Assembly: GCF_031851795.1 (NCBI RefSeq)
Contig: NZ_CP134696.1
Location: 4,732,501 to 4,796,500, forward strand
Reading direction: 5' to 3'
Length of the DNA stretch: 64,000 nt
From: Pontibacter sp. G13
GTDB taxonomy: Bacteria > Bacteroidota > Bacteroidia > J057
Each line of letters begins with the position of its first letter. The first letter of the stretch is position 1. Made by a program: the position numbers and the translations under genes. Below the pieces are notes generated by a model that made no database searches, was not told where the DNA came from, and worked only from the letters and a program-made list of their open reading frames with translations. This document shows positions 1 to 64,000 of this stretch, in pieces.

Positions 1-3000
1 ATCCGGCCCTGAGAACTGACGTGCTCGATAGTATCGGGTCGTTTGGGTTGGCGCAGCAGCTTGGAGAGAGGCTACTGGCAGAACAGGCGCTCCATCCAGC
101 AATTTGAAGGCCCAAGGAATATTCACCCAGTATTGGATGGGTCGGCCACCCTGTACCGCCGGACTAAACTTCAAGCTCATGATATGCTTATCTATCTCGC
201 TGGTAAGGATTGGGTGGACGGTGCGCACATGCTTATGCTTCTTGTATTGTCCGTTTTTGTCGATCAGGATTCTGGTGACTACCGTGCCTTCGATCCCGGC
301 ATCCCGCGCAACCTTCGGATAGCCGATATTGCGACGAATCTCATCCAGATTGAGGGGGCGTGGCTCCTCTTCCGCAAAGATGAATTCATCCATTCGAGGG
401 ACTTTTTGCCATTCGACATCTTCACTTTGAACCACGTGGACCACTTCTTCTTCCTCGTCATCCATTTCCATCTCGGGGATGTCCTCTGCGATTTCGAAGT
501 CATCTTCCGCAGGCGCATCTACCAGAAGCTCTTTGGCCATCACTCCGTCGATGAAGAAAGCATTGTTATCGGCTCTAGCTCCACGAAGCTCCACATGGTT
601 TGCTTCCACCATTTCAGCTGGCGGTGGAGGGGGAGGAAGAAGCTCCTCATCTACCTCTGCCATTTCATCCTCGACCATTTCGGGCCTAGCTGCTTGATCA
701 ATGGGAATCACAACAGGCTGATTATTGGCGGTCGGTCTTGCTGGTTGTACAGCATCCCCTGCCCCCGCTTGTGGGTCATTGGGAATACCGGGAGCCGCGG
801 CCACGATATTTCGATTCTGTCGCTTGGCCATTTTCTTGATGGATTTCCGCTGGCGATTGGCTCCTGCGACCACTACTTCTTCGAGCACCATTGTATTGGG
901 CGCCATCGTAATTTGTAGTTCATTTTGGGACAAATCCGTGAATCGGGCGGTCTCATATCCGAGGTAATTCACTGCGAAAGACGATACTGGTGCAGCAAGG
1001 GAGATATTGAAGTTTCCGTCAAAATCTGTCGCAACTCCCGAGACAACCTCATTATTCGGTCCATAGAACACGACCGTAGCGCCAATCAGGGCTTCCCCTG
1101 TTTCTTCATCGGAGATATTGCCTTTGAAATAGTACTCCTTTCGGAAGTTGATGTCAGAGCCATATTCGTGGACGACTTGGCTTCTGTAGGCCCCGTCCTC
1201 AAAATACGCCTGAAGGGTTGCCGGTTGATAAAGGTCTAGATCACGGATGGAATAAGCTCCCACTGAATCAGCTTCGTAGGATTGTCCCGTCTCCAATACC
1301 TTGAGGGAAGCAAAAGGAACTGGATTGCCTTGAGCGTCGAGTACCAATCCAGACACCTCCCGCTGTTCTGCTATTTGCTTGATTCCGGGCAAATGGTCAG
1401 CCGTAATCTCCTCCCATGTAAATCTCCTCCAGCCATGTGTGAGCATCACAAGATCACGCGCTGGAACGGCTTTTTCTTCGGTTTTGTCAAAGTAGAAGTA
1501 GGGCTCTTGAATGTCTCCGCGGAGGTCTGCGCCCATCAAAAGCCAAGAGAGAATGTTGTGGGATTTGTCATCGGCAAAAGTCAAGATCTGGTCATCAGTT
1601 ACGGCTACGGACAGCTGGGCGGGAAGCGGTCTTCCCAAATAGTCAGATACGCTCACGGTCATGTTCACTTCCTCACGGGGGAGGTATCGCTCTTTGTCGG
1701 TTTCGATTTCCACCTGCATGGCACGGTCGGCATTCACGAAGGCGAGACGCTCGGCACGGGCCACGCCGCGGCCATCAAACAAGGTGAATTGTACCACCCC
1801 GGTCGGAAACTCTGTGGGGTCTAGGTCAATCTCCGTGACACCGGGATCTACCTCGTATTCGGATGCGAAATAGACCTCTCCACGCATCATGCCCACGAGG
1901 TGTAATTTGTCCTCGAAACTACTCTGCAATTGAATGCGAATTCGGTGCTCATCGGCTTCCAATACTCGGAGTCCCCAGCCACGCTTCAATGGCTTTGGCA
2001 GTGCAAAGGTGTGGCTGATGCCTTTGGGCTCAGTGATGCGCACATGGTAGGAGTAAGTCCCTTCTGGACGAAGATCAAATGCCCCCATTCCCATGTGGTA
2101 GCTCGAAAACTCAGCTACTTGCTCCCCCAGATGGTTTTCTACCACGGCGGTAAAGTCTGCGGCTTGACCATGCTCGTTTACGCCTTTTACGGCAACTCTT
2201 CCAGGCATTCCACGGACCAGTTCTCCGCCTTCCGGATAAAATGATAGATAGAGATTGTCGCGCACAATCGGTACAGATCGAGCTATAGATTCGGTGAGGC
2301 CTTGATAAGGAAACTGGACATTCAGCAAAGCATCGTCAGAGCCGAGATCTTCCGGCAAATCGAATCGGACGAGTGCCAATCCTTCGGAATCAGTCTGCCC
2401 TGATCCATTCAAGACGACTTGGCCATCGATGCTTACAGTGTAGTGAAATGGTTGGGAAACGAGCGGCTGATTTTCATTGTCTTGGAGGTCGAGATCCGCA
2501 ATGACCTCGGCACCGGGACCGTAAGCTTCACGCGCATAATCGAGCTTCATTTTGAGGCGAGGAATTTGAACGGCTTGCACCTGAAACTCCTTGGTAAATG
2601 TGGCGGGCTCTGGATCATTCTCTTGCCAGGCGGTGGAAGCTGTACAGGTGTAAAGTCCTCCGGGAGCGTCCGCTGGTAGGTCCCAATCCCCTTCTGCCAT
2701 GCCGTCTTGGATGATGAGTTCCTGTTCGGAGACCTTGCTTCCCTTGGGATCAGAGATGGTGATGTGCACCACGCCTGAAATATCTGTCGCAGTCAGGTCA
2801 TTGCCATTGCGGACCATGGCGGAATACCAGATGGTTTCACCGGGTTTGTAGAAAGGTTTGTCAAAGGAGACGTACACCCGTTCCTCAGGAAGGTGTGCTT
2901 GGAATTCTTTGGCTTGTTGGATCAAATTTCGAAGAAACTGACCCAGAATCTGCTCAGGGCTATGCATGCCCACGAGAGAGAACCACGTACCTGCGATCAA

Positions 3001-3042
3001 AAGCAGGCTGAGGGGGATTGCAAGATATGGAAATCGCTTCAT
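1..3042 (-). CDS. MG2-domain / CarboxypepD-reg / TonB C-terminal fusion protein (3' end outside window)
   Basis: The minus-strand frame is open from ATG at 3042 to the window edge (1014 codons), so the C-terminus is missing. Residues 1-25 form a signal peptide or anchor. An MG2 (alpha-2-macroglobulin-like) domain follows at about 50-150, with the motif YVSFDKPFYKPGETIWY. Next come the THGWRRF motif common in Bacteroidota MG2 proteins and two carboxypeptidase-regulatory-like beta domains (about 559-625 and 637-700). A short stretch LRGARADNNAFFIDGV (about 814-832) resembles a TonB-receptor plug. After a very acidic linker comes a TonB C-terminal energy-transducer fold (about 904-970, GYPKVARDAGIEGTVV). 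MG2 and CarboxypepD domains are usual in exported envelope proteins; TonB_C normally contacts outer-membrane receptors. Function is inferred only: an envelope protein, possibly interacting with TonB-type receptors. The domain calls are by eye. Confidence 0.8.
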   Translation of the reverse strand, partial: MKRFPYLAIPLSLLLIAGTWFSLVGMHSPEQILGQFLRNLIQQAKEFQAHLPEERVYVSFDKPFYKPGETIWYSAMVRNGNDLTATDISGVVHITISDPKGSKVSEQELIIQDGMAEGDWDLPADAPGGLYTCTASTAWQENDPEPATFTKEFQVQAVQIPRLKMKLDYAREAYGPGAEVIADLDLQDNENQPLVSQPFHYTVSIDGQVVLNGSGQTDSEGLALVRFDLPEDLGSDDALLNVQFPYQGLTESIARSVPIVRDNLYLSFYPEGGELVRGMPGRVAVKGVNEHGQAADFTAVVENHLGEQVAEFSSYHMGMGAFDLRPEGTYSYHVRITEPKGISHTFALPKPLKRGWGLRVLEADEHRIRIQLQSSFEDKLHLVGMMRGEVYFASEYEVDPGVTEIDLDPTEFPTGVVQFTLFDGRGVARAERLAFVNADRAMQVEIETDKERYLPREEVNMTVSVSDYLGRPLPAQLSVAVTDDQILTFADDKSHNILSWLLMGADLRGDIQEPYFYFDKTEEKAVPARDLVMLTHGWRRFTWEEITADHLPGIKQIAEQREVSGLVLDAQGNPVPFASLKVLETGQSYEADSVGAYSIRDLDLYQPATLQAYFEDGAYRSQVVHEYGSDINFRKEYYFKGNISDEETGEALIGATVVFYGPNNEVVSGVATDFDGNFNISLAAPVSSFAVNYLGYETARFTDLSQNELQITMAPNTMVLEEVVVAGANRQRKSIKKMAKRQNRNIVAAAPGIPNDPQAGAGDAVQPARPTANNQPVVIPIDQAARPEMVEDEMAEVDEELLPPPPPPAEMVEANHVELRGARADNNAFFIDGVMAKELLVDAPAEDDFEIAEDIPEMEMDDEEEEVVHVVQSEDVEWQKVPRMDEFIFAEEEPRPLNLDEIRRNIGYPKVARDAGIEGTVVTRILIDKNGQYKKHKHVRTVHPILTSEIDKHIMSLKFSPAVQGGRPIQYWVNIPWAFKLLDGAPVLPVASLQAAAPTQTTRYYRARQFSGPD

Positions 3043-3296
3043 GATATGAGGAGTTGAGGTGCTCGCCGTCCCTCCTCAGAGTGAATTGCGAGACCGAGTG
3101 ATTCCTTGGTACATGTAGACGATCTCCGGCCGGAAAATCGAATGTTTGACATAGGGACAGGACCTTCCCTTCATTTCCACAAACGCCGATTGGGAAAAGT
3201 TGCGGAAAACCTATTTTCCTTCCAATAGCCCTGTGGAAGTTGTGGAGGATGGGAGGAACTTGCCGACTGGTGGAGATGGATATTTGGCCCTACAGG

Positions 3297-3326
3297 AAAA
3301 GGCCTAACTCCAAATTGGAGCAGGCC
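3297..3326 (-). terminator. Rho-independent terminator of the F420_oxidored-like gene
   Basis: On the minus strand, arms GGCCT/AGGCC and CTCCAA/TTGGAG form an interrupted stem with a one-base apex, followed by four T. It lies just past the stop of the minus-strand oxidoreductase gene. I see no other feature in 3043-3354. Confidence 0.7.
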
Positions 3327-3354
3327 AAAGGGACTTATAGTCCAGGGCTGTCTC

Positions 3355-4014
3355 TTAGGATTTCACGATCTTGATATTGAAATCGGCAGTACCGATCGAC
3401 TGATATATTCTGAGCCAAAGTGGAAGGAACATTTCGGGCCCTCGGGAAGAAGAGATGTCTCCGAGGTCGACGATTTCATGAGGTTCCCATCCTGCTTTTT
3501 GTAAAAGGATTCCGAATTGAGTTTTGGCAGCCGGCTCATTTCCCGAAAGAAATACCATATGCGATTCATTCAAGTTTCTCGGATTGAGCATGAGTTTCGC
3601 ATTCAGGGTATTAAGCGACTTGATCACCCGAGCTTCGGGGAACTCCCGCTGGATCTGTTCTCCCAATGAATCTTTATTCTGGACCAATAGCGTCGGGGGC
3701 ATGCCTTGTGAGAAGTCCAACGAATTGGAGAGATCCACCAAGATCTTTCCGGCAAGTGCTTCGGCCGTAGTCATGTGAAGTGCTTCCAGCGTATGGCTGC
3801 CATTGGTGCAATTGAAGACGATGTTTTCAGCTTGTTGGGCGGCTGTTTCAAAAATTGTATGACTGGCGACTTGCGCTGTGTGCTGTGCAACCCAATGCTG
3901 AGCTTTTTCATTTTGGATATTTCTGGTTCCCATGACTACCTCATAGCCCAATTCTATCAACCTGCTTCCGATCGTCTGGCCTACATTTCCAGATCCCAAA
4001 ACTGCTATTTTCAT
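3355..4014 (-). CDS. NAD(P)-binding F420-oxidoreductase-like protein
   Basis: A 219-residue protein starting MKIAVLGSGNVGQTIGSRL. This is the N-terminal Rossmann dinucleotide-binding motif GxGxxG of the NADP-dependent F420 oxidoreductase / DUF2520-like superfamily (pfam03807). In non-methanogens these proteins usually act as NAD(P)H oxidoreductases of unknown substrate. The start at 4014 is chosen because the Rossmann strand begins immediately; upstream codons (to 4086) would add a lysine- and phenylalanine-rich tail unlike the family. It diverges from an HxlR-family regulator with 168 bp between the start codons, an arrangement typical of HxlR regulators and the oxidoreductase they control. 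A terminator follows the gene. The substrate cannot be read from the sequence. Confidence 0.8.
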   Translation of the reverse strand: MKIAVLGSGNVGQTIGSRLIELGYEVVMGTRNIQNEKAQHWVAQHTAQVASHTIFETAAQQAENIVFNCTNGSHTLEALHMTTAEALAGKILVDLSNSLDFSQGMPPTLLVQNKDSLGEQIQREFPEARVIKSLNTLNAKLMLNPRNLNESHMVFLSGNEPAAKTQFGILLQKAGWEPHEIVDLGDISSSRGPEMFLPLWLRIYQSIGTADFNIKIVKS

Positions 4015-4069
4015 ATAAAAGTTCGGTGATTTGTTCTGTTGTGCGAATAGAAACTTTTCAAAATATACT

Positions 4070-4123
4070 AACTTGATATCCAGCAAATCAACCGCCTAGC
4101 GGTGCTAGCCATACTATCAAGTT
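4070..4123. promoter_or_regulatory. Nested inverted repeats in divergent promoter region (candidate HxlR operator)
   Basis: Perfect 9-bp arms AACTTGATA (4070-4078) and TATCAAGTT (4115-4123) flank an inner hyphenated palindrome ACCGC-cta-GCGGT (4091-4103). All sit between the divergent oxidoreductase and HxlR genes. Symmetry and position fit a dimeric wHTH regulator's operator; binding is inferred. Confidence 0.5.
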
Positions 4124-4182
4124 TGACAGATTTGGCGAAAATCATCCCGTTGTCAATTTTTCATCTCCAAAAAGTTATCCAC

Positions 4183-4644
4183 ATGTTGATTGAAGGTAAG
4201 CGATATGTCATTCGGACCCCGATGAAGGATTTCCATTGTGCGATGGATATCACCATGCACTTTGTCGGAGGAAAATGGAAGACCGTAGTGCTTTGGTATC
4301 TCAAAGAAGGGAAAAAGCGATTCAAGGATTTCAAGGAGCGTATGCCGGATATTACCGACAAAATGCTCTCCCTTCAGCTCAAGGCATTGGAGGCTGATGG
4401 ATTCATCAAGCGTACCGTATATCCGGAAGTTCCGCCGCGTGTTGAGTACGAGCTGACAGAATCCGGCGAAACCTTGATGCCGTTGGTGAATGCCATTGCG
4501 AATTGGGGGAGAAGTAAAGGCTGCGAACTAGGCGCCTTGGTGGAGGTGGAATTGGACGGCTCAGAGATGGTCACAGGTCTAGATGCGACCTCAGAAGATT
4601 CCGGAGAGCTAGGGGGTGGGGAGGTTGCTACTCAAGGGAGTTGA
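4183..4644 (+). CDS. HxlR/MarR-like winged-helix transcriptional regulator
   Basis: A 153-residue protein with the HxlR signature: a cysteine near the N-terminus (FHCAMDITMHFVGGKWK), the GGKWK turn, the recognition-helix region RFKDFKERMPDITDKMLS, and the wing (VPPRVEYELTESG). Family members are small dimeric DNA-binding proteins, often sensing electrophiles or oxidants through the N-terminal Cys. The ATG at 4183 is chosen because the upstream extension to 4102 is not family-like. The C-terminal tail after residue about 125 is acidic, glycine- and serine-rich, and longer than usual. It is divergent from the oxidoreductase gene and lies 43 bp upstream of an SRPBCC gene on the same strand, so it probably controls both. 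The inverted repeats at 4070-4123 are the candidate operator. Confidence 0.87.
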   Translation: MLIEGKRYVIRTPMKDFHCAMDITMHFVGGKWKTVVLWYLKEGKKRFKDFKERMPDITDKMLSLQLKALEADGFIKRTVYPEVPPRVEYELTESGETLMPLVNAIANWGRSKGCELGALVEVELDGSEMVTGLDATSEDSGELGGGEVATQGS

Positions 4645-4687
4645 CTTTCTGCACCCAATGGATATTTAACTTTCAATCATCTCCTTT

Positions 4688-5128
4688 ATGACCTTAGAAG
4701 CTCAATCAGCCATACAGATTCAAAAACCTATCTCAGCCGTTTTCGAGGGAATCGTCAATCCCGAAATCATGACCCATTACTTTATCTCCGAAAGTACGGG
4801 GGGACGGCTTGTATCTGGGCAGGATGTGAACTGGAAATTTCCGGAGTTTGAGGATTGGTACCCTATTACAGACATTGAGCTAGTCGCCGATCAATCTATC
4901 TCATTTGTTTGGGAGTCGGATACGGTCGTTCGCATCACACTGGAAGCCCTGGGGAACGAAGACACCCTCGTGCGAGTCAGCGAAAAAGGGAAGGAATACA
5001 ACGAGGAAAATCTGGCGTGGGTGCTGGAAAATACGGGCGGGTGGGCCAATTTTCTCGCCTGCTTGAAAGCCTATCTGGAGTATGGGATTGAACTCCGAAA
5101 AGGGGCGTTTGAATTTATGCGGAAGTAG
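4688..5128 (+). CDS. SRPBCC / AHSA1-like domain protein
   Basis: A 146-residue protein of the START-like SRPBCC superfamily, AHSA1 branch (Activator of Hsp90 ATPase homologue 1-like). It has the N-terminal strand IQIQKPISAVFEGIVNPEIM, the central DWYPITDIELV region, and the C-terminal helix ENTGGWANFLACLKAYLEYG, which matches the GWxxxLxxLkxyLE helix of the family. These proteins make a helix-grip hydrophobic pocket; many bacterial ones sit beside ArsR or HxlR regulators and have unknown ligands. It follows the HxlR gene by 43 bp on the same strand, so the two probably form an operon. Confidence 0.85.
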   Translation: MTLEAQSAIQIQKPISAVFEGIVNPEIMTHYFISESTGGRLVSGQDVNWKFPEFEDWYPITDIELVADQSISFVWESDTVVRITLEALGNEDTLVRVSEKGKEYNEENLAWVLENTGGWANFLACLKAYLEYGIELRKGAFEFMRK

Positions 5129-5174
5129 GAAGGATGAACAAAAAAAGGATGCAGAATAGCATCCTTAGAATAAG

Positions 5175-5570
5175 TTATCCCATCACAAGCTTGAAAGGAT
5201 TGTTGATGGAGGACTCCCCGAATCTTTTCAACAGTTGGGCTGAATTATTGGGGTCTATTTGTTCCTCTTGGATGATTTGCTGAACCTTGGGCTGCTTCAG
5301 ACCTGGAATTCGGGCAACAAAGAATGGCCAAAGTTCGGGTGCTTCATACGTTTTGTCCAGCTTAGGAAAATTGGTGATAGGGCGGATTCTATCTTGTTCC
5401 TTGAACTCATCAGAATATTGGTATCGCCAAATACCATTCTCGAGTTCCAATACGCCAATCAAAAGGCGCTTGTACTTCAAATGGAAAATGAACTGATCTG
5501 AGCTAGGAGTCCGTAGATCGAGGTGGGTTTGGTTCTTCAACACTCGATTCCACCAATTGATGATTTTCAT
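5175..5570 (-). CDS. HipA N-terminal-domain-like small protein
   Basis: A 131-residue protein. Its middle section LIGVLELENGIWRYQYSDEF followed by LWPFFVARIPGLKQP resembles the N-terminal subdomain of HipA kinases (short beta sheet, then the proline-rich PFF..LP segment). The C-terminal LLKRFGESSINNPFKLV looks like the closing segment of stand-alone Bacteroidota relatives. There is no kinase domain here or next to it, and no HipB-like antitoxin, so a toxin-antitoxin role cannot be claimed. The ATG at 5570 is used; a TTG nine bases upstream is the alternative. The gene is monocistronic and converges with the SRPBCC gene across 46 bp. The family call comes from recalled motif similarity, not a search. 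Confidence 0.6.
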   Translation of the reverse strand: MKIINWWNRVLKNQTHLDLRTPSSDQFIFHLKYKRLLIGVLELENGIWRYQYSDEFKEQDRIRPITNFPKLDKTYEAPELWPFFVARIPGLKQPKVQQIIQEEQIDPNNSAQLLKRFGESSINNPFKLVMG

Positions 5571-5842
5571 TGCTTTCAAGAATTGAGGTTAGAATGTTCC
5601 ATCTTGCCTGTAGACATATAGCAATTTAGGCTTACCTATATTGCTTATTTATCCAACCTGAAAATAAAAAACAATAGGTATATTTATTTTTGAGTATGAT
5701 TCAATGTAATAAATTATTTTTATAGATACGCTTTGTCTTCTTGCTATTCAGTGCCTTGGATTTGCAAACCTCCTTCCTCCTTTCGTATTTTCCAAGATGA
5801 GCTGCCTAATGGCCGCCCAACCAAACGCTAACCTAAATTTTC

Positions 5843-7540
5843 ATGAGATTTTTACCCTGGCCGCTGCCCCTCCTCTTGGTGGGCCTGTATGCTTGTTCCC
5901 CCCCAAGCGATCAGGCGCCCTTCGATTTGGTCTTCCAAAATGGACATATTTACACCGTCAATCCCGAACAGCCCGAAGCAGAGGTGGTTGGGGTCGTCGG
6001 CCATGAAATCGCCTTTGTCGGGTCCGCCGCTGAGGCCGCTGCCCGAATGGGAAGTTCCACCAAAGTGGTCGATCTGGATGGCCAAACACTCATCCCCGGA
6101 TTTGTAGAAAGCCACGGCCATCTGCTCAACTTGGGTCGCCAGCAACAGCGCCTTCAACTCGCCAAAGCTGCCAATTTCGAAGCAGTCGCAGAGCAGGTTG
6201 CCGAAGCTGCCGCCCATTCACAGCCTGGAGAATGGATCTTGGGCCGTGGCTGGCATCAGGACAAATGGGACGTACAGCCAGCAGTCAAAGTAGATGGATT
6301 TCCTACGCATGATCTCTTGAGCGAGGCCGCTCCTGACAATCCCGTCTTGTTGGTCCATGCATCAGGTCATGCTGCAATCGCCAATGCCAAGGCCATGGAG
6401 ATCGCTGGAATTGAGGCCAACCAGATTTTTGGGGAAGGCGGAGAGATTATCCTCGATGAAGCGGGAAACCCAACGGGACTTTTCGTGGAAAATGCCGAAT
6501 CCTTGATTGCCGATATGATTCCTGCCGAAACACGCGAAAGTAGGGAAGAGGCCTTGCAGCTAGCGATCGAAGCAAGCCACGAGGCTGGGGTGACCAGTTT
6601 TCATGATGCGGGCGCAGCTGATGAAACCCTCGATATTTTGAAGGATTGGGAGGAAAGCGGAGAATTGTCCCTTCGAGTCTACACCATGTTGATGGGATCG
6701 GATACGACCTTGTTGAAAGATTGGTATGAAGCCGGACCGAAGATCGATCCGACGGGTTATTTGACGATCCGCGCCATCAAACTTTGGGCGGATGGGGCCT
6801 TGGGAAGCCGAGGCGCTTGGTTGCTGTCGCCTTATACCGATATGCCGGGTACATCGGGCATGGCTACCTTGCCAATGAAATATGTTCGTACGGTCTCGGA
6901 TGACGCGTTGGAACATGGATTTCAGCTATGTGTCCACGCCATCGGAGACCGCGCCAACCGCGAGGTATTGGATCAGTACGAGGCCGCATTTGCCGCGCAC
7001 CCGGCACAGGATCACCGTTTCCGGATCGAGCATGCCCAGCATTTGGATCAGGCAGATATCCCTCGATTCGCAGAAATGGGCGTTATCGCCTCCGTGCAAG
7101 GCATTCACATGGCATCTGATCGTCCTTGGGCGATTCGGAGATTGGGGCCTAAGCGAATTATTGCAGGAGCATACGTCTGGCAGAAGCTCATTCAGTCTGG
7201 GGCGGTGGTGATCAATGGAACAGACGTGCCGGTGGAACCCATTAGTCCCATTGCCTGCTTCTACGCATCTGTTTCCCGAAAGACCTTGCTCCAGCAACCC
7301 GATGAAGGATACGAAGCTGATCAGCGCATGACCCGCGAGCAAGCCCTAAAAAGTTATACTTTGGATGCGGCTTTCGGTGCATTTGAAGAAGCGTACAAAG
7401 GCTCCCTGGAAGTGGGCAAAGTGGCGGACTTCACAGTCCTTTCGCAAGATATCATGCAGATAGAAGAGTCCGCTATTTTGGATACCGAGGTGATGATGAC
7501 CGTGGTCGGTGGAGATATCGTGTTCGAAGCAGAACCCTAG
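5843..7540 (+). CDS. Amidohydrolase family 3 (YtcJ-like) lipoprotein
   Basis: A 565-residue protein beginning with a lipoprotein signal: hydrophobic residues 7-17 and lipobox LYAC with Cys18. The body is a metal-dependent amidohydrolase of family 3 (YtcJ-like). HGH at 91-93 supplies the first metal ligands. Further catalytic motifs are VHAIGDRAN at about 365, RIEHAQH at about 393-400, and NGTDVPVEPISP, with the terminal aspartate. The C-terminal strand segment ADFTVLSQDI closes the small beta sandwich. Relatives hydrolyse amide or N-formyl/ureido bonds; the substrate is unknown. The lipid anchor places it in the periplasm or at the outer membrane. A strong terminator follows at 7567, so transcription is probably monocistronic. 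Confidence 0.88.
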   Translation: MRFLPWPLPLLLVGLYACSPPSDQAPFDLVFQNGHIYTVNPEQPEAEVVGVVGHEIAFVGSAAEAAARMGSSTKVVDLDGQTLIPGFVESHGHLLNLGRQQQRLQLAKAANFEAVAEQVAEAAAHSQPGEWILGRGWHQDKWDVQPAVKVDGFPTHDLLSEAAPDNPVLLVHASGHAAIANAKAMEIAGIEANQIFGEGGEIILDEAGNPTGLFVENAESLIADMIPAETRESREEALQLAIEASHEAGVTSFHDAGAADETLDILKDWEESGELSLRVYTMLMGSDTTLLKDWYEAGPKIDPTGYLTIRAIKLWADGALGSRGAWLLSPYTDMPGTSGMATLPMKYVRTVSDDALEHGFQLCVHAIGDRANREVLDQYEAAFAAHPAQDHRFRIEHAQHLDQADIPRFAEMGVIASVQGIHMASDRPWAIRRLGPKRIIAGAYVWQKLIQSGAVVINGTDVPVEPISPIACFYASVSRKTLLQQPDEGYEADQRMTREQALKSYTLDAAFGAFEEAYKGSLEVGKVADFTVLSQDIMQIEESAILDTEVMMTVVGGDIVFEAEP

Positions 7541-7566
7541 AACTTTCCCCTGCCTGATAGAAATTT

Positions 7567-7600
7567 GGCCAAATCCGCATGTCGTGGGTTTGGCCTTTTT
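7567..7600 (+). terminator. Rho-independent terminator after the amidohydrolase gene
   Basis: Perfect stem GGCCAAA (7567-7573) / TTTGGCC (7589-7595), 15-base loop, then TTTTT (7596-7600). Confidence 0.85.
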
Positions 7601-7630
7601 ATTGCACCGTGATCAGAAATTCATGCGCTT

Positions 7631-7948
7631 ATGAACCGGTTCCTATGGATGTTCCTTGCCTGCCTGTGCGCATTCAGCACTTCTATCCAACTTGATCTGC
7701 CTGCCCAAGGACACGACGCCACTTCCCAGTGGGTAGAAGTCCCGCTTTTCCTCCCAGAAGCAGAATTCACCCAAATGCTGGTCTATGATCAGGATGGAGA
7801 TTTGATTGAAATGCCGATCGATGGATATAAATCCGCAGGGAAACAGACCATTCAGCTTGAAACAGTATGGATGGAACCGGGCGTGTATGTCTACGAACTC
7901 ACACAGGGCGACTCGCACACCTGGCACAAAGCCCTCATCATTCCCTGA
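7631..7948 (+). CDS. Small exported protein resembling an isolated T9SS sorting-like beta domain
   Basis: A 105-residue protein with a signal peptide (MNRFLWMFLACLCAFSTSI, cleavage probably after about residue 23). The remaining 80 residues look like one seven-strand beta sandwich of the T9SS type A C-terminal-domain kind: a strand ending TQMLVYDQDGDLI, the middle strand KQTIQLETVWM, then EPGVYVYEL and the closing strand SHTWHKALIIP. Those positions match the turn, the G-x-Y and the final K-x-x-x-I pattern of sorting domains, but no cargo domain precedes it. It lies between a terminator and the aminotransferase gene, 44 bp upstream of the latter. I do not recognise a named family; the alternative is an ordinary small periplasmic beta protein. 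Confidence 0.6.
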   Translation: MNRFLWMFLACLCAFSTSIQLDLPAQGHDATSQWVEVPLFLPEAEFTQMLVYDQDGDLIEMPIDGYKSAGKQTIQLETVWMEPGVYVYELTQGDSHTWHKALIIP

Positions 7949-7992
7949 TTCTTCCTCCCAATTCCTACGCTGGATAGGCGAATTGCAGGGAA

Positions 7993-9198
7993 ATGCCGAA
8001 ATTTGCCCGCATGATCAAGGAGTTGTTTTTTCAGCATGTCGCGCAAACCTCAGAATTCCCGATGGCAATCGAGATCGACCGGGCGGAAGGGGTGTACCTA
8101 TATGGACCTAATGGAGAGCGTTGGGTAGATTTTATCAGCGGAATCTGCGTCACCAATGTCGGCCACAAAGCCCCAGAGGTATTGGAGGCGATCCGTACCC
8201 AATCGGAGCGATATATGCACGCGATGGTGTACGGAGAGGCGGTACTGACCCCACAGGTGGAATATGCGACTGAGTTGGCCAACATATTGGGCCCAAACCT
8301 TGATCATGTCTTTTTCGGCAATAGTGGCGCTGAAGCTACTGAAGGCGCATTGAAAGTCGCCAAGAAATTCACCGGAAAAACCCGCATCGTCTCCTGCCTC
8401 AATGCCTATCATGGCTCCACGCACGGAGCGATGAGCGTATCGGGCAATGCCTCCATGAAGGTCGGCTATGGACCGATGCTGCCTGATGTCCATCACATCC
8501 CCTACAACGATCTCGAAGCACTCGCCCAAATCGACGAGCATACCGCTGCATTTGTGGTCGAACCGATCCAAGGAGCTGGAGGCGTCGTCATGCCCACACC
8601 CGGATACCTTCAAGCTGCAAGGGCAAGGTGTACGGAGGTCGGTGCCTTGATGATATTGGATGAGATCCAGACGGGATTTGGCCGAACAGGAAAGATGTTT
8701 GCGCACCAGCATTTTGGGTTTGAGCCAGATATCCTACTCTTGGCCAAAGCCCTGGGCGGAGGACTGCCAATCGGTGCCTTTGTGACCCGCGGAGAAGTGA
8801 TGCGCGTCATTCAGAGCAATCCTTTGCTGGGGCATATCACCACTTTTGGAGGACATCCCGTGAGTTGCGCTGCAGGCTTGGCCGCTTTCCGAAAGATTCA
8901 GTCTGAGAATCTCCTACAACGCGTCCCAGAATTGGAAGCTATTCTATTGAGGGAATTGAAGCATCCCGCTATTGTGGAGCTCCGTGGAACCGGGTTGATT
9001 TATGCGGTGCTGTTTAAGGACTTCGAAACCTCCGATGCCATTCGTGCCAAAGCCTTGGAGTTGGGATTGCTGACCATTGGATTCATCAACATCAAAAACG
9101 GCCTTCGGATTTGTCCGCCCTTGACGATGACGGATGAAGAAATGGTCGAATCCTGCCACATTCTCCTGAAAGCTATCGAGCAGGTTTGCGGGGAATAA
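7993..9198 (+). CDS. Class III PLP-dependent aminotransferase (acetylornithine/aspartate aminotransferase family)
   Basis: A 401-residue fold-type I aminotransferase of class III. Visible hallmarks are GVYLYGPNGERWVDFISGI, the phosphate-binding FFGNSGAEATEGALK, AYHGSTHG with the stacking aromatic, and D223 in MILDEIQTGFGRTG, which pairs with the pyridine nitrogen. K252 in LLAKALGGGLPIG is the Schiff-base lysine. The final segment TTFGGHPVSCAAG matches the family. Relatives use ornithine, beta-alanine, GABA or related omega-amino donors; the substrate is not decidable here, so no symbol is given. ATG at 8011 (MIKELFFQHV) is an equally good start and removes six residues. A short exported-protein gene lies 44 bp upstream on the same strand. 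Confidence 0.88.
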   Translation: MPKFARMIKELFFQHVAQTSEFPMAIEIDRAEGVYLYGPNGERWVDFISGICVTNVGHKAPEVLEAIRTQSERYMHAMVYGEAVLTPQVEYATELANILGPNLDHVFFGNSGAEATEGALKVAKKFTGKTRIVSCLNAYHGSTHGAMSVSGNASMKVGYGPMLPDVHHIPYNDLEALAQIDEHTAAFVVEPIQGAGGVVMPTPGYLQAARARCTEVGALMILDEIQTGFGRTGKMFAHQHFGFEPDILLLAKALGGGLPIGAFVTRGEVMRVIQSNPLLGHITTFGGHPVSCAAGLAAFRKIQSENLLQRVPELEAILLRELKHPAIVELRGTGLIYAVLFKDFETSDAIRAKALELGLLTIGFINIKNGLRICPPLTMTDEEMVESCHILLKAIEQVCGE

Positions 9199-9304
9199 CC
9201 AAATCTGGGCGTGTGGAGACCATATCCTAACTCATACCTGAAGGTTCGAAAACAGGATCATTCAACTATTTATTTTCCCTAGAGTTAAGGGGAAAAGGTT
9301 GGAT

Positions 9305-11548
9305 ATGAAGCAACTATACGTGTTGGGCTTGCTGCTGGTCTGGATAACGGGAATTCAGGCCCAAAACCGCATCCCCTTTATCGAGCGTACGCCCACGAAT
9401 GCTGTTCGAGAAGTACTCTATTTCCAGAACTACCTATACGTGGGAGCCGGTAATTACCTCAAGGTCTTCGATGCCACCAATCTGGACAATTATCCATTTC
9501 CCTTGGTTTTTGAGCATCGATTCGCTTCCACCGTGGAGGATGTCCATCTGTACAGAGGCTACCTATACATTGCAGCCAAGGAGGATGGCATTTCCAAGTG
9601 GCAAGTCAACCAGCCCTATTCCCCCGAATTATTGGCACATATCCGACCTGAAAGCCATCACTATGCCGCCTATGACATGAGCTTCAAAGGAGATACCATC
9701 TTCCTCGCCAATAAAAGCTCGGTGGCACTGTATCGCATTACTGCCGAGTCGCTTACCTACATGCAGGACTTCGCGACGCTGGAAGGTTCTGGATCAATTC
9801 GAGGGGGCGCGCTCCGAGATAGCCTGTATGCCTTTGTGGTAGGGCAGGGGGGAAGTGACAATGGCGTGTACATCTATGACAATCGGACTTTGGAGGAATG
9901 GTCATCCTTTCCCCAACCCTACTGCGATCCTCAGGATGCTTTCTTCGGCGACAGGACCGAGCTGCTTCACATCGTGGGAGGCGCTGCAGATCTAGACGAA
10001 AACCCCGACGCAAAAGGGTGCCTATTCACCCTCGATATTGCCGACCCGGACCAACCAGAACTCGCCTTTCAAGATACCCTCAAGACCTTGGAGAATACCG
10101 CATTTCCCATTCCCCTGAATGGCGAGATCATGAACGATACGATCTTCATTTCCACCCAATACGCCAAAACGACTGTCAACGGGGTCCCCGATACGTTGGA
10201 GGGGCATGTGTATGTCTATGATGCGACCGACCCCGGAAATATCGAGCGGATCGTGGAAATGTACGGGGGACTTTGGCACTTCGACCTGAGCTTACAGGAT
10301 ACGCTCATCGACATTGCCAGCGAATATTACGGACTCCCTCGGATCGCCAAACCGGGGCGAGAGGTTCCGGTTCGGCAATTTGCTACGACAGGAGGAGGAT
10401 GGATCTATGGAAGCGCGATTCATGGAGATACGCTGGCATTGAGTGGAGGAGGATACGGGTACCTCATGTTTGATATTCGAGATCTGGAATCCATCACCAA
10501 CATTGTCGCCAATTCCGATACGACGCTCCCGCTCAGGTCGATCGAGTTCAGCGACAACGGCAACTTCATGTATGGGGTCTACGACGAAGAGCCCGGGTTT
10601 CGGGTGCTGGATGTCAATGGCTTTGTGGAGGTAGCCAATTTGCCGGGAAATTATGGAGGCTCGAAAACCTTCGCCAAAGACGGCCTGTTTGCGACGCTTA
10701 TCAAGCCCGAGGTAGGGCCTCGGCAATTGGTGGTGTTGAACGTGCAAAATCCCTTGGAACCATTTATCGATACGATCTTCAACTATGTGGTCAAAGATTT
10801 TTTGATAGATGATGGCTTCTTGGTGGTAGCCACCAAGGATTCGCTGCTGGTGTATGATGGATTTGAGGACCTCCGACTGAGATATGCCTACCCCGCTGGG
10901 CTCGTGGCGGAGTTTAGCGCGATCGCCAAGGATGCAGATACGCTATACGCCTATCACACCCGGGAGGGCATGCATCGATTCACGCTGTACCCGCAAGGGA
11001 TGGTGCTCGACACCGCCATCAAGGTCGGGGAGGGCATACCATCGATTCTCACGGTGGATGAATACGGGCTCTATTCGGTCATACTGGGCAAGGGGATTTA
11101 TGCTTTTGACAAGCACACGTTGGAGCAAACCAGTAGCTATGGGGGCTCATTGGAGTATCTACACCAGGAAGAATGGGCACCTCAGAAACTCATCGCACAT
11201 CAAGGGAATCTGTATTTGATCGAGGTGTTTTCGCTGCCCACGGTCCTTTCCAACCAAAGCGGGATTCTGGAAAAAGTGGATCAGGGATTTCGCACGAGAG
11301 GACTGGTGACCATTACCCCCAATCCATTCATGGACCGCACGACTATCCGATTTCCCAATCCCCGAAATCTGAGTTTTACCCTCCAAATCTGGGATTTGGA
11401 AGGAAATGTGAAACGGATTATCCCGGACATTCGGGAGAATGAATACATCCTCGATCGTGAGCAGCTCAAAGTCGGGACCTATCTCTATGCGCTCTACAAT
11501 GCTGGGGAACGGCTGGCCTATGGCAAATTGTTTGTGATCGGCTACTGA
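9305..11548 (+). CDS. T9SS-sorted secreted protein with propeller-like repeats
   Basis: A 747-residue protein with a signal peptide (MKQLYVLGLLLVWITGIQAQ, cleavage before QN). The start is the ATG at 9305. Residues about 20-660 contain many short beta-strand repeats of the form YLYVGAGNYLKVFDATN, YLYIAAKEDGISKWQV, FDIRDLESI and GFRVLDVNG. This is the LVIVD-like/propeller pattern of Bacteroidota secreted proteins. Residues about 670-747 are a type A T9SS sorting domain: ITPNPFMDRTTIRF, then FTLQIWDLEGNVKR, then VGTYLYALYNAGERLAYGKL. Such cargo is exported across the outer membrane and either released or anchored through A-LPS. It ends 13 bp from the convergent glycosyltransferase gene, with no terminator visible between them. 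Confidence 0.82.
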   Translation: MKQLYVLGLLLVWITGIQAQNRIPFIERTPTNAVREVLYFQNYLYVGAGNYLKVFDATNLDNYPFPLVFEHRFASTVEDVHLYRGYLYIAAKEDGISKWQVNQPYSPELLAHIRPESHHYAAYDMSFKGDTIFLANKSSVALYRITAESLTYMQDFATLEGSGSIRGGALRDSLYAFVVGQGGSDNGVYIYDNRTLEEWSSFPQPYCDPQDAFFGDRTELLHIVGGAADLDENPDAKGCLFTLDIADPDQPELAFQDTLKTLENTAFPIPLNGEIMNDTIFISTQYAKTTVNGVPDTLEGHVYVYDATDPGNIERIVEMYGGLWHFDLSLQDTLIDIASEYYGLPRIAKPGREVPVRQFATTGGGWIYGSAIHGDTLALSGGGYGYLMFDIRDLESITNIVANSDTTLPLRSIEFSDNGNFMYGVYDEEPGFRVLDVNGFVEVANLPGNYGGSKTFAKDGLFATLIKPEVGPRQLVVLNVQNPLEPFIDTIFNYVVKDFLIDDGFLVVATKDSLLVYDGFEDLRLRYAYPAGLVAEFSAIAKDADTLYAYHTREGMHRFTLYPQGMVLDTAIKVGEGIPSILTVDEYGLYSVILGKGIYAFDKHTLEQTSSYGGSLEYLHQEEWAPQKLIAHQGNLYLIEVFSLPTVLSNQSGILEKVDQGFRTRGLVTITPNPFMDRTTIRFPNPRNLSFTLQIWDLEGNVKRIIPDIRENEYILDREQLKVGTYLYALYNAGERLAYGKLFVIGY

Positions 11549-11561
11549 CGAATGCTGGAAT

Positions 11562-12785
11562 CTATTTCAGCTGCTTTTTGTAAAAATCCAGCAGATCACC
11601 GGCAATGCGGTCATTGTTGAAGTTGCGATGAAAGAATTTGGTTGCATGTCGTGAAATCGTGTCGAACATGCTTTTCCGGTCCAATAGTACCGCGACCCGC
11701 TCTGCAAATTCCTCAGGGTCATCCGCGAGCATGATATCATGCCCATGTCTGGCGGAGATGCCTTCCGCTGCGATGTAGGTGGCGACGATGGGTTTTCCGT
11801 AGGCCAATCCTTCCACGATTTTGACACGCATGCCACTCCCAGAGAGGATCGGAACGACCATGACCCCTTTGGACCTCAGAAATGCACCTGCGCTTTCGAC
11901 TTCGCCGACGACCTTGATCTGCTTGTGGCGCATCGTGCGGTACTTGTCGGGCATTCTCCTACCTGCGATGTAGAAGGGAACCTCCGGGTATCGGGCATGA
12001 ACGATCGGCCAGACCTCTTTGAGAAACCAGTCGAGTCCTTCGCGATTGGGTTCCCAGTCCAAAGCACCCAGATAGCAGATCGATGGATACTCGAATTCCA
12101 CCTCGGATTCGTCCAAGGCATCGACATCCATGCCCACTGTACACACCCGAATGGGTTTTTTCACGCCAAGTTTCTTGAAGAGGCCGGCATCCTTGCCCGA
12201 GATCGGCACCAATACATCGAAGGGATTGGCACTCATCTGCGCCCGCTCATAGGCGGCCATGCGATTGGCAGTGATCTCAAAGATCAATTTCTTGACGGGA
12301 TTGTACTCGTTTTCTGTTCGGCGCTTCCAGATTTCGTGCTCGATATTGTGTGCCCGATAGGAGATGAGCGCCTTGGAGTGCTTGCGAATCGCCGGGATGT
12401 ACGGCATCATGAACAACGTCTCCAGTTGGATGATGTCGAATTTGCCCGCTTGTACGATCCGCTCTAGCTCGTGCCGGAAGTTGGAGGAGGTAAATCGATG
12501 GACATGGTAGGAGTCTTGGCTAAACAGCAGATTGGCCACCAAGTCCACCAGTTTGACCGAGGTGTCCACGTTGACCGCGTGAAAATCAGCGAGTTCGCGG
12601 ATATGTTCCGGATAGCTTCGGAGATTCACCTGATGTTTGGGGGTGTTCATGAAGAGGACAGAGACCTCGTGTCCGGCCTTGTGAAAAGCGCGGATCATAT
12701 TGAGCATGGCGAGGGAACCACCATCCATGGCAGGCCAGGGGGCCTTGGTACAGAGGATCAGGATCTTGAGCGGGGAGCTGGACAT
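11562..12785 (-). CDS. Glycosyltransferase, GT-B group 1 type
   Basis: A 407-residue GT-B glycosyltransferase. The N-terminal Rossmann half starts MSSSPLKILILCTKAPWPAMDGG, a proline/glycine-rich nucleotide-sugar GT start. The C-terminal half has SICYLGALDWEPNREGLDWF and the donor-site segment VVPILSGSGMRVKIVEGLAYGKPIVATYIAAEG. That is the group 1 pattern S-G-x(n)-K-x-x-E-G/A with the conserved glutamate. Architecture resembles PelF/WcaL-like and 'glycosyltransferase, TIGR03087'-type enzymes, but the sugar donor and acceptor are unknown. It is probably involved in capsule, lipopolysaccharide or glycoprotein glycan synthesis. The start at 12785 is preferred to 12830 because the Rossmann strand begins directly after it. 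It stands alone, flanked upstream by the first repeat cluster. Confidence 0.87.
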   Translation of the reverse strand: MSSSPLKILILCTKAPWPAMDGGSLAMLNMIRAFHKAGHEVSVLFMNTPKHQVNLRSYPEHIRELADFHAVNVDTSVKLVDLVANLLFSQDSYHVHRFTSSNFRHELERIVQAGKFDIIQLETLFMMPYIPAIRKHSKALISYRAHNIEHEIWKRRTENEYNPVKKLIFEITANRMAAYERAQMSANPFDVLVPISGKDAGLFKKLGVKKPIRVCTVGMDVDALDESEVEFEYPSICYLGALDWEPNREGLDWFLKEVWPIVHARYPEVPFYIAGRRMPDKYRTMRHKQIKVVGEVESAGAFLRSKGVMVVPILSGSGMRVKIVEGLAYGKPIVATYIAAEGISARHGHDIMLADDPEEFAERVAVLLDRKSMFDTISRHATKFFHRNFNNDRIAGDLLDFYKKQLK

Positions 12786-12827
12786 GGGGGCAAAAATGCG
12801 CCCTCCTGCTTGGATTTGCAAGCAAGC

Positions 12828-12990
12828 CAAGGGTTAAAACCCTTGGTTGTGGGGTGTCGCGCCTACAGCGCTTTTAGATGGGGCAAGGGTTGAAACCCTA
12901 GCCTGTGGGGTGTCGCGCCTACAGCGCTTGTAAATGGTTCAAGGGTTAAAACCCTAGCCTGTGGGGTGTCGCGCCTATAGCGCTAGGATG
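12828..12990. repeat. 56-bp tandem repeat, three copies
   Basis: Copies start at 12828, 12884 and 12940 at a constant 56-bp period. Each contains an AGGGTT-AA-AACCCT palindrome or its one-base variant, then a GTGTCGCGCC core, then a (C/T)AGCGCT end. There is no unique spacer between units, so it is not a CRISPR array. It lies upstream of the glycosyltransferase start and resembles REP-like palindromes of Bacteroidota. Confidence 0.85.
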
Positions 12991-13082
12991 GATGCTAATT
13001 GTATGCTGAGGCATGGCTTTTGGCAAGCGCGAGCAAGGATGCCTTTTTCGGTAGAGGAGCCTTTCTTGGCATGCCTGAGCAG

Positions 13083-13127
13083 GAGCCGGATTACCCACGG
13101 GCCATCGCACTTTCCGAAATCCGGCTC
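13083..13127. repeat. Inverted repeat (hairpin) in repeat cluster
   Basis: Perfect 10-bp arms GAGCCGGATT (13083-13092) and AATCCGGCTC (13118-13127) with a 25-base loop, just before the first copy of the 281-bp element. Confidence 0.75.
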
Positions 13128-13132
13128 AGCTT

Positions 13133-13413
13133 GCCGATCGGGAATCTCCTGAGCGCGGAGCATCCTGCCACGCGAAAAACTACTGCCTCATCCCGCAAAA
13201 TTTCGACGCGGTGGCGCCTGTGGGCTGGGAAATTTATGCGGGATCTCACGCCTCGTGGATGTTGGGGCTGGTTTTTTGCCAAGCGTGGAACAGCCTGCCA
13301 AGCCAGCGCCACTGGCCCCCTCGGCGGTTGAGCTTGGATGCCATGCAAGCAGCAGATCCTGAATCGGCCGCCATCGCTAGAAGCCTCGGCTATGGCCGTT
13401 CAGGATGACATGG
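13133..13413. repeat. 281-bp dispersed repeat, copy 1
   Basis: Nearly identical over most of its length to 21289-21569, which is the same size, and similar to 13524-13780. It holds two secondary-structure blocks. One is CCCGCAAAATTTC (13192-13204) against GAAATTTATGCGGG (13229-13242), with one bulge. The other runs 13356-13406, with outer arms ATCCTGAA/TTCAGGAT and inner CGGCC..CCAT/ATGGCCG pairing. Reading frames through it differ between copies mainly by amino-acid-changing substitutions, so it is treated as non-coding. Confidence 0.85.
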
Positions 13414-13523
13414 TGGGTAGATTAGATCCTGCCCCCCTGTGTCATTCTGAAAAATCTGAAGGGCGGGCCTGTGTGCTGGGGATTTATTCAGAATCTCGAT
13501 AGGAATGAATGCCTGGCCTGATT

Positions 13524-13780
13524 GCGGAGCCTTTTCCCATGCGAAAACAAATGCCTCATCCCGCAAAATTTCGACGCAGTGGCACCTGTGGGCCGGGAAA
13601 TTTATGCGGGATCTCACGCTTTGTGGATGCTGGGGCTGGTTTTTTGCCAGGCGTGGAACAGCCTGCCAAGCCAACGCCACATGCCTTCTCGGCGGTTGAG
13701 CTTGGATGCCATGCAAGCAGCAGATCCTGAATCGGCTACCATCGCTAGAAGCCTCAGCTATGGCCGTTCAGGATGACAAG
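13524..13780. repeat. 281-bp dispersed repeat, copy 2 (diverged, shorter)
   Basis: Same order of blocks as copy 1, from GCGGAGCCTTTT to the GGATGACA end, with more substitutions. The terminal hairpin arms ATCCTGAA/TTCAGGAT are kept. It lies 110 bp downstream of copy 1 in the same orientation. The gap between them contains GTCATTCTGA, a REP-like motif. Confidence 0.8.
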
Positions 13781-13796
13781 ATGGGAGGATTAAATG

Positions 13797-13846
13797 CAGC
13801 CCTGCGGGCGCCCAACCGCAAACCCCGTTGCAGGAATGAGGCAAAA
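13797..13846. repeat. Truncated copy of the 104-bp repeat
   Basis: Starts CAGCCCTGCGGGCGCCC and ends with GAATGAGGC, like the full copies at 21100 and 21584, but lacks about 55 central bases. The deletion endpoints coincide with short CAGG direct repeats seen in the full copies. Confidence 0.65.
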
Positions 13847-14286
13847 AGCACGGCTGCAGGAAAGGAAATTGCATGAATCGTTGTGGAAATAATCAACCCG
13901 ACATGCATAATATTTGATTTTTCGTTTCTTTCAAATCCGGTGTTTCAAGAGTTTTTTTGTTCGACATGTAGGGATTGAGGTGGAAGTGACTGATATTGAG
14001 GGCCTGAAATCGAATTACGGGTCGACATGGAAGGGAAGTTTTCATTCTGTAAAACAGAACCGAGTTGAATATAAAGACCTTGGATCTATCTGCCTACCTT
14101 TTCAAAGGTGAAAGGTTTTAGCCATTATTTCGGAATAAATCCTATTTACATAAATAGCTGAATATGAATATTATATATAGTTGAAACATTTTACCGTCAT
14201 TTCAATTCGTTTTTTCGTGTTGTTTTTCATCCGTTATTGCCCCCGATCATAGCCGGCACATGATCCTAATGACAACCACAAACAAC
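13847..14286. other. Gene-free AT-rich leader region
   Basis: Between the repeats and the large T9SS gene the sequence becomes markedly AT-rich (especially 14100-14220). It probably holds the promoter and 5' leader of the downstream gene. I found no convincing TAnnTTTG/TTTG promoter pair and no open frame worth annotating. Confidence 0.4.
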
Positions 14287-17200
14287 ATGAAAATGAATTA
14301 CCTTTTTAGGTTTATTCCCTTCCCTTCCCTTCCCTTCCCTTCCCTTCCCTTCCCTTCCCTTCCCTTCCCTTCCCTTCCCAAGACACGATTGTGCCTTGTG
14401 ATTCTGTGGATCATGGGGAGCTGGTCTGGTACGGCCTATGCACAGACTGACAGCATCAAACCCATTACCTATCCATCAGAGGCTGAATGCGGATATTACC
14501 TGGGATTGATGGAGGCGAAGGATCAATCCTTTTACCACATCACCGATACCATAGACCAGTTCTTTCGGGGATATGATTCCATCCCAAGGAAAGTCGCCAA
14601 GACCTATGGCCGATGGCGGGACTTCTGGGGAAAGCGGGCCGCCGCTGACGGAAACCTCCAGCAAGCCAACAACCACCTGCTGAACATCCTCTCGAGCAAA
14701 AGTCCCGCAGATAGGGACGCCTACCTCTGTGATCAGGACCCCTCGGACTGGTTACAGGTAGATCGAAATAACGCGACGAATAAAATGTCTGCCGGAATCC
14801 TGAATTGTGTATATAGTCCTCCTGGGGATGAAAACACCATCTATGTGGGTTCCAATACGGGTGGACTTTGGAAAACCACCGACATGGGGATTTCTTGGCA
14901 GAATATGACCGACGTTATAGGGTTGCCCGGATTGGGGGTATTGAGTATTGTTGGACATCCCGATCCTGACAGTTCTGATATCCTTTTTATCGCCACGGGA
15001 AATGGATCGGAGTTCAATGCCAATTTTGGCGCTGGTGTTTTCAGGACTACGGATGGAGGATCAAGCTGGGATCCAACAGCACTGAGTTGGCAGGAGGATG
15101 ATTCGCTACACAACTTTCTACTTTACAACAAAGAAGTCAAGAAACTCCTGATGCATCCCACCAATCCAGACATCATGTATGCGATGACAAGGACTGCGGT
15201 GTACAAGACTACGGATGGATGGCGTACAGATGCCCTAACGAATAAAATCTTCGAAACGTCACCAGTTCTCAGGTTTTGCTCGAAGGCAGTTCTTCCACAT
15301 TTGGGGGATATTGATATGCTTACGGGAAGACCCGATAGCGTGTATGTATCTCTTCAATATAACAGCATTTGTGGTATTCCCGCCATTTATCGATTGGCCG
15401 ATGGCGTCCCGGATCGAGAGGTGACACCTCCCAATTCCAATTCGAGAATTTATCTGATGGCGACTTCTCCTGCTGCTCCCAATACGCTTTGGGCGGCCTT
15501 CAGGGATTGGCAATCTGGAGGAGGAAAGGATTTCAATGGTGACTTACCTGTTGATAATCTAATTTACAAAAGCAATGATTTTGGCGCCACCTGGATTCAG
15601 GTATCCTTTAATCCTTCTATTTACCAACCTTTAGGTGATATATCAAATAAGGAAATTTGGCGTTCATCATTTCTTTCAATTATGCGCCCCGTTTTTGAAG
15701 TTAATCCTGCTGATACGATGATCATGTATTTTGGTGCGAATACCCTATTGCGTACAACAAATGGTGGCCTCACTTTACGACAAGTATCGGACTATGGAAG
15801 TCAAGTGACCCATGGCGATATCCGTGGGATGCAGATTTACCAAGGTGTTTCGGGAGGGAATGGAGATCGAGTTCTGATCGCCCATGATGGCGGGGTGAGT
15901 CGAAGAATTGCCTGGACAGATTTTAGTGCCTATTATTCCCAATGGAATAATTTGAATGGCCACGATCTCCAAATCAACCAGCACTTCGATATCGCGGCTT
16001 CCTCAAGTCATCCCAGTTTTGTTCTTGGAGGCGCACAAGACAATGGAACTCAAGTGATTTTCGATTCTGTTAAATCTCATCATATAGGGGGGGACGGAGG
16101 ACAAACTATCATCGATTGGCAGGATTCTAATATATGGCTAGCAAGATCAAATTCATCAATATTAAGATATCCAAGTATTGAAAAGTTGTTCAGTTGGTCA
16201 GCAAAAACATATCCGGGCCCCGATGGGGAATTTGAGCCATACCCTTTTGAGTTAGATCCATCTGATCACAATATCCTTTTTGCTGCAAGAACAAATAAAT
16301 TCTACAAATTTGAATTCTCTGGTGATTCTTTTTTTAATCAAAATACTACTAGGGAAATTATTCCGATTGATGGTTCGATTTCAAAATTCCCCGTCGATCT
16401 GGAAGTCGCCCCACTTTCCCCAACCGAAACGATGATCCTCATTTCCTATGAGGTGGGCAGCAACAAATCCCGCTCCCTGTTTAGATCGATGGACTCAGGC
16501 CAGACTTGGGAGAATATTTCTCCTTCCAATGGGTCAACCTATCTGTTTGGCAGTCAAATCAACACCATCGAGGTAGATCCAGATCATCCCAATCGGGTAT
16601 GGGTAGGCCTGGCCGACAAGGGGAAAGTATGGTACTCGGAGGATTATGGAGATACCTGGTCTCTCTTTGGCCCCGGACATTATTCGCATGGGAGCGGAGC
16701 CCCCCGGAATGGACGGACCCCTCCCCTTCCCGTACAAAGCCTCATCTATCAGCGCGGTTCGGACGATGTGATCTACCTCGCCAATGACTTGGGAGTATAT
16801 CGCTACAACAAGGCTTCGGACGAATGGGATTGCTTCCACTCGACCCTGCCTCCGATGATTGTCTCCGATCTGGAGATCGACTATTGCCAGGGATTGTTGT
16901 ATGCGGGTTCTTTCGGGCGTAGCACTTGGGCAACCCCGCTCCAACCCATCGGACCGGACACCATCGAGGCAGCACACCCATATCCGGGATCTGGCACCTA
17001 CCTCACCGATACGCTCTATGCACACGAGGTGGTCAACTATGCCAATGACATCGTCGTGCCTTCCGGAACCCAATGGGTGATTCAGGGGACGCTGAACATG
17101 GGGATCGGAAAACAAATCCACGTCATGCCCAATGCCAGACTCATCGTGGATGGCGGGACCATCACCAATCTGTGCGGAGATTATTGGGGAGGGATCAAGG

Positions 17201-19620
17201 TTCAGGGGGCCAAAGACTCCACCCAGTTCCCCTACGACTGGCCGCTCTACCAAGGATATGTCGAAGCGAGGAACCAGGCTGAGATCTCCTACGCCAGAGA
17301 CGCCATCTCCACCCATTTCCCCAAACCGAATGGCTGGCCTGATTGGTCGGGAGGAATTATCCGTGCGTATGATTCCCATTTCCACAACAACTGGCGGTCT
17401 GTAGAATTCATGAAATACGATGAACTCAACCAGAGTGTGTTCTCCAACTGCACATTCGAGGTGGATAGCTTGTTTAGGACGCCCGCGGATACAACCCAGT
17501 CATCGCCCTTCAATACCCATATCACCATGTGGGGGGTCGAGCGAGTCAGGATCAGGGGGTGCCGTTTCAGTGACAGCCGACCTATGGCGGTGTATGACCT
17601 GAATTTCAGCTCTGGGATTCGGACAAGCGATGCCAGTTTTGAAGTAGGGATTGCTTGCGCCGATCCGACCGTGACTCCGGGAAATACATGTCCTGCAAAT
17701 GACGTCATCCGTTCCTCATTCGAGGGATTTTCGCATGGCATCAAATCTTCCGGATCAGGCACACATAGAACGGTCCAGATATCCAACACTGACTTTTTCG
17801 GCAATGTGTTCGGAGTTGAACTTTCTGCGGTGGACAATGCCTCCGTGACCCGGTCCATCTTCGAGATTGGTGGGAATGGGCAGTCTGGGCTTCCTCTTTA
17901 TCAGGAGGGTATTTTCCTAGATGTCAGCTCGGATTTTGAGATAGAGGAAAATATTCTGAATCGAATTAATTCAACCTCAGGCCTTGTTTCCGGAATACGC
18001 GTTTCCAATGGAGGATTTGATGACAACCAGATCTACAACAATTCCTTGACAGGCTTGGATCGAGGGTTGATTGGAGAAGGAAGAAATCGGGAACTCCTCA
18101 ATGGCTTCTCCGGTTTGGTGTTCCTGTGTAACACCTTATCCTCCATGGAGGAAAACGCCATCAGGGTAATCCCAGACAATACCAATCCCAATCCCAATAA
18201 GCAAGGGATTCGGTGGCTGCAGGGCAACCCAACCGGTGACCCAGCCGGGAATGAATTCATTTCCACTTCAGGTTCCCTGAGTCATATTGCCAATTTTTCA
18301 GAAAAAATTGCCTATATCCATGCTCCGGGATACCCATATAGGCCCGAATATATCGACACCTCGAAGGTGACCCGCAATCAGGTGGAAACGGTTGCCACAT
18401 GTCCAGACAGGCAACCCTCGGATATCGTCTTGGAAAGATTCCTGCACCCAAACTTGACCAACGGGCAATGGCATACAGCCTATGATGCAGCGGAATCGGC
18501 CTATGGGAATGTCCTGTACAACTACCATCAATTGATCGACGGAGGAGATACCCCTTCATTGCTCGCACAAATTCAACAGGGATGGTCCCAGGATGCATGG
18601 GGACTCCGCAATATGCTGATGGCCGAATCTCCCTATCTTTCGCAATCGGTGTTGGAGGAGGTAGCCCTCAGTGGGGATCTCCCAGATGCCATGTTGCTGG
18701 AGGTTTGCCTCGCCAATCCCGAGGCGACCAAGTCGGAATCGTTTGTCGTCTTTCTGGAGACCGAGATCCCGAATCCGCTGCCCACCTATATGGGAGACTT
18801 GATCCGGGCCAATTGGACATCCACGTCTCCAAGAGGGATTCTTGAGCAGGAACTGATGACACATCTTTCAGAACTTACCTGGCTGGGAAATCAGTTCATT
18901 CGAGATGCCAAGATGGACCCTGCGGTCGGAGTGGATAGTGTAAGGTATTGGCTCGAGCGCCGCGGGACATTTGAAGATCACTATGCCCTGGTCGAGACCT
19001 ACATATCCACGGAGGCCTACGATTCCGCACAGACGGTTTTGGATTCTATCTTGGTTCGCTTTACGGGGACTTTGGAGGATGATCAATTGGTTACGGTGCA
19101 TGCTGCCTATTCCCAGCTTGTTTCGTGGCATCATCAGCGTGAAGTGGCGGGCATCCCATTGACAAATTTGTCCGGAGAACAGATTTCAGCTCTACGAAAT
19201 ATTGCGAGTTTGGAGGGAGGAAGGGCGTCCACCTTGGCGCAAAATATCCTCTGCTTCTTTCATGGGGAATGCGTGGAGCATCCGCAGTCCGAAATGGAAG
19301 GAGGTGCTTCTGCGCGGTTGTCGGGCCCATTGCCCGATCCGGTAGAATTGATCCGGGAATCCTACTATCAGGCACATGCATTTCCCAACCCGGGAGATGG
19401 CCACATCACCATAGAATGGTCAGTTGTGTCCATAGAGGGAGAATTGGAGCTACAGGTGCTGGACATCCAGGGCCGTCAGGTCACAACCCATTCGATTGGG
19501 GAAAAACAGGGCCAATGGCTCATCGATAGCAGGGATTTTCCATCGGGAACCTATTTTCACCGGTTGGTGGACGCCCAAGGAGAGATACTCGCTTCGGACA
19601 AGATCGTGATCATACATTGA
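14287..19620 (+). CDS. Giant T9SS cargo: Asp-box propeller plus parallel beta-helix, phase-variable leader
   Basis: A 1777-residue protein. The start at 14287 (MKMNYLFRF) is preferred; in-frame ATGs at 14260, 14269 and 14293 also exist. The leader holds FPSLP repeats encoded by (TTCCC)13, then KTR, a hydrophobic core, and a cleavage site at AYA/Q. Residues about 140-870 carry Asp-box (BNR) repeats such as GLWKTTDMGISWQ, GVFRTTDGGSSWD, LFRSMDSGQTWEN and VWYSEDYGDTWS, as in sortilin/VPS10 and xyloglucanase propellers. Residues about 900-1350 have the short-strand pattern of a right-handed parallel beta-helix, starting VIQGTLNMGIGKQI. The C-terminus is a type A T9SS sorting domain (AFPNPGDGHITIEW, LDIQGRQVTTH, FPSGTYFHRL). 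The substrate is unknown; a surface adhesin or glycan-binding role is inferred. A second T9SS gene follows after 50 bp. Confidence 0.82.
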   Translation: MKMNYLFRFIPFPSLPFPSLPFPSLPFPSLPKTRLCLVILWIMGSWSGTAYAQTDSIKPITYPSEAECGYYLGLMEAKDQSFYHITDTIDQFFRGYDSIPRKVAKTYGRWRDFWGKRAAADGNLQQANNHLLNILSSKSPADRDAYLCDQDPSDWLQVDRNNATNKMSAGILNCVYSPPGDENTIYVGSNTGGLWKTTDMGISWQNMTDVIGLPGLGVLSIVGHPDPDSSDILFIATGNGSEFNANFGAGVFRTTDGGSSWDPTALSWQEDDSLHNFLLYNKEVKKLLMHPTNPDIMYAMTRTAVYKTTDGWRTDALTNKIFETSPVLRFCSKAVLPHLGDIDMLTGRPDSVYVSLQYNSICGIPAIYRLADGVPDREVTPPNSNSRIYLMATSPAAPNTLWAAFRDWQSGGGKDFNGDLPVDNLIYKSNDFGATWIQVSFNPSIYQPLGDISNKEIWRSSFLSIMRPVFEVNPADTMIMYFGANTLLRTTNGGLTLRQVSDYGSQVTHGDIRGMQIYQGVSGGNGDRVLIAHDGGVSRRIAWTDFSAYYSQWNNLNGHDLQINQHFDIAASSSHPSFVLGGAQDNGTQVIFDSVKSHHIGGDGGQTIIDWQDSNIWLARSNSSILRYPSIEKLFSWSAKTYPGPDGEFEPYPFELDPSDHNILFAARTNKFYKFEFSGDSFFNQNTTREIIPIDGSISKFPVDLEVAPLSPTETMILISYEVGSNKSRSLFRSMDSGQTWENISPSNGSTYLFGSQINTIEVDPDHPNRVWVGLADKGKVWYSEDYGDTWSLFGPGHYSHGSGAPRNGRTPPLPVQSLIYQRGSDDVIYLANDLGVYRYNKASDEWDCFHSTLPPMIVSDLEIDYCQGLLYAGSFGRSTWATPLQPIGPDTIEAAHPYPGSGTYLTDTLYAHEVVNYANDIVVPSGTQWVIQGTLNMGIGKQIHVMPNARLIVDGGTITNLCGDYWGGIKVQGAKDSTQFPYDWPLYQGYVEARNQAEISYARDAISTHFPKPNGWPDWSGGIIRAYDSHFHNNWRSVEFMKYDELNQSVFSNCTFEVDSLFRTPADTTQSSPFNTHITMWGVERVRIRGCRFSDSRPMAVYDLNFSSGIRTSDASFEVGIACADPTVTPGNTCPANDVIRSSFEGFSHGIKSSGSGTHRTVQISNTDFFGNVFGVELSAVDNASVTRSIFEIGGNGQSGLPLYQEGIFLDVSSDFEIEENILNRINSTSGLVSGIRVSNGGFDDNQIYNNSLTGLDRGLIGEGRNRELLNGFSGLVFLCNTLSSMEENAIRVIPDNTNPNPNKQGIRWLQGNPTGDPAGNEFISTSGSLSHIANFSEKIAYIHAPGYPYRPEYIDTSKVTRNQVETVATCPDRQPSDIVLERFLHPNLTNGQWHTAYDAAESAYGNVLYNYHQLIDGGDTPSLLAQIQQGWSQDAWGLRNMLMAESPYLSQSVLEEVALSGDLPDAMLLEVCLANPEATKSESFVVFLETEIPNPLPTYMGDLIRANWTSTSPRGILEQELMTHLSELTWLGNQFIRDAKMDPAVGVDSVRYWLERRGTFEDHYALVETYISTEAYDSAQTVLDSILVRFTGTLEDDQLVTVHAAYSQLVSWHHQREVAGIPLTNLSGEQISALRNIASLEGGRASTLAQNILCFFHGECVEHPQSEMEGGASARLSGPLPDPVELIRESYYQAHAFPNPGDGHITIEWSVVSIEGELELQVLDIQGRQVTTHSIGEKQGQWLIDSRDFPSGTYFHRLVDAQGEILASDKIVIIH
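14315..14379 (+). repeat. Pentanucleotide tandem repeat (TTCCC)13 in a coding leader
   Basis: Thirteen perfect TTCCC units lie inside the signal-peptide coding region of the giant T9SS gene and encode FPSLP units. The tract has no stop in any frame. Five is not a multiple of three, so gain or loss of one unit shifts the frame. In the other two frames stops occur at 14399-14401 and 14448-14450. Only unit counts congruent to 13 modulo 3 give the full protein. Confidence 0.95.
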
Positions 19621-19670
19621 TTTACTTGCCCCGGTGGACCTCTGGGCCACTGGGGCCTAATGTTTCTGTT

Positions 19671-21086
19671 ATGTGGAAATACTGTCTTTACCTTTTGGCG
19701 CTTTGTCCCCATATACTATTCGGGCAGCCCCTCACCTTGGATACGACCTTCGTTCCGACCTTTGATTTTATGACACCCCCAACTCCTCCCGAAGGATATG
19801 TCTTACTGGAAGATGGTCAGGGGAGGATTTATCTAGGAGGTCGTTTGGGACTAAACGGGACGGCAAAGGGCATCATTCGGATGTATCCGGACGGGACTTG
19901 GGACCAGAGTTTCAAGGTGTCGGGCCAGTGGGGGATAGATGGTGTATCGGATCTTTTAATGATTGGGGACACCTTGCTGGTACATGATGATTTTCTTTTT
20001 CCGTTGAGTACCTCGGGAGCTTATTTGGGAAACTTGTTTCCAAAGGATAAAGTGTGCAGTGTCTATTCTCCCATGGAGTTGGATGATGGCCGGATTCTGA
20101 TAGGGGGAACTGGGTGTAAGTTCGACAGTATCCCAGTTCCGTACAATCGATTACGGCTCATGCGGCTTCATCGGGACGGGACCTTGGACTCCTCCTTCGT
20201 TCATGATGTCAATCATGCAGTCATGTCCCTGATGCGGTATGACGATACCCGGATCTTGGTTTATGGAAGGTACATCACCTTGTACGATTCGATCCCAGTC
20301 AACCAGCTTTTCCGGATTGACACGGCAGGGGTATTGGACACCACATTTCACAGTATCTTCACCAGTAACGGACATCCAACCTATGTCCAGCCCGATGGCA
20401 AGATTATGATCGGCGGGGGATTCAGGATTTCCGGTCATCCAGATCCATTGTCGCTGGTCCGACTTATGCCAGATGGAAGTCTGGATCCATCCTTCCACAA
20501 TTTCGCGGGAGCCGATTCCAGTTGGGGAGCTTCCGGCGTCGTTTACCCATTGGATGATGGAGGCTATCTGGTGGGCGGATTCTTTGATTCCTGGCAGGGG
20601 TATCCGCGTGGAAACATCGTGAAGATAGATAGCAGCGGGGTCATAGACCCCAACTATTTCAATGGGACCGGGGCTGATTCTACCTCCAAATTTTATCCTG
20701 TCATTTCTGATATCATACAGGGGCAGTCCGGAGATTTCTATGTCACCGGACTTTTCAATCGATATGATGGCCGGATTGTGGATCCCGTCATCCGCCTCCG
20801 TGGCTTCCAGTCCGTCTCCAACGACCCTCTGCTCCCGTCAATCTCCGCGACGCTATATCCCAATCCTGCCCAAGACCGGGCGATCCTGACGGTGTCGGAG
20901 CTGCCTCTCCGGTCCGTCTGTACATTGGTGATCCACGATGCCGTAGGTAGGGAGTGCCATCGGCAGGCCTTGTCCGGAACACGAGCCGAGATCGACCTCG
21001 AAGGCTGGGAATCGGGCGTGTACCTCGCCACGCTGGAGACCGAGGCCGGGGCGCTATGGCACGGCAAGCTGGTGGTGGGACGGTAG
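19671..21086 (+). CDS. T9SS-sorted secreted protein with delta-60 repeats
   Basis: A 471-residue protein. The start at 19671 (MWKYCLYLLALCPHILFGQ) gives a clean signal peptide. Residues about 20-390 contain delta-60 repeats, recognised by the recurring G-x-L-D-x-x-F units: GTWDQSFKV, GTLDSSFVHD, GVLDTTFHS, GSLDPSFHN and GVIDPNYFNG. Each is followed by a QPDGKIMIGGGF-type strand. Delta-60 proteins are predicted beta propellers secreted by Bacteroidota. The last 75 residues form a type A T9SS sorting domain (LYPNPAQDRAILTV, VIHDAVGRECHR, WESGVYLATLE, GKLVVG). It begins 50 bp after the giant phase-variable gene on the same strand and is probably cotranscribed. If so, it would be subject to polarity when that gene is off. 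Confidence 0.83.
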   Translation: MWKYCLYLLALCPHILFGQPLTLDTTFVPTFDFMTPPTPPEGYVLLEDGQGRIYLGGRLGLNGTAKGIIRMYPDGTWDQSFKVSGQWGIDGVSDLLMIGDTLLVHDDFLFPLSTSGAYLGNLFPKDKVCSVYSPMELDDGRILIGGTGCKFDSIPVPYNRLRLMRLHRDGTLDSSFVHDVNHAVMSLMRYDDTRILVYGRYITLYDSIPVNQLFRIDTAGVLDTTFHSIFTSNGHPTYVQPDGKIMIGGGFRISGHPDPLSLVRLMPDGSLDPSFHNFAGADSSWGASGVVYPLDDGGYLVGGFFDSWQGYPRGNIVKIDSSGVIDPNYFNGTGADSTSKFYPVISDIIQGQSGDFYVTGLFNRYDGRIVDPVIRLRGFQSVSNDPLLPSISATLYPNPAQDRAILTVSELPLRSVCTLVIHDAVGRECHRQALSGTRAEIDLEGWESGVYLATLETEAGALWHGKLVVGR

Positions 21087-21099
21087 GTGGGCATTTGCT

Positions 21100-21203
21100 C
21101 AGCCCTGCGGGCGCCCCATCTTCGACTCCCTTTTGCAGGGCGTGGGATCCCTGATAAATCCCGCTGGGCGCAGATGCCAACGCGGGGATTTTCAGGGATG
21201 AGG
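21100..21203. repeat. 104-bp dispersed repeat, copy 1
   Basis: Starts CAGCCCTGCGGGCGCCC and ends TTTTCAGGGATGAGGC. It matches 21584-21687 in order and length, differing by scattered substitutions. The two copies are direct repeats that flank copy 3 of the 281-bp element. Confidence 0.8.
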
Positions 21204-21288
21204 CGAAAAAAATAAAATAGAATTGGGAATGATGCCCTAAAATCATCGCGTCATTCCCGACGGCAGTGGCCTTGGCTTTTGTGAGGGC

Positions 21289-21569
21289 GCCGATCGGGAA
21301 TCTCCCAAGCCCGGAGCCTTTTGCCAAGCGAAAAAAAAATGCCTCATCCCGCAAAATTTCGACGCGGTGGCGCCTGTGGGCTGGGAAATTTATGCGGGAT
21401 CTCACGCCTCGTGGATGTTGGGGCTGGTTTTTTGCCAAGCGTGGAACAGCCTGCCAAGCCAGCGCCACTGGCCCCCTCGGCGGTTGAGCTTGGATCCCAT
21501 GCAAGCAGCAGATCCTGAATCGGCCGCCATCGCTAGAAGCCTCGGCTATGGCCGTTCAGGATGACATGG
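21289..21569. repeat. 281-bp dispersed repeat, copy 3
   Basis: Same length and near-identical to 13133-13413, from GCCGATCGGGAATCTCC through both hairpin blocks to the GGATGACATGG end. It lies 203 bp downstream of the delta-60 gene in the same orientation as copies 1 and 2. Confidence 0.85.
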
Positions 21570-21583
21570 TTGTGGATTAGGTG

Positions 21584-21687
21584 CAGCCCTGCGGGCGCCC
21601 AATCGCGACTCCTGTTGCAGGGACGTGGGATCCCTGATAAATCCTGCTTCGCATCAATGCCAACGCGGGGATTTTCAGGGATGAGGC
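21584..21687. repeat. 104-bp dispersed repeat, copy 2
   Basis: A direct repeat of 21100-21203. Its last bases run straight into a copy of a different GC-rich dispersed repeat beginning at about 21686. Confidence 0.8.
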
Positions 21688-21870
21688 TGGCAGGTGCGGC
21701 GTGAGGTGTCTGGAGTGGCCGACCTTGGGGAGGAGTCGGGTATCGGGTGGCGGCGATATCTCGCCACCCGATGCTCGACCGAGCGTCAGCGAGCACGGAA
21801 GGGACCGACCCCGCGACCATGATGATTGGAGGAGAACGAAATGCCCAGCACGCGGGGGCACGCCCAAAGC
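21686..21870. repeat. GC-rich dispersed repeat (GACCCCGCGACC family), copy B
   Basis: Shares with 32571-32787 the opening GGCTGGCAGGTG(C/T)GGCGTGAG and the ending GACCCCGCGACC ... ACGCGGGGGCACGCCC. The central part differs and carries its own perfect hairpin, ATCGGGTGGCG (21742-21752) / CGCCACCCGAT (21762-21772). It lies just downstream of the convergent aceK gene. Confidence 0.75.
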
Positions 21871-21894
21871 ATGGGAAAATTGCATCCCAAGAGG

Positions 21895-23643
21895 CTAGCA
21901 AACTGCATTGGAGAATCGCTGGCGACGGCGGTAAGGGAATACGTCCACAATCTCTTTGTTGATCTGCTTTTGTTGCATGTCGATCCAGAATTTGGGCTCG
22001 AATAGATCCGCATGCAATTCGAAGAAAATCTCGCGTATGTCCTCGCGCCCGATTAGGAAATGCTTGAATTCCTCCGGAAAGACATCATTGGGCCCCACGG
22101 CAAACCAAGGCCCCGATGCATAGATGTCCTCCGGGCCCTCCGCCTCGGGAAGCCACCTGAAATGATAGTCGGTGAGGAAGCCGATTTCGTCATAGTCGTA
22201 GAACACGACGCGGCGATGGCGCGTGACTCCGAAATTCTTCAGGAGCATGTCGCCCGGGAAGATGTTGGCAGCGGCCAATTGCTTGATCGTATTGCCGTAT
22301 TCTTCGACGACTTCCTCTGCTTCGTCGGGATTGGCATCCTCCAGAAACAGGTTCAAAGGGGTCATCTTGCGCTCGGTGTACAGGTGATCTATGACGACAT
22401 GCTCGTCCGTGAGGTGGATGATGCTGGACGCGACTGTCAGGAGTTCGTCGATCAACTCTTGGGAAAAGCGCTCTCGCGGAAATACAAAGTGCTCAAACTC
22501 ATGTGTATCGGCCATCCGTCCCACTCGGTCGTGCATGGAAACCAGTTTGTATCGGGATTTGACGTGAGCCTTGTTGGTGGTTTTGGGTGGATCGAATTGA
22601 TCCTTGATGAGCTTGAACACGATGTTGTAGCTGGGCAAGGTAAACACAGACATGACCATGCCTTTGATCCCCGGGGCAATCACGAACTGGTCTGTGGACG
22701 ACTTGAGGTGCTGGACGAAATTGCGGTACATCTCGGTCTTGCCATGCTTGCTGAACCCGATGGAGTTGTACAGATCTCCATAGGGTTTTTCTGGCATGAT
22801 GGTCTTGAGGAAATGGACAAATTCAGAGGGAATGGACACGTCCACCATGAAGTACGACCGGGTAAAACTGAAAATGATCGAAGCAGTGTCGGTATCGGTG
22901 ATGAGTGTATCTGCGAATACCCCATTCTGGTTGTGAAGCAGTGGGATGATGAAGGGCAGATACCGATCCGAAATCCAGAATCTCCCCACGACATAAGCGC
23001 CCTTGTTGCGGTAAAACACCGATTCCAGCAGGTCAATATGGCTCTCCTTGTCGGGCTTGTAGGAAAAAAGGACATCCTCTTCCAAGCGTCCGGAAATATA
23101 GGCGGCATCGCGGGAGACATCCTCAAATTCGCCCTTGATGGGAAGTGACAGCAGCAGTTTCTCCATCAACTTGACATTGGGTTCCTGCCATTCAAATCGT
23201 CTGAAAATCGGAGCTTCGGAGCGAAATTCGCGGTGGAGATGCTCATCCTCGACAAACATGCAGTCGATGTCCGCGCCCATGTTGCCGATTACTTTTCGGC
23301 AGACGGAATTGTAAAAGGATTCGGAGAGTTCGTATTCGTAGCGCAACAAGGAAAGGGCTTTGTATTGCGCTTTGACCAATTGCCAGAGGGAATCGTTGGC
23401 GGCATCTTTTCCCATTTCTCGCTGGATCTTGCGAGCAATTCTGGAGATGCGGCGCTTGTAGAGGGACATGCGTTTTTTTTGGTCAGCTTGAATCCCGTGC
23501 CAATCGCGGTTTTGAAAGCGGATAGGGGCACGGGCTGTGACCTCGCGGAAGTCCCACATGTATTGATCGAAATCTTGGACGATCAGGTGAGCGATCTGGG
23601 AAGCCAATTCATGCGGTTCCCGATTCCCTTGCAGCTGTTCCAT
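21895..23643 (-). CDS. aceK: Isocitrate dehydrogenase kinase/phosphatase AceK
   Basis: A 582-residue protein colinear with AceK. This bifunctional cytoplasmic enzyme phosphorylates and dephosphorylates isocitrate dehydrogenase, steering flux into the glyoxylate shunt. The kinase-like P-loop is APGIKGMVMSVFTLPSYN, followed by the ATP-contacting K344 in IVFKLIKDQF. The catalytic segment has D465 (PGDMLLKNFG) and D483 in FYDYDEIG. The 18-residue spacing matches the functional Asp pair of the E. coli enzyme. The length matches the family. It is the last gene of a three-gene minus-strand run tetR-aarF-aceK, 46 bp after aarF, so its expression is probably tied to that regulator. AceK is best known from proteobacteria with aceBA; no isocitrate lyase or malate synthase gene is in this window. 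Confidence 0.95.
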   Translation of the reverse strand: MEQLQGNREPHELASQIAHLIVQDFDQYMWDFREVTARAPIRFQNRDWHGIQADQKKRMSLYKRRISRIARKIQREMGKDAANDSLWQLVKAQYKALSLLRYEYELSESFYNSVCRKVIGNMGADIDCMFVEDEHLHREFRSEAPIFRRFEWQEPNVKLMEKLLLSLPIKGEFEDVSRDAAYISGRLEEDVLFSYKPDKESHIDLLESVFYRNKGAYVVGRFWISDRYLPFIIPLLHNQNGVFADTLITDTDTASIIFSFTRSYFMVDVSIPSEFVHFLKTIMPEKPYGDLYNSIGFSKHGKTEMYRNFVQHLKSSTDQFVIAPGIKGMVMSVFTLPSYNIVFKLIKDQFDPPKTTNKAHVKSRYKLVSMHDRVGRMADTHEFEHFVFPRERFSQELIDELLTVASSIIHLTDEHVVIDHLYTERKMTPLNLFLEDANPDEAEEVVEEYGNTIKQLAAANIFPGDMLLKNFGVTRHRRVVFYDYDEIGFLTDYHFRWLPEAEGPEDIYASGPWFAVGPNDVFPEEFKHFLIGREDIREIFFELHADLFEPKFWIDMQQKQINKEIVDVFPYRRRQRFSNAVC

Positions 23644-23689
23644 GGCGGAATGTACAAAAGAATCGGGAGCATGTATGGGCAGAATCTAC

Positions 23690-25021
23690 CTACATCGTAG
23701 CGGGACGGAGTTTGTCCTGCGGGAAGTAATTCTGGGTATGAATCTTGGCCTTGAGCTTGTTGAGGATCGAATAAAGCCCAAAATAGGTCCGGTTCATATA
23801 GATCCCGTCCTTGTCGCCGCGAGGGCTCATGGAGTCACGCATGGCAGGGTTGCGCCCCATCTGCTCGGCATAGGCATAAATGGAATCGAAGAATTCGTCA
23901 TCTCCGAAGTCAAACTCATCCACAAAGAATGGCTTGAGCACAAGACCGAGTGCTTCTTTGACGATGCTCATGTAGAATTCTACGAGTTCTGGCGGATCGT
24001 TTGGTCGAATCAATTGAGCAGCTTCACAGCTTTTGCGGAGTTCGACCTCGTCTTTGAGGATTTCGGGACTGAGGAGCTGGAAATAAGTTTCGTAAAAGGA
24101 TTCGGGAATTTCCTTGACACACCCAAAGTCCAAGATGCAGACCGTACCATCCATTCGCAGGAGATAGTTGCCGGGATGGGCGTCAGCATGCATGATCTTG
24201 AGCTGGTGAATCTGGAAGTTGTAGAAATCCCACAAGGCCTGCCCGATGCTGTTGCGGATGTGCTGGGGCGGATTTTTGTCCAACAGATCATCCAGATGCA
24301 CCCCATCCTTCCAGTCCATCGTGATGATTCGTTCGCAGGAAAGGTCGGGATAATAGGTGGCAAAGTCCAAGTTGGGAATGTCCTTGCATGCCTCCGAAAT
24401 GAACATGGATCGTTTGAGCTCTAGTTCGTAATCGGTTTCTTCCAGCAATCGATCCTGTATTTCCTGAAAGTACTGTTTGGTGTCTCGCTCCTTGAAGCCC
24501 AGTAGCTGTTTGGCCATAGGCTTGATCATCTTCAAGTCGGAGATGACACTGTCTGCGACCCCCGGATATTGAATTTTGACGGCGAGGGATTTGCCGTCTT
24601 TGGTGGCTTGGTGTACTTGACCGATGGAGGCCGCGTGTTTGGCCTTCATGTCGAAGGTGTCGTAGAGTTCGGCGGGAGATTTGCTGAAGTATTGCTGAAA
24701 GGTCTTTACTACCAAGGGGCCTGAAAGCGCAGGAGCTTGGTATTGGGCCTGTGCAAATTTTTTGGAATAAGCCATGGGAAGGACCCCTTTGTCCATGCTG
24801 AGCATTTGGGCGACTTTGAGAGCGCTCCCTTTCAGCTCACTGAGGGTCTCATAGATTTCCTCGGCATTTTGTTGATCCAGGCTGGACCGATCCATCTCAG
24901 GGTGAATCAATTTTTTGGAGTAATGCTTCACAAAATTTCCTCCAACCTTCAAACCTGTCTTCATGAACTTCCCTGCGCGTTCGATTTTTGAGGTCGGTAT
25001 CCGGGATCTTTTATCTGCCAT
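23690..25021 (-). CDS. AarF/UbiB (ABC1) atypical kinase family protein
   Basis: A 443-residue UbiB-family protein. It has the diagnostic KxGQ-like N-terminal segment, here modified around ELKGSALKVAQMLSMDKGVLP. The alanine-rich loop is HAASIGQVHQA, the VAIK-type strand is SLAVKIQYPGV, the catalytic loop is MHADAHPGNYLL, and the metal-binding motif is ILDFGCVKEI. UbiB proteins are membrane-associated ATPases needed for quinone biosynthesis and lipid-soluble isoprenoid homeostasis. This soluble-looking copy lacks obvious C-terminal transmembrane helices. Its ATG overlaps the tetR stop by one base (TGATG), so the two are translationally coupled. aceK follows after 46 bp. Confidence 0.9.
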   Translation of the reverse strand: MADKRSRIPTSKIERAGKFMKTGLKVGGNFVKHYSKKLIHPEMDRSSLDQQNAEEIYETLSELKGSALKVAQMLSMDKGVLPMAYSKKFAQAQYQAPALSGPLVVKTFQQYFSKSPAELYDTFDMKAKHAASIGQVHQATKDGKSLAVKIQYPGVADSVISDLKMIKPMAKQLLGFKERDTKQYFQEIQDRLLEETDYELELKRSMFISEACKDIPNLDFATYYPDLSCERIITMDWKDGVHLDDLLDKNPPQHIRNSIGQALWDFYNFQIHQLKIMHADAHPGNYLLRMDGTVCILDFGCVKEIPESFYETYFQLLSPEILKDEVELRKSCEAAQLIRPNDPPELVEFYMSIVKEALGLVLKPFFVDEFDFGDDEFFDSIYAYAEQMGRNPAMRDSMSPRGDKDGIYMNRTYFGLYSILNKLKAKIHTQNYFPQDKLRPATM

Positions 25022-25650
25022 CAGCGTTGCAATATGAATTTTACGAGATCGAATCCTGAATCCAGGGCATTGGGCTGTATGAGATCAAACCAAAAGTTGA
25101 CGGTCTTTTCGATGTATGCATCGGTCTTCTGGAATTGTTCGCTGGCGTCTTTGAGCCAGAAATCCAGCATCCCTTTGGCAATCATCCAAGCACCGTCTTT
25201 GTACCACTTAGGGATAAACAATCGGTCGGCGATTTCACCCTGATCGGTCCCTTCGTCCAAAATGTCCTTTACAAACTCCTGAAAGGCGTCTTTGGTTGTG
25301 GTCTGATATCGGTCATAATCAAACAGCGAGGATTCAGCGGTAGCGAGGAATTTCACAAAACTCCTGTGTTGTTTTAGGGTCTCCAGCCAAGTGAACAGGA
25401 TCGCTAGAATTCTTTCACGAGTCCCATACTCCTGAAAGGTCTTGTCCTCCTCTAGTGCCTTGCGGGTCTCGATGAAATAGCTCCGGAAGATGGCCTGCTC
25501 CAAGGCTACGAATGAGCCATAGGAAGCGTAGAAGTCCGTTTCCGGTTTGCCGAGGGATTTGGTGAATTGATAGACCGAAACGGGGCGATGGCCCTGTTCG
25601 AGCACATAATCGTAGTAGGCTTCTTCTAGGGAGATGCTTTTCTTGGCCAT
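25021..25650 (-). CDS. TetR-like regulator (C-terminal TetR_C_39-type)
   Basis: A 209-residue protein. An N-terminal helix-turn-helix spans about 10-50 (YDYVLEQGHRPVSVYQFTKS ... FYASYGSFVALEQAIF), with the F-Y-x-x-F/Y recognition-helix pattern of TetR proteins. A long all-helical ligand/dimer domain follows, rich in aromatic and acidic residues. The HTH is divergent from the classical TetR signature, so DNA binding is likely but not certain. It is the first gene of the tetR-aarF-aceK operon, with a one-base overlap with aarF, and presumably regulates it. Stand-alone TetR-like plus AarF pairs recur in Bacteroidota genomes (from memory). The ATG at 25650 is used; about 410 bp of non-coding DNA lies upstream. 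Confidence 0.75.
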   Translation of the reverse strand: MAKKSISLEEAYYDYVLEQGHRPVSVYQFTKSLGKPETDFYASYGSFVALEQAIFRSYFIETRKALEEDKTFQEYGTRERILAILFTWLETLKQHRSFVKFLATAESSLFDYDRYQTTTKDAFQEFVKDILDEGTDQGEIADRLFIPKWYKDGAWMIAKGMLDFWLKDASEQFQKTDAYIEKTVNFWFDLIQPNALDSGFDLVKFILQR

Positions 25651-26062
25651 AATGGGTGTGTAATTGAGAAGTTTAGGCGGTTAGCGATATCGACGAATCT
25701 CACGTATCTGGGTTGGTTTGACACGTCATTTCCTTCAAACTACACGATTTGCCGCAGGACTCCTACGCCCTTTAGGCTCAGCTATTACAGCCACACATTT
25801 TCCTCTCCGAATTCTCAAATATTATGTTATATTTGATTCATAGGGTCGTACAGTTTGTTTAATCATGCTATGTGCTTCCCGATTCGTTTTTTGACATGCC
25901 GCCTCTTCAAATTACATGATTCGATGTACTGCGAATGAATCAGGGGATGCTCGGAATTTCCGAAAATCCTAATTCACGTAAGAATAAATCTTCATCGATC
26001 TGTCAAATCGTTTTTACCTGCTCTATATTAGCATCAAATCTCTTGGAAATTCCAGATCTATC
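25651..26062. other. Divergent intergenic region (promoters of tetR operon and MORN gene)
   Basis: 412 bp without a gene. It contains an exact TAnnTTTG -7-like box, TATATTTG at 25828-25835, but no TTTG/TTG box at the usual distance upstream, so promoter status is uncertain. No operator-like palindrome was seen. Confidence 0.35.
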
Positions 26063-27076
26063 ATGAACTTTATCTACACACCACTTACCGTCCTTTGGGT
26101 GATGGTTGCATCCATTACTGCCCTCCAAGGACAAGACCAAGGACATTGCAAAGGTGATTGCTACACTGGTAGGGGAACATTTACCTACACCAATGGAGAT
26201 GTCTACAAAGGGCAATTCTACAATGGCAAGCGCCAAGGCAAAGGCACCTATTCCATGCGAAGTGGAGACACGTATGAAGGCGAATGGAAAAAAGATCTCA
26301 TGCACGGGACAGGATCTTATACCTACCGTTCAGGAGATGTGTATGTGGGGGATTTTGAGGAAGGAAAGATGAATGGAAAAGGGACTTTCACCTTTAGCGA
26401 TGGAAGCCAATATGTAGGAGAATGGAAAGACGATTATCAGCAGGGCAAGGGAACGTTGACCTATCCCTCCGGCACTGAGATTTCAGGTGTTTGGAACAAA
26501 GGAAAGGCTACGGGATCTGCCATTTATTACTATGACAACGGAGACGTGTATGAAGGGGATTTTGTAGACAATAAACGCCAAGGCAATGGAAAGCTCACCA
26601 GCGCCAGCGGCCATGTCTATGAAGGTATGTGGGAAAACGGCAGAAAACACGGTCAAGGAAAAATGACCTTTGCAAGTGGAACTGTCTACGATGGCAATTG
26701 GGATTTGGGGCGTATGAACGGTGAAGGAACTTTGTGGACAGCTGCAGGAGACCAATATCTCGGGAGTTTCCGGAATGGAAAATACCACGGAAGCGGGAAA
26801 TTGATCCATACAAACGGAGATATTTACGAAGGAGAATGGTTGAATGGCAGAAAACACGGAAAAGGTACGTATATTTACAGTGACGGAAGTCAGTACTCCG
26901 GAGACTGGAACATGGACCGCCGACACGGAGAAGGAACTTTTGCTTTTGCAAATGGAGATGTGTACGAGGGAGCGTTCAACGGCGGCAAACAACATGGTTC
27001 AGGTAAACTGACTACTTCCAGCGGCGAAATCCTGGAAGGAACATTTTCACACGGAAGATTCCATTCTGAAAATTAA
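26063..27076 (+). CDS. Secreted MORN-repeat protein
   Basis: A 337-residue protein with a signal peptide (residues 1-24, ending ALQGQ). It is then built almost entirely of MORN repeats with a 23-residue period. About thirteen units each show G-x-Y-x-G plus G-x(3)-G-x-G-x-x, for example GDTYEGEW-KKDLMHGTGSY, GDVYEGDFVDNKRQGNGKL and GDIYEGEWLNGRKHGKGTY. In other proteins MORN hairpins form long twisted sheets used in lipid or protein binding; exported bacterial forms are common in Bacteroidota and poorly characterised. No sorting domain or lipobox is visible, so it is probably periplasmic or outer-membrane associated. A terminator follows at 27101, making the gene monocistronic. Confidence 0.92.
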   Translation: MNFIYTPLTVLWVMVASITALQGQDQGHCKGDCYTGRGTFTYTNGDVYKGQFYNGKRQGKGTYSMRSGDTYEGEWKKDLMHGTGSYTYRSGDVYVGDFEEGKMNGKGTFTFSDGSQYVGEWKDDYQQGKGTLTYPSGTEISGVWNKGKATGSAIYYYDNGDVYEGDFVDNKRQGNGKLTSASGHVYEGMWENGRKHGQGKMTFASGTVYDGNWDLGRMNGEGTLWTAAGDQYLGSFRNGKYHGSGKLIHTNGDIYEGEWLNGRKHGKGTYIYSDGSQYSGDWNMDRRHGEGTFAFANGDVYEGAFNGGKQHGSGKLTTSSGEILEGTFSHGRFHSEN

Positions 27077-27100
27077 ATCAGAATCTCGGTTGATAGGTGG

Positions 27101-27132
27101 AAGATTGGCCTTCGGGTCAATCTTTTCTTTTT
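27101..27132 (+). terminator. Rho-independent terminator after the MORN gene
   Basis: Stem AAGATTG (27101-27107) / CAATCTT (27118-27124) with additional G-C pairs and a TTCG tetraloop, then TTCTTTTT. Confidence 0.85.
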
Positions 27133-27242
27133 ATGGCAACCTATCAATGGTTTGGACCTTATCGAAGCAACGAGTAAGTTTCAAGGTAAGCCGGCATCTA
27201 GCCTGACCCACTGGGGTCTTGTTTCGGTTCAAACCTCCTCCT

Positions 27243-29639
27243 ATGAAACTGTTTGCTCGCATCTCCTTCTTCACCATCCTGCTGATGGTATTCATCGGCC
27301 TCGGTGGTTGGCTCTTCTTGAGATCTTCCCTTCCCACCTACAGCGGTACCAAAAAGCTGCCCACCTTATCCCAAGCTGTAACGGTTCAATTCGACTACTA
27401 CGGGATTCCTCACATCAAGGCCCAAACTGAAAGGGATGCCTATCGTGCATTGGGATATGTCCACGCACAAGAGCGATTGTTACAAATGGACATGATCCGC
27501 CGTGTCGCAGAAGGGAGATTGTCCGAAGTGCTCGGCCCCTCCATGTTGGAGACGGACATCTTTTTTCGGACGTTGGGGATTCGTCAGGCCGCCCAGCAAG
27601 CAGCACTCAGACTGAGAACCCAAGAAACCAGCTTTCATTTGGAGATGGCGGAAGCCTATCTCGAAGGTGTCAATACCTTCATCATATCAGGGCCAACCCC
27701 CATCGAATATCAGCTCATGGGAATGACCAAGGAGCCATTTGGGTTGGAACAGGTCTATGAGGTGGCTGGATACATGGCAGTGGGATTTGCGCTCGGTTTC
27801 AAATACGACCCTCTGCTCCAGAAAATCCACGACAAGCTCGGCCCAGAATACCTACAAGATCTGTCGCTCGGATATGTACCCAATACCCAAACCATTCAGC
27901 GGACCTTCAAGCATCAGGAGGCCGCCCAAGAATCTCAAGCCTCCCTGTCGTCGGCTATTCACGGTGTCCTGAAGGGATTGCCCACGCCGATGCTCGTAGG
28001 CTCCAATGCATGGGTGATTGGCCCAACGAAAACGGAGGATGGTCAAGCCATTTTTGCCAACGATCCCCACATCGGATTTTCTCAGCCTGCGGTGTGGTAT
28101 GAGGCGCACTTGATGGCTCCGGGCATGGATATTTATGGATACCACTTGGCCGGGTTCCCATTTGCTCCGCTTGGGCATACTCGCGGACATGCCATCGGCA
28201 TCACGATGTTGGAAAACGATGACGTGAATTTCTATATCGAACGCGTCAATCCCGACAATCCCAACCAGGTGTGGGAAGAGGATCATTGGGCAGATGTCTC
28301 CATTCGTTACGATACCATTCGCATCAAGGGAGCGAAGGATTCTGCCATTTCCATTCGATCTACTCGACATGGCCCGATTGTCAACGATGCCTTTTCTCAG
28401 GTTGAAGACGAGCGCACGATCTCACTTTGGTGGTCCTATCTGAAGGCGCCGGGAGATTTGTTGGGGGCTGCGTATGGGCTATTGCATGCCCAAGATATGA
28501 CAGATGCCAGAGAAGCGGCTTCACTCATTGGTGCCCCGGGGTTGAATATCATGTATGGCGACACCTCAGGGAACTTTGCATGGTGGGCGGCTGCCAAACT
28601 TCCGATTATTCCCGACTATCTAGAAACCAAGCTATTTCTCGATGGCGCTTCTGGCGAAGAAGAGCTTGACAGCTATCTTCCATTTTCGGCCAATCCACGT
28701 GCGGAAAATCCTCCCGAGGGATTTGTCTATTCGGCCAACAACCAACCTGCTCCGGATGCAGATGGATATATGAAAGGATATTTTGCACCTCAGGATCGGG
28801 CGTTGAGGATCGTATCCCAACTCAATGAAAACAATAGCTGGTCAGTATCACAGGTAGAAGATCTAATCCTCGACAATGTAAGCCCTACCAAACCCAAGAT
28901 GATTGCACGAATCAAGGATGCGATCGTTTCTGATGGAAAACTAGGAAAACGTGCCTGGGAGCGGCTGCGAAAATGGGATGGGAACCACGACTTGGAATCC
29001 ATAGAGCCTACGCTTTACTATGCATGGATGTATCAGCTCTTGAGACTCACCTTGGCAGATGAGCTCGGTCCTGAGGATTTTGAAGTGGCTCAGGGATCAT
29101 TTTTTCTGAAGCGCAGCCTGCCTCAGTTGATGCTGAATGACAGCTCCGTCTGGTGGAACAATATTCACACTGCCGGCATGGAGTCTCGGGAGGAAATACT
29201 CAATCTTGCTTGGCAGAAAGCGATTCAGGTACTCGAAAATCGTTTCGGGAATAAGCTGGAGAATTGGCAGTGGCAGTATGCCCATCAAATCATTCATGAA
29301 CATCCCATTGGCAGAGCTGGAATCTTGGAGTCCACCTTCAATGTCGGGCCATTTCCTTCTTTCGGCGGGCGCGAGGTCATCAATTTCTCTGGGTTTGATC
29401 TGAATGAAACGGGGACCTATCTCTCCAAGAAAGGCCCTAGTCGCCGTACGATCATATCGATGGCAGATCCTGCTCAGTCTATTTCTATCATTCCCACAGG
29501 ACAATCTGGGCATTTCATGAGCAAGCACTACAGCGATCAGGCTCATTTGTTCAACGAAGGAAGGTTCCGCCCCCAACTGATGAATGAATCGGAGATCGCC
29601 GCCCAAGCAATAGGTACCCTGGTCCTGAAGCCTCGCTAG
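27243..29639 (+). CDS. Penicillin acylase family Ntn-hydrolase
   Basis: A 798-residue protein. An N-terminal signal anchor (MKLFARISFFTILLMVF) is followed by a penicillin amidase (S45) precursor. The A-chain begins with the conserved YGIPHIKA and LGYVHAQERLLQMD region. The autoprocessing site is LVGSNAWVIG: S254 becomes the N-terminal nucleophile of the B-chain. Further conserved residues are FANDPHIGFS and the aspartate/asparagine region GFPFAPLGHTRGHAIGIT. Relatives are periplasmic amidohydrolases cleaving beta-lactam side chains or N-acyl homoserine lactones. Which acyl amide is used here cannot be read from the sequence; lactone acylase (quorum quenching) is a live alternative. The ATG at 27243 is preferred because it precedes the hydrophobic core. 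DUF445 follows 118 bp downstream. Confidence 0.9.
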   Translation: MKLFARISFFTILLMVFIGLGGWLFLRSSLPTYSGTKKLPTLSQAVTVQFDYYGIPHIKAQTERDAYRALGYVHAQERLLQMDMIRRVAEGRLSEVLGPSMLETDIFFRTLGIRQAAQQAALRLRTQETSFHLEMAEAYLEGVNTFIISGPTPIEYQLMGMTKEPFGLEQVYEVAGYMAVGFALGFKYDPLLQKIHDKLGPEYLQDLSLGYVPNTQTIQRTFKHQEAAQESQASLSSAIHGVLKGLPTPMLVGSNAWVIGPTKTEDGQAIFANDPHIGFSQPAVWYEAHLMAPGMDIYGYHLAGFPFAPLGHTRGHAIGITMLENDDVNFYIERVNPDNPNQVWEEDHWADVSIRYDTIRIKGAKDSAISIRSTRHGPIVNDAFSQVEDERTISLWWSYLKAPGDLLGAAYGLLHAQDMTDAREAASLIGAPGLNIMYGDTSGNFAWWAAAKLPIIPDYLETKLFLDGASGEEELDSYLPFSANPRAENPPEGFVYSANNQPAPDADGYMKGYFAPQDRALRIVSQLNENNSWSVSQVEDLILDNVSPTKPKMIARIKDAIVSDGKLGKRAWERLRKWDGNHDLESIEPTLYYAWMYQLLRLTLADELGPEDFEVAQGSFFLKRSLPQLMLNDSSVWWNNIHTAGMESREEILNLAWQKAIQVLENRFGNKLENWQWQYAHQIIHEHPIGRAGILESTFNVGPFPSFGGREVINFSGFDLNETGTYLSKKGPSRRTIISMADPAQSISIIPTGQSGHFMSKHYSDQAHLFNEGRFRPQLMNESEIAAQAIGTLVLKPR

Positions 29640-29757
29640 GCGATTGCTTGCTTGGATGTAAGTTCGAATTCAGTTATCCAGCGTGGACTTCCGGCAAAAG
29701 CGGTACCTTTCCTTACCTCAATATTTTCGTTCATTTTTTGGACCCTTCCGGAATCCT

Positions 29758-31026
29758 ATGTGGAGCGAACTCCAAGCTTTATGGGATCACCCTGACTTCT
29801 GGAAATATGCCTGTATCCCCTTCATCAGTGCGATTGTAGGCTGGGGAACCAATGTCCTCGCCCTACAGATGACCTTTCAACCCATCGAGTTTGTCGGAAT
29901 CGGCAAGCTCGGATGGCAAGGGATCATTCCGAGTCGAGCGCCCGAGATGGCCGGCAAGGCTGTAGATATCATGACTCGGAAACTCATCACGATGGAGGAG
30001 CGATTTGAGCAGATCGATGCGCTTCAACTGGCCGAAGAGTTGGAGCCGAGTATGTATCGGTTATCTGTGGCGATCGTGGACGAAGTGGTGGCCGAGCAGG
30101 CACCCTTGGTATGGGATGGAACCCCCACATGGGTCAAGCAACAGATCTATGTGCGCATTTCTGAGGAATTGCCGGACATCATGGAAGAATTGCTGGAGGA
30201 TATCAAACTCAATATCAACCAGCTTTTTGATTTGAGGGGAATGGTCGTGGAGGCGTTGAAATCGGACAAGGCCCTGCTCAATGAGATTTTCCTGCGGGTG
30301 GGAGATGCCGAGTTTGCATTCATCAAGCGGTCAGGCTTCTATTTCGGGGGAGTATTTGGGATCGCACAGATGGTAGCTGTTTGGGGTGCCAATGAATGGG
30401 GGTGGTGGGGAGCCTCTGCGGGGGAATGGATCTTACCGCTTGCAGGCTTATTTGTGGGATGGGCGACCAACTTCTTGGCGTTGAAAATGATCTTCCTCCC
30501 TATTCACGCCTATCGCTTCGGGCCGTGGCGGATTCAGGGCCTATTCCTCAAGCGCCAGATGGAAGTATCTGAGTCCTACGCAAAGATTGTCGCTCATCGC
30601 ATATTGACGGCAGAGGCGATATTTCAGCAATTGCTATCCGGTCCGGCCTCGGATCGGCTCATGACCCTCATCCAACGACACATCAAACGAGCCATCGACC
30701 ACACTGCTGGAATCTCAAAATCTTGGGTACTGCTTGTCCGTGGCGCCGATGAATATCGTCACATCAAGGACCGGATCTCGGAGCGATTTCTGGAAGAATT
30801 GCCGGGTGCTGTACAACTCATGCTCGACTATACGTCAGAGGTGATGGATATCGAAGGCACGCTAAGATCGCGGATGCAGGTACTCGGTCCCAGATCCTTT
30901 GTAGGGTTTTTGCGGCCTGTCTTTCAGGCAGATGAATGGAAGCTCATCTTGGTGGGAGCGGTCTTGGGGTTTGCGGCGGGAATGGCCCAATGGGTGTGGA
31001 TGTTTGGGCAGGGGGTGAGCGGTTGA
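29758..31026 (+). CDS. DUF445-family membrane protein
   Basis: A 422-residue protein matching DUF445. The N-terminal hydrophobic segment FWKYACIPFISAIVGWGTNVLA carries the WxTN motif. It is repeated in the central half as LPLAGLFVGWATNFLALKMIF, and the C-terminus has a third hydrophobic segment (LILVGAVLGFAAGMAQW). DUF445 proteins of other bacteria (YheB/YlbC/YjiN types) are inner-membrane proteins of unknown role. The two GW(G/A)TN segments are separated by an amphipathic helical region of about 180 residues. The ATG at 29758 is chosen over an upstream GTG (29683) because the latter adds basic residues not typical of the family, but this is uncertain. It is same-strand with the penicillin-acylase gene. 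Confidence 0.83.
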   Translation: MWSELQALWDHPDFWKYACIPFISAIVGWGTNVLALQMTFQPIEFVGIGKLGWQGIIPSRAPEMAGKAVDIMTRKLITMEERFEQIDALQLAEELEPSMYRLSVAIVDEVVAEQAPLVWDGTPTWVKQQIYVRISEELPDIMEELLEDIKLNINQLFDLRGMVVEALKSDKALLNEIFLRVGDAEFAFIKRSGFYFGGVFGIAQMVAVWGANEWGWWGASAGEWILPLAGLFVGWATNFLALKMIFLPIHAYRFGPWRIQGLFLKRQMEVSESYAKIVAHRILTAEAIFQQLLSGPASDRLMTLIQRHIKRAIDHTAGISKSWVLLVRGADEYRHIKDRISERFLEELPGAVQLMLDYTSEVMDIEGTLRSRMQVLGPRSFVGFLRPVFQADEWKLILVGAVLGFAAGMAQWVWMFGQGVSG

Positions 31027-31305
31027 ACTAGCAAGAAAAGCGGTTGGAGTGTAAGTTTTTGAATGGGAAGGAAAGGGGGATTCGTATAATGTAAGATCTG
31101 TGACTGTTGACTTGACGTAAAGATGCCAAATGGGGTGGGAAGATATGAAAGACTTTTTCCATTCGTGAAAGCATTTTGATGAATAGCGAAGTATGATAAT
31201 GCGGGATGAGATGTAATATTTTCAATTCTTTCACGTTGGAAAGCATTTTTTGAGGATCTTTCTTGTGTAAGCTATTGTAACGCTCATGCTGTAATCCCTG
31301 GTTTC

Positions 31306-32490
31306 ATGTTTTCACGCACGTTAGGTTTTCTGCTGCTTTGTTCCCTGTTTGCTCTGACCACCAGCCCTGTAAAGGGTAAGGATATGTCACTGGAACGCGT
31401 CATCAACCGACTGATCTCGGGGTATGACTTGACCACAGACAATCAATTCAAGCTTGCTGCCTTCGCAGAGATGAAGGGTATGATCTCTGAGAATGGAGCC
31501 CTTGAATTGGACTTTGGAGGACTCGGTCATCTCACCTTCTATGAAAAGAACCTCCTCTTCAAACCTACCGGAAAGGGAGTTTACCACCTAGACAAAAAAC
31601 AGCGAGGTACGGAAGGATCAAAAATGATCAATGCCGAGTTGGACATTATTTTCGAACACATCATGTTGTTGGGAAATCACCAAGCTTCGGCCGAGAAAAT
31701 TGCCTTTGTCAATGAACATCTCGCCAAAAAGAACCTTGAGCCATTCACCAAGATTTTCGTTCGCCACATCCTCCTAAAATTCGGAGATTATCACCCAGAA
31801 GATCAGGAAGTGGTTTTCCACACCGAATCTCTCCCCAAAAATGGAATGATGGATGTCGATCCCAAGCGATTGATCAAGCGGCATACCACCCCACTTTCCA
31901 TCCGCCTCAATGAGGACGAACTTAAAGGGTTCTATCTGGATATCGGAGGTTCCGTATTTGTGGAAGATGTTGATCGTGAGGTGTTTTATGCAACTGGCGA
32001 GGCCTACAGCTACAATGTTGCTGCCTTCAAGTTATTTGCCCAGAAATTGTTTGTGCAGACAGTCCAGCATATCTCTCAAGATGAGTCAGAAAGATTGGAC
32101 AAGCACGCTCGGCATTCTGAGGCAGTTGTCACCACAGTATTCACTGCCGATCCTACTGGTAGCCGTAAGCCTACCTTTGCCGATGCGAATGGAATGCTCC
32201 CGGGTCAACCGCATCCGGCTTCGGTGCCCAAAGGTTCCAATGGAATTGCGCCGCTGTACCACAAGATGAATTGGATTCCGATGATGCTGTCCATCCTCCG
32301 TACCAACGAGATCAACATTGGTGACTCGGACGTGATTGTCTATTTCGTCGACGAAAAATATTTCCCCAGCCTGTACGCTCAACTCACGAATGAAGAAAAG
32401 GATCGTGTAGACACATTTCTCGCCGATCGGGATCAAGGCGGTTATGCACGTCCACAATCCACTGCACATACTCAGGTTAGGCTAAATTAA
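31306..32490 (+). CDS. Secreted protein of unknown family
   Basis: A 394-residue protein with a signal peptide (MFSRTLGFLLLCSLFALTTS, cleavage near residue 24). The mature part is mixed alpha/beta with no recognised domain, no lipobox, no CTD and no obvious catalytic motif. Features that stand out are FKLAAFAEMKGM, two similar acidic-aromatic strands (DIGGSVFVEDVDREVFYATG and GDSDVIVYFVDEKYFPS), and a proline-rich linker around residues 300-310. It is preceded by 279 bp of non-coding DNA and followed by a strong terminator at 32505. No function is inferred. Confidence 0.75.
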   Translation: MFSRTLGFLLLCSLFALTTSPVKGKDMSLERVINRLISGYDLTTDNQFKLAAFAEMKGMISENGALELDFGGLGHLTFYEKNLLFKPTGKGVYHLDKKQRGTEGSKMINAELDIIFEHIMLLGNHQASAEKIAFVNEHLAKKNLEPFTKIFVRHILLKFGDYHPEDQEVVFHTESLPKNGMMDVDPKRLIKRHTTPLSIRLNEDELKGFYLDIGGSVFVEDVDREVFYATGEAYSYNVAAFKLFAQKLFVQTVQHISQDESERLDKHARHSEAVVTTVFTADPTGSRKPTFADANGMLPGQPHPASVPKGSNGIAPLYHKMNWIPMMLSILRTNEINIGDSDVIVYFVDEKYFPSLYAQLTNEEKDRVDTFLADRDQGGYARPQSTAHTQVRLN

Positions 32491-32504
32491 TATACCTGAA
32501 ACGG

Positions 32505-32547
32505 AAAGGAGGCGCCATCCAGATAGGATGAGCGCCTCCTTTGTTTT
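32505..32547 (+). terminator. Strong Rho-independent terminator
   Basis: Perfect 11-bp stem AAAGGAGGCGC / GCGCCTCCTTT (32505-32515 / 32532-32542), extended by CATCC/GGATG, with TTTGTTTTT after the stem. Confidence 0.93.
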
Positions 32548-32570
32548 TGGAGGGATCTGGAGTGCGGCTG

Positions 32571-32787
32571 GCAGGTGTGGCGTGAGTGGGCGTAATGGCG
32601 CGCCCCAAGGCGCGGTCCGAAAAGGAAGGAATGCATGACTAGAATTGGCCAGATAGACCAAGGGGGGAATCCCGCTCTGTGATCCCATCATCTGAGGACG
32701 GGAGTGAAACGGACCCATGCAGCACACGACCCCGCGACCCTGAATCCACGGGAGGAATGCATGCCCAGACGCGGGGGCACGCCCTAG
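32571..32787. repeat. GC-rich dispersed repeat (GACCCCGCGACC family), copy A
   Basis: Opens GGCTGGCAGGTGTGGCGTGA, passes GGCGCGGTCCGA and ends CGCGGGGGCACGCCC. It shares this order with copies at 21686-21870 (plus), 50289-50518 (inverted) and 50827-51047 (plus, degenerate). It sits directly after a terminator and before an AT-rich 300-bp stretch, which I read as the promoter region of the LamG gene. Confidence 0.75.
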
Positions 32788-33043
32788 CTTATCGAGCGTT
32801 AGGTAGAGTTTGATTTACGTTCATTGTGGGAAAGTTTATGAGTTTATTTTTCGTGATCTTTAAGTTCCTATTCCGGTGTTTCTAATGTATTGATTATTAA
32901 TTTAACATGAATTATATATGTGTGCGAAACATTCATGGGCTTATTTTATTTATAGGGAATGTGTTGGCGATTCTTGTTGGATGATTGTTTTTTTTATTAT
33001 GTTTAGATGTGAAATTAATTATTTCGAAATATTGGGTAACTGC

Positions 33044-33085
33044 TCCTATCTAAATTTTCAGTACAACTATTAATTTTAGATAGGA
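33044..33085 (+). promoter_or_regulatory. Hairpin overlapping the ribosome-binding site of the LamG gene
   Basis: Perfect 11-bp arms TCCTATCTAAA (33044-33054) and TTTAGATAGGA (33075-33085), 20-base loop. The right arm contains the AGGA Shine-Dalgarno-like sequence and ends two bases before ATG 33088. Folding would mask the start site. The trigger is unknown. Confidence 0.6.
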
Positions 33086-33087
33086 AG

Positions 33088-34923
33088 ATGAAAAAATCAA
33101 TCTTCTTTACAATTGCCATGTTGTGTGGCTTATGTTTTATGGGGATGGCGCAAACGCCTGTTGCCTCATACAACTTCAACGGAAACCTTTTGGATAATTC
33201 TAGTATCCACGATGGGGTTTTACAAGAACTCGTACCGGCTCCAACCGCAGCACAAATTCCCACCACGAATCCGGGTACTGTGACCTACGGGGATGACAGG
33301 TTTAATAATGCCAACTCTGCAGTGGTATTGAATGGAGTGGATGAATTCATTCAATACAATAGTATATCCCCTGGCTTCCAAATAGCCAACCCTCCTATAT
33401 CTATTTCAGCTTGGGTCTTTTTGGACAACGACAACCAATCTGATATGATTTTTTCCAATTCAATGGATTATGACGCCTATCATGGTGTCGCACTAAATAT
33501 TCTGGGCGATGGCGAGATTGTTCTTTCCTATTGTGACGGGGGACCGATCTCTCCCGCTAACCGAAGATCAGTGAGTTCCGGCCAAGTTGTTGTGCCTCCT
33601 GGCGAGTGGCACCATGTGGCTGCGGTAATCTCAGATTATGGATGGATAAACATGGAGCTTTATTTGGATGGGATAAGGTTATGTGTTGATTCTTCAGGTA
33701 CTGGGGGGGATCCCATATTCTATGGTAACAATGACAAGGGGTGGTCAGGTCTTGCAGATCCGCTTAACGGGAGCAATCAACTCTTGACCAATTTTCGATT
33801 TTTTGGAGGGCGATTGGATGATTTGGCATTGTATGATATCGCACTTACCGCTGAAATGATCGACTCTTTGGCAGGTGTTTCTTGCCAATTGGATACTATC
33901 TGCTCAGGGGAGTCTATCACGTTGACAGGCCCCTCTTCCAGCAATTATGTTTGGGAAAACCAACTAGGACAAACTATAGGAACTTCTCAAAGCATTTTGG
34001 TATCCCCATCTCAAACCACCACCTATTCCCTCATTGTAGGCGGGGCGAGTTGTTTGGATACATTGTGTTATGAGGTGGAAGTTAATGAGTCTATCACCAC
34101 AGAGATTGACACGGTGGTTTGTATCGGAGACTCCCTTCAACTAGATGGGGGAACCGGGATTAGTTATTCTTGGACTCCATCAACTGGCCTTTCTAATTCG
34201 AGCATTTCTAATCCATGGGCCTATCCTTCTGGTCCAATAGTTTATACGGGATTGGTTGAGCAAGTAAGCGGCTGTGTTGATACAGTGATATATGACATTT
34301 TTGCAGATTCTTGTGTGTCGGCATCTTGTTGTGACAATCCTATTGATGCTCAGCTTGCCTTTACTCAAGACCCCAATAATATTTATCATTTTACCTTCTA
34401 CAATCTGTCCACGGGCCCATTTGATGAAGTGATCCTCACTGTAGACGATAACATGGGAAGTGGTCCAGTGATCATGTACTCTGGTCCCAATACTGTTCCT
34501 TTGCTTGACGTTGTGCTTAATCGGGCAGATTTATTTGAGTTTTGCTTGACCGTGAGACGAACCATCCAGGTTAGAGACGGAACTACCAGAATTTGCGAAA
34601 GCACGATTTGCATGACCGTTTTCTCAGCAAGCAATCGGCCTGCATCTACCGAGATCCAATCCACCAATCCTGAGGCACAGGAGTCTTGGAATGTGTATCC
34701 CAATCCTACCTCATCTTTTCTGAATTTCGATTTTAGTGGACGAGACTCCGATCCTATCAACGTCTCCATCTATGACATGAGGGGGAGAGAAGTGCTATCC
34801 ACTCAGGTTTCAGGAGCTAAAATTGAAACAATATCCGTAGAACATCTGCCTGCAGGGGTTTATACGGTACGTGCAGCTGAAAGCGATCAAATCAGTGTCA
34901 AGCGTGTCATCATCCAGAGGTAA
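33088..34923 (+). CDS. LamG/concanavalin-like T9SS-sorted protein
   Basis: A 611-residue protein with a signal peptide (MKKSIFFTIAML ... GMA). Residues about 22-260 are a LamG/concanavalin A-like jelly roll: VASYNFNGNLLDNS, DEFIQYN, PPISISAWVF, GEWHHVAAVI, YLDGIRL and GRLDDLALYDIALTAEMI. Two Ig-like or PKD-like units follow (ICSGESITLTG, VCIGDSLQLDGG). A type A T9SS sorting domain ends the protein (VYPNPTSSFLNFDF, SIYDMRGREVLST, LPAGVYTVRA, KRVIIQ). LamG repeats usually bind glycans or surface ligands, so an exported lectin or adhesin is a reasonable inference. The ATG at 33088 follows AGGAAG, and a possible RBS-masking hairpin covers it. The gene is monocistronic: a terminator follows. Confidence 0.87.
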   Translation: MKKSIFFTIAMLCGLCFMGMAQTPVASYNFNGNLLDNSSIHDGVLQELVPAPTAAQIPTTNPGTVTYGDDRFNNANSAVVLNGVDEFIQYNSISPGFQIANPPISISAWVFLDNDNQSDMIFSNSMDYDAYHGVALNILGDGEIVLSYCDGGPISPANRRSVSSGQVVVPPGEWHHVAAVISDYGWINMELYLDGIRLCVDSSGTGGDPIFYGNNDKGWSGLADPLNGSNQLLTNFRFFGGRLDDLALYDIALTAEMIDSLAGVSCQLDTICSGESITLTGPSSSNYVWENQLGQTIGTSQSILVSPSQTTTYSLIVGGASCLDTLCYEVEVNESITTEIDTVVCIGDSLQLDGGTGISYSWTPSTGLSNSSISNPWAYPSGPIVYTGLVEQVSGCVDTVIYDIFADSCVSASCCDNPIDAQLAFTQDPNNIYHFTFYNLSTGPFDEVILTVDDNMGSGPVIMYSGPNTVPLLDVVLNRADLFEFCLTVRRTIQVRDGTTRICESTICMTVFSASNRPASTEIQSTNPEAQESWNVYPNPTSSFLNFDFSGRDSDPINVSIYDMRGREVLSTQVSGAKIETISVEHLPAGVYTVRAAESDQISVKRVIIQR

Positions 34924-34949
34924 TTCGTAGGATAGCCGCTAATACATTT

Positions 34950-34981
34950 CCCCGATCCTTCCTAGAAGGATCGGGGTTTTT
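34950..34981 (+). terminator. Rho-independent terminator after the LamG gene
   Basis: Perfect stem CCCCGATCCTT (34950-34960) / AAGGATCGGGG (34966-34976), five-base loop, then TTTTT. Confidence 0.95.
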
Positions 34982-35099
34982 CAACTGGAGCCCCTTTTGG
35001 TCAATAGCTTCCAAGCTTTAGGCCGGCGACCCTCCTTTTGAGTACTGATCAGGAAAGAGAGAAAGTCCCCAATCATGATCTAATTCATACCCCGCAAAC

Positions 35100-35129
35100 A
35101 AAAAGGGACTGCCCAAAATAGACAGTCCC
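35100..35129 (-). terminator. Rho-independent terminator of hutU
   Basis: On the minus strand the stem GGGACTG / CAGTCCC (11-base loop) is followed by TTTTT (35104-35100), 29 bp beyond the hutU stop. Confidence 0.85.
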
Positions 35130-35158
35130 GAATGTGTGGGTAAGTGTGCGTAGTGGCG

Positions 35159-36820
35159 TTATGAAAGTCTTTCTCGGATGTCGAGGCGGTGTTGACGTGC
35201 CGTATCCTTGGCAATGTCGTAGCCTGCATCCAAGTGGCGAATGACGCCCATTGCAGGGTCATTGTGGAGCACACGGCTCAATCGCCGGGCGGCATCTTCG
35301 GTACCGTCTGCAAGGGTGACCTGTCCCGCGTGAATCGAATACCCCATTCCTACGCCGCCGCCATGGTGTACAGACACCCAGCTAGCACCGGAAGCGGTAT
35401 TGATGAGGGCATTGAGGATCGGCCAGTCGGCGACAGCATCGGAGCCGTCGAGCATCGCTTCGGTCTCGCGGTTTGGAGAGGCCACTGAGCCCGTATCGAG
35501 GTGATCTCGGCCGATGATGATCGGTGCCTTGACCTTGCCACTCTTCACGAGTTCGTTGAATGCGAGTCCCGCTTTTTCGCGAGCTCCTTGTGGGAGCCAG
35601 CAAATTCGGGCAGGAAGTCCTTGGAAGGCAATCTTCTCCTGCGCCATCTTGATCCAGCGAGCGAGCGCCTTGTCCTCTGGGAAGAGTTCAAGAATTACTT
35701 TGTCAGTTTCGTAAATATCCTGCGGATCGCCGGAAAGCGCCGCCCAGCGGAAGGGGCCTTTGCCTTCGCAGAAAAGCGGGCGAATGTAAGCCGGCACGAA
35801 TCCGGGGAAATCGAACGCATTCTCCACGCCACGTTTGTCCTTGGCTTGACCGCGGAGGTTGTTGCCGTAGTCAAATGTGATCGCGCCACGTTTCTGGAGT
35901 TCCAGCATGAGTTTGACGTGCTCGGCCATGGTGTCCAGTGAGCGAGCGCTGTATTCTTCAGGCTTGGATTCACGGAGGACTTTGGCTTCCTCGACAGTCA
36001 TGCCTGTGGGGAAATATCCGATCAGTTCGTCGTGTGCAGAGGTCTGGTCAGTCAAGGTATCGACGGTGATATTCCGGTCGATCAATCTTTGGAGCAGATC
36101 TACGGCATTGCAGACCACGCCAATGGATTTGGCTTCTCCGTTGGCTTTGGCTTCGAGGGCGATGTCGATGGCTTCGTCGATATCCTCGGACATCACGTCG
36201 CAGTAGCGCGTTTCAAGTCGACGCTCAATTCGCCATTTTTCCACTTCTGCGGCGAGGCAAACCCCTTCATTCATGGTGATGGCCAATGGCTGAGCGCCGC
36301 CCATTCCACCAAGTCCAGCGGTCACATTCAAGGTACCTTTGAGGCTGCCATCGAAGTGCTGGCGTGCCAATTCTGCATAGGTCTCGTAGGTTCCCTGCAC
36401 GATGCCCTGACTCCCGATGTAGATCCAAGATCCAGCGGTCATCTGGCCGTACATCATCAAGCCTTTTTGGTCCAATTCGCGGAAATGCTCCCAGTTGGCC
36501 CAGTTGGGTACGAGCAGGCTATTGGCGAGCAGGACGCGAGGAGCATCCTTGTGGGTAGGGAGAATGCCCACGGGTTTTCCGGATTGAATCAGGAGGGTTT
36601 CATCTTCCTCAAGGTCTTTGAGTGCCTTGAGGATCAATTGAAAGGATTCGTGATTACGGGCAGCCTTGCCCAATCCTCCATACACGATCAAATCTTCAGG
36701 GCGCTCAGCAACGTCGGGATCAAGGTTGTTGAGCAGCATGCGGTAAGCCGCCTCTTGAACCCAGCCTTTGCAGGTAAGATCGGTGCCGGTAGGCGTAGGG
36801 GGGATGGTTTTGGTATGCAT
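35159..36820 (-). CDS. hutU: Urocanate hydratase (HutU)
   Basis: A 553-residue urocanase. This cytosolic NAD-dependent enzyme hydrates urocanate to imidazolone propionate, the second step of histidine degradation. Seen directly are the N-terminal [16 protein letters not shown], the NAD-binding [13 protein letters not shown] segment, and C407 in [11 protein letters not shown] (equivalent to the catalytic-region Cys of the Pseudomonas enzyme). The C-terminal glycine-rich motif is [16 protein letters not shown]. The start at 36820 (MHTKTIPP) matches the family's usual N-terminus; an upstream extension to 36865 is unlikely. It is monocistronic with its own terminator. The other hut genes (hutH, hutI, hutG or hutF) are not adjacent, so the pathway is dispersed in this genome. 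Confidence 0.96.
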
Positions 36821-36918
36821 ACGACTAAGAATTCTCTCTGTGTAGTTTTGAGGAATCACCTTCAACGAATGGTGTTCAAGATGAAGATCCTACAATTTTG
36901 CAAGGTACCCAGATTGAA

Positions 36919-38421
36919 TCACTTTTGGAAATAAATACCCGTGGCTGCGTGGTCACTTTCGACGGATGCGGTCGGTTGTTGAAGGGGGTAGGGGCGTGCT
37001 ACCTGAGCGATGTTGGTCTGGTGATCGACTTCCCAGCTTAGGAAAAATGGACCTGCGGGGAGAGTCTGGGCCATCAGTTCTAGCGAATTGCCGCCTCTGT
37101 GCAGTTGCAGATCAAACGAAAACCGGGGGATGCCATACTCGTCATGCACGGTCAACTGTGCCAATTGTCGCTTGGGGCTATGCCAAAAAAGCTGCACGAG
37201 ATCATATTGGGGATTCCAGAGGGGGACCAATTCAGGCCCCATCGGCCAAAGTCCCGCCCAACGGATCGCGGGGGTATGATATCTCATTCCATGGGGATTG
37301 AGCTGTACTACTCTGTAGAGTACGGATTCTGAAAGTGGTTGTGGATCGGACCATTCGTAGATACCATTGCGCTTGACGGGAACCTCTGCCACGCCTTCCC
37401 AATGCACCAAATCGGTCGTCCGCTCAATCATAAATGACTGACAGGCCCCGTGATCGCCAACCCTCCATTGGAGGATCGGGCCATTGGCGCCTGATTCGAG
37501 ATGCCACGATTCGAGTTCGATGGGCTGCCCCATCATGGGATCTCCGAACGCCCAGATACCCGAGGCAGCCTGAGTGGTAACGCGGAAGGTGCGGTTGTCC
37601 AAGTCCCTTTCCGCATCCGGGATTAATCGCCAATGATGTCCCTGATCTTGGGAGTGGAACAGGCAGAGGTGGGATGCTGGAATCTGATCCAACTCAGCAT
37701 CCAACCAAGATAGTGTCAGTTCAGAAACGGTGTCGACTGACTCGGATGACAGGACCTGAAACCATCTTTTGATGGTTCCATTGCGGATTTGTGGGGTAGG
37801 GGAAATGGGCGCATGGCCTCGTCTGGCCGTCACGTATCCCGGTACTTGTACTCGGAGGTCCAGTCCCATTCCTGCAAATGAATGAGCAGAATCAGGCACC
37901 AGACTGGCTACGTGCTCGATATATCCTCCCTCGCTATCGAAGATTCGCAGATTTCCAGCTTCCCCTCTGAGCGTGGCATCTGGTCCAAGCGTGAGGACAT
38001 TTCCCCGCAGGTCGAGGCTTCCGGAAACCAAGCTGAGACTGTCCATGACCATGATGTCTCCGGCTAGCTGGTAGGCCGTTTCTGCCACCAATCTGAGCTG
38101 GTAATAATCTCCTGCGGGAATGACTTCAGCCCCTTGCCACTGTGCGGGAATCTGATCGAGCATTTGCGTGGGATGCACGTGATGTGTCCATCTATCTCTC
38201 GGATATGGAATGGGGCGCAAGGAGTCCGTGGTGTGACGTATGATTCCGCGAAGTCCACCCCCCTCGATGTGGATGGTTGGTTCGTCGAGGTATGCAAATT
38301 TCCAAGACGGACCCATGAGCCAACCGGCTATTCCGAGTGAAACCATTGCAAGAGCTACCAGAGAACCCACCAAACGGCTCCCCTGGACTTTCAGGTTGGG
38401 TTGCTGAACTTGCCTCTTCAT
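36919..38421 (-). CDS. Membrane-anchored beta-rich protein, sorting-domain-like C-terminus
   Basis: A 500-residue protein. The start at 38421 (MKRQVQQPNLKVQG) places one hydrophobic segment at about 15-35 (LVGSLVALAMVSLGIAGWLM), a signal anchor or uncleaved signal. Residues about 40-300 are beta-rich with no domain I recognise. A fibronectin-like strand pattern occurs at ILQWRVGDHGACQSFMIER, the usual prelude to a T9SS tail. The C-terminal VPLWNPQYDLVQLFW, LTVHDEYGIPRFSFDL, LPAGPFFLSWEV series resembles a type A sorting domain with an atypical PNP-like start (LWNPQ) and a 25-residue extension. It lies 98 bp upstream of hutU on the same strand but looks unrelated to it. Function unknown. Confidence 0.72.
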   Translation of the reverse strand: MKRQVQQPNLKVQGSRLVGSLVALAMVSLGIAGWLMGPSWKFAYLDEPTIHIEGGGLRGIIRHTTDSLRPIPYPRDRWTHHVHPTQMLDQIPAQWQGAEVIPAGDYYQLRLVAETAYQLAGDIMVMDSLSLVSGSLDLRGNVLTLGPDATLRGEAGNLRIFDSEGGYIEHVASLVPDSAHSFAGMGLDLRVQVPGYVTARRGHAPISPTPQIRNGTIKRWFQVLSSESVDTVSELTLSWLDAELDQIPASHLCLFHSQDQGHHWRLIPDAERDLDNRTFRVTTQAASGIWAFGDPMMGQPIELESWHLESGANGPILQWRVGDHGACQSFMIERTTDLVHWEGVAEVPVKRNGIYEWSDPQPLSESVLYRVVQLNPHGMRYHTPAIRWAGLWPMGPELVPLWNPQYDLVQLFWHSPKRQLAQLTVHDEYGIPRFSFDLQLHRGGNSLELMAQTLPAGPFFLSWEVDHQTNIAQVARPYPLQQPTASVESDHAATGIYFQK

Positions 38422-38730
38422 GTGTGCGGGATTTCCATGAGGAATATAGTTCGAAAGTGGTGAAGGTTTGTGAGACATCCCCTCACGATCTTACCTGTGG
38501 AAAGGACTTGTTCGGGTATTTGGACGAATACATCGGAGGAAGTAATACCAGATGAGTTATGTAAGGTTTTTCGAATAATTCAATAAATTCCTATCTTTCA
38601 GTCCTTTGCTGAATTCCTGAGAGCCTTTCCAGCCTCAGATTCCTTCTGAACGTGTTTTCCCAGACCGTTAACTCCCGATTCCATGCGGGAGCCATATTTA
38701 TGTTCTAGACTACTTTTTCTCCGCATTATC
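38422..38730. other. Divergent intergenic region
   Basis: 309 bp between two divergent genes, so promoters in both directions are expected. I found no open frame, repeat or clear TAnnTTTG box; the stretch 38560-38610 is AT-rich. Confidence 0.4.
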
Positions 38731-41700
38731 ATGCTGAATCCTACCCGTTCGAACACACATTCACATGCTTCTCATCGTATTCCGCCTCGATGGTGGGTGT
38801 TGGTTTTGGGCTTTGTACTTGTCGGGGCTGCACTCCCGATGGGCATTCTTCAATCGGGGCTCAACCAACCAGAGGCAGTCGGGACTTTCCTGAATGATTC
38901 GCTACCAAACTCTACGCCTCAAGGAGTGACAGGCTGGGATGTCCAACCGGTCTTTCCCAATCTGACCTTTGATGACATGATCTTCATGACTCCCCAACCC
39001 AACAGCGACCAGCTTTATGTGGGTCAAAGGGATGGGATAGTCTACAATTTCACCAATGATTCAGCCGCCAACACCAAAAACCTATTTCTGGATATTTCAG
39101 ATATCACGGCGGTAGTATGGGACGGCGGCATGCTGGGAATGGCCTTTCACCCTGAATTTGGGCAGCCTACGTCCTCCAACCGGGGATATGTGTATGTATA
39201 CTATTGTGCCCGCGAACGAAATGCCACCTACCCTGCTGGGTTCACCAATGGCTTTTTCAACTGTTATCTGCGCCTCTCTCGGTTTACCTTGCCGGATGGA
39301 GCAACGGCTATTGACACGACGACCGAGATGCGCATGATCAATATCCGGTTGTACAATGGTTCTCACAGGGGCGGAGGCCTTGCCTTTGGTCCCGATTCCA
39401 TGCTGTACCTCACGATTGGGGATCAGTTCAACTACGGCACCGCCCAGGACCTTGTCAACAATCTGGAAGGGGGAACACTTCGGATGGATGTAGATATGGA
39501 CCCGACGCAGAGTCATGCTCCTTTGCGGGACTACCAGACGATCAGTCCCAATCCCGATGAATTTAGTGGGATCGGATACTACATTCCCGATGACAATCCT
39601 TTTCTCGATCCCGGTGGAGGCATGTTTGAGGAATATTTCACGGTCGGAAACCGTGCTCCTCATCGGATGACCTATGATTCCACCAGTAATTTATTCTGGA
39701 GTGGCGAGATTGGAGGAGGCCAGCGGGAGGAATTGAATGTCCTCAAGGCTGGCAGAAATTACGGTTGGCCCTTTCGGGAAGGAACGATTGGAGGACCACA
39801 AGGACCTCCAGCTGTGGTGATGGGAACTTTGCAGGAGCCCGTAATGGATTTCTTGAGGTCCGAGGCCAATGCGATCATCGGAGGCTATGTCTACCGAGGC
39901 CCAACTTATCCTTCACTTCAAGGGAAATATCTATGTGGGGACTATGGCCAAGATCGTCTTTGGGCAGTGACCTATGTGGATTCCACGGGATTCGCAGAAA
40001 AAGAATATCTCTGTCAATTCACCCCGGGAAATTTGTCCAGCTTTGGCACCGACAACGATGGGGAAGTCTACCTGCTTGGACTGGGCAACAATATGCAAAT
40101 CTATCGACTGGAACCGATTGGGATTGCTCCTCCAGCCCCTCCATTGTTGTCCGAGACGGGAGCGTTCACGGATCTCTCCAATATGACTCCAGCTGATGGG
40201 GTGATTCCCTACGAAATGAATGTGCCATTCTGGTCAGACGACGCGGTGAAGACCAGATGGGTGGTGCTGCCAAATGACGGAACCCATGATACACCTGAAG
40301 AGCAGATTGATTTCTCCGAAATGAATGAGTGGGATTTTCCGATTGGGACAGTCTTCATCAAGCATTTCGAAATGGTCATGGATGAAAACAATCCTTCCGT
40401 CAAGAAAAAACTGGAGACGCGATTTCTGGTGCATGGAGACAATGGCAAGTACTATGGAATTACCTACAAATGGCGGGATGATCAGACAGATGCGGACTTG
40501 TTGGACAATGGAGATTCGGATACCCTGACCATTACCACTGCCTCTGGAACTCGCCAACAGATTTGGGATTATCCCGATCGATCGACTTGTCTGGTGTGCC
40601 ACAATACCGCCTCTGGACAGGTACTAGGGCCCAAAACTCGCCAGTTGAATGGACATGCGTTTTATCCGGTGACGGGTAGAAGCTCCAACCAGCTGGAGAC
40701 CTACGAATTCCTCGATTGGTTCGAGACTTCCATCAATGTCGCAGATACCGCAACCTTCCTGACTTCTGCGCCATCTGCTGATACTTCCTTTTCCTTGGAG
40801 CTCCGCGCTCGTTCGTATTTGGATGCCAACTGCGCCTATTGTCACCGTCCGGGTACAGGCAATCGTGGGGTGTTCGATGCTCGACTGAATGTGCCCCTAT
40901 TTGCCCAAGGCTACATGTATGGGCAAGTCAGCAACGATCTCGGAATTGCAGGTGGGAAAGTGATCATTCCACAAGACACGGCCAAGTCCATTCTGTATCA
41001 GCGGATGAAATCTCTGGCAGATGGGGTGGCTATGCCTCCGATTGCCAAGCACAAGGTGGATACCGCAGGGGTGAGGCTCATCGGTGAATGGATCATGGAT
41101 TTGGATTCTACGACCTATCAGCAAGGGGTGGGATTGACAGGAACCTATTTCAATGATATGACGCTGGCCGATACTGCCTTTCAGCGCATAGACTCGATCG
41201 TTGAGTTCCAATGGGGAGGTGGATCTCCGGACCCTTCTATGGCGGACGACAATTTCTCTGTGAGATGGGAAGGCGAGGTTTTGCCGATTTTCAGCGAGAC
41301 CTACACCTTCACAACCAACACCGATGATGGGGTTCGGCTATGGATCGATGATAGTTTGATCGTCGATCAATGGGTGAATCAAGGACCGACAGATCATTCC
41401 GGGGACATTGAATTGGTGTCAGGGACCCGAGTGAATGTCAAGATGGAATACTTTGAAAATGGGGGAGGAGCCGTGGCAAATCTTCGTTGGGAAAGCGCCT
41501 CCCAGATAGATGAGGTCATTCCTTCCAACTTCCTATTTCCCAAGCCGGGATTGCTGGAGCAGGTCATTGCCGATCCAGGAGTGGCGGATAAATTGATTAC
41601 CGATCCTGCCTTCGATATCGCAACAACCGCTTCCAGTGGCCTTCCTGTGCAGTATGCGCTTTTGTCGGGTCCCGCTATGTTGACGGGATCTTTGGTGACG

Positions 41701-42798
41701 CTGACGGGAATTGAGGGCATTGTCCAGATCGAAATCACACAAGTAGGCGATGATTTCTATGGTCCGGCCGATCCCCTGCTTGTGGAGTTTGAGGTGTTCG
41801 ATCCGCTCAACTTTGGAGGCGGCGCCCAAGGTAATTACTTCGATGGAGTAAATTTCGATACCCCGATCCTCACAAGGATTGACGCTGAGATAGATTTCGG
41901 CTGGGGCACTGGTTCGCCCGATGTCAATGTCCCCATCAATAATTTCTCTATTAGATGGACAGGATTCATCGAGGCAGCATATTCAGAGACTTATACATTC
42001 AGATCACACACGGATGATGGGGTGAGGTTGATCATCGATGAAGATACGATCATCGAGCAGTGGATCCCGCAAGCACCGACCAGCCATACCGGAAATATTG
42101 CCCTGACTGCTGGAGACAAGGTGCCTTTCGTGATGGAGTACTATGAAGCTGGAGGAGGTGCGGAAGCGAGACTGTATTGGTCGAGTCCAAGTGTTGCGGA
42201 GGAGATTGTTCCCCAAGCTGCGCTCTTTGCACCGGAGGAGGAGACTTTCCCGGTAGAATGGTCAGACTTTACGGCTACTTACGAGAATGAGCGTGTGGAT
42301 CTGAGGTGGATTACCGCCAGCGAAAATAACTCCGACAAGTTCCTGGTGGAGCGTGCGGGACTGGATGCAGAGTTCGATGTCGTAGGCGAGGTCGATGCGC
42401 AAGGCTATTCTGCTGGTCCTTCAGCCTACCAATTGTTTGACCTTGATCCGTTGCTGGGTTGGAACTACTACCGGATTCATCAGGTGGATCTGGATGGTGC
42501 TTCCTCATACTCCGAGGTGGAACAAGTATTGGTTCGCGATCTGCCCATTGTGGCTTTCCCGAATCCCGTTGTTGCAGGAGCTGATCTTTACGTGAATCTC
42601 GGGACAGATTTGATTCAACCTGTGAATTTGACCCTCTACACCACAGGAGGGAAACTGATCGCCGGGAGACAGTTTGCCCGGCAGGAGTTTCAACCCATCT
42701 TGGCGATGGCACTCCCGGACAATCTAGCTGTGGGTACCTACATCCTCAATGTCGAGCTGGGCAGTCAGGTGCATCATGTGCAGGTGTTGGTGAGATAG
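38731..42798 (+). CDS. PQQ-dehydrogenase-like / cytochrome c / PA14 T9SS cargo protein
   Basis: A 1355-residue multi-domain secreted protein. The start at 38731 is followed by basic residues and one hydrophobic segment (WWVLVLGFVLVGAALPMG). Residues about 70-460 match soluble glucose/sorbosone-dehydrogenase-type PQQ propellers (GMLGMAFHPEFG, HRGGGLAFGPDSMLYLTIGD, EELNVLKAGRNYGWP, GGYVYRGPTYP, YLCGDYGQDRLW). Residues about 600-790 carry two haem-c motifs, C620-L-V-C623-H624 and C701-A-Y-C704-H705. Two PA14 domains follow (about 799-940 and 1032-1165), each with YTF..(N/H)TDDGVRL. The C-terminus is a T9SS type A domain (AFPNPVVAGADLYV, LYTTGGKLIAGRQ, LAVGTYILNVE). An extracellular sugar or alcohol oxidase that passes electrons to its own haems is inferred; the substrate is unknown. 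Confidence 0.85.
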   Translation: MLNPTRSNTHSHASHRIPPRWWVLVLGFVLVGAALPMGILQSGLNQPEAVGTFLNDSLPNSTPQGVTGWDVQPVFPNLTFDDMIFMTPQPNSDQLYVGQRDGIVYNFTNDSAANTKNLFLDISDITAVVWDGGMLGMAFHPEFGQPTSSNRGYVYVYYCARERNATYPAGFTNGFFNCYLRLSRFTLPDGATAIDTTTEMRMINIRLYNGSHRGGGLAFGPDSMLYLTIGDQFNYGTAQDLVNNLEGGTLRMDVDMDPTQSHAPLRDYQTISPNPDEFSGIGYYIPDDNPFLDPGGGMFEEYFTVGNRAPHRMTYDSTSNLFWSGEIGGGQREELNVLKAGRNYGWPFREGTIGGPQGPPAVVMGTLQEPVMDFLRSEANAIIGGYVYRGPTYPSLQGKYLCGDYGQDRLWAVTYVDSTGFAEKEYLCQFTPGNLSSFGTDNDGEVYLLGLGNNMQIYRLEPIGIAPPAPPLLSETGAFTDLSNMTPADGVIPYEMNVPFWSDDAVKTRWVVLPNDGTHDTPEEQIDFSEMNEWDFPIGTVFIKHFEMVMDENNPSVKKKLETRFLVHGDNGKYYGITYKWRDDQTDADLLDNGDSDTLTITTASGTRQQIWDYPDRSTCLVCHNTASGQVLGPKTRQLNGHAFYPVTGRSSNQLETYEFLDWFETSINVADTATFLTSAPSADTSFSLELRARSYLDANCAYCHRPGTGNRGVFDARLNVPLFAQGYMYGQVSNDLGIAGGKVIIPQDTAKSILYQRMKSLADGVAMPPIAKHKVDTAGVRLIGEWIMDLDSTTYQQGVGLTGTYFNDMTLADTAFQRIDSIVEFQWGGGSPDPSMADDNFSVRWEGEVLPIFSETYTFTTNTDDGVRLWIDDSLIVDQWVNQGPTDHSGDIELVSGTRVNVKMEYFENGGGAVANLRWESASQIDEVIPSNFLFPKPGLLEQVIADPGVADKLITDPAFDIATTASSGLPVQYALLSGPAMLTGSLVTLTGIEGIVQIEITQVGDDFYGPADPLLVEFEVFDPLNFGGGAQGNYFDGVNFDTPILTRIDAEIDFGWGTGSPDVNVPINNFSIRWTGFIEAAYSETYTFRSHTDDGVRLIIDEDTIIEQWIPQAPTSHTGNIALTAGDKVPFVMEYYEAGGGAEARLYWSSPSVAEEIVPQAALFAPEEETFPVEWSDFTATYENERVDLRWITASENNSDKFLVERAGLDAEFDVVGEVDAQGYSAGPSAYQLFDLDPLLGWNYYRIHQVDLDGASSYSEVEQVLVRDLPIVAFPNPVVAGADLYVNLGTDLIQPVNLTLYTTGGKLIAGRQFARQEFQPILAMALPDNLAVGTYILNVELGSQVHHVQVLVR

Positions 42799-42821
42799 AG
42801 GTGGATGAATGATCATTTCAA

Positions 42822-42863
42822 GAACTCCCTTCATGCTTCGGTGTGGAGGGAGCTCTGTTTTTG
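42822..42863 (+). terminator. Possible terminator after the PQQ/PA14 gene
   Basis: Imperfect stem GA-A-CTCCCT / AGGGAG-C-TC around a GC-rich loop, then CTGTTTTT. One mismatch in the stem lowers confidence. Confidence 0.5.
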
Positions 42864-43091
42864 GAGAAAAGTAATTTTTTTACCGTGCCAGAATGAGCGA
42901 TTTGGTGAAAAGTTTCCATATAGAGCCAAGTTGGGGGTTGTTCAAGTTGCTGAATGTTAGGTGTTTATAAATTTGTAATTCGACACTTTTTCCGTGCAAA
43001 TACGCATGGGTACGTATAAATGCCTGAATGTTAGTCTGATAGGTCAAGTTGTTGGGATTTATCGCATGTTGGGCTCCCAAACATATTCAGC

Positions 43092-44021
43092 ATGCAATCG
43101 CGGTACATATCTTTATTGACAGACTTTGGATTTAAGAAGCTTTTAGGCGAGGAAGCACGTATGGACTTGCTGGTTCATTTTTTGAATGCGATGCTCCCGA
43201 ATCAGCCTCCTAGTAAGCGAGTTGTCCTTCACCCCAATGAACATAGGTGGGAGACGGCAAATGAAAGAATGGCTGTATTCGATCTCTATGCCTCGAATGA
43301 GCGAGGGGACCGGATCATATTGGAGGTTCAGCAAAAGCCTAAGGAGCACTTCAAAAAGCGGGCGGTTTATTATATGATATTTCCGTTGGCGGAACAGGCT
43401 GAAAAGGGACGAGCATGGGGGTTCAACTTTCAGGGAGTGAGCTTGTTAAGTATGTTGGATTTTGAGCTTGAAAGGCGATTGCCAGACAAATATCACCATC
43501 TGGTTCAGTTTCGGTATTTAGAGGATGATTTAGTATTTTTAGAAGAGATGACCTTGGTCTTTGTGGAGCTCCCCAAATTCACCAAGCAGGTCAATGAACT
43601 TAAAACCGATCTGGACCGTTGGCTGTATCTTTTCAGGTATCTTCATCACTTAGACGAGATCCCAGAAACCTTTAAACGCGAGCCATTCATGAAACTTTTT
43701 CAAGCCGCAGAAATCGCCAAAATGTCTCAAGCAGAACGGGCCGCGTACCACGCAAGCCTGAAACGGTATCGTGACTATCAAAATCAATTGGCGTACGCGG
43801 ATTCCCAAGGCCAAGAGCAAGGCCGAAAAGAAGGCCGAAAAGAAGGTCGGAAACAGGGTCGAGAACAAGGGCGTTTGGAGGTTTTGGAGGAAGGATTCAA
43901 AATGGGCTTGGATATTCGCGTGCTAAGTGGGCTCGTTGGGATGGACCTTGCAAAGGTGCTTGATAGACGAGAAGCATGGTTGGAGCAGCATTCGGGAGAA
44001 TGTTCTGCCTGTTCACAGTAG
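43092..44021 (+). CDS. Rpn-family recombination-promoting nuclease / PD-(D/E)XK transposase
   Basis: A 309-residue protein of the Rpn/PDDEXK-transposase family common in Bacteroidota. It opens ISLLTDFGFKKLLGEE, the usual signature DxxFKxxF. The nuclease core follows: the acidic motif VFDLYASNERGDRIILEVQQ, with the DLY and E-V-Q residues of the D..ExQ active site. Then come YYMIFPLAEQAEKG, an EMTLVFVELPKF strand and a helical linker. Residues about 230-257 are a charged tandem (QGQEQGRKEGRKEGRK, then QGREQGR) encoded by a 12-bp DNA repeat. Such tails of (GRKE) units are typical of the family. Rpn proteins were shown to be nucleases promoting recA-independent recombination in E. coli; cognate mobility is not established. 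It stands alone, with no terminal inverted repeats. Confidence 0.9.
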   Translation: MQSRYISLLTDFGFKKLLGEEARMDLLVHFLNAMLPNQPPSKRVVLHPNEHRWETANERMAVFDLYASNERGDRIILEVQQKPKEHFKKRAVYYMIFPLAEQAEKGRAWGFNFQGVSLLSMLDFELERRLPDKYHHLVQFRYLEDDLVFLEEMTLVFVELPKFTKQVNELKTDLDRWLYLFRYLHHLDEIPETFKREPFMKLFQAAEIAKMSQAERAAYHASLKRYRDYQNQLAYADSQGQEQGRKEGRKEGRKQGREQGRLEVLEEGFKMGLDIRVLSGLVGMDLAKVLDRREAWLEQHSGECSACSQ

Positions 44022-44107
44022 CCACCTGAATGAATGTCTAGCGCTATCTTTTCTATCTTTGGGGCATTTTCCTAGTTTCGAGGTCAATTCCCCAAGCCTT
44101 TACCGTC

Positions 44108-44281
44108 ATGTGGCCGCAATCTGCCTGTCATTCCTGCATCTTCAAGCAAGTCATTCGATCCAAGCGAGGAAGCGAATTCTGGATGTGTCAATACCACAAA
44201 CAGGACGCCCGATTTTCCAAGTATCCACCTCAGCCTGTGGCTTTTTGTCCTGCTCGGAAAACGGAGGAATCTACCCCGTAA
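44108..44281 (+). CDS. Small cysteine-rich (possibly metal-binding) protein
   Basis: A 57-residue frame, ATG 44108 to TAA 44279-44281. It contains CHSC, FWMCQYH, RFSKYPPQPVAFC and PARK, i.e. four Cys plus a His in the order CxxC ... CxxH ... KYPPQPV ... C. This matches a small family I remember from many bacteria with the RFxKYPPQPVxxC signature, which probably binds a zinc or iron ion. It ends one base before the stop of the convergent YkgJ-like gene. No RBS of note; it could also start further upstream. The call rests on recalled family similarity. Confidence 0.65.
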   Translation: MWPQSACHSCIFKQVIRSKRGSEFWMCQYHKQDARFSKYPPQPVAFCPARKTEESTP

Positions 44282-44791
44282 TCACCCTTCCATTTCTTCC
44301 TTCAGTCGCTCTACGATCCGGAAGGTGGCGGGGCAGACTTCTGTATTTTTGAGGGTGAGGTTGAAGATCTGATGAAAGCGTTTGCGATTGGTATGGGGAT
44401 AATCACGACATGCCTTGGGACGAACTTCGTAGATCGAGCAATAATTGTCGTAGCCCAAAAACGCACAGGGAGATTCGTTCAGCACATAGTCGTTTTCGTC
44501 ATCGAGATGGAGATAGGTATCGACAAATTGGCTGGGCTTCATCCGGAGATGCTTCGCGATTCGGGCGATATCATTGTCCGTGAAAATGGGGCTGATGGTC
44601 TTGCAGCAATTGGCACACGCCAGACAATCCACCTCTTCAAAAACCTCATCGTGCAGATCTGCCACCAAGGTGTCCAGCTGCTTGGGCTTTTTCTTCCGAA
44701 GCTTCTGGAAAAATTTGCGGTTTTCGCTCTTTTTATCTGCGGCCTTCTGAGGCAATTGTGCCAACTCCTGTTCCATCTCTTCCATATCCAT
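44282..44791 (-). CDS. YkgJ-family cysteine-cluster protein
   Basis: A 169-residue protein. It has the YkgJ/CxxCxxCC-type cluster CLACANCCKTISPIF near residue 60. The second half is CAFLGYDNYCSIYEVRPKACRDYPHT, with the remaining cysteines. This family (UPF0153) is predicted to bind an iron-sulfur or zinc ion; no reaction has been demonstrated. The N-terminal 40 residues are charged and helical. It follows the DUF6495-like gene by three bases on the same strand and probably shares its transcript. It converges with the small Cys-rich gene at 44108-44281, one base apart. Confidence 0.87.
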   Translation of the reverse strand: MDMEEMEQELAQLPQKAADKKSENRKFFQKLRKKKPKQLDTLVADLHDEVFEEVDCLACANCCKTISPIFTDNDIARIAKHLRMKPSQFVDTYLHLDDENDYVLNESPCAFLGYDNYCSIYEVRPKACRDYPHTNRKRFHQIFNLTLKNTEVCPATFRIVERLKEEMEG

Positions 44792-44794
44792 TCA

Positions 44795-45298
44795 CTATGC
44801 AGATTCTCCAGATTCCGGGATCAAAGTGTCCAGCAGATCCCAGATTTGTACGGCAGTCATGACACAACCGGATTCCATCATCTTGAACAACTCCAGTTCT
44901 CGATCTTTAGTCTCGTAGGGTTTCATGGTCCGTACGGATTGGAGATGCTGACCCCCAGCTTCCTGAATAGCCCGCACGAGATCCTCGGACCAAGGCGACT
45001 CCGTGAAAGCTACAGGCGTATCGCCCACAACCTTCAATCCCAATAGCGAGAGCATGGTTTCTCCGCACTTGAATACTCTCAGGTCCTTGGCGGAAACATG
45101 CATCATGTATTGCACATTCTTCAGCATTGAGTCAAACAAGGTGTCTGAAAAGATATCCACTAGCTCAATGGCCTTCTCGGGAGTTTCCTCATTCATTTTG
45201 CGCCAATCGTCCGACATGACCCCGTGGGCCACGAGAAATTGCTTGAGTTGGGGTTCGACGGCAGCAAGTTCGGAGTCGGTCAGTCGACGATATTTCAT
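44795..45298 (-). CDS. DUF6495-like conserved protein
   Basis: A 167-residue protein starting MKYRRLTDSELAAVEPQLK. It matches my memory of the Bacteroidota family DUF6495: MKY-x-R-L-T start, then D-x-(E/D)-W plus a helical first half containing IELVDIFSDTLFDSMLK. The middle strand DLRVFKCGETMLSLLGLKV is typical; the C-terminus is helical. There is no known function. The ATG at 45298 is chosen; 45310 is possible. It lies between a perfect palindrome/terminator (45311-45350) and the YkgJ gene, which starts three bases after it. Confidence 0.65.
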   Translation of the reverse strand: MKYRRLTDSELAAVEPQLKQFLVAHGVMSDDWRKMNEETPEKAIELVDIFSDTLFDSMLKNVQYMMHVSAKDLRVFKCGETMLSLLGLKVVGDTPVAFTESPWSEDLVRAIQEAGGQHLQSVRTMKPYETKDRELELFKMMESGCVMTAVQIWDLLDTLIPESGESA

Positions 45299-45310
45299 CT
45301 GATGGGGCAT

Positions 45311-45350
45311 AAAAAATCAGCTGCATGGAGAACCGTTCTCCATGCAGCTG
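45311..45350 (-). terminator. Rho-independent terminator with perfect 33-base palindrome
   Basis: Arms CAGCTGCATGGAGAAC and GTTCTCCATGCAGCTG (45318-45333 / 45335-45350) pair perfectly around one base. On the minus strand six Ts follow. It terminates the M49-type peptidase gene (stop at 45410) and sits 12 bases upstream of the DUF6495-like start. Confidence 0.9.
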
Positions 45351-45409
45351 GCAAAATTAACCAATTTGTCGGGGAATCCGCGAGCAATTCATGGATTGAA
45401 TCGAGCAGG

Positions 45410-47071
45410 TTACAAGCCCAAAACTTGGGTTCCTTGTTCGAACACGACATCCACCGGAATACCGGCTTCATTGAGGCGGTCAAGGTCTGCTTGAAGTTCG
45501 GAGCCGATTTTCCCTTTCTCCGACATGAGCTTTTTGACGCCCTCGTAATCTCCGTCTCCCTGAAGGGTAAGAATCAATTCGGAAAGATCTGCGATGGCTG
45601 CTCGCATCTGCTCGGGATTTACGCGGTATGTTTGGGTGTCCTGATCATAGGAAAATGCGCCCCTTTCTTTGAAGAAATTGAACCGCAGCGAATTGGCACG
45701 GCCATGAGCACTAGAGGCCCCAAATCTCACAGATCGGAAAATCCCCGCCAGGAAGGTAACGTAGTAGTCTTCCAATTTTCCTTCGGTAATCTCCCCGCGC
45801 TGAAACAGCTGCTCCACCATGTAGATCCCCAAGATATCGGCCTTGCCTTCCTCTAGGGCAGACGATTCCTCCCGCAACGACTCTCTCACAGTGCCTTTCC
45901 CATTGATGGTCTCCTTGATGCCGAGTCCATGAGCAACCTCATGAAACATGGTATTGGCAAAGAATGCTTCAAATGTCAGATGCTCTCGCTGATCTTCGGC
46001 AATCAGTAGATCCGCGATGGGCAATAGGATCTTATCGTATTTGGCTTTCATGGCGTTTTTCAACTGCGAACGGCGTGTACCTTTTTGCCGCTGAATGTCC
46101 TCATCATTGGGGAGATTGACGGCGATGGTCTTAGAACCTGCATTGCAATCACCGGCATAGTACACCACATCATACGCATTGAGTTGGGCATCTCCACCGG
46201 GGGTTTCTGCCTTGTATCGCTCGTCTACGGGCAATCCTGCTTGGAGTGTGGGGAGAAAGGCTACATACCGTTCGAGGCGCTGACTCCATGCTTGATCTTT
46301 GACCAAAACATAGGCTTCGTGGGCTGCTTTGTATCCAAACAATTGATCTTCGTAGGTCTCGATGGGGCCGATAATCAAATCAAGTGTGTTGTCTTTCATG
46401 TCCAGCCAAGCAATATCTGAGGTATCATAATCATCCCTCAAAAGAGCCTTGGCACGTAATCGGAGGTATTTGCTGAATTCTTTGGAGTCGCTGATATTGG
46501 CAGCTTGATTCAGCAATTCCGCAGCCCGCTTGACCTCTTCTCGGAAGGCTTCATGGTACGGAACGATCTCGAGTTGCTCCCGCTCGTCTCTCCGAATCAG
46601 CGTATAGAGGTCTTTCTTTTTGGGATTGGAGAAGGCTTCGAATTCCTCCTTGGTCATGTTGGTCGGATAGAAATTCGCTCCCGCTGGTTTGGGACCGATG
46701 CCTGCAATGAAGGGCTCATTGCCCTCTAGTCGATCCCAAGGGCCGTAATTGATATCGTAAAAGGCCCTTTCGGCGGACGACAATTTGGAAATATCGACAT
46801 ATACATTGGCAGGTACGGCTTCCTTCCAAAATAGCTGATCCATGATCTGGGCTGCTTCAATGAGCAGGGGGATGAGCTTTTTATCGGATTCGGAAAGGGC
46901 GGCAAGATCGGTCGTCAGTTTGACGGGTACATATTTCTGTACCAAGACCCGCTCTGGATTTTCGGCTGGAGTGGCTGGGGGAGGAGTTGTGGTTTGTGAC
47001 TCAGGCTGACAACTCATCAGAATCATGGCGGTCAAGACCCCCAAGCAAATAGGAGCAAGCAGTCGGTTCAT
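45410..47071 (-). CDS. M49 (dipeptidyl-peptidase III-like) lipoprotein
   Basis: A 553-residue protein with a lipoprotein signal: hydrophobic residues 4-19 and lipobox LMSC. The mature part matches bacterial dipeptidyl-peptidase 3 family members. The zinc motif HEVAHGLG gives the two histidines and Glu, and the third ligand lies in EEGKADILGIYMVEQL. The motif is HExxH, as in plant-type and some bacterial relatives, instead of the HExxxH of mammalian DPP III. The family removes dipeptides from short peptides or acts as a zinc hydrolase of unknown substrate; the lipid anchor puts it in the periplasm. It is monocistronic, with a terminator following at 45311-45350. Confidence 0.85.
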   Translation of the reverse strand: MNRLLAPICLGVLTAMILMSCQPESQTTTPPPATPAENPERVLVQKYVPVKLTTDLAALSESDKKLIPLLIEAAQIMDQLFWKEAVPANVYVDISKLSSAERAFYDINYGPWDRLEGNEPFIAGIGPKPAGANFYPTNMTKEEFEAFSNPKKKDLYTLIRRDEREQLEIVPYHEAFREEVKRAAELLNQAANISDSKEFSKYLRLRAKALLRDDYDTSDIAWLDMKDNTLDLIIGPIETYEDQLFGYKAAHEAYVLVKDQAWSQRLERYVAFLPTLQAGLPVDERYKAETPGGDAQLNAYDVVYYAGDCNAGSKTIAVNLPNDEDIQRQKGTRRSQLKNAMKAKYDKILLPIADLLIAEDQREHLTFEAFFANTMFHEVAHGLGIKETINGKGTVRESLREESSALEEGKADILGIYMVEQLFQRGEITEGKLEDYYVTFLAGIFRSVRFGASSAHGRANSLRFNFFKERGAFSYDQDTQTYRVNPEQMRAAIADLSELILTLQGDGDYEGVKKLMSEKGKIGSELQADLDRLNEAGIPVDVVFEQGTQVLGL

Positions 47072-47304
47072 ATAGACATTTGATGATTTGAGGCTTCATT
47101 TAAAATACGATAAAACCATTGGAATCCCCAATTCATCATCATCCCAACAGCCGGAACGCTGCTCGTAGTCAGTTATGGATCAAACCGGAAATTTCGTAGC
47201 TTACCTTGTCCGTGAATGTCTGGTGAACAGGATATTGTAGACCTCAGATCAATTCGGACGCTACTACTGGATGTAATCCAATTTGTGTATATCAAATTGT
47301 GATG

Positions 47305-47326
47305 GGTCCGCCCGGGAGGGCGGACC
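47305..47326. repeat. Perfect GC-rich hairpin downstream of the TlpA-like gene
   Basis: Arms GGTCCGCCC / GGGCGGACC with a GGGA loop, 17 bp beyond the minus-strand stop at 47343. There is no T-run on either strand, so it may be a transcript-end or mRNA-stability hairpin but is not a classic terminator. Confidence 0.6.
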
Positions 47327-47342
47327 GCTTGTATCTGGACGC

Positions 47343-48608
47343 TTAGTTGGCTGCCATTTGGCTGAGATCTCCTTCCGCCAACAACTTCTCTAGAAATCTA
47401 CTGTACTCCTCTACAAATTGGTCGTAGGGGGCCCCCGTTCCCGGTCCGTAAAACCCTGTATGGATTTTCCGTACGCGGCCTTCTCGGTCAAGGTAGATGG
47501 AGGTCGGGTAGGAAAGGATATGATTCAGCATCGGCAAGGCCCTGGCGGCTTCTTGCTTGTTGGTAGTCAAGCTGGCAATGAGGATTTCGTAATTGACGCC
47601 CAGCGCTTCTTTCATCTTTGAAACGCGTTTTACCGCTTGCGCTTGATCCTTCGCCCGCTCAAAGGCCAAACCTACAATTTCCAATCCTTGCTGCTCGTAG
47701 CGGTCGTACCACTTGGCAAATAGGCGGGTTTCGTCCATGCAATTTGGGCACCACGATCCCAAAATCTGCACGATCACCACCTTGCCCTGATATCGGGAAT
47801 CTGACAACGAGATGGTGTCTCCCTCCAAATTCGTGAAGCGGAAATCAACTCCCTCGTATCCTTCTTTCAGGAAAGTCAATTGATCGGGCTCGCGTAGGGC
47901 AACATCTGGATCAGGGTGTCCCTCCCAAGGCTCTTCCCAATGAGAGCCACTGCGAAATGAACCCGTTAGGCTTCCGTCTGGCTGTACTTGTGCTTCAAAA
48001 AGAAAGGCATGGGCACCGTCAAAGCAGGATAGTTTCAACTCATCTCCATCCAATACGCCTGCTAAATAACGATAGTCGCCTGTCTCGGTGAGGAAGGTTC
48101 CTTGTACGATCTGACCATTTCGTTGGAATACACCGATGGCCGGATAGCTATCTTCGGGGTTTTCGGGGCTGAATGTCACGGCATACCGATCGGACAATTC
48201 CACAGATTCAGGCGAGGACTCCGCGGGGAATCGAGGGTGATCGCCAGCCAATGCAACGAAAGGGATTCGGTAGTCGGCAGATTTGACAAAATTGATCCAA
48301 TCTCCGGCAATTTCACCCGGTCTGATGATTTTGCCGGCAAATTGAGCATCAAACACAGACATGTCTATGTAGATGGAGTCTCCCACCAATCGCACCTGAT
48401 CGGCCTCGATACGCTCTTCTCCATTGATGAATGCGGCTTGATAACCTTCCGCTTGGGAGGTCAATTCCAGATCGACCGGCAACTCCACGCCCGGGGCCAA
48501 TTCCATGGCCAACCGCCAATGGCCGGTCTCCAGCTTGGTTTCGGGGGCTGATGACTGACAGCCAGCCAACATCAGCACAGCCATCAACAGGTAGAATGAG
48601 TTTCGCAT
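47343..48608 (-). CDS. TlpA-like thioredoxin-fold lipoprotein
   Basis: A 421-residue protein. The start at 48608 (MRNSFYLLMAVLMLAGCQ) gives a lipoprotein signal with lipobox LAGC. Residues about 25-260 are a beta-rich N-terminal domain without a name I recognise. Residues about 275-410 form a TlpA/ResA thioredoxin fold: GKVVIVQILGSWCPNC, with the CxxC active site and a WCPNC variant, then YPTSIYLDREGRV, the cis-proline strand. Periplasmic TlpA-like proteins reduce disulfides, for instance in cytochrome c maturation; the exact role here is unknown. It is anchored facing the periplasm. The purD stop lies 199 bp upstream on the same strand. Confidence 0.87.
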   Translation of the reverse strand: MRNSFYLLMAVLMLAGCQSSAPETKLETGHWRLAMELAPGVELPVDLELTSQAEGYQAAFINGEERIEADQVRLVGDSIYIDMSVFDAQFAGKIIRPGEIAGDWINFVKSADYRIPFVALAGDHPRFPAESSPESVELSDRYAVTFSPENPEDSYPAIGVFQRNGQIVQGTFLTETGDYRYLAGVLDGDELKLSCFDGAHAFLFEAQVQPDGSLTGSFRSGSHWEEPWEGHPDPDVALREPDQLTFLKEGYEGVDFRFTNLEGDTISLSDSRYQGKVVIVQILGSWCPNCMDETRLFAKWYDRYEQQGLEIVGLAFERAKDQAQAVKRVSKMKEALGVNYEILIASLTTNKQEAARALPMLNHILSYPTSIYLDREGRVRKIHTGFYGPGTGAPYDQFVEEYSRFLEKLLAEGDLSQMAAN

Positions 48609-48807
48609 ATGGGTTTTGGATTGAGCCTGCAAAGTACACATTTTGGATGGCTTGGTTGTCGGCAGGCTGTCAATATGCTCCGCTGGAGGGCGCATCCCCT
48701 CGCGGATGCATCGGTTGCTGCAATCGTTGTCCTACCGATTCCCCAAAAAACACAAACAGGGCCATCTCCTTACGGTGATGTCCCCGTTTTGTGCGCAACG
48801 CTTGTGG

Positions 48808-50073
48808 TTATCGTTGAAGATCTTTTCCAATATCAGTCCGGAAGTACTTTCCTTCGAATTGGATCTGCTCTGCATTTTTCAAGGATTGTGCCACAGCGCT
48901 CGCAATATCCTGACCAAATGAGCTAATCGCTAACACGCGACCTCCATTCGTCACGATATCCTCGCCAGCTTGCTTGGTGCCTGCGTGGAAGAGGATGGAG
49001 CCTTCCGTCTGATCCCAGCCGGTCATCACTTTGCCTTTTTCGTAGGAGCCGGGATAGCCACCAGATACCATCATCACCGTGGTACAGGTGCGTGGATCGA
49101 TGCTGAATGCCTTCTCGTCCAGGTTGCCTTCGATGACGCCTTGGAACAGATCCACCAGATCCGCCTCCAAGCGTGGCATCACAACTTCGGTCTCAGGATC
49201 ACCCATGCGGACATTGTATTCAAGCACATAAGGAGTTCCCTCTACGACCATCAATCCGATGAAAATGAATCCCTTGTAGGTGATTCCCTCTGCATTCAAT
49301 CCGTCCATGGTCGGTTTGACGATGGTATCCTCAACCTGCTTCACGAAGGCATCATCCGCAAACGGAACGGGAGATACGGCGCCCATTCCGCCTGTGTTCA
49401 GACCGGTATCGTCTTCGCCAATTCGCTTATAGTCCTTGGCGGACGGCAGCAGCTTGTAGTTCACACCATCGGTGAGAACAAAGATGGAGATCTCGATTCC
49501 TTGCAGGAATTCCTCGATCACGACGGTCTGACCCGCTTCTCCAAATGCCTCACCCGAAAGCATGTCTTTGGTGACTTCCTGCGCATGTTCGTGGGTTTCG
49601 CAGATCAAGACGCCTTTTCCGGCTGCCAATCCACTGGCTTTGACCACGATGGGCAAGGAGTGTCCCGCCAAATACTCCATCGCTTCCTCGACCTGATCTT
49701 GGTTGAAGGAGCGGTAGCCAGCGGTCGGGATATTGTATGTTTGCATGAACTGCTTGGAGAAGTCCTTGCTTCCTTCCAGTTCTGCACCTGCCTTGACTGG
49801 GCCTACCACGGGGATTCCGCGCTCGGCAAAGTAGTCAGACACACCCGCGACCAGTGGCGCTTCCGGCCCGGCGACGATGAAGTCCACACCATGCTCTTTG
49901 ACGAAGGTATGGATGGCCTCGAAGTCAGTGGCGGAGATGTCCACATTGGTACCAACTTCTGCGGTTCCAGCGTTGCCAGGAGCGATGTACAACTGGTCGC
50001 ACTGGGGAGATTGGGCCAGTTTCCATGCGAATGCGTGCTCGCGTCCGCCGCCGCCCAAGATCAAGATATTCAT
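48808..50073 (-). CDS. purD: Phosphoribosylamine-glycine ligase (PurD/GARS)
   Basis: A 421-residue ATP-grasp enzyme that joins glycine to 5-phosphoribosylamine, step two of purine biosynthesis, in the cytosol. Visible features are the N-terminal MNILILGGGGREHAFAWKL, FIVAGPEAPLVAGV, the A-grasp strand LPIVVKASGLAAGKGV, VVIEEFLQGIEIS, and the catalytic LNTGGMGAVSPVPF and YVLEYNVRMGDPETE motifs. The length is normal for a stand-alone GARS. It starts at the ATG at 50073, immediately downstream of a repeat cluster. purB lies 10 kb away on the same strand; other pur genes are not in the window. Confidence 0.97.
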   Translation of the reverse strand: MNILILGGGGREHAFAWKLAQSPQCDQLYIAPGNAGTAEVGTNVDISATDFEAIHTFVKEHGVDFIVAGPEAPLVAGVSDYFAERGIPVVGPVKAGAELEGSKDFSKQFMQTYNIPTAGYRSFNQDQVEEAMEYLAGHSLPIVVKASGLAAGKGVLICETHEHAQEVTKDMLSGEAFGEAGQTVVIEEFLQGIEISIFVLTDGVNYKLLPSAKDYKRIGEDDTGLNTGGMGAVSPVPFADDAFVKQVEDTIVKPTMDGLNAEGITYKGFIFIGLMVVEGTPYVLEYNVRMGDPETEVVMPRLEADLVDLFQGVIEGNLDEKAFSIDPRTCTTVMMVSGGYPGSYEKGKVMTGWDQTEGSILFHAGTKQAGEDIVTNGGRVLAISSFGQDIASAVAQSLKNAEQIQFEGKYFRTDIGKDLQR

Positions 50074-50192
50074 GAAGATTCCGTGTTATCTACTCAATTG
50101 CCTGCAAAGGTAGGAAAAACCCACACTATCGTCCACGGCCTCGCGCAATCATCCGCGCAGTTTCCTATCATGGGCAGAAATGATGTGTCTCC

Positions 50193-50229
50193 GATATGTC
50201 CCAATTTTTCGATTTTTGGTACACGTTGT
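50193..50229. repeat. Diverged copy of the GGTAC palindrome
   Basis: GATATGTCCCAATTTTTCG followed by ATTTTTGGTACACG parallels the near-perfect palindrome at 50564-50596, with substitutions. Confidence 0.5.
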
Positions 50230-50288
50230 CCATAAAGGGCTCGAATTTGGGCAATATCTAGGGTGAAATTGGATGGGGAGAACGATTT

Positions 50289-50518
50289 GGGCGTGCCTCG
50301 GCGTACTGACAAATTGGAGGTCGCTTGACCCCGAGGTCGCCGAGTCGCGTGCTGCAGGGGTCCGCTTCGCTTCCGTCCTCGGGAGTATGTTTTATGGGGT
50401 TAAATTGTTGATTTATAGAGTGTTGGTGATTCTTTGGGCATGCGGAATTAGCTCCCTCGGACCGCGCCTAGGGGCGCGCCCTTACGCCCGCTCACGCCAC
50501 ACAACCAGCCGCACTTCT
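50289..50518. repeat. GC-rich dispersed repeat, copy C (inverted)
   Basis: On the minus strand it reads GTGCGGCTGG...TGGCGTGAGCGGGCG, then GGCGCGGTCCGAGGG, and ends ACGCCGAGGCACGCCC. This is the same block order as copies A (32571) and B (21686) in the opposite orientation. It lies upstream of purD. Confidence 0.75.
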
Positions 50519-50563
50519 ACCTGTCAAAAAGGCATATGGGACTCCGTGGTACATGTTTTTCTG

Positions 50564-50596
50564 ATATGTACCAAAAATCGATTTTTTGGTACATAT
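50564..50596. repeat. Near-perfect palindrome ATATGTACC...GGTACATAT
   Basis: Arms ATATGTACC and GGTACATAT flank AAAAATCGATTTTTT, which is itself almost symmetric; the whole site differs from perfect by one base. A further GGTACAT at 50548-50554 can pair with the left arm instead. Confidence 0.75.
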
Positions 50597-50826
50597 AGGG
50601 TCCGGGTGACCATGAATTCTTCCGAAATGCCCCGATTTTGAGCCTCGATGACCGATATCTGGGGCTTGGGGAGCGCAATTGTCCAAGGCCTGTTTTGAGG
50701 GCTTGGGCGAGTGTCTCCGATTGGCGGATGGGGGTTGCAGCAAAATGTATCCAGCCTAAATATAGGTACGCGCAAACTGAAGATGCCACGGGCAATGATC
50801 ATCCACTAACCTCTCAAGTCTCATGT

Positions 50827-51047
50827 GCGGATGGCCTGCCGCGGGGTGAGGGATGGGAATGGTGCGACGTGAGGAGCAGTCCGAGGCCCGATGGCCAGGA
50901 GGGAATGAACCCAAGCTTCTTCTATATTTCCGAAAGAATTTCCGAGGACGGAGCCCTGCGAACCCATGGATCAGCCCGACTCGGCGACCCTCTAGCCAAG
51001 TGATGGCCCAATCCCCAGCACGCCGAGGCACCCCCCCATTCAACAAA
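50827..51047. repeat. GC-rich dispersed repeat, copy D (degenerate)
   Basis: Retains the order GGCCTGCC..GGTGAG, then GCAGTCCGAGG, GACTCGGCGACC and CAGCACGCCGAGGCAC of the family, with many changes. It lies immediately downstream of the PKD-protein gene. The rest of 50074-51114 shows no gene. Confidence 0.55.
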
Positions 51048-51114
51048 ATGCCCAGACAATCAACAGACCGCCCGGGCATTCCACAGTAACAAAAAACAAT
51101 AATCAACAACAAGT

Positions 51115-54100
51115 TTATCTGATCAGGGTCAGGGTTCCCTGTCTGGTTTCCTCGCGTCCGTCGGCAAATCTCGCGCGGATCAGTTGCCAAGTGTAGACGC
51201 CCGGAGATACGGCTTGGCCATTCACCGTGCCGTCCCAACCCTCCGCTGGCTGCCCCTCGATGAGTTTGTCCGAGGTCCACAGTAGATCTCCCCAGCGTGA
51301 GTAGACCGCGATCTGGTAGATCTCAAGTCCGATCCCCTTGGGCAAAAACAAGGCGTAATCTCCCGAACCAGCCTGTGGAGCCATAGCGTTGGGAACCCAG
51401 ATATGCCCAAACTTCCAAGGGGTGATCGGCTGTAGGGACGTATCGGTACAACCATTGGCCGCAGTGGTGATGAGTTCCACACGGAAGGTATCATTGGTGA
51501 GATATTGGTGGTAGGGATCAACCTCGTCGCTGACTTCGGAACCATCTCCGAAATTCCACTGGAAAGCGACTCCATCCACGGATTCATTTTGGAAGACCAC
51601 ATGCCCAGAAGTCTGCGGATATGGCAAGGTATCTCGGTAGCTGAAATCGGCGATCGGACTCGGCAGCACCTCGATGAAGTTCTCAAATGCCAAGGTGTCG
51701 TAGCACTCATCTGCATAGTTGGCCACCAAGCTCACATCGTACGATCCCGGAAGGGCAAATACGTGGTCCACATCCGGAGAGGTGTATGTGGCTCCATCGC
51801 CCAAGGTCCAGAGATATTCGGTAGCATCGGTGGACAGATTCGTAAAGGTCACTGGATGCGGATGGCATCCCTGCATGAGTTCGCCGATGAAATCCGCTTC
51901 GGGCTGTGGATGGATCAAAATCTGTTGAAAGGCCGAATCCGCACAGTTGAAGGTATTGCGCACGATGAGCTTGACATCGTAGGTATCCGGTGCAGAGAAT
52001 AGCTGGGAAGGATTGTCTGCCTGAGAAAATCCTGCTCCATCAAAGTCCCACTGGAAGGTGATTGCGCGCTCAAGGGTCGAGGACAGGTTGAGGAATTGAA
52101 CCTCCAACGGTCCGCAAGACTCGTCTGCCGACACGGAGAATTCTGCGGCTGGATAGCTGGCCGTTTCGACCACTACCTGAGCGGTATCAAAGCAAAATCC
52201 AGCGGTATCAGCAACCAGCGTCACCTCAAAACTGGTGTCAGGCGCAAAAAACGTATGCGTGGGATTGAGCGCATGAAAGGTGCCAGATTGGTCTCCGAAG
52301 TCCCAAGTGAGTTGGCTGAAATTCTGCGACCCGTGTGTGAAGGTAATAGGGAGCGGCGCACAGCCTTGGTACGGGTCAGGCGTGAAGGCCGCCACCGGAT
52401 TGGGATACACCTGCACGGTCTGGGAGATCGAATCGCGGCATCCAAAGTCATTTTGCACGGTCATCTGAATCGGAAAGATTCCGACAGAAGCATACACGTA
52501 GAGCGGTTCCGGCAGGACGGAAATTCCTCCATCACCAAGGTCCCATTCGTAGGTGACGGGACGAGTGGATTGACTGAGATTTGTGAATGCATGGGGAGCA
52601 GGTGCGCCGCAAATCTCTGTCCATTCAGGCGTAAAAAGGGCGACCGGCCAACTTGCCGTTTCAATGGTGACGCTCGCGGAATCAAAACAGAATCCTGCAG
52701 TATCCACGACCATGACCACCTCAAACACCGTGTCCGCTCCCGAAAAAGTATGTTGGGGTGATGCGATGGTACTCGGGAGGGTGAGGTCTCCGAATTCCCA
52801 TCGGACGTGGCTCCAGTTCTGTGATTGCTGGGTGAAATTGACGGATAGTGGGACACAGCCCTGCAATTGATCAGATGTAAAATCTGCGATCGGGATCGGG
52901 TAGACTTCCACTTCCTGAATCACCGAATCTTGGCATCCGAAGTCATTTTCCACCAAGAGCTGGATCGGGAAAATTCCGACCGATTGGTAGGTGTGCACGG
53001 GCGTTTCGAGGATGGAAGTGTCGCCATCCCCAAATCTCCATTTGTAGATCTCTGGCCGAGTGGAGGAGGATTGGTTGGTGAATTGGATCGGGGCAGGTTC
53101 ACCGCATATTTCCGTCCATGATGGGATGAATTGGGCGGTCGGCCAGCTTGCCGTGCGAATCTGCTGAGTGGTGGAATCGAAGCACAATCCTGCGGTGTCG
53201 ACCACGAGGGAAATGGTGTACACGGTGTCGGGAATTGTAAATGGCCAGGTGACTTGGACCCCCGAAAGTGAATTGCCATCGATGGTCCACATCTGCTGCG
53301 AATTGCCTTGTGAAAGATCCTTGAACTGTACATTCATAGGGACACATCCTTGGTTCAGGTCTGTGCCAATGATCGCCACAGGCTGTGGGAAAACTCGCAG
53401 GGGTTGTGTCGTGGAGTCCGCACAACCAGCCGTATTGGTGGCGAGTAGGGAAATCGTATAACTTCCCGGCGCGCTGTACAGGTAGTTTGGCGCGGCTACA
53501 GAGTCGATGCCCAGTCCATCGCCAAAATCCCATAGGTATACCAGCGCAGTATCGTTGGAGGTACTGAGATTCACGGGAGATACGGTATTCGCAGTGCCGC
53601 ACAAAGAATCCTCGACCACCATGAAATCCGCCACTGGAGGCTCAAAGATCAGGACATCCATGCTCGTGGATTGCTGACATCCATTCCCATCTGTGGTCGT
53701 CAAGGTGGTCGAATAGAGTCCGTCCATCCCAAAGACATAGCTCGGACTTGGCGCAATGCTGGTCCCTTGATTGTCGCCAAAGTCCCAGAAATAATTGAGG
53801 CCTGACACCTGTGCTTGGAAATTGACCTGCAAGCCGGGGCATCCAGCAGTGTCACTCAGGAAAAATTCAGCTTGAGGCAATGGCAGCACCGTAATCGTCA
53901 GGCTATCCACGCCTTCACAGGCCAGGGTATCAGCCCAAGCAAAGAGCCTCACGGTGTAGGTGCCCGCAGTGTCGAACTGATGGAGGGGATTGACCGCATG
54001 GGACGTGTCTCCGTCTCCAAACTCCCACAAGTATCCGGTGGTAGCTACCGAGAGATTTTGGAACTGGATATATCCGCCTGCGCAGGTGATCGCGGTATCC

Positions 54101-57100
54101 GCTGCGAAATCCGTTTCCGGCAAATCGTAGATCTCGATGGTCACACTGTTGGTGTCATAGCTACAGGTGTTGTCTGCGAAGTGGTAGACGGTGAAGGTCC
54201 CTACGGTATCGAAGGTGAATTGGGGGGTGGGACCCGTGGGTTGAGTCCCCAGGATATCCCATCCGATATTGGGCGCGCCGGAGAGGTCTGTGAATTGAAC
54301 CGTCAATGGGCGGCAACCGATGGTCGTATCTGTATTGAAAAACGCATCGACTGTATTGGGGAATACCGTGATCGTCTGTACGCCGGTATCGCTGCCGCAG
54401 CTATTGGTTGCCACTAGGTAAATGTCATACGTCGCAAATCCTGTATCCAATGGGTAGCTGTAGTATTGGGTAGGCGGAATGCTGTCCAGATAGAACAGGG
54501 AGTCCTGATCGATCAGGTTTTGATACCATTGGTAGGTATTGGGGCCGCCATACGTGATGTTGGCATAATCCACAGGGAGGATCGAACACCCGCTGTTCAC
54601 TGCAGGTCCAAATGTGACGGTCGGCAATGGAAATACCGTGATAGTCTCAACATATTGTACCGTATCGCATCGGTTGGCGATGGTCAGGGTAACGGTGTAG
54701 GTCGTGTCGGAAAGCCCGCCTTGAAAGGTAATCGCAGGAGGCGTGTCGCTAGAATCCGTCTGGCCATTGCCAAAATCCCAGAAGTAGGTTCCCCCGGCAG
54801 GATTACTTTGATTGGTCCAGGAGACGGTCAATGGTGCACAACCTTGCAAGGTGGAAGGAGTGAACAGTGGCACCGGAGGCTCAGTCACATGGATGAACAC
54901 ATCTGCCGAATCTACACAGCCGTTTTGGGTTGTGCCAATGAGCGTGACTTCAAACAATCCGGTGTCTTGATAGACATGTTGCCCGAGGCCATCCAGTGGG
55001 GATCCATCGCCATAGTCCCACAGGTCATTGGCCACGTAGGTGCTGTTGTCCACAAATATCACCGTATTGCCGATGCAGGTTCCCGAGTCCGCCGCGAAGT
55101 CGATATTCGGAAGGGAGTCAACCAACACCAGCCTTAGATCCCGACTTTCGCAGCCGTTGGGATTGGTAAATCCATAGACCAAAGTATCCGTTATCCCGGG
55201 TAGAATCAGCGATGGGTCATAATCTCCGGTCATCACATTGGTGATTCCAAGGCCGCTCCATGTACCTGTGGAGGGAGATTGTCCCGTCAGGGTGAATGCG
55301 CCTGAACTTTCGCACAGTACTTCGTCGGGACCAGCATCAATGGCCGTGGTATCATTGATAAATACGATGGCGGTATCCCGTACCTCACAGCTCGTGCCTG
55401 CTGCGAATGTGTAGATCAGTTCATTGTTGCCGGGCACCATCAATTGCGGATCGAATGCCGGACTAGCCGCCAAAATCCCCGGACCACTCCATGCGCCTCC
55501 CAATGGAAAAAAGCCCACCAGCGTATCGATGGGAGCATTGTAGCACAATTGGTCCCCAACCCCTGCATCAATGCTGTCGGCTTGGATAATCGCTACCGAA
55601 AGGGAGTCTCGGCTCGCGCAACCATTGGGATCGGTGAAGGTGTAAAACACGGTCACAGTATCTACCATCCCGATCAGGCCGGGGTTGAACTGTCCTGCAG
55701 GAGCGCTGACGCCGGGTCCAGTCCAAATGCCGTTGAGTGGGGTGGAGGTGGGTAAGTCCAGTGGGGTATTGGCCAAGCAGAAAACGGTATCAGATGGGGG
55801 GACATCGACTATAGGCAGTGGATTGACTGTGAGTGTCATCTGATCGATGCCCGGGCAACCAGCGGTGTCTTGATAGGTGTAGGTGAAGTTGAACACCCCC
55901 ACAGAGTCCAAGGAAAGCTGATCGGTACCCAGCAATCCCGCACCTGTCCAGATTCCTCCCAGTGGGGTAGCTGTTAGGGTAAGAATGGAATCTTCGATAC
56001 AGAAATCGTCATTTCCCATCGTCGTGACCACTGGGGCAGGAAGCACCGTCACCACCACCGTGTCATAAATGCGGCAATAGCTCGCCAAATGATGGAAAAT
56101 CAATGAGTAGGTTCCTGCGGCACTCGGCGTGAACAATCCCGCAGAGTCCACATCAATTCCTGTCCAGAATCCAGAATCAGGCATGGCAACCAATTGAAGG
56201 CTATCGGAAGATAAGCAGATCGTTGTGTCATTTCCTGCGACAACAGTGGTCAGGGTATCTAGCACAAATGGATAACTCGCGGTCGTATTTCCACAGGCAT
56301 TGGTCACGGTCAGGGAGATATCATTGCTTCCCGGTACAAACGTAATCGGAGGTGGGATAGCTCCTGAGAAGGTGTTAGGAGTTCCCCCGAGGAAGTTCCA
56401 TTGGTAACTGCTGATGGGAGACCCATTGTCATCCAGGGTGTAGGGAATGCTGGAGAGCGAGAATGTGCCACAGGTATCCGTAATCCCCGGGATGGAGATT
56501 TCCGGTGCCAATTTGACCTGGATGGTGGAAGTGTCGAGGGCAAATCCGCAATAGTTTTCCGCCAATAATTGGATGGTATGGCTCCCTGCACTGTCAAAAC
56601 AGATGACTGGCTCAAAGGAAGCCGCTCCACTCAGCGTATCGAAATGCCATTCACTGCCTGAGGAAAAAGGCAGGCTCCAGACGAAACTCATTCCCAGCAG
56701 CGGCGAAGTCTGATTGTCGACATTGAGACAGAAAGGGGCACAGCCTGCCGTCGTATCCGGAATGAATCCTACCACAGGTGCCTCCAAGACGACGAAGGAA
56801 TCTAGCCGTGTATGAGACCCACAGCCATTGGTGGCCGTCAGCGTAACTGCATAGGTGCCGATCCCGGATGCATCATAACTGTGTGCGCCATTGGTGGACA
56901 TGCTGGTGTTGAGTGGGCCAGATGCGGGATCTCCGAAGTTCCAAGTGAAGGAAAGTGGAAACGTCGAAATTTGGTTGGGACAGCTGGTATTCTGAAAAAT
57001 GATGGGACCAGCAGGAATACAGGCTGTATCGGGCGGGATGAAATTGGCCCGCGGTCTGGGGAGGACTGTCAGCTGTGTGGTAGAAGTATGGCCTGTAGCA

Positions 57101-57960
57101 GCGTTGCAGACATTGAAAGCCCGAATGGTAATCTGGTCACTCAGGCCATTGGTGGTCATGTTGCAGAGCAAATTATTCGGGATGTCGACGACCAATTCTT
57201 GGGTGTCCTTCGAAGTGGTCGTGTAGGTAGGCCCAAATGATCCCCAGCTCCATTCGTAGTAGTCGATATTGCCGCAATCATCATCGGTGAGATTGGCGAC
57301 CCTTACTGTATCTCCTTCGCAGACGACCGCTTGGTCGATGATCTGAAGGGAGGAAATTGGATACTTGAAGAATTTGAAATCCTTGGCAAAGCTCGGGCAG
57401 GTGTCCCCGGCTTTGGTCACCGTCACCCGATAATTTCCATAGCAATTGAAGGTGTGGGTGATGGTGTCAAAAGGAGTCGTGATCACCGTACCATCTCCGA
57501 AATCCCAGGTGAATGGTCCTTGGGATAGCGGTGTGAAGATCGTATCAATCGTGAACGTAGCGGTATGGGTGAGTTGGAGACTATCCGTGCTACATACCCC
57601 AAACCCACTCGAACTGATGATCTCCATGGTACTCAAGCCCGGAATGGTGACGGGTTGGGTATAGCTACAGGTGGCTCCGTGTATATCTGTGACTGTCAGG
57701 AGTACCTGGTAGGTGGTGGGGAAACTGTTGAACGGAAACAGGATGGTATCCGAGGCTTGGTTGGAGGTTTCGCCATTGCCGAAATCCCATGAGTAGTTTG
57801 CAACTGAATCGGGGTCGGCGGAGGAGGCAAAGATGATCGGATCTGACGGACAAGGACCCACCTGAAAGGTGAAGGTCGAGTCGCATTGTGCCCAGCTTGT
57901 CGTCCAGCAAGCACACGTAAGGCAGATTAGCAGGAATTGAGAGTGGAGTATTCGATACAT
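51115..57960 (-). CDS. Giant PKD-repeat protein with T9SS type B (gliding-associated) sorting domain
   Basis: A 2281-residue surface protein. A signal peptide (MYRILHSQFLLICLTCAC ... WAQ) is followed by at least 16 PKD-type units, each marked by a W-x-F-G-D-G-like loop (YSWDFGNGE, FTWDFGDGT, YLWEFGDGD, FQWNFGDGS). Residues about 580-1000 interpose five modules with a repeated G-x-W-(T/S)-G-x-G pattern (GIWTGAGL, GIWTGPGV, GAWSGPGI, GTWSGLGI). From about residue 1520 the same two-PKD module of about 163 residues occurs four times, each opening with a D-x-x-Q-G-C-x-P segment. The last 90 residues are a CHU_C/type B sorting domain (WVPNAMAPQAGSGDY ... WDGTVNGQAVSPGVYTWQ). SprB-type adhesins with this tail drive gliding in related bacteria; motility itself is not shown here. 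Confidence 0.93.
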   Translation of the reverse strand: MYRILHSQFLLICLTCACWTTSWAQCDSTFTFQVGPCPSDPIIFASSADPDSVANYSWDFGNGETSNQASDTILFPFNSFPTTYQVLLTVTDIHGATCSYTQPVTIPGLSTMEIISSSGFGVCSTDSLQLTHTATFTIDTIFTPLSQGPFTWDFGDGTVITTPFDTITHTFNCYGNYRVTVTKAGDTCPSFAKDFKFFKYPISSLQIIDQAVVCEGDTVRVANLTDDDCGNIDYYEWSWGSFGPTYTTTSKDTQELVVDIPNNLLCNMTTNGLSDQITIRAFNVCNAATGHTSTTQLTVLPRPRANFIPPDTACIPAGPIIFQNTSCPNQISTFPLSFTWNFGDPASGPLNTSMSTNGAHSYDASGIGTYAVTLTATNGCGSHTRLDSFVVLEAPVVGFIPDTTAGCAPFCLNVDNQTSPLLGMSFVWSLPFSSGSEWHFDTLSGAASFEPVICFDSAGSHTIQLLAENYCGFALDTSTIQVKLAPEISIPGITDTCGTFSLSSIPYTLDDNGSPISSYQWNFLGGTPNTFSGAIPPPITFVPGSNDISLTVTNACGNTTASYPFVLDTLTTVVAGNDTTICLSSDSLQLVAMPDSGFWTGIDVDSAGLFTPSAAGTYSLIFHHLASYCRIYDTVVVTVLPAPVVTTMGNDDFCIEDSILTLTATPLGGIWTGAGLLGTDQLSLDSVGVFNFTYTYQDTAGCPGIDQMTLTVNPLPIVDVPPSDTVFCLANTPLDLPTSTPLNGIWTGPGVSAPAGQFNPGLIGMVDTVTVFYTFTDPNGCASRDSLSVAIIQADSIDAGVGDQLCYNAPIDTLVGFFPLGGAWSGPGILAASPAFDPQLMVPGNNELIYTFAAGTSCEVRDTAIVFINDTTAIDAGPDEVLCESSGAFTLTGQSPSTGTWSGLGITNVMTGDYDPSLILPGITDTLVYGFTNPNGCESRDLRLVLVDSLPNIDFAADSGTCIGNTVIFVDNSTYVANDLWDYGDGSPLDGLGQHVYQDTGLFEVTLIGTTQNGCVDSADVFIHVTEPPVPLFTPSTLQGCAPLTVSWTNQSNPAGGTYFWDFGNGQTDSSDTPPAITFQGGLSDTTYTVTLTIANRCDTVQYVETITVFPLPTVTFGPAVNSGCSILPVDYANITYGGPNTYQWYQNLIDQDSLFYLDSIPPTQYYSYPLDTGFATYDIYLVATNSCGSDTGVQTITVFPNTVDAFFNTDTTIGCRPLTVQFTDLSGAPNIGWDILGTQPTGPTPQFTFDTVGTFTVYHFADNTCSYDTNSVTIEIYDLPETDFAADTAITCAGGYIQFQNLSVATTGYLWEFGDGDTSHAVNPLHQFDTAGTYTVRLFAWADTLACEGVDSLTITVLPLPQAEFFLSDTAGCPGLQVNFQAQVSGLNYFWDFGDNQGTSIAPSPSYVFGMDGLYSTTLTTTDGNGCQQSTSMDVLIFEPPVADFMVVEDSLCGTANTVSPVNLSTSNDTALVYLWDFGDGLGIDSVAAPNYLYSAPGSYTISLLATNTAGCADSTTQPLRVFPQPVAIIGTDLNQGCVPMNVQFKDLSQGNSQQMWTIDGNSLSGVQVTWPFTIPDTVYTISLVVDTAGLCFDSTTQQIRTASWPTAQFIPSWTEICGEPAPIQFTNQSSSTRPEIYKWRFGDGDTSILETPVHTYQSVGIFPIQLLVENDFGCQDSVIQEVEVYPIPIADFTSDQLQGCVPLSVNFTQQSQNWSHVRWEFGDLTLPSTIASPQHTFSGADTVFEVVMVVDTAGFCFDSASVTIETASWPVALFTPEWTEICGAPAPHAFTNLSQSTRPVTYEWDLGDGGISVLPEPLYVYASVGIFPIQMTVQNDFGCRDSISQTVQVYPNPVAAFTPDPYQGCAPLPITFTHGSQNFSQLTWDFGDQSGTFHALNPTHTFFAPDTSFEVTLVADTAGFCFDTAQVVVETASYPAAEFSVSADESCGPLEVQFLNLSSTLERAITFQWDFDGAGFSQADNPSQLFSAPDTYDVKLIVRNTFNCADSAFQQILIHPQPEADFIGELMQGCHPHPVTFTNLSTDATEYLWTLGDGATYTSPDVDHVFALPGSYDVSLVANYADECYDTLAFENFIEVLPSPIADFSYRDTLPYPQTSGHVVFQNESVDGVAFQWNFGDGSEVSDEVDPYHQYLTNDTFRVELITTAANGCTDTSLQPITPWKFGHIWVPNAMAPQAGSGDYALFLPKGIGLEIYQIAVYSRWGDLLWTSDKLIEGQPAEGWDGTVNGQAVSPGVYTWQLIRARFADGREETRQGTLTLIR

Positions 57961-57970
57961 GATGCCGGGC

Positions 57971-59104
57971 TTAGTACAGTTCGCAAATACGGTCGATGTT
58001 GGTGGTTTTGCAGGTGACGATGCTCATTTCGCTGAATCGAAAGGACAGGGACAATTCCACTACCCCTAACGAATTGCTTCGAAGACCGGAATAGGTGTAG
58101 TCATAGCTGATGCCGACGCGTATGGAGTTGTCTGCACCTCTTTTTCCCGAAATCGGATACCTCAACCCGCCCGCAAACGAGAGGGCGTTGGTGTCTTCAG
58201 GGTCGCCCACAAATCGATTGGATTGATGCCAGAATCCGCCCCACAGCCCAACACCGCCTTTACCTTTCTTCTTGATATTGAATCCCACCCCAGCAGTCCA
58301 TGCCTGAAACCAAGTGCCTCCTTGCATAGGGCCGTTGGTGGCTTTTTGAAGGTCGATTTTTAGCATGGGGACAAAGTACATCATCTGCGCACCATAGCTC
58401 GCGCCGTGTACATAGCTGAAGTGGAGTCTCGTCCGCACAGGCAAGGTATCGGGACCGAAGTACAGGGTGGGATTGGCTCGAACAAGGTGATGGAAGCTCA
58501 ATCCCGTTGTCAATCTCCGCGTGGGACTCTTGCCGATGAGCTTGAAATTGTAGCTGTACGCCATCCCAAAATCGAGGTCCATGTACCACTGGCTTTGGTC
58601 TTGTCCGAAAATGGGAAGCGCGGTCGGTAACACGATGTTGGGCATCGTTGCGTCGTATTGGTCACTGAATAGTAGGTCATCCCAGTCCAGTTGGAGGAAA
58701 CTCCCCGAGGCCTTAAGCCCAAGTCGAAATTCTCCCCCCAATCCCTTGGGGTCAAGGTTGCGAGTATGCCATGCATATCCCACAGAAAAATGATTCAAGG
58801 TATACTGACTGGCGCCTGCTTGGGTCCGGAGGTAGGAAAGGCCCAACGCAGATTGCTGACAGGGCATGTCTGTTTCCAATGAGATTACTTCTGTCTCGTA
58901 GCCATTGGCCCAGCCATCTACGCCCGGCCATTGGGAGCGGAAATTCATATTGAGAGAGGTACCTCCCTCGAATCCCGTCATGGCAGGATTCAAATTCATC
59001 TTCTGTGTAAAGTACTGGCTGAATATGGCGTCTTGAGCCGTGACACCCAATGGGATGACCAGCAGCCAAAGACTTAGGAGTCTAGCCGTCAATTTGCGGA
59101 ACAT
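57971..59104 (-). CDS. PorP/SprF-family T9SS outer-membrane protein
   Basis: A 377-residue protein with a signal peptide (MFRKLTARLLSLWLLVIPLG, cleavage near AQ). The mature N-terminus DAIFSQYFTQKMNLNPAMTG is the hallmark of PorP/SprF proteins (FxQYFxxxxxxNPAxxG). It is followed by beta-strands typical of an outer-membrane barrel (SLNMNFRSQWPGVDG, LGLSYLRTQAGASQ) and a GGLRYPISGKRG-type C-terminal half. Members pair with T9SS substrates carrying type B domains: SprF is needed for SprB secretion in Flavobacterium. It is 10 bp upstream of the giant PKD gene on the same strand, so the two form an operon, and it is very probably the dedicated partner. Confidence 0.93.
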   Translation of the reverse strand: MFRKLTARLLSLWLLVIPLGVTAQDAIFSQYFTQKMNLNPAMTGFEGGTSLNMNFRSQWPGVDGWANGYETEVISLETDMPCQQSALGLSYLRTQAGASQYTLNHFSVGYAWHTRNLDPKGLGGEFRLGLKASGSFLQLDWDDLLFSDQYDATMPNIVLPTALPIFGQDQSQWYMDLDFGMAYSYNFKLIGKSPTRRLTTGLSFHHLVRANPTLYFGPDTLPVRTRLHFSYVHGASYGAQMMYFVPMLKIDLQKATNGPMQGGTWFQAWTAGVGFNIKKKGKGGVGLWGGFWHQSNRFVGDPEDTNALSFAGGLRYPISGKRGADNSIRVGISYDYTYSGLRSNSLGVVELSLSFRFSEMSIVTCKTTNIDRICELY

Positions 59105-59429
59105 ATAGCGGTTGGTTTGTATATGCGGATGGTTGATCCATTCGGAAAAATGGAGCAGTAGGATGATCGCCTTTTATTGATTGTTAGCAAATTATGAAAA
59201 AACGCAATATGTCAACCATTCATTCTTCACCGCAAATGAAGTGATATGCCCCTCAAACATAGGGGAGGGGGTAATTTTGGAAAAAAAGTTCTCATGTGAG
59301 GGGGGACGGTGGTTTCCGGTTGAGGCAGGAATAGGGCGCTAATCTGATAGGAAATGGGGATTGGGAATCATTTGGATCGAATAAGATTCCTGTCGAAGTT
59401 CGTGCTATTCAATCCTAAATCTCCCTGCG
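59105..59429. other. Gene-free region upstream of the PorP/SprF and DinB-like genes
   Basis: 325 bp between divergent genes. It contains CAAACATA (59254-59261; TATGTTTG on the minus strand, a possible -7 box of the PorP operon), but no matching -33 box. AT-rich around 59180-59220. No gene or repeat seen. Confidence 0.35.
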
Positions 59430-59936
59430 ATGAATTCTGAATCGATGATTGCCATTTTATTGGTGGAAGAAACTCGAAGAAGGTTGTTTGATGAAAGTTT
59501 TCCCAGAGCCAAACAATGCCTCGAAACACTCTCCGAGTCAGAAATTTGGGCGAGTCCAAACGCGAATACCAACAGTGTTGGAAACCTGATTTTGCACTTG
59601 TGTGGAAATGCCCGTCAATGGATCATTTCTGGGCTGGGAGGAGTTCTGGATACGCGTACCCGTCAGGTGGAATTCGATTCAAAAGGGACGCATTCCCGAG
59701 CAGAATTGATCCAGATGGTGGAGGATTTGGAGCGAGATTTGGGACCGGTATTGGCACAGATTACCCCCGAAAAATTGATCGCCAGACACCCCGTACAAGG
59801 GTACGAGGAATCTGGCGTATCTATTCTGGTGCATGTAGTGGAGCATTTTTCCTACCACGTCGGCCAGATCACCCACATTGTGAAGGCACTCAAAAATGTG
59901 GATACCGGGTATTATGCCGGTGAAGATCTGGGGTAA
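59430..59936 (+). CDS. DinB-like / DUF1572 metal-binding protein
   Basis: A 168-residue four-helix protein of the DinB/YfiT superfamily. The metal-ligand histidines are at NLILHLCGNARQW in helix 2 and HVVEHFSYHVGQITH in the C-terminal helix, the H-x3-H-type pair. The overall pattern and length match DUF1572, a Bacteroidota/Firmicutes branch. Superfamily members bind zinc or nickel and include thiol transferases such as bacillithiol-dependent enzymes; this branch has no assigned reaction. It is cytoplasmic (no signal). It ends two bases before the convergent purB stop. Confidence 0.85.
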   Translation: MNSESMIAILLVEETRRRLFDESFPRAKQCLETLSESEIWASPNANTNSVGNLILHLCGNARQWIISGLGGVLDTRTRQVEFDSKGTHSRAELIQMVEDLERDLGPVLAQITPEKLIARHPVQGYEESGVSILVHVVEHFSYHVGQITHIVKALKNVDTGYYAGEDLG

Positions 59937-59938
59937 TG

Positions 59939-61303
59939 CTACAGTTGGGTAGCACTTCCCACATATTGCTGAGGGGAGAGCGCTTTCAATTCTGCTTTGA
60001 TCGCATCGGATACTTCCAGGTTGTCCACAAATGCTGCCAATGATTCAGCCGTCACGGAAGCATTTCCGCGCGTCAAATCACGCAACATTTCGTAGGGATT
60101 GGCAAATCCTTCTCGACGCAAAATGGTTTGAATCGCCTCGGCCAATACGGCCCAGTTGGCGTTCAAGTCTCTGGCAATGGCGTTTTCATTGACCAGCAAC
60201 TTGCCGAGCCCTTTCAAGATGGAGCCCTGTGCCAAGTACGCATACCCGACTGCTGCTCCCACATTGCGGAGAATGGTGGAGTCCGTCAAGTCACGTTGAA
60301 GTCTGGATACCGGCAATTTTCGGCTCAGGAATTCCAGCAAGGCAGTGGATAGTCCACAGTTTCCTTCTCCGTTTTCGAAGTCAATTGGATTGACTTTGTG
60401 AGGCATGGCGGAAGATCCTACCTCACCTGCTTTGACTTTCTGGCGGAAATATTCTTGGCTGATGTAAATCCAGACATCTTGGCACAGATCGATCAAGATG
60501 GAATTGATGCGCTTGAGGCAATCAAAAATCCTCGCCAATCCATCGTAGTGCTCGATTTGGGTGGTCGGATACGTACGCTCAAGTCCCAAGGTCCCTTCCA
60601 CAAAAGACTTGGCAAATCCCTGCCAATCGTGTGTTGGGTAGGCGATGTAGTGGGCATTCAAGTTTCCGGTAGCCCCACCGAATTTGGCTGGGTATGGAAG
60701 CTCGGCCAATTCATTCACCTGACGACGAAGGCGCGCTGCGAATACGGCAATTTCCTTTCCGAGGGTGGTAGGAGAAGCAGGCTGGCCGTGGGTACGAGCA
60801 AGCATCGGGATATTGAGCCATTCCGCTGCGAATGTATCTAGTTCGGCGATGATCTCACGAATGCGAGGCAGGTATTGCTCCTCGATTCCTTCCTTCATCA
60901 TCAACGGGGTAGCGGTATTGTTGATGTCTTGGGAGGTCAATCCAAAATGAACGAACTCCTTGAGCTGGATCAATTTGTCATGTCCAGAGGCGTCGATTTT
61001 TTCTTTGATGATATACTCGATCGCCTTGACATCGTGGTTGGTGGTGCGCTCGATCTCCTTGACACGCGCTGCATCTGCCTCGGAAAATTCTTCATAAAGG
61101 CTACGCAAGAAAGCACGCTCAGCATCTGAAAGTGGAGAAAGGGGCTTGACTCCTTGATCAAAGAGGTCGATCAGGTATTCAACTTCGATTCTGATCCGGT
61201 AGCGAATCAGGGCATATTCTGAGAAGAAATGACCCAAAGGGGCCAATTTTGCCCGGTATCTGCCATCCAAAGGAGAGATGGCGGTCAAACTATTGAGTTC
61301 CAT
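59939..61303 (-). CDS. purB: Adenylosuccinate lyase (PurB)
   Basis: A 454-residue enzyme of the fumarase/aspartase superfamily. In the cytosol it cleaves SAICAR and adenylosuccinate, two steps of purine biosynthesis. Diagnostic segments are the start MELNSLTAISPLDGRY, ERTTNHDVKAIEYIIKE, FVHFGLTSQDINNT, MLARTHGQPASPTTLGKE, and the signature loop VGSSAMPHKVNPIDFEN containing the catalytic serine. The family's start at 61303 is used; upstream codons to 61402 have no coding character. Its stop is two bases from the convergent DinB-like gene. A short IR (ATGGGTT/AACCCAT) lies in its 5' region, too weak to assign. Confidence 0.97.
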   Translation of the reverse strand: MELNSLTAISPLDGRYRAKLAPLGHFFSEYALIRYRIRIEVEYLIDLFDQGVKPLSPLSDAERAFLRSLYEEFSEADAARVKEIERTTNHDVKAIEYIIKEKIDASGHDKLIQLKEFVHFGLTSQDINNTATPLMMKEGIEEQYLPRIREIIAELDTFAAEWLNIPMLARTHGQPASPTTLGKEIAVFAARLRRQVNELAELPYPAKFGGATGNLNAHYIAYPTHDWQGFAKSFVEGTLGLERTYPTTQIEHYDGLARIFDCLKRINSILIDLCQDVWIYISQEYFRQKVKAGEVGSSAMPHKVNPIDFENGEGNCGLSTALLEFLSRKLPVSRLQRDLTDSTILRNVGAAVGYAYLAQGSILKGLGKLLVNENAIARDLNANWAVLAEAIQTILRREGFANPYEMLRDLTRGNASVTAESLAAFVDNLEVSDAIKAELKALSPQQYVGSATQL

Positions 61304-61466
61304 TGAGAATGACTGACAGTAAATGGGTTTCCTGTCCAGCAACGCGCATAACCCATGGTATCCCGCAACATCCAACGCTTGGGCAATCGAGGAGGGAAGC
61401 ACCCCTAGACAGGATCAAAGCGCAAAGGTACAGATTTGTCGGGCAAAAGGCATGAACCCGTTAGAA

Positions 61467-62039
61467 TTAACGGTGTTTGGCTAGATGCTCTGGGGTAGGA
61501 ATGAGGTCGAAGGAGTTGGTGATGGAGTCGATCCATCCAATATAATCGCAAGAAGATTCATAAGGAGTCCACAATACGAGCTGGAAAAAGTACCCGTCAG
61601 ACTCGTACACGGCGATTCGATAAAAGAGGGGAGGATAGGCCTTTTGGCTGTTGTAGGTATAGTAGTCACCGATTTTGGCATCCAATCCATTGGGGAGGAT
61701 AAAGCTTTGGACGCCGATCAGCATGGAGGTGTCGACGAGTTCGGTGACGGTGTTTTCGACGAAATCGTAATAGTGGACAAGCTGGACACGCCGAGCCTTG
61801 ATTTCTCCCAAGTTGGCTTTATTGTCCTCAAGACCAATGACATACATATTCCAGTCTGCTGCGAAATATTGCAGATTAGCATAGGCATGCATTGAGTAAC
61901 TCTCCTTCATGTTGTTGGGGAGTTCGACGGAGTACAAGCTGTCCACAACCACGGTCCGCATTTCTACGGGCTCCTTCACTTCCTGACAACTTGTGCAACC
62001 CACGGCGACAATCACCAACATGTATGCGATCGATTTCAC
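61467..62039 (-). CDS. Lipoprotein of unknown function
   Basis: A 190-residue protein starting with GTG (MKSIAYMLVIVAVGCTSCQ). The hydrophobic stretch ends at Cys15 in a lipobox-like AVGC; CTSC is an alternative anchor site. The mature part is a small alpha/beta domain with PNNMKESYSMHAYANLQYF, DYYTYNSQKAYPPLFYRIA and FFQLVLWTPYESSCDYIGWIDSI, which reads like a PsbP/DUF-type 'photosystem II' or DUF1795-like single-domain lipoprotein. I do not assign a family. A methionine at 62021 is an alternative start but would remove the basic N-terminal residue. 163 bp separates it from purB upstream on the same strand. Confidence 0.7.
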   Translation of the reverse strand: MKSIAYMLVIVAVGCTSCQEVKEPVEMRTVVVDSLYSVELPNNMKESYSMHAYANLQYFAADWNMYVIGLEDNKANLGEIKARRVQLVHYYDFVENTVTELVDTSMLIGVQSFILPNGLDAKIGDYYTYNSQKAYPPLFYRIAVYESDGYFFQLVLWTPYESSCDYIGWIDSITNSFDLIPTPEHLAKHR

Positions 62040-62296
62040 GGGGGTAATTTAAAGGAAAAAGTATAAAAATCGGGGTAGGTGTGGGAAAAATCCTCACATT
62101 GCGAGAGAGACTCCGGTAGGGTGTTTCATCGTTTAACCCCTAAAGGTTTACACGTCAACCCATTATCACAACCATTCAAGAGCAGCCGGTATGATGGTCC
62201 AATTTCAATGGATAGATTGTCGATCTGTTCTTTTCGACTACCCCAATCCTTTCCGAAATCCTTTGGGAGGTTGGGATTTTCTTTGACTCCTAAAAA

Positions 62297-62316
62297 CTGT
62301 ATATTTACCTATACAG
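62297..62316. promoter_or_regulatory. Perfect inverted repeat upstream of the coiled-coil gene
   Basis: CTGTATA (62297-62303) / TATACAG (62310-62316) with a six-base spacer, 21 bp before the ATG. Position fits a dimeric regulator site or a leader hairpin. Confidence 0.45.
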
Positions 62317-62337
62317 TAAAATGGCTCAATATCAGGC

Positions 62338-64000
62338 ATGATGGAACCAATTATTCTCTTAGATGAGCGTCTCAACGAACTGGCGCAGCGGGTCAGCAGA
62401 CAGCTGTACGATGGGTATTATTTCAATCAAGGAAAAATTAAAGGTGAGGAGCTGAAGTCCTTCAGTGCTCACCAGCAAATCAATAAATTCCTGCTCTTTC
62501 AGGTCTTCCAAGCCTGGGAACTGCAAATGCAAAAGATCAAGCACCCTTACTTCAACTTTGAAGACGAAGAGGTGCAACAATCTGTCAAGCTCCTGCAGAA
62601 CCAGCTCTCTAAGCATATCGAGATCCGGGAAGCCGATTTCAAGCCATTGCTCGAACGGGCGGTCTTCAACAACCTCAAGCTGTTGTTGGACCCCGTGGAG
62701 ACTTTCTCCAAATTTTTCTTCGTTCAATCGGATTCCATCTCCATTGAGGTCTACAACCGCTACGCGCAGTTTTTCTCCGATCTCAACTTCATCGTCAACT
62801 CCATCTCCGGATACTGCAAGAAACACGGCCTAGAGGAAGTTCAGCAGCAGTTTTTCCTCGAAAAGATGGAGAAGACCGTGTCCATCTTTGAGCGTAAATC
62901 CGGTAAAAGTTTCCATCAGCATCGAGTCGCCTTATTCGAGAAATTGACAGGGCATAATCTCGATACCCTGATCTCCGAAATGGAGCAGGCGGCCAAACAG
63001 CGCGAAGCGGAAATCGCTCGCCAAGAAGCTGAACGCCAACAAAAAATCGAAGAGGAGAAACGCCGTCAAGAAGAAGAGGCTCGCCGCAAGGAAGAGGAAG
63101 CTCGGAGACAAGAAGAAGCCCAAAGAGCTGAAGAGGAAGCGCGCCGGCAACAAGCGCTAGAAGCCCAAAGAAAAGCCGAAGAAGAAGCCCGTCAGCGTGC
63201 CGAAGAAGAAGCTCGCCTCAAAGCAGAGAAAGAACGCAAACGCAATTTCTTCGACAATATCTCCGCTGAATCTGAAGACCTCGGATTTGATTTGGATCTC
63301 GATGAGCTGGATACCGAAGAACCTGAAAATACCGCAACGCCTGTTGCTGAACCTCCCAAACCTGAACCGGTGGAGACTCCTGCCGAAGCACCAGTGGTTA
63401 CGCCACCAGTTGTGCAAGTAGAGCCTGAGCCTACCCCTGAGCCAGAACCAGCTCCGACTCCTGAACCGGAAGCGCCGGTCGTTCAAGTGGAAGAGGTCAT
63501 CGAAGATGAAAAAGAGGCAGAATTCCTTGAAATGGCTGCCAGCATGGAGCCTGTAGACGAGGCCGAAACGCCAGAAGAACCTGCGCCTGAGAAGCCCAAG
63601 ACCTTCTTTGACCAAATTTCCAATGGTGTCGCGAAGGAAACTCCCGCTACGCCTATCCAGCCTGCTCAGGAACGATCTTCCTCCGTACTTGACCAAATCC
63701 AAGATCGTAAGCAGACGATCGCGGAGAAACTCGCAGAGAATAAGCAGTCTGAATCCAAGGCATCTGGCGGAAAAATCAAGCTGGATGAAATCCCGATTCA
63801 CAAGCAATACCAATACGTCCAAAAGGTGTTTGAAGGAAACAATGTGCGTTTCCGAATCATCGTGGACAAAATCAACAATGCTGGCAATGCCGCCGAGGTA
63901 CAGGATATCCTCGAGAAATTTGTGCTGAGCAATGTCAACCTCGATCAGGACGATCCGATTGTCGGAGAGTTCATCGAATTGCTTCGCGCTCGTTTCGTGT
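62338..64000 (+). CDS. Large coiled-coil protein (3' end outside window)
   Basis: The frame is open from ATG 62338 (second ATG at 62341) to the window end: 554 codons, C-terminus missing. Residues about 1-225 are helical with no family I recognise (LDERLNELAQRVSRQLYDG). Residues about 225-300 are a highly charged tract of Glu/Ala/Arg/Gln with a periodic E-E-A-R-R-(Q/K) unit, predicted to form a long coiled coil. A Pro/Glu/Val-rich flexible linker runs about 320-420 (PEPTPEPEPAPTPEPEAP). A second globular helical region begins at about 470 (KLDEIPIHKQYQYVQKVF). There is no signal peptide, so it is cytoplasmic. A scaffold or cytoskeletal role is a guess. An IR precedes the start at 62297. Confidence 0.82.
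   Translation, partial: MMEPIILLDERLNELAQRVSRQLYDGYYFNQGKIKGEELKSFSAHQQINKFLLFQVFQAWELQMQKIKHPYFNFEDEEVQQSVKLLQNQLSKHIEIREADFKPLLERAVFNNLKLLLDPVETFSKFFFVQSDSISIEVYNRYAQFFSDLNFIVNSISGYCKKHGLEEVQQQFFLEKMEKTVSIFERKSGKSFHQHRVALFEKLTGHNLDTLISEMEQAAKQREAEIARQEAERQQKIEEEKRRQEEEARRKEEEARRQEEAQRAEEEARRQQALEAQRKAEEEARQRAEEEARLKAEKERKRNFFDNISAESEDLGFDLDLDELDTEEPENTATPVAEPPKPEPVETPAEAPVVTPPVVQVEPEPTPEPEPAPTPEPEAPVVQVEEVIEDEKEAEFLEMAASMEPVDEAETPEEPAPEKPKTFFDQISNGVAKETPATPIQPAQERSSSVLDQIQDRKQTIAEKLAENKQSESKASGGKIKLDEIPIHKQYQYVQKVFEGNNVRFRIIVDKINNAGNAAEVQDILEKFVLSNVNLDQDDPIVGEFIELLRARFV

Follow-up and report, generated by a model that had tools for sequence, protein, structure and literature searches.

The question raised by this locus is whether a pentanucleotide repeat in the leader codons of a predicted type IX secretion system (T9SS) cargo gene switches that gene between an ON and an OFF state. 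The gene lies in a 64,000-nucleotide stretch of the Pontibacter sp. G13 genome, which was analyzed as a whole and is termed the window. Read from the sequence, the tract is probably a translational contingency locus in which slipped-strand events would produce ON and OFF states, built like Neisseria opa. The features on which this reading is based are the following.

14260 to 19620, plus strand: T9SS cargo open reading frame, with a Sortilin-Vps10/BNR-type region followed by a C-terminal module common to the homologs (query residue ~920 onward)
14287 to 14314, plus strand: likely start region with in-frame ATGs at 14287 and 14293 (also 14260 and 14269) and the n-region M-N-Y-L-F-R-F, the start being presumed
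14315 to 14379, plus strand: perfect (TTCCC)13 tract, read directly from the sequence
14380 to 14442, plus strand: core of the signal peptide with its cleavage region KTRLCLVILWIMGSWSGTAYA, the cut being placed before Gln 14443 by inspection
14399 to 14401, plus strand: stop reached from ATG 14293 at 14 units, by frame re-reading
14448 to 14450, plus strand: stop reached from ATG 14293 at 12 units, by frame re-reading
19381 to 19611, plus strand: Por_Secre_tail (PF18962) T9SS sorting domain, residues 1708-1784 (Pfam, NCBIfam)
19617 to 21086, plus strand: downstream T9SS delta-60/DUF5122 gene, first ATG at 19671

Reading frame across the TTCCC tract

The tract is placed after four in-frame ATGs and immediately before the signal-peptide core. 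The ATGs at 14260, 14269, 14287 and 14293 share one frame, the other two frames are closed upstream by stops at 14294 and 14307, and neither of them contains an ATG, GTG or TTG between those stops and the tract. The repeat is perfect, has a unit that is not a multiple of three, and lies in the reading frame near the start with early termination of both other frames. Re-reading the gene with n = 6 to 20 TTCCC units leaves the full open reading frame intact at n = 7, 10, 13, 16 and 19, and the other ten counts give products of 27-71 amino acids from the three ATGs tried; from ATG 14293 the product is 50 amino acids at 12 units and 37 at 14 units. The assembled genome, with 13 units, is in the ON state. 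The original prediction of thirteen perfect units at 14315-14379, of stops at 14399-14401 and 14448-14450 closing the alternative frames (at 14 and 12 units, respectively, from ATG 14293), and of an ON state only at counts congruent to 13 modulo 3 is borne out by these readings. It had also named a true start downstream of the tract as one circumstance that would speak against it. Past the tract, in-frame start codons up to the end of the core are limited to TTG 14389, GTG 14398 and ATG 14413, and because all three sit inside the core a downstream start is unlikely.

In the proposed mechanism, TTCCC units would be gained or lost via slipped-strand mispairing in replication, and every single-unit step shifts the start codon and n-region into a different frame from the signal-peptide core and the rest of the protein. 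Because each step breaks the frame, one unit count in three is ON, and the OFF state would be without product. A pyrimidine-only repeat could be tolerated in the signal peptide while its length varies because in every frame it yields only Phe, Pro, Ser and Leu codons and no stop; the G runs in the G155 and G251 leaders described below are exceptions to the pyrimidine-only coding strand. The complementary strand reads (GGGAA)13, and it is a matter of speculation that the 13 GGG runs of this minus strand could in principle form G-quadruplexes and raise instability. The benefit of switching would be random display of the surface cargo.

The tract is a rare object in its sequence context. No pentamer run of more than three units arises in 60 sequences of 64 kb simulated with a first-order Markov model, and TTCCC at four or more units has a single occurrence in the whole 7.67-Mb genome, which is this tract. 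Searches with (TTCCC)6 in 22 genomes of the order and with (TTCCC)5 in 395 genomes of the class each match one genome, in both cases at this tract. With SSR thresholds set at a C/G run of 8, an A/T run of 9 and dinucleotide, trinucleotide, tetranucleotide and longer units at 6, 5, 4 and 3 copies, the sample of the source genome (the window plus L057-L116) contains 5 SSRs in 442,788 bases with this tract included and is SSR-poor.

The cargo protein and the downstream gene

The open reading frame encodes 1786 amino acids from ATG 14260, 1777 from 14287 and 1775 from 14293, the second of these matching the 1777-residue protein first described. Pfam at E <= 0.01 returns Sortilin-Vps10 and Por_Secre_tail, both above cut-off, and nothing else; Por_Secre_tail scores 34 bits against a cut-off of 27 and TIGR04183 scores 25.2 against 23. 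From PF18962 the product is predicted to be a type IX secreted protein. The delta-60 protein has its own PF18962 sorting domain, also above cut-off, and the earlier assignment to T9SS cargo is confirmed by the domain in both proteins; PF18962 has at least 150 matches in the source genome. The first in-frame ATG of the delta-60 gene lies 50 bp past the cargo stop ending at 19620, and the 50-bp spacing originally given holds for this ATG; read from TTG 19617, the open frame overlaps the stop. A PDB sequence search with the cargo protein gives one weak BNR match (3b7f, E 2e-4). Four weak relatives found by searching the source-genome contigs (L032-L035, 21-29% identity over the propeller part) were not used.

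Elsewhere in the window, 2.8 tandem copies of a 56-base unit (90% match) with an inner inverted repeat AAGGGTTAAAACCCTT are located at 12828-12984, at the start of a glycosyltransferase open reading frame on the minus strand, and the isocitrate dehydrogenase kinase/phosphatase AceK is encoded at 21895-23643, also on the minus strand. An Rfam scan of the 64-kb window gives nothing at the gathering threshold.

Leader repeats in homologous genes

The comparison genomes comprise 13 of the family (~83 Mb together) and 22 of the order, with one of the genus. Two near-full-length orthologs are present in the family (G005 and G012), each 39% identical to the cargo protein, and in both cases the next gene is related to the delta-60 gene (BLASTP 36%, E 2e-88, and 33%, E 4e-41). 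The G012 ortholog has a (TC)10 tract in the same leader position, with an ATG and the residues MNRL before the tract out of frame with the body, which resumes past the tract as LMLGLHLAYGQ. This leader tract is the only (CT)>=8 among the 13 family genomes, and the chance that the single such tract of a 6.6-Mb genome falls in a given 300-base leader on the right strand is ~2e-5 by rough arithmetic. The G005 ortholog leader MKTTQKWLISLLLLSCLTYTTGYSQ is plain and without a repeat. A DNA invertase in place of the repeat at G005 was considered and dropped, the neighboring recombinase being a resolvase beside a Tn3 transposase; these two genes lie immediately upstream of the ortholog (L036 7337-11011). 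In G009, a C11 run is found within the coding part of another T9SS-like open reading frame, far from its start (L046 8743-8753).

Of the 395 genomes of the class, 25 match the cargo protein at E <= 1e-60, many of the matches covering the C-terminal part only (query residues from ~920), and of the 45 genomes of g25, the genus of G170, 21 match the G170 homolog at E <= 1e-80. The frame of each homolog was anchored on its body match, and the leader was taken as 50 bases before to 250 bases after the open-frame start. This one rule finds an SSR in the leaders of 16 of the 49 homologs, with C, G, TC, CCTT and TTCCC as units, and none in the other 33, doubtful starts (G225:C3, G420:C7, G423:C2 and G241:C4, for example) being scored as misses. 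Within g25 these are 13 of 30 homologs (C8 to C23, G12, and (CCTT)12 in G415:C78), and outside it they are this gene and 2 of 18 others, (TC)10 in G012 and G10 in G155:C29. A G9 run in G251:C88 lies past the 250-base limit and is extra to the 16. The set excludes copies at a contig end, truncated or unretrieved (G318:C80, G317:C229, G210:C51, G005:C1055, G426, G357:C18, G357:C206 and G401, the last being 93% identical to the G170 homolog on a contig that stops short of the leader) and the copies in G002, G003, G008 and G009.

Other T9SS cargo genes scored by the same rule carry a leader SSR in 0 of 104 cases in the source genome and in 0 of 96 in G170, the latter result rejecting, for that genome, repeats as a general property of g25 cargo leaders. 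These control leaders come from two genomes only, with 105 cargo leaders examined among at least 150 places in the source genome and 96 of 122 picked from 148 listed in G170. Fisher tests of 15 of 48 homologs (this gene left out) against 0 of 200 controls give p = 3e-12, and of 2 of 18 outside g25 against the same controls p = 0.006, both values being too small because the homologs are related. The background of C/G runs of at least 8 varies from none in G000 and 3 in 360,252 sampled bases of G170 to 10 in 400,000 in G423, and even this last and highest value corresponds to ~1 run every 40 kb, compared with the 300 bases of a leader window. Tracts of (CT)9 are present in 18 of the 198 class genomes searched. 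Only one of the 17 such loci classified (L152-L168) is at the beginning of an open reading frame that has a signal-like stretch, so there is no general link between dinucleotide tracts and leaders. That locus, in G182, is a (CT)22 tract at the start of an open reading frame continuing into the signal-like stretch (L154 1501-1544), and G182 is absent from the 25 genomes matching the cargo protein in the class search.

Two further repeat arrangements are noted. A row of T9SS cargo genes in G170 (339-360-codon frames, minus strand) has (AG) tracts of 22, 15, 36 and 14 units outside the leader windows (L205 838-881, 3076-3105, 5270-5341 and 9671-9698), which could be a promoter-type phase-variable array. 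G423 has a G20 and then a C25 run nearly back to back (L291 1373-1420).

An upstream ATG is open to the tract in 15 of 17 cases, this gene and G251:C88 counted; the other two, G318:C130 (C23, near scaffold Ns) and G421:C39, have no such ATG and are scored as SSRs without a state. By the nearest ATG, this gene and G251:C88 are ON and the remaining 13 of the 15 assignable tracts are OFF, where chance would put two thirds in that state (P = 0.08 for 13 or more of 15). In two OFF cases, G251:C86 and G424, an in-frame ATG lies further upstream, and in a third, G357:C239, an in-frame Met after the tract is a possible signal-peptide start by itself. Assembly errors in C runs, or pseudogenes, could contribute to this excess. 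The (TC)10 and (CCTT)12 tracts are of a kind less prone to assembly errors than C runs.

The repeat trait was placed on a tree of the C-terminal module for 41 of the 49 homologs (G241:C4, G251:C88, G225:C3, G420:C7, G423:C2, G412:C100, G409:C76 and G155:C12 left out), where it requires 10 changes, all 10 forced by starred branches, and its clustering is at most weak (42 of 500 shuffles as low). In eight aligned g25 leaders, all from different species, the C tract occupies one column block, with C runs of 8 to 15 in seven leaders (in one of these split into C10 and C9) and an interrupted run in the eighth, L284. Tree and alignment together indicate that the repeat stays in place as its unit and length change. 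The G170 homolog (L138 1495-5340, P0003) carries, ahead of the shared C-terminal module, the motif HEFMHAMDLTH, presumably akin to a zinc metallopeptidase motif, with no Pfam match at E <= 0.01, and the cargo family seems to consist of different heads on one tail.

The strongest of the alternative explanations, itself improbable, is that the tract acts as a tuner, the ON lengths of 10, 13 and 16 units grading secretion through five n-region residues per step with the OFF state as a by-product. An insert does extend the part ahead of the core, and the frame is open at 7, 10, 13, 16 and 19 units; however, the repeat units of the homologs are one, two or four nucleotides long, and 13 of the 15 assignable tracts are OFF when read from the nearest ATG, which argues for ON/OFF control and not for grading. 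Still less probable is translation from TTG 14389 or GTG 14398 with the tract untranslated and acting on transcription or mRNA only. Such a start would drop K-T-R and leave no basic n-region, the nearest ATG in G012 is upstream of the tract with M-N-R-L preceding it, and in G170, G072, G028 and G412:C100 a hydrophobic leader beginning at an ATG continues straight into the tract. In its favor are the in-frame position of both codons, a hairpin predicted next to the tract when the minus strand is folded (z -5.2 for the whole stretch) and the in-frame Met past the tract in G357:C239. A functionless neutral expansion or assembly artefact, to which the single genome of the genus in the comparison set lends some weight, is the least probable of the three and very unlikely, given the scarcity of SSRs in the sampled genome (5 tracts in 442,788 bases) and the location, in two orthologous leaders, of two different tracts that exact pattern searches find just once per genome.

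The presence of different repeats in the homolog leaders favors the reading as an ON/OFF switch, and different slippery repeats at the same place in some relatives suggest that the switch itself is favored. That slippage switches the protein, as first proposed, agrees with both the frame arithmetic and the homolog leader repeats, and the tract stands as a candidate switch. The TTCCC tract is probably a real, functional contingency locus and one of a recurrent set. On balance, and with a good deal less assurance than for the tract itself, the C-terminal-module cargo family with its differing heads appears to be under recurrent, class-wide selection for signal-peptide phase variation, recruiting whatever repeats are available (C, G, TC, CCTT, TTCCC) and mostly OFF in the sampled assemblies.

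Relation to known phase-variable systems

SSR contingency loci are textbook features of host-adapted Proteobacteria. The closest parallel is Neisseria opa, for which excerpts of two papers describe a CTCTT pentamer coding repeat in the leader/signal sequence whose unit number sets the frame (PMC3960869, PMC13183285). As far as those excerpts go, in both systems the leader codons of a surface protein contain a repeat with a five-base unit, and the unit count decides the frame. The present locus differs in belonging to another phylum, in an unrelated protein (a propeller-type region plus a T9SS tail) with predicted T9SS export, and in having homologs that use five kinds of unit; an Opa outer-membrane barrel is not found in the cargo protein (Pfam, E <= 0.01). 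The SSR contingency loci of Haemophilus, Campylobacter and Helicobacter likewise have in-frame repeats switching surface genes, but no T9SS cargo is found there among titles and abstract openings. Within Bacteroidota, surface traits of Bacteroides vary in phase by invertase-driven DNA inversion, according to excerpts of PMC11868660 and PMC8698959. The likeness is surface phase variation in the same phylum, and the difference, as these excerpts describe it, is recombinase DNA inversion there and probable repeat slippage here; the words Flavobacter and type IX are absent from the review PMC11868660. The excerpted parts of PMC9862357, PMC3796261, PMC8698959 and PMC10450907 concern other genes.

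The original prediction held a pentamer tract in a T9SS leader to be an undescribed class. In its architecture this does not stand, Neisseria opa being built in the same way in the portions of the literature cited above. For T9SS cargo it may stand, in that no report of repeat-driven phase variation was found among the titles and abstract openings listed from an open-licence library, which is weak evidence.

The occurrence of repeats of different units in the leaders of some homologous T9SS cargo genes across the class suggests that random display is probably what selection keeps. If the proposed switch is true, random display of a surface protein would be selected in this bacterial group as well, with phage, predators, competitors and surface binding as candidate selective forces, and a simple read-based test would be possible in existing long-read data.
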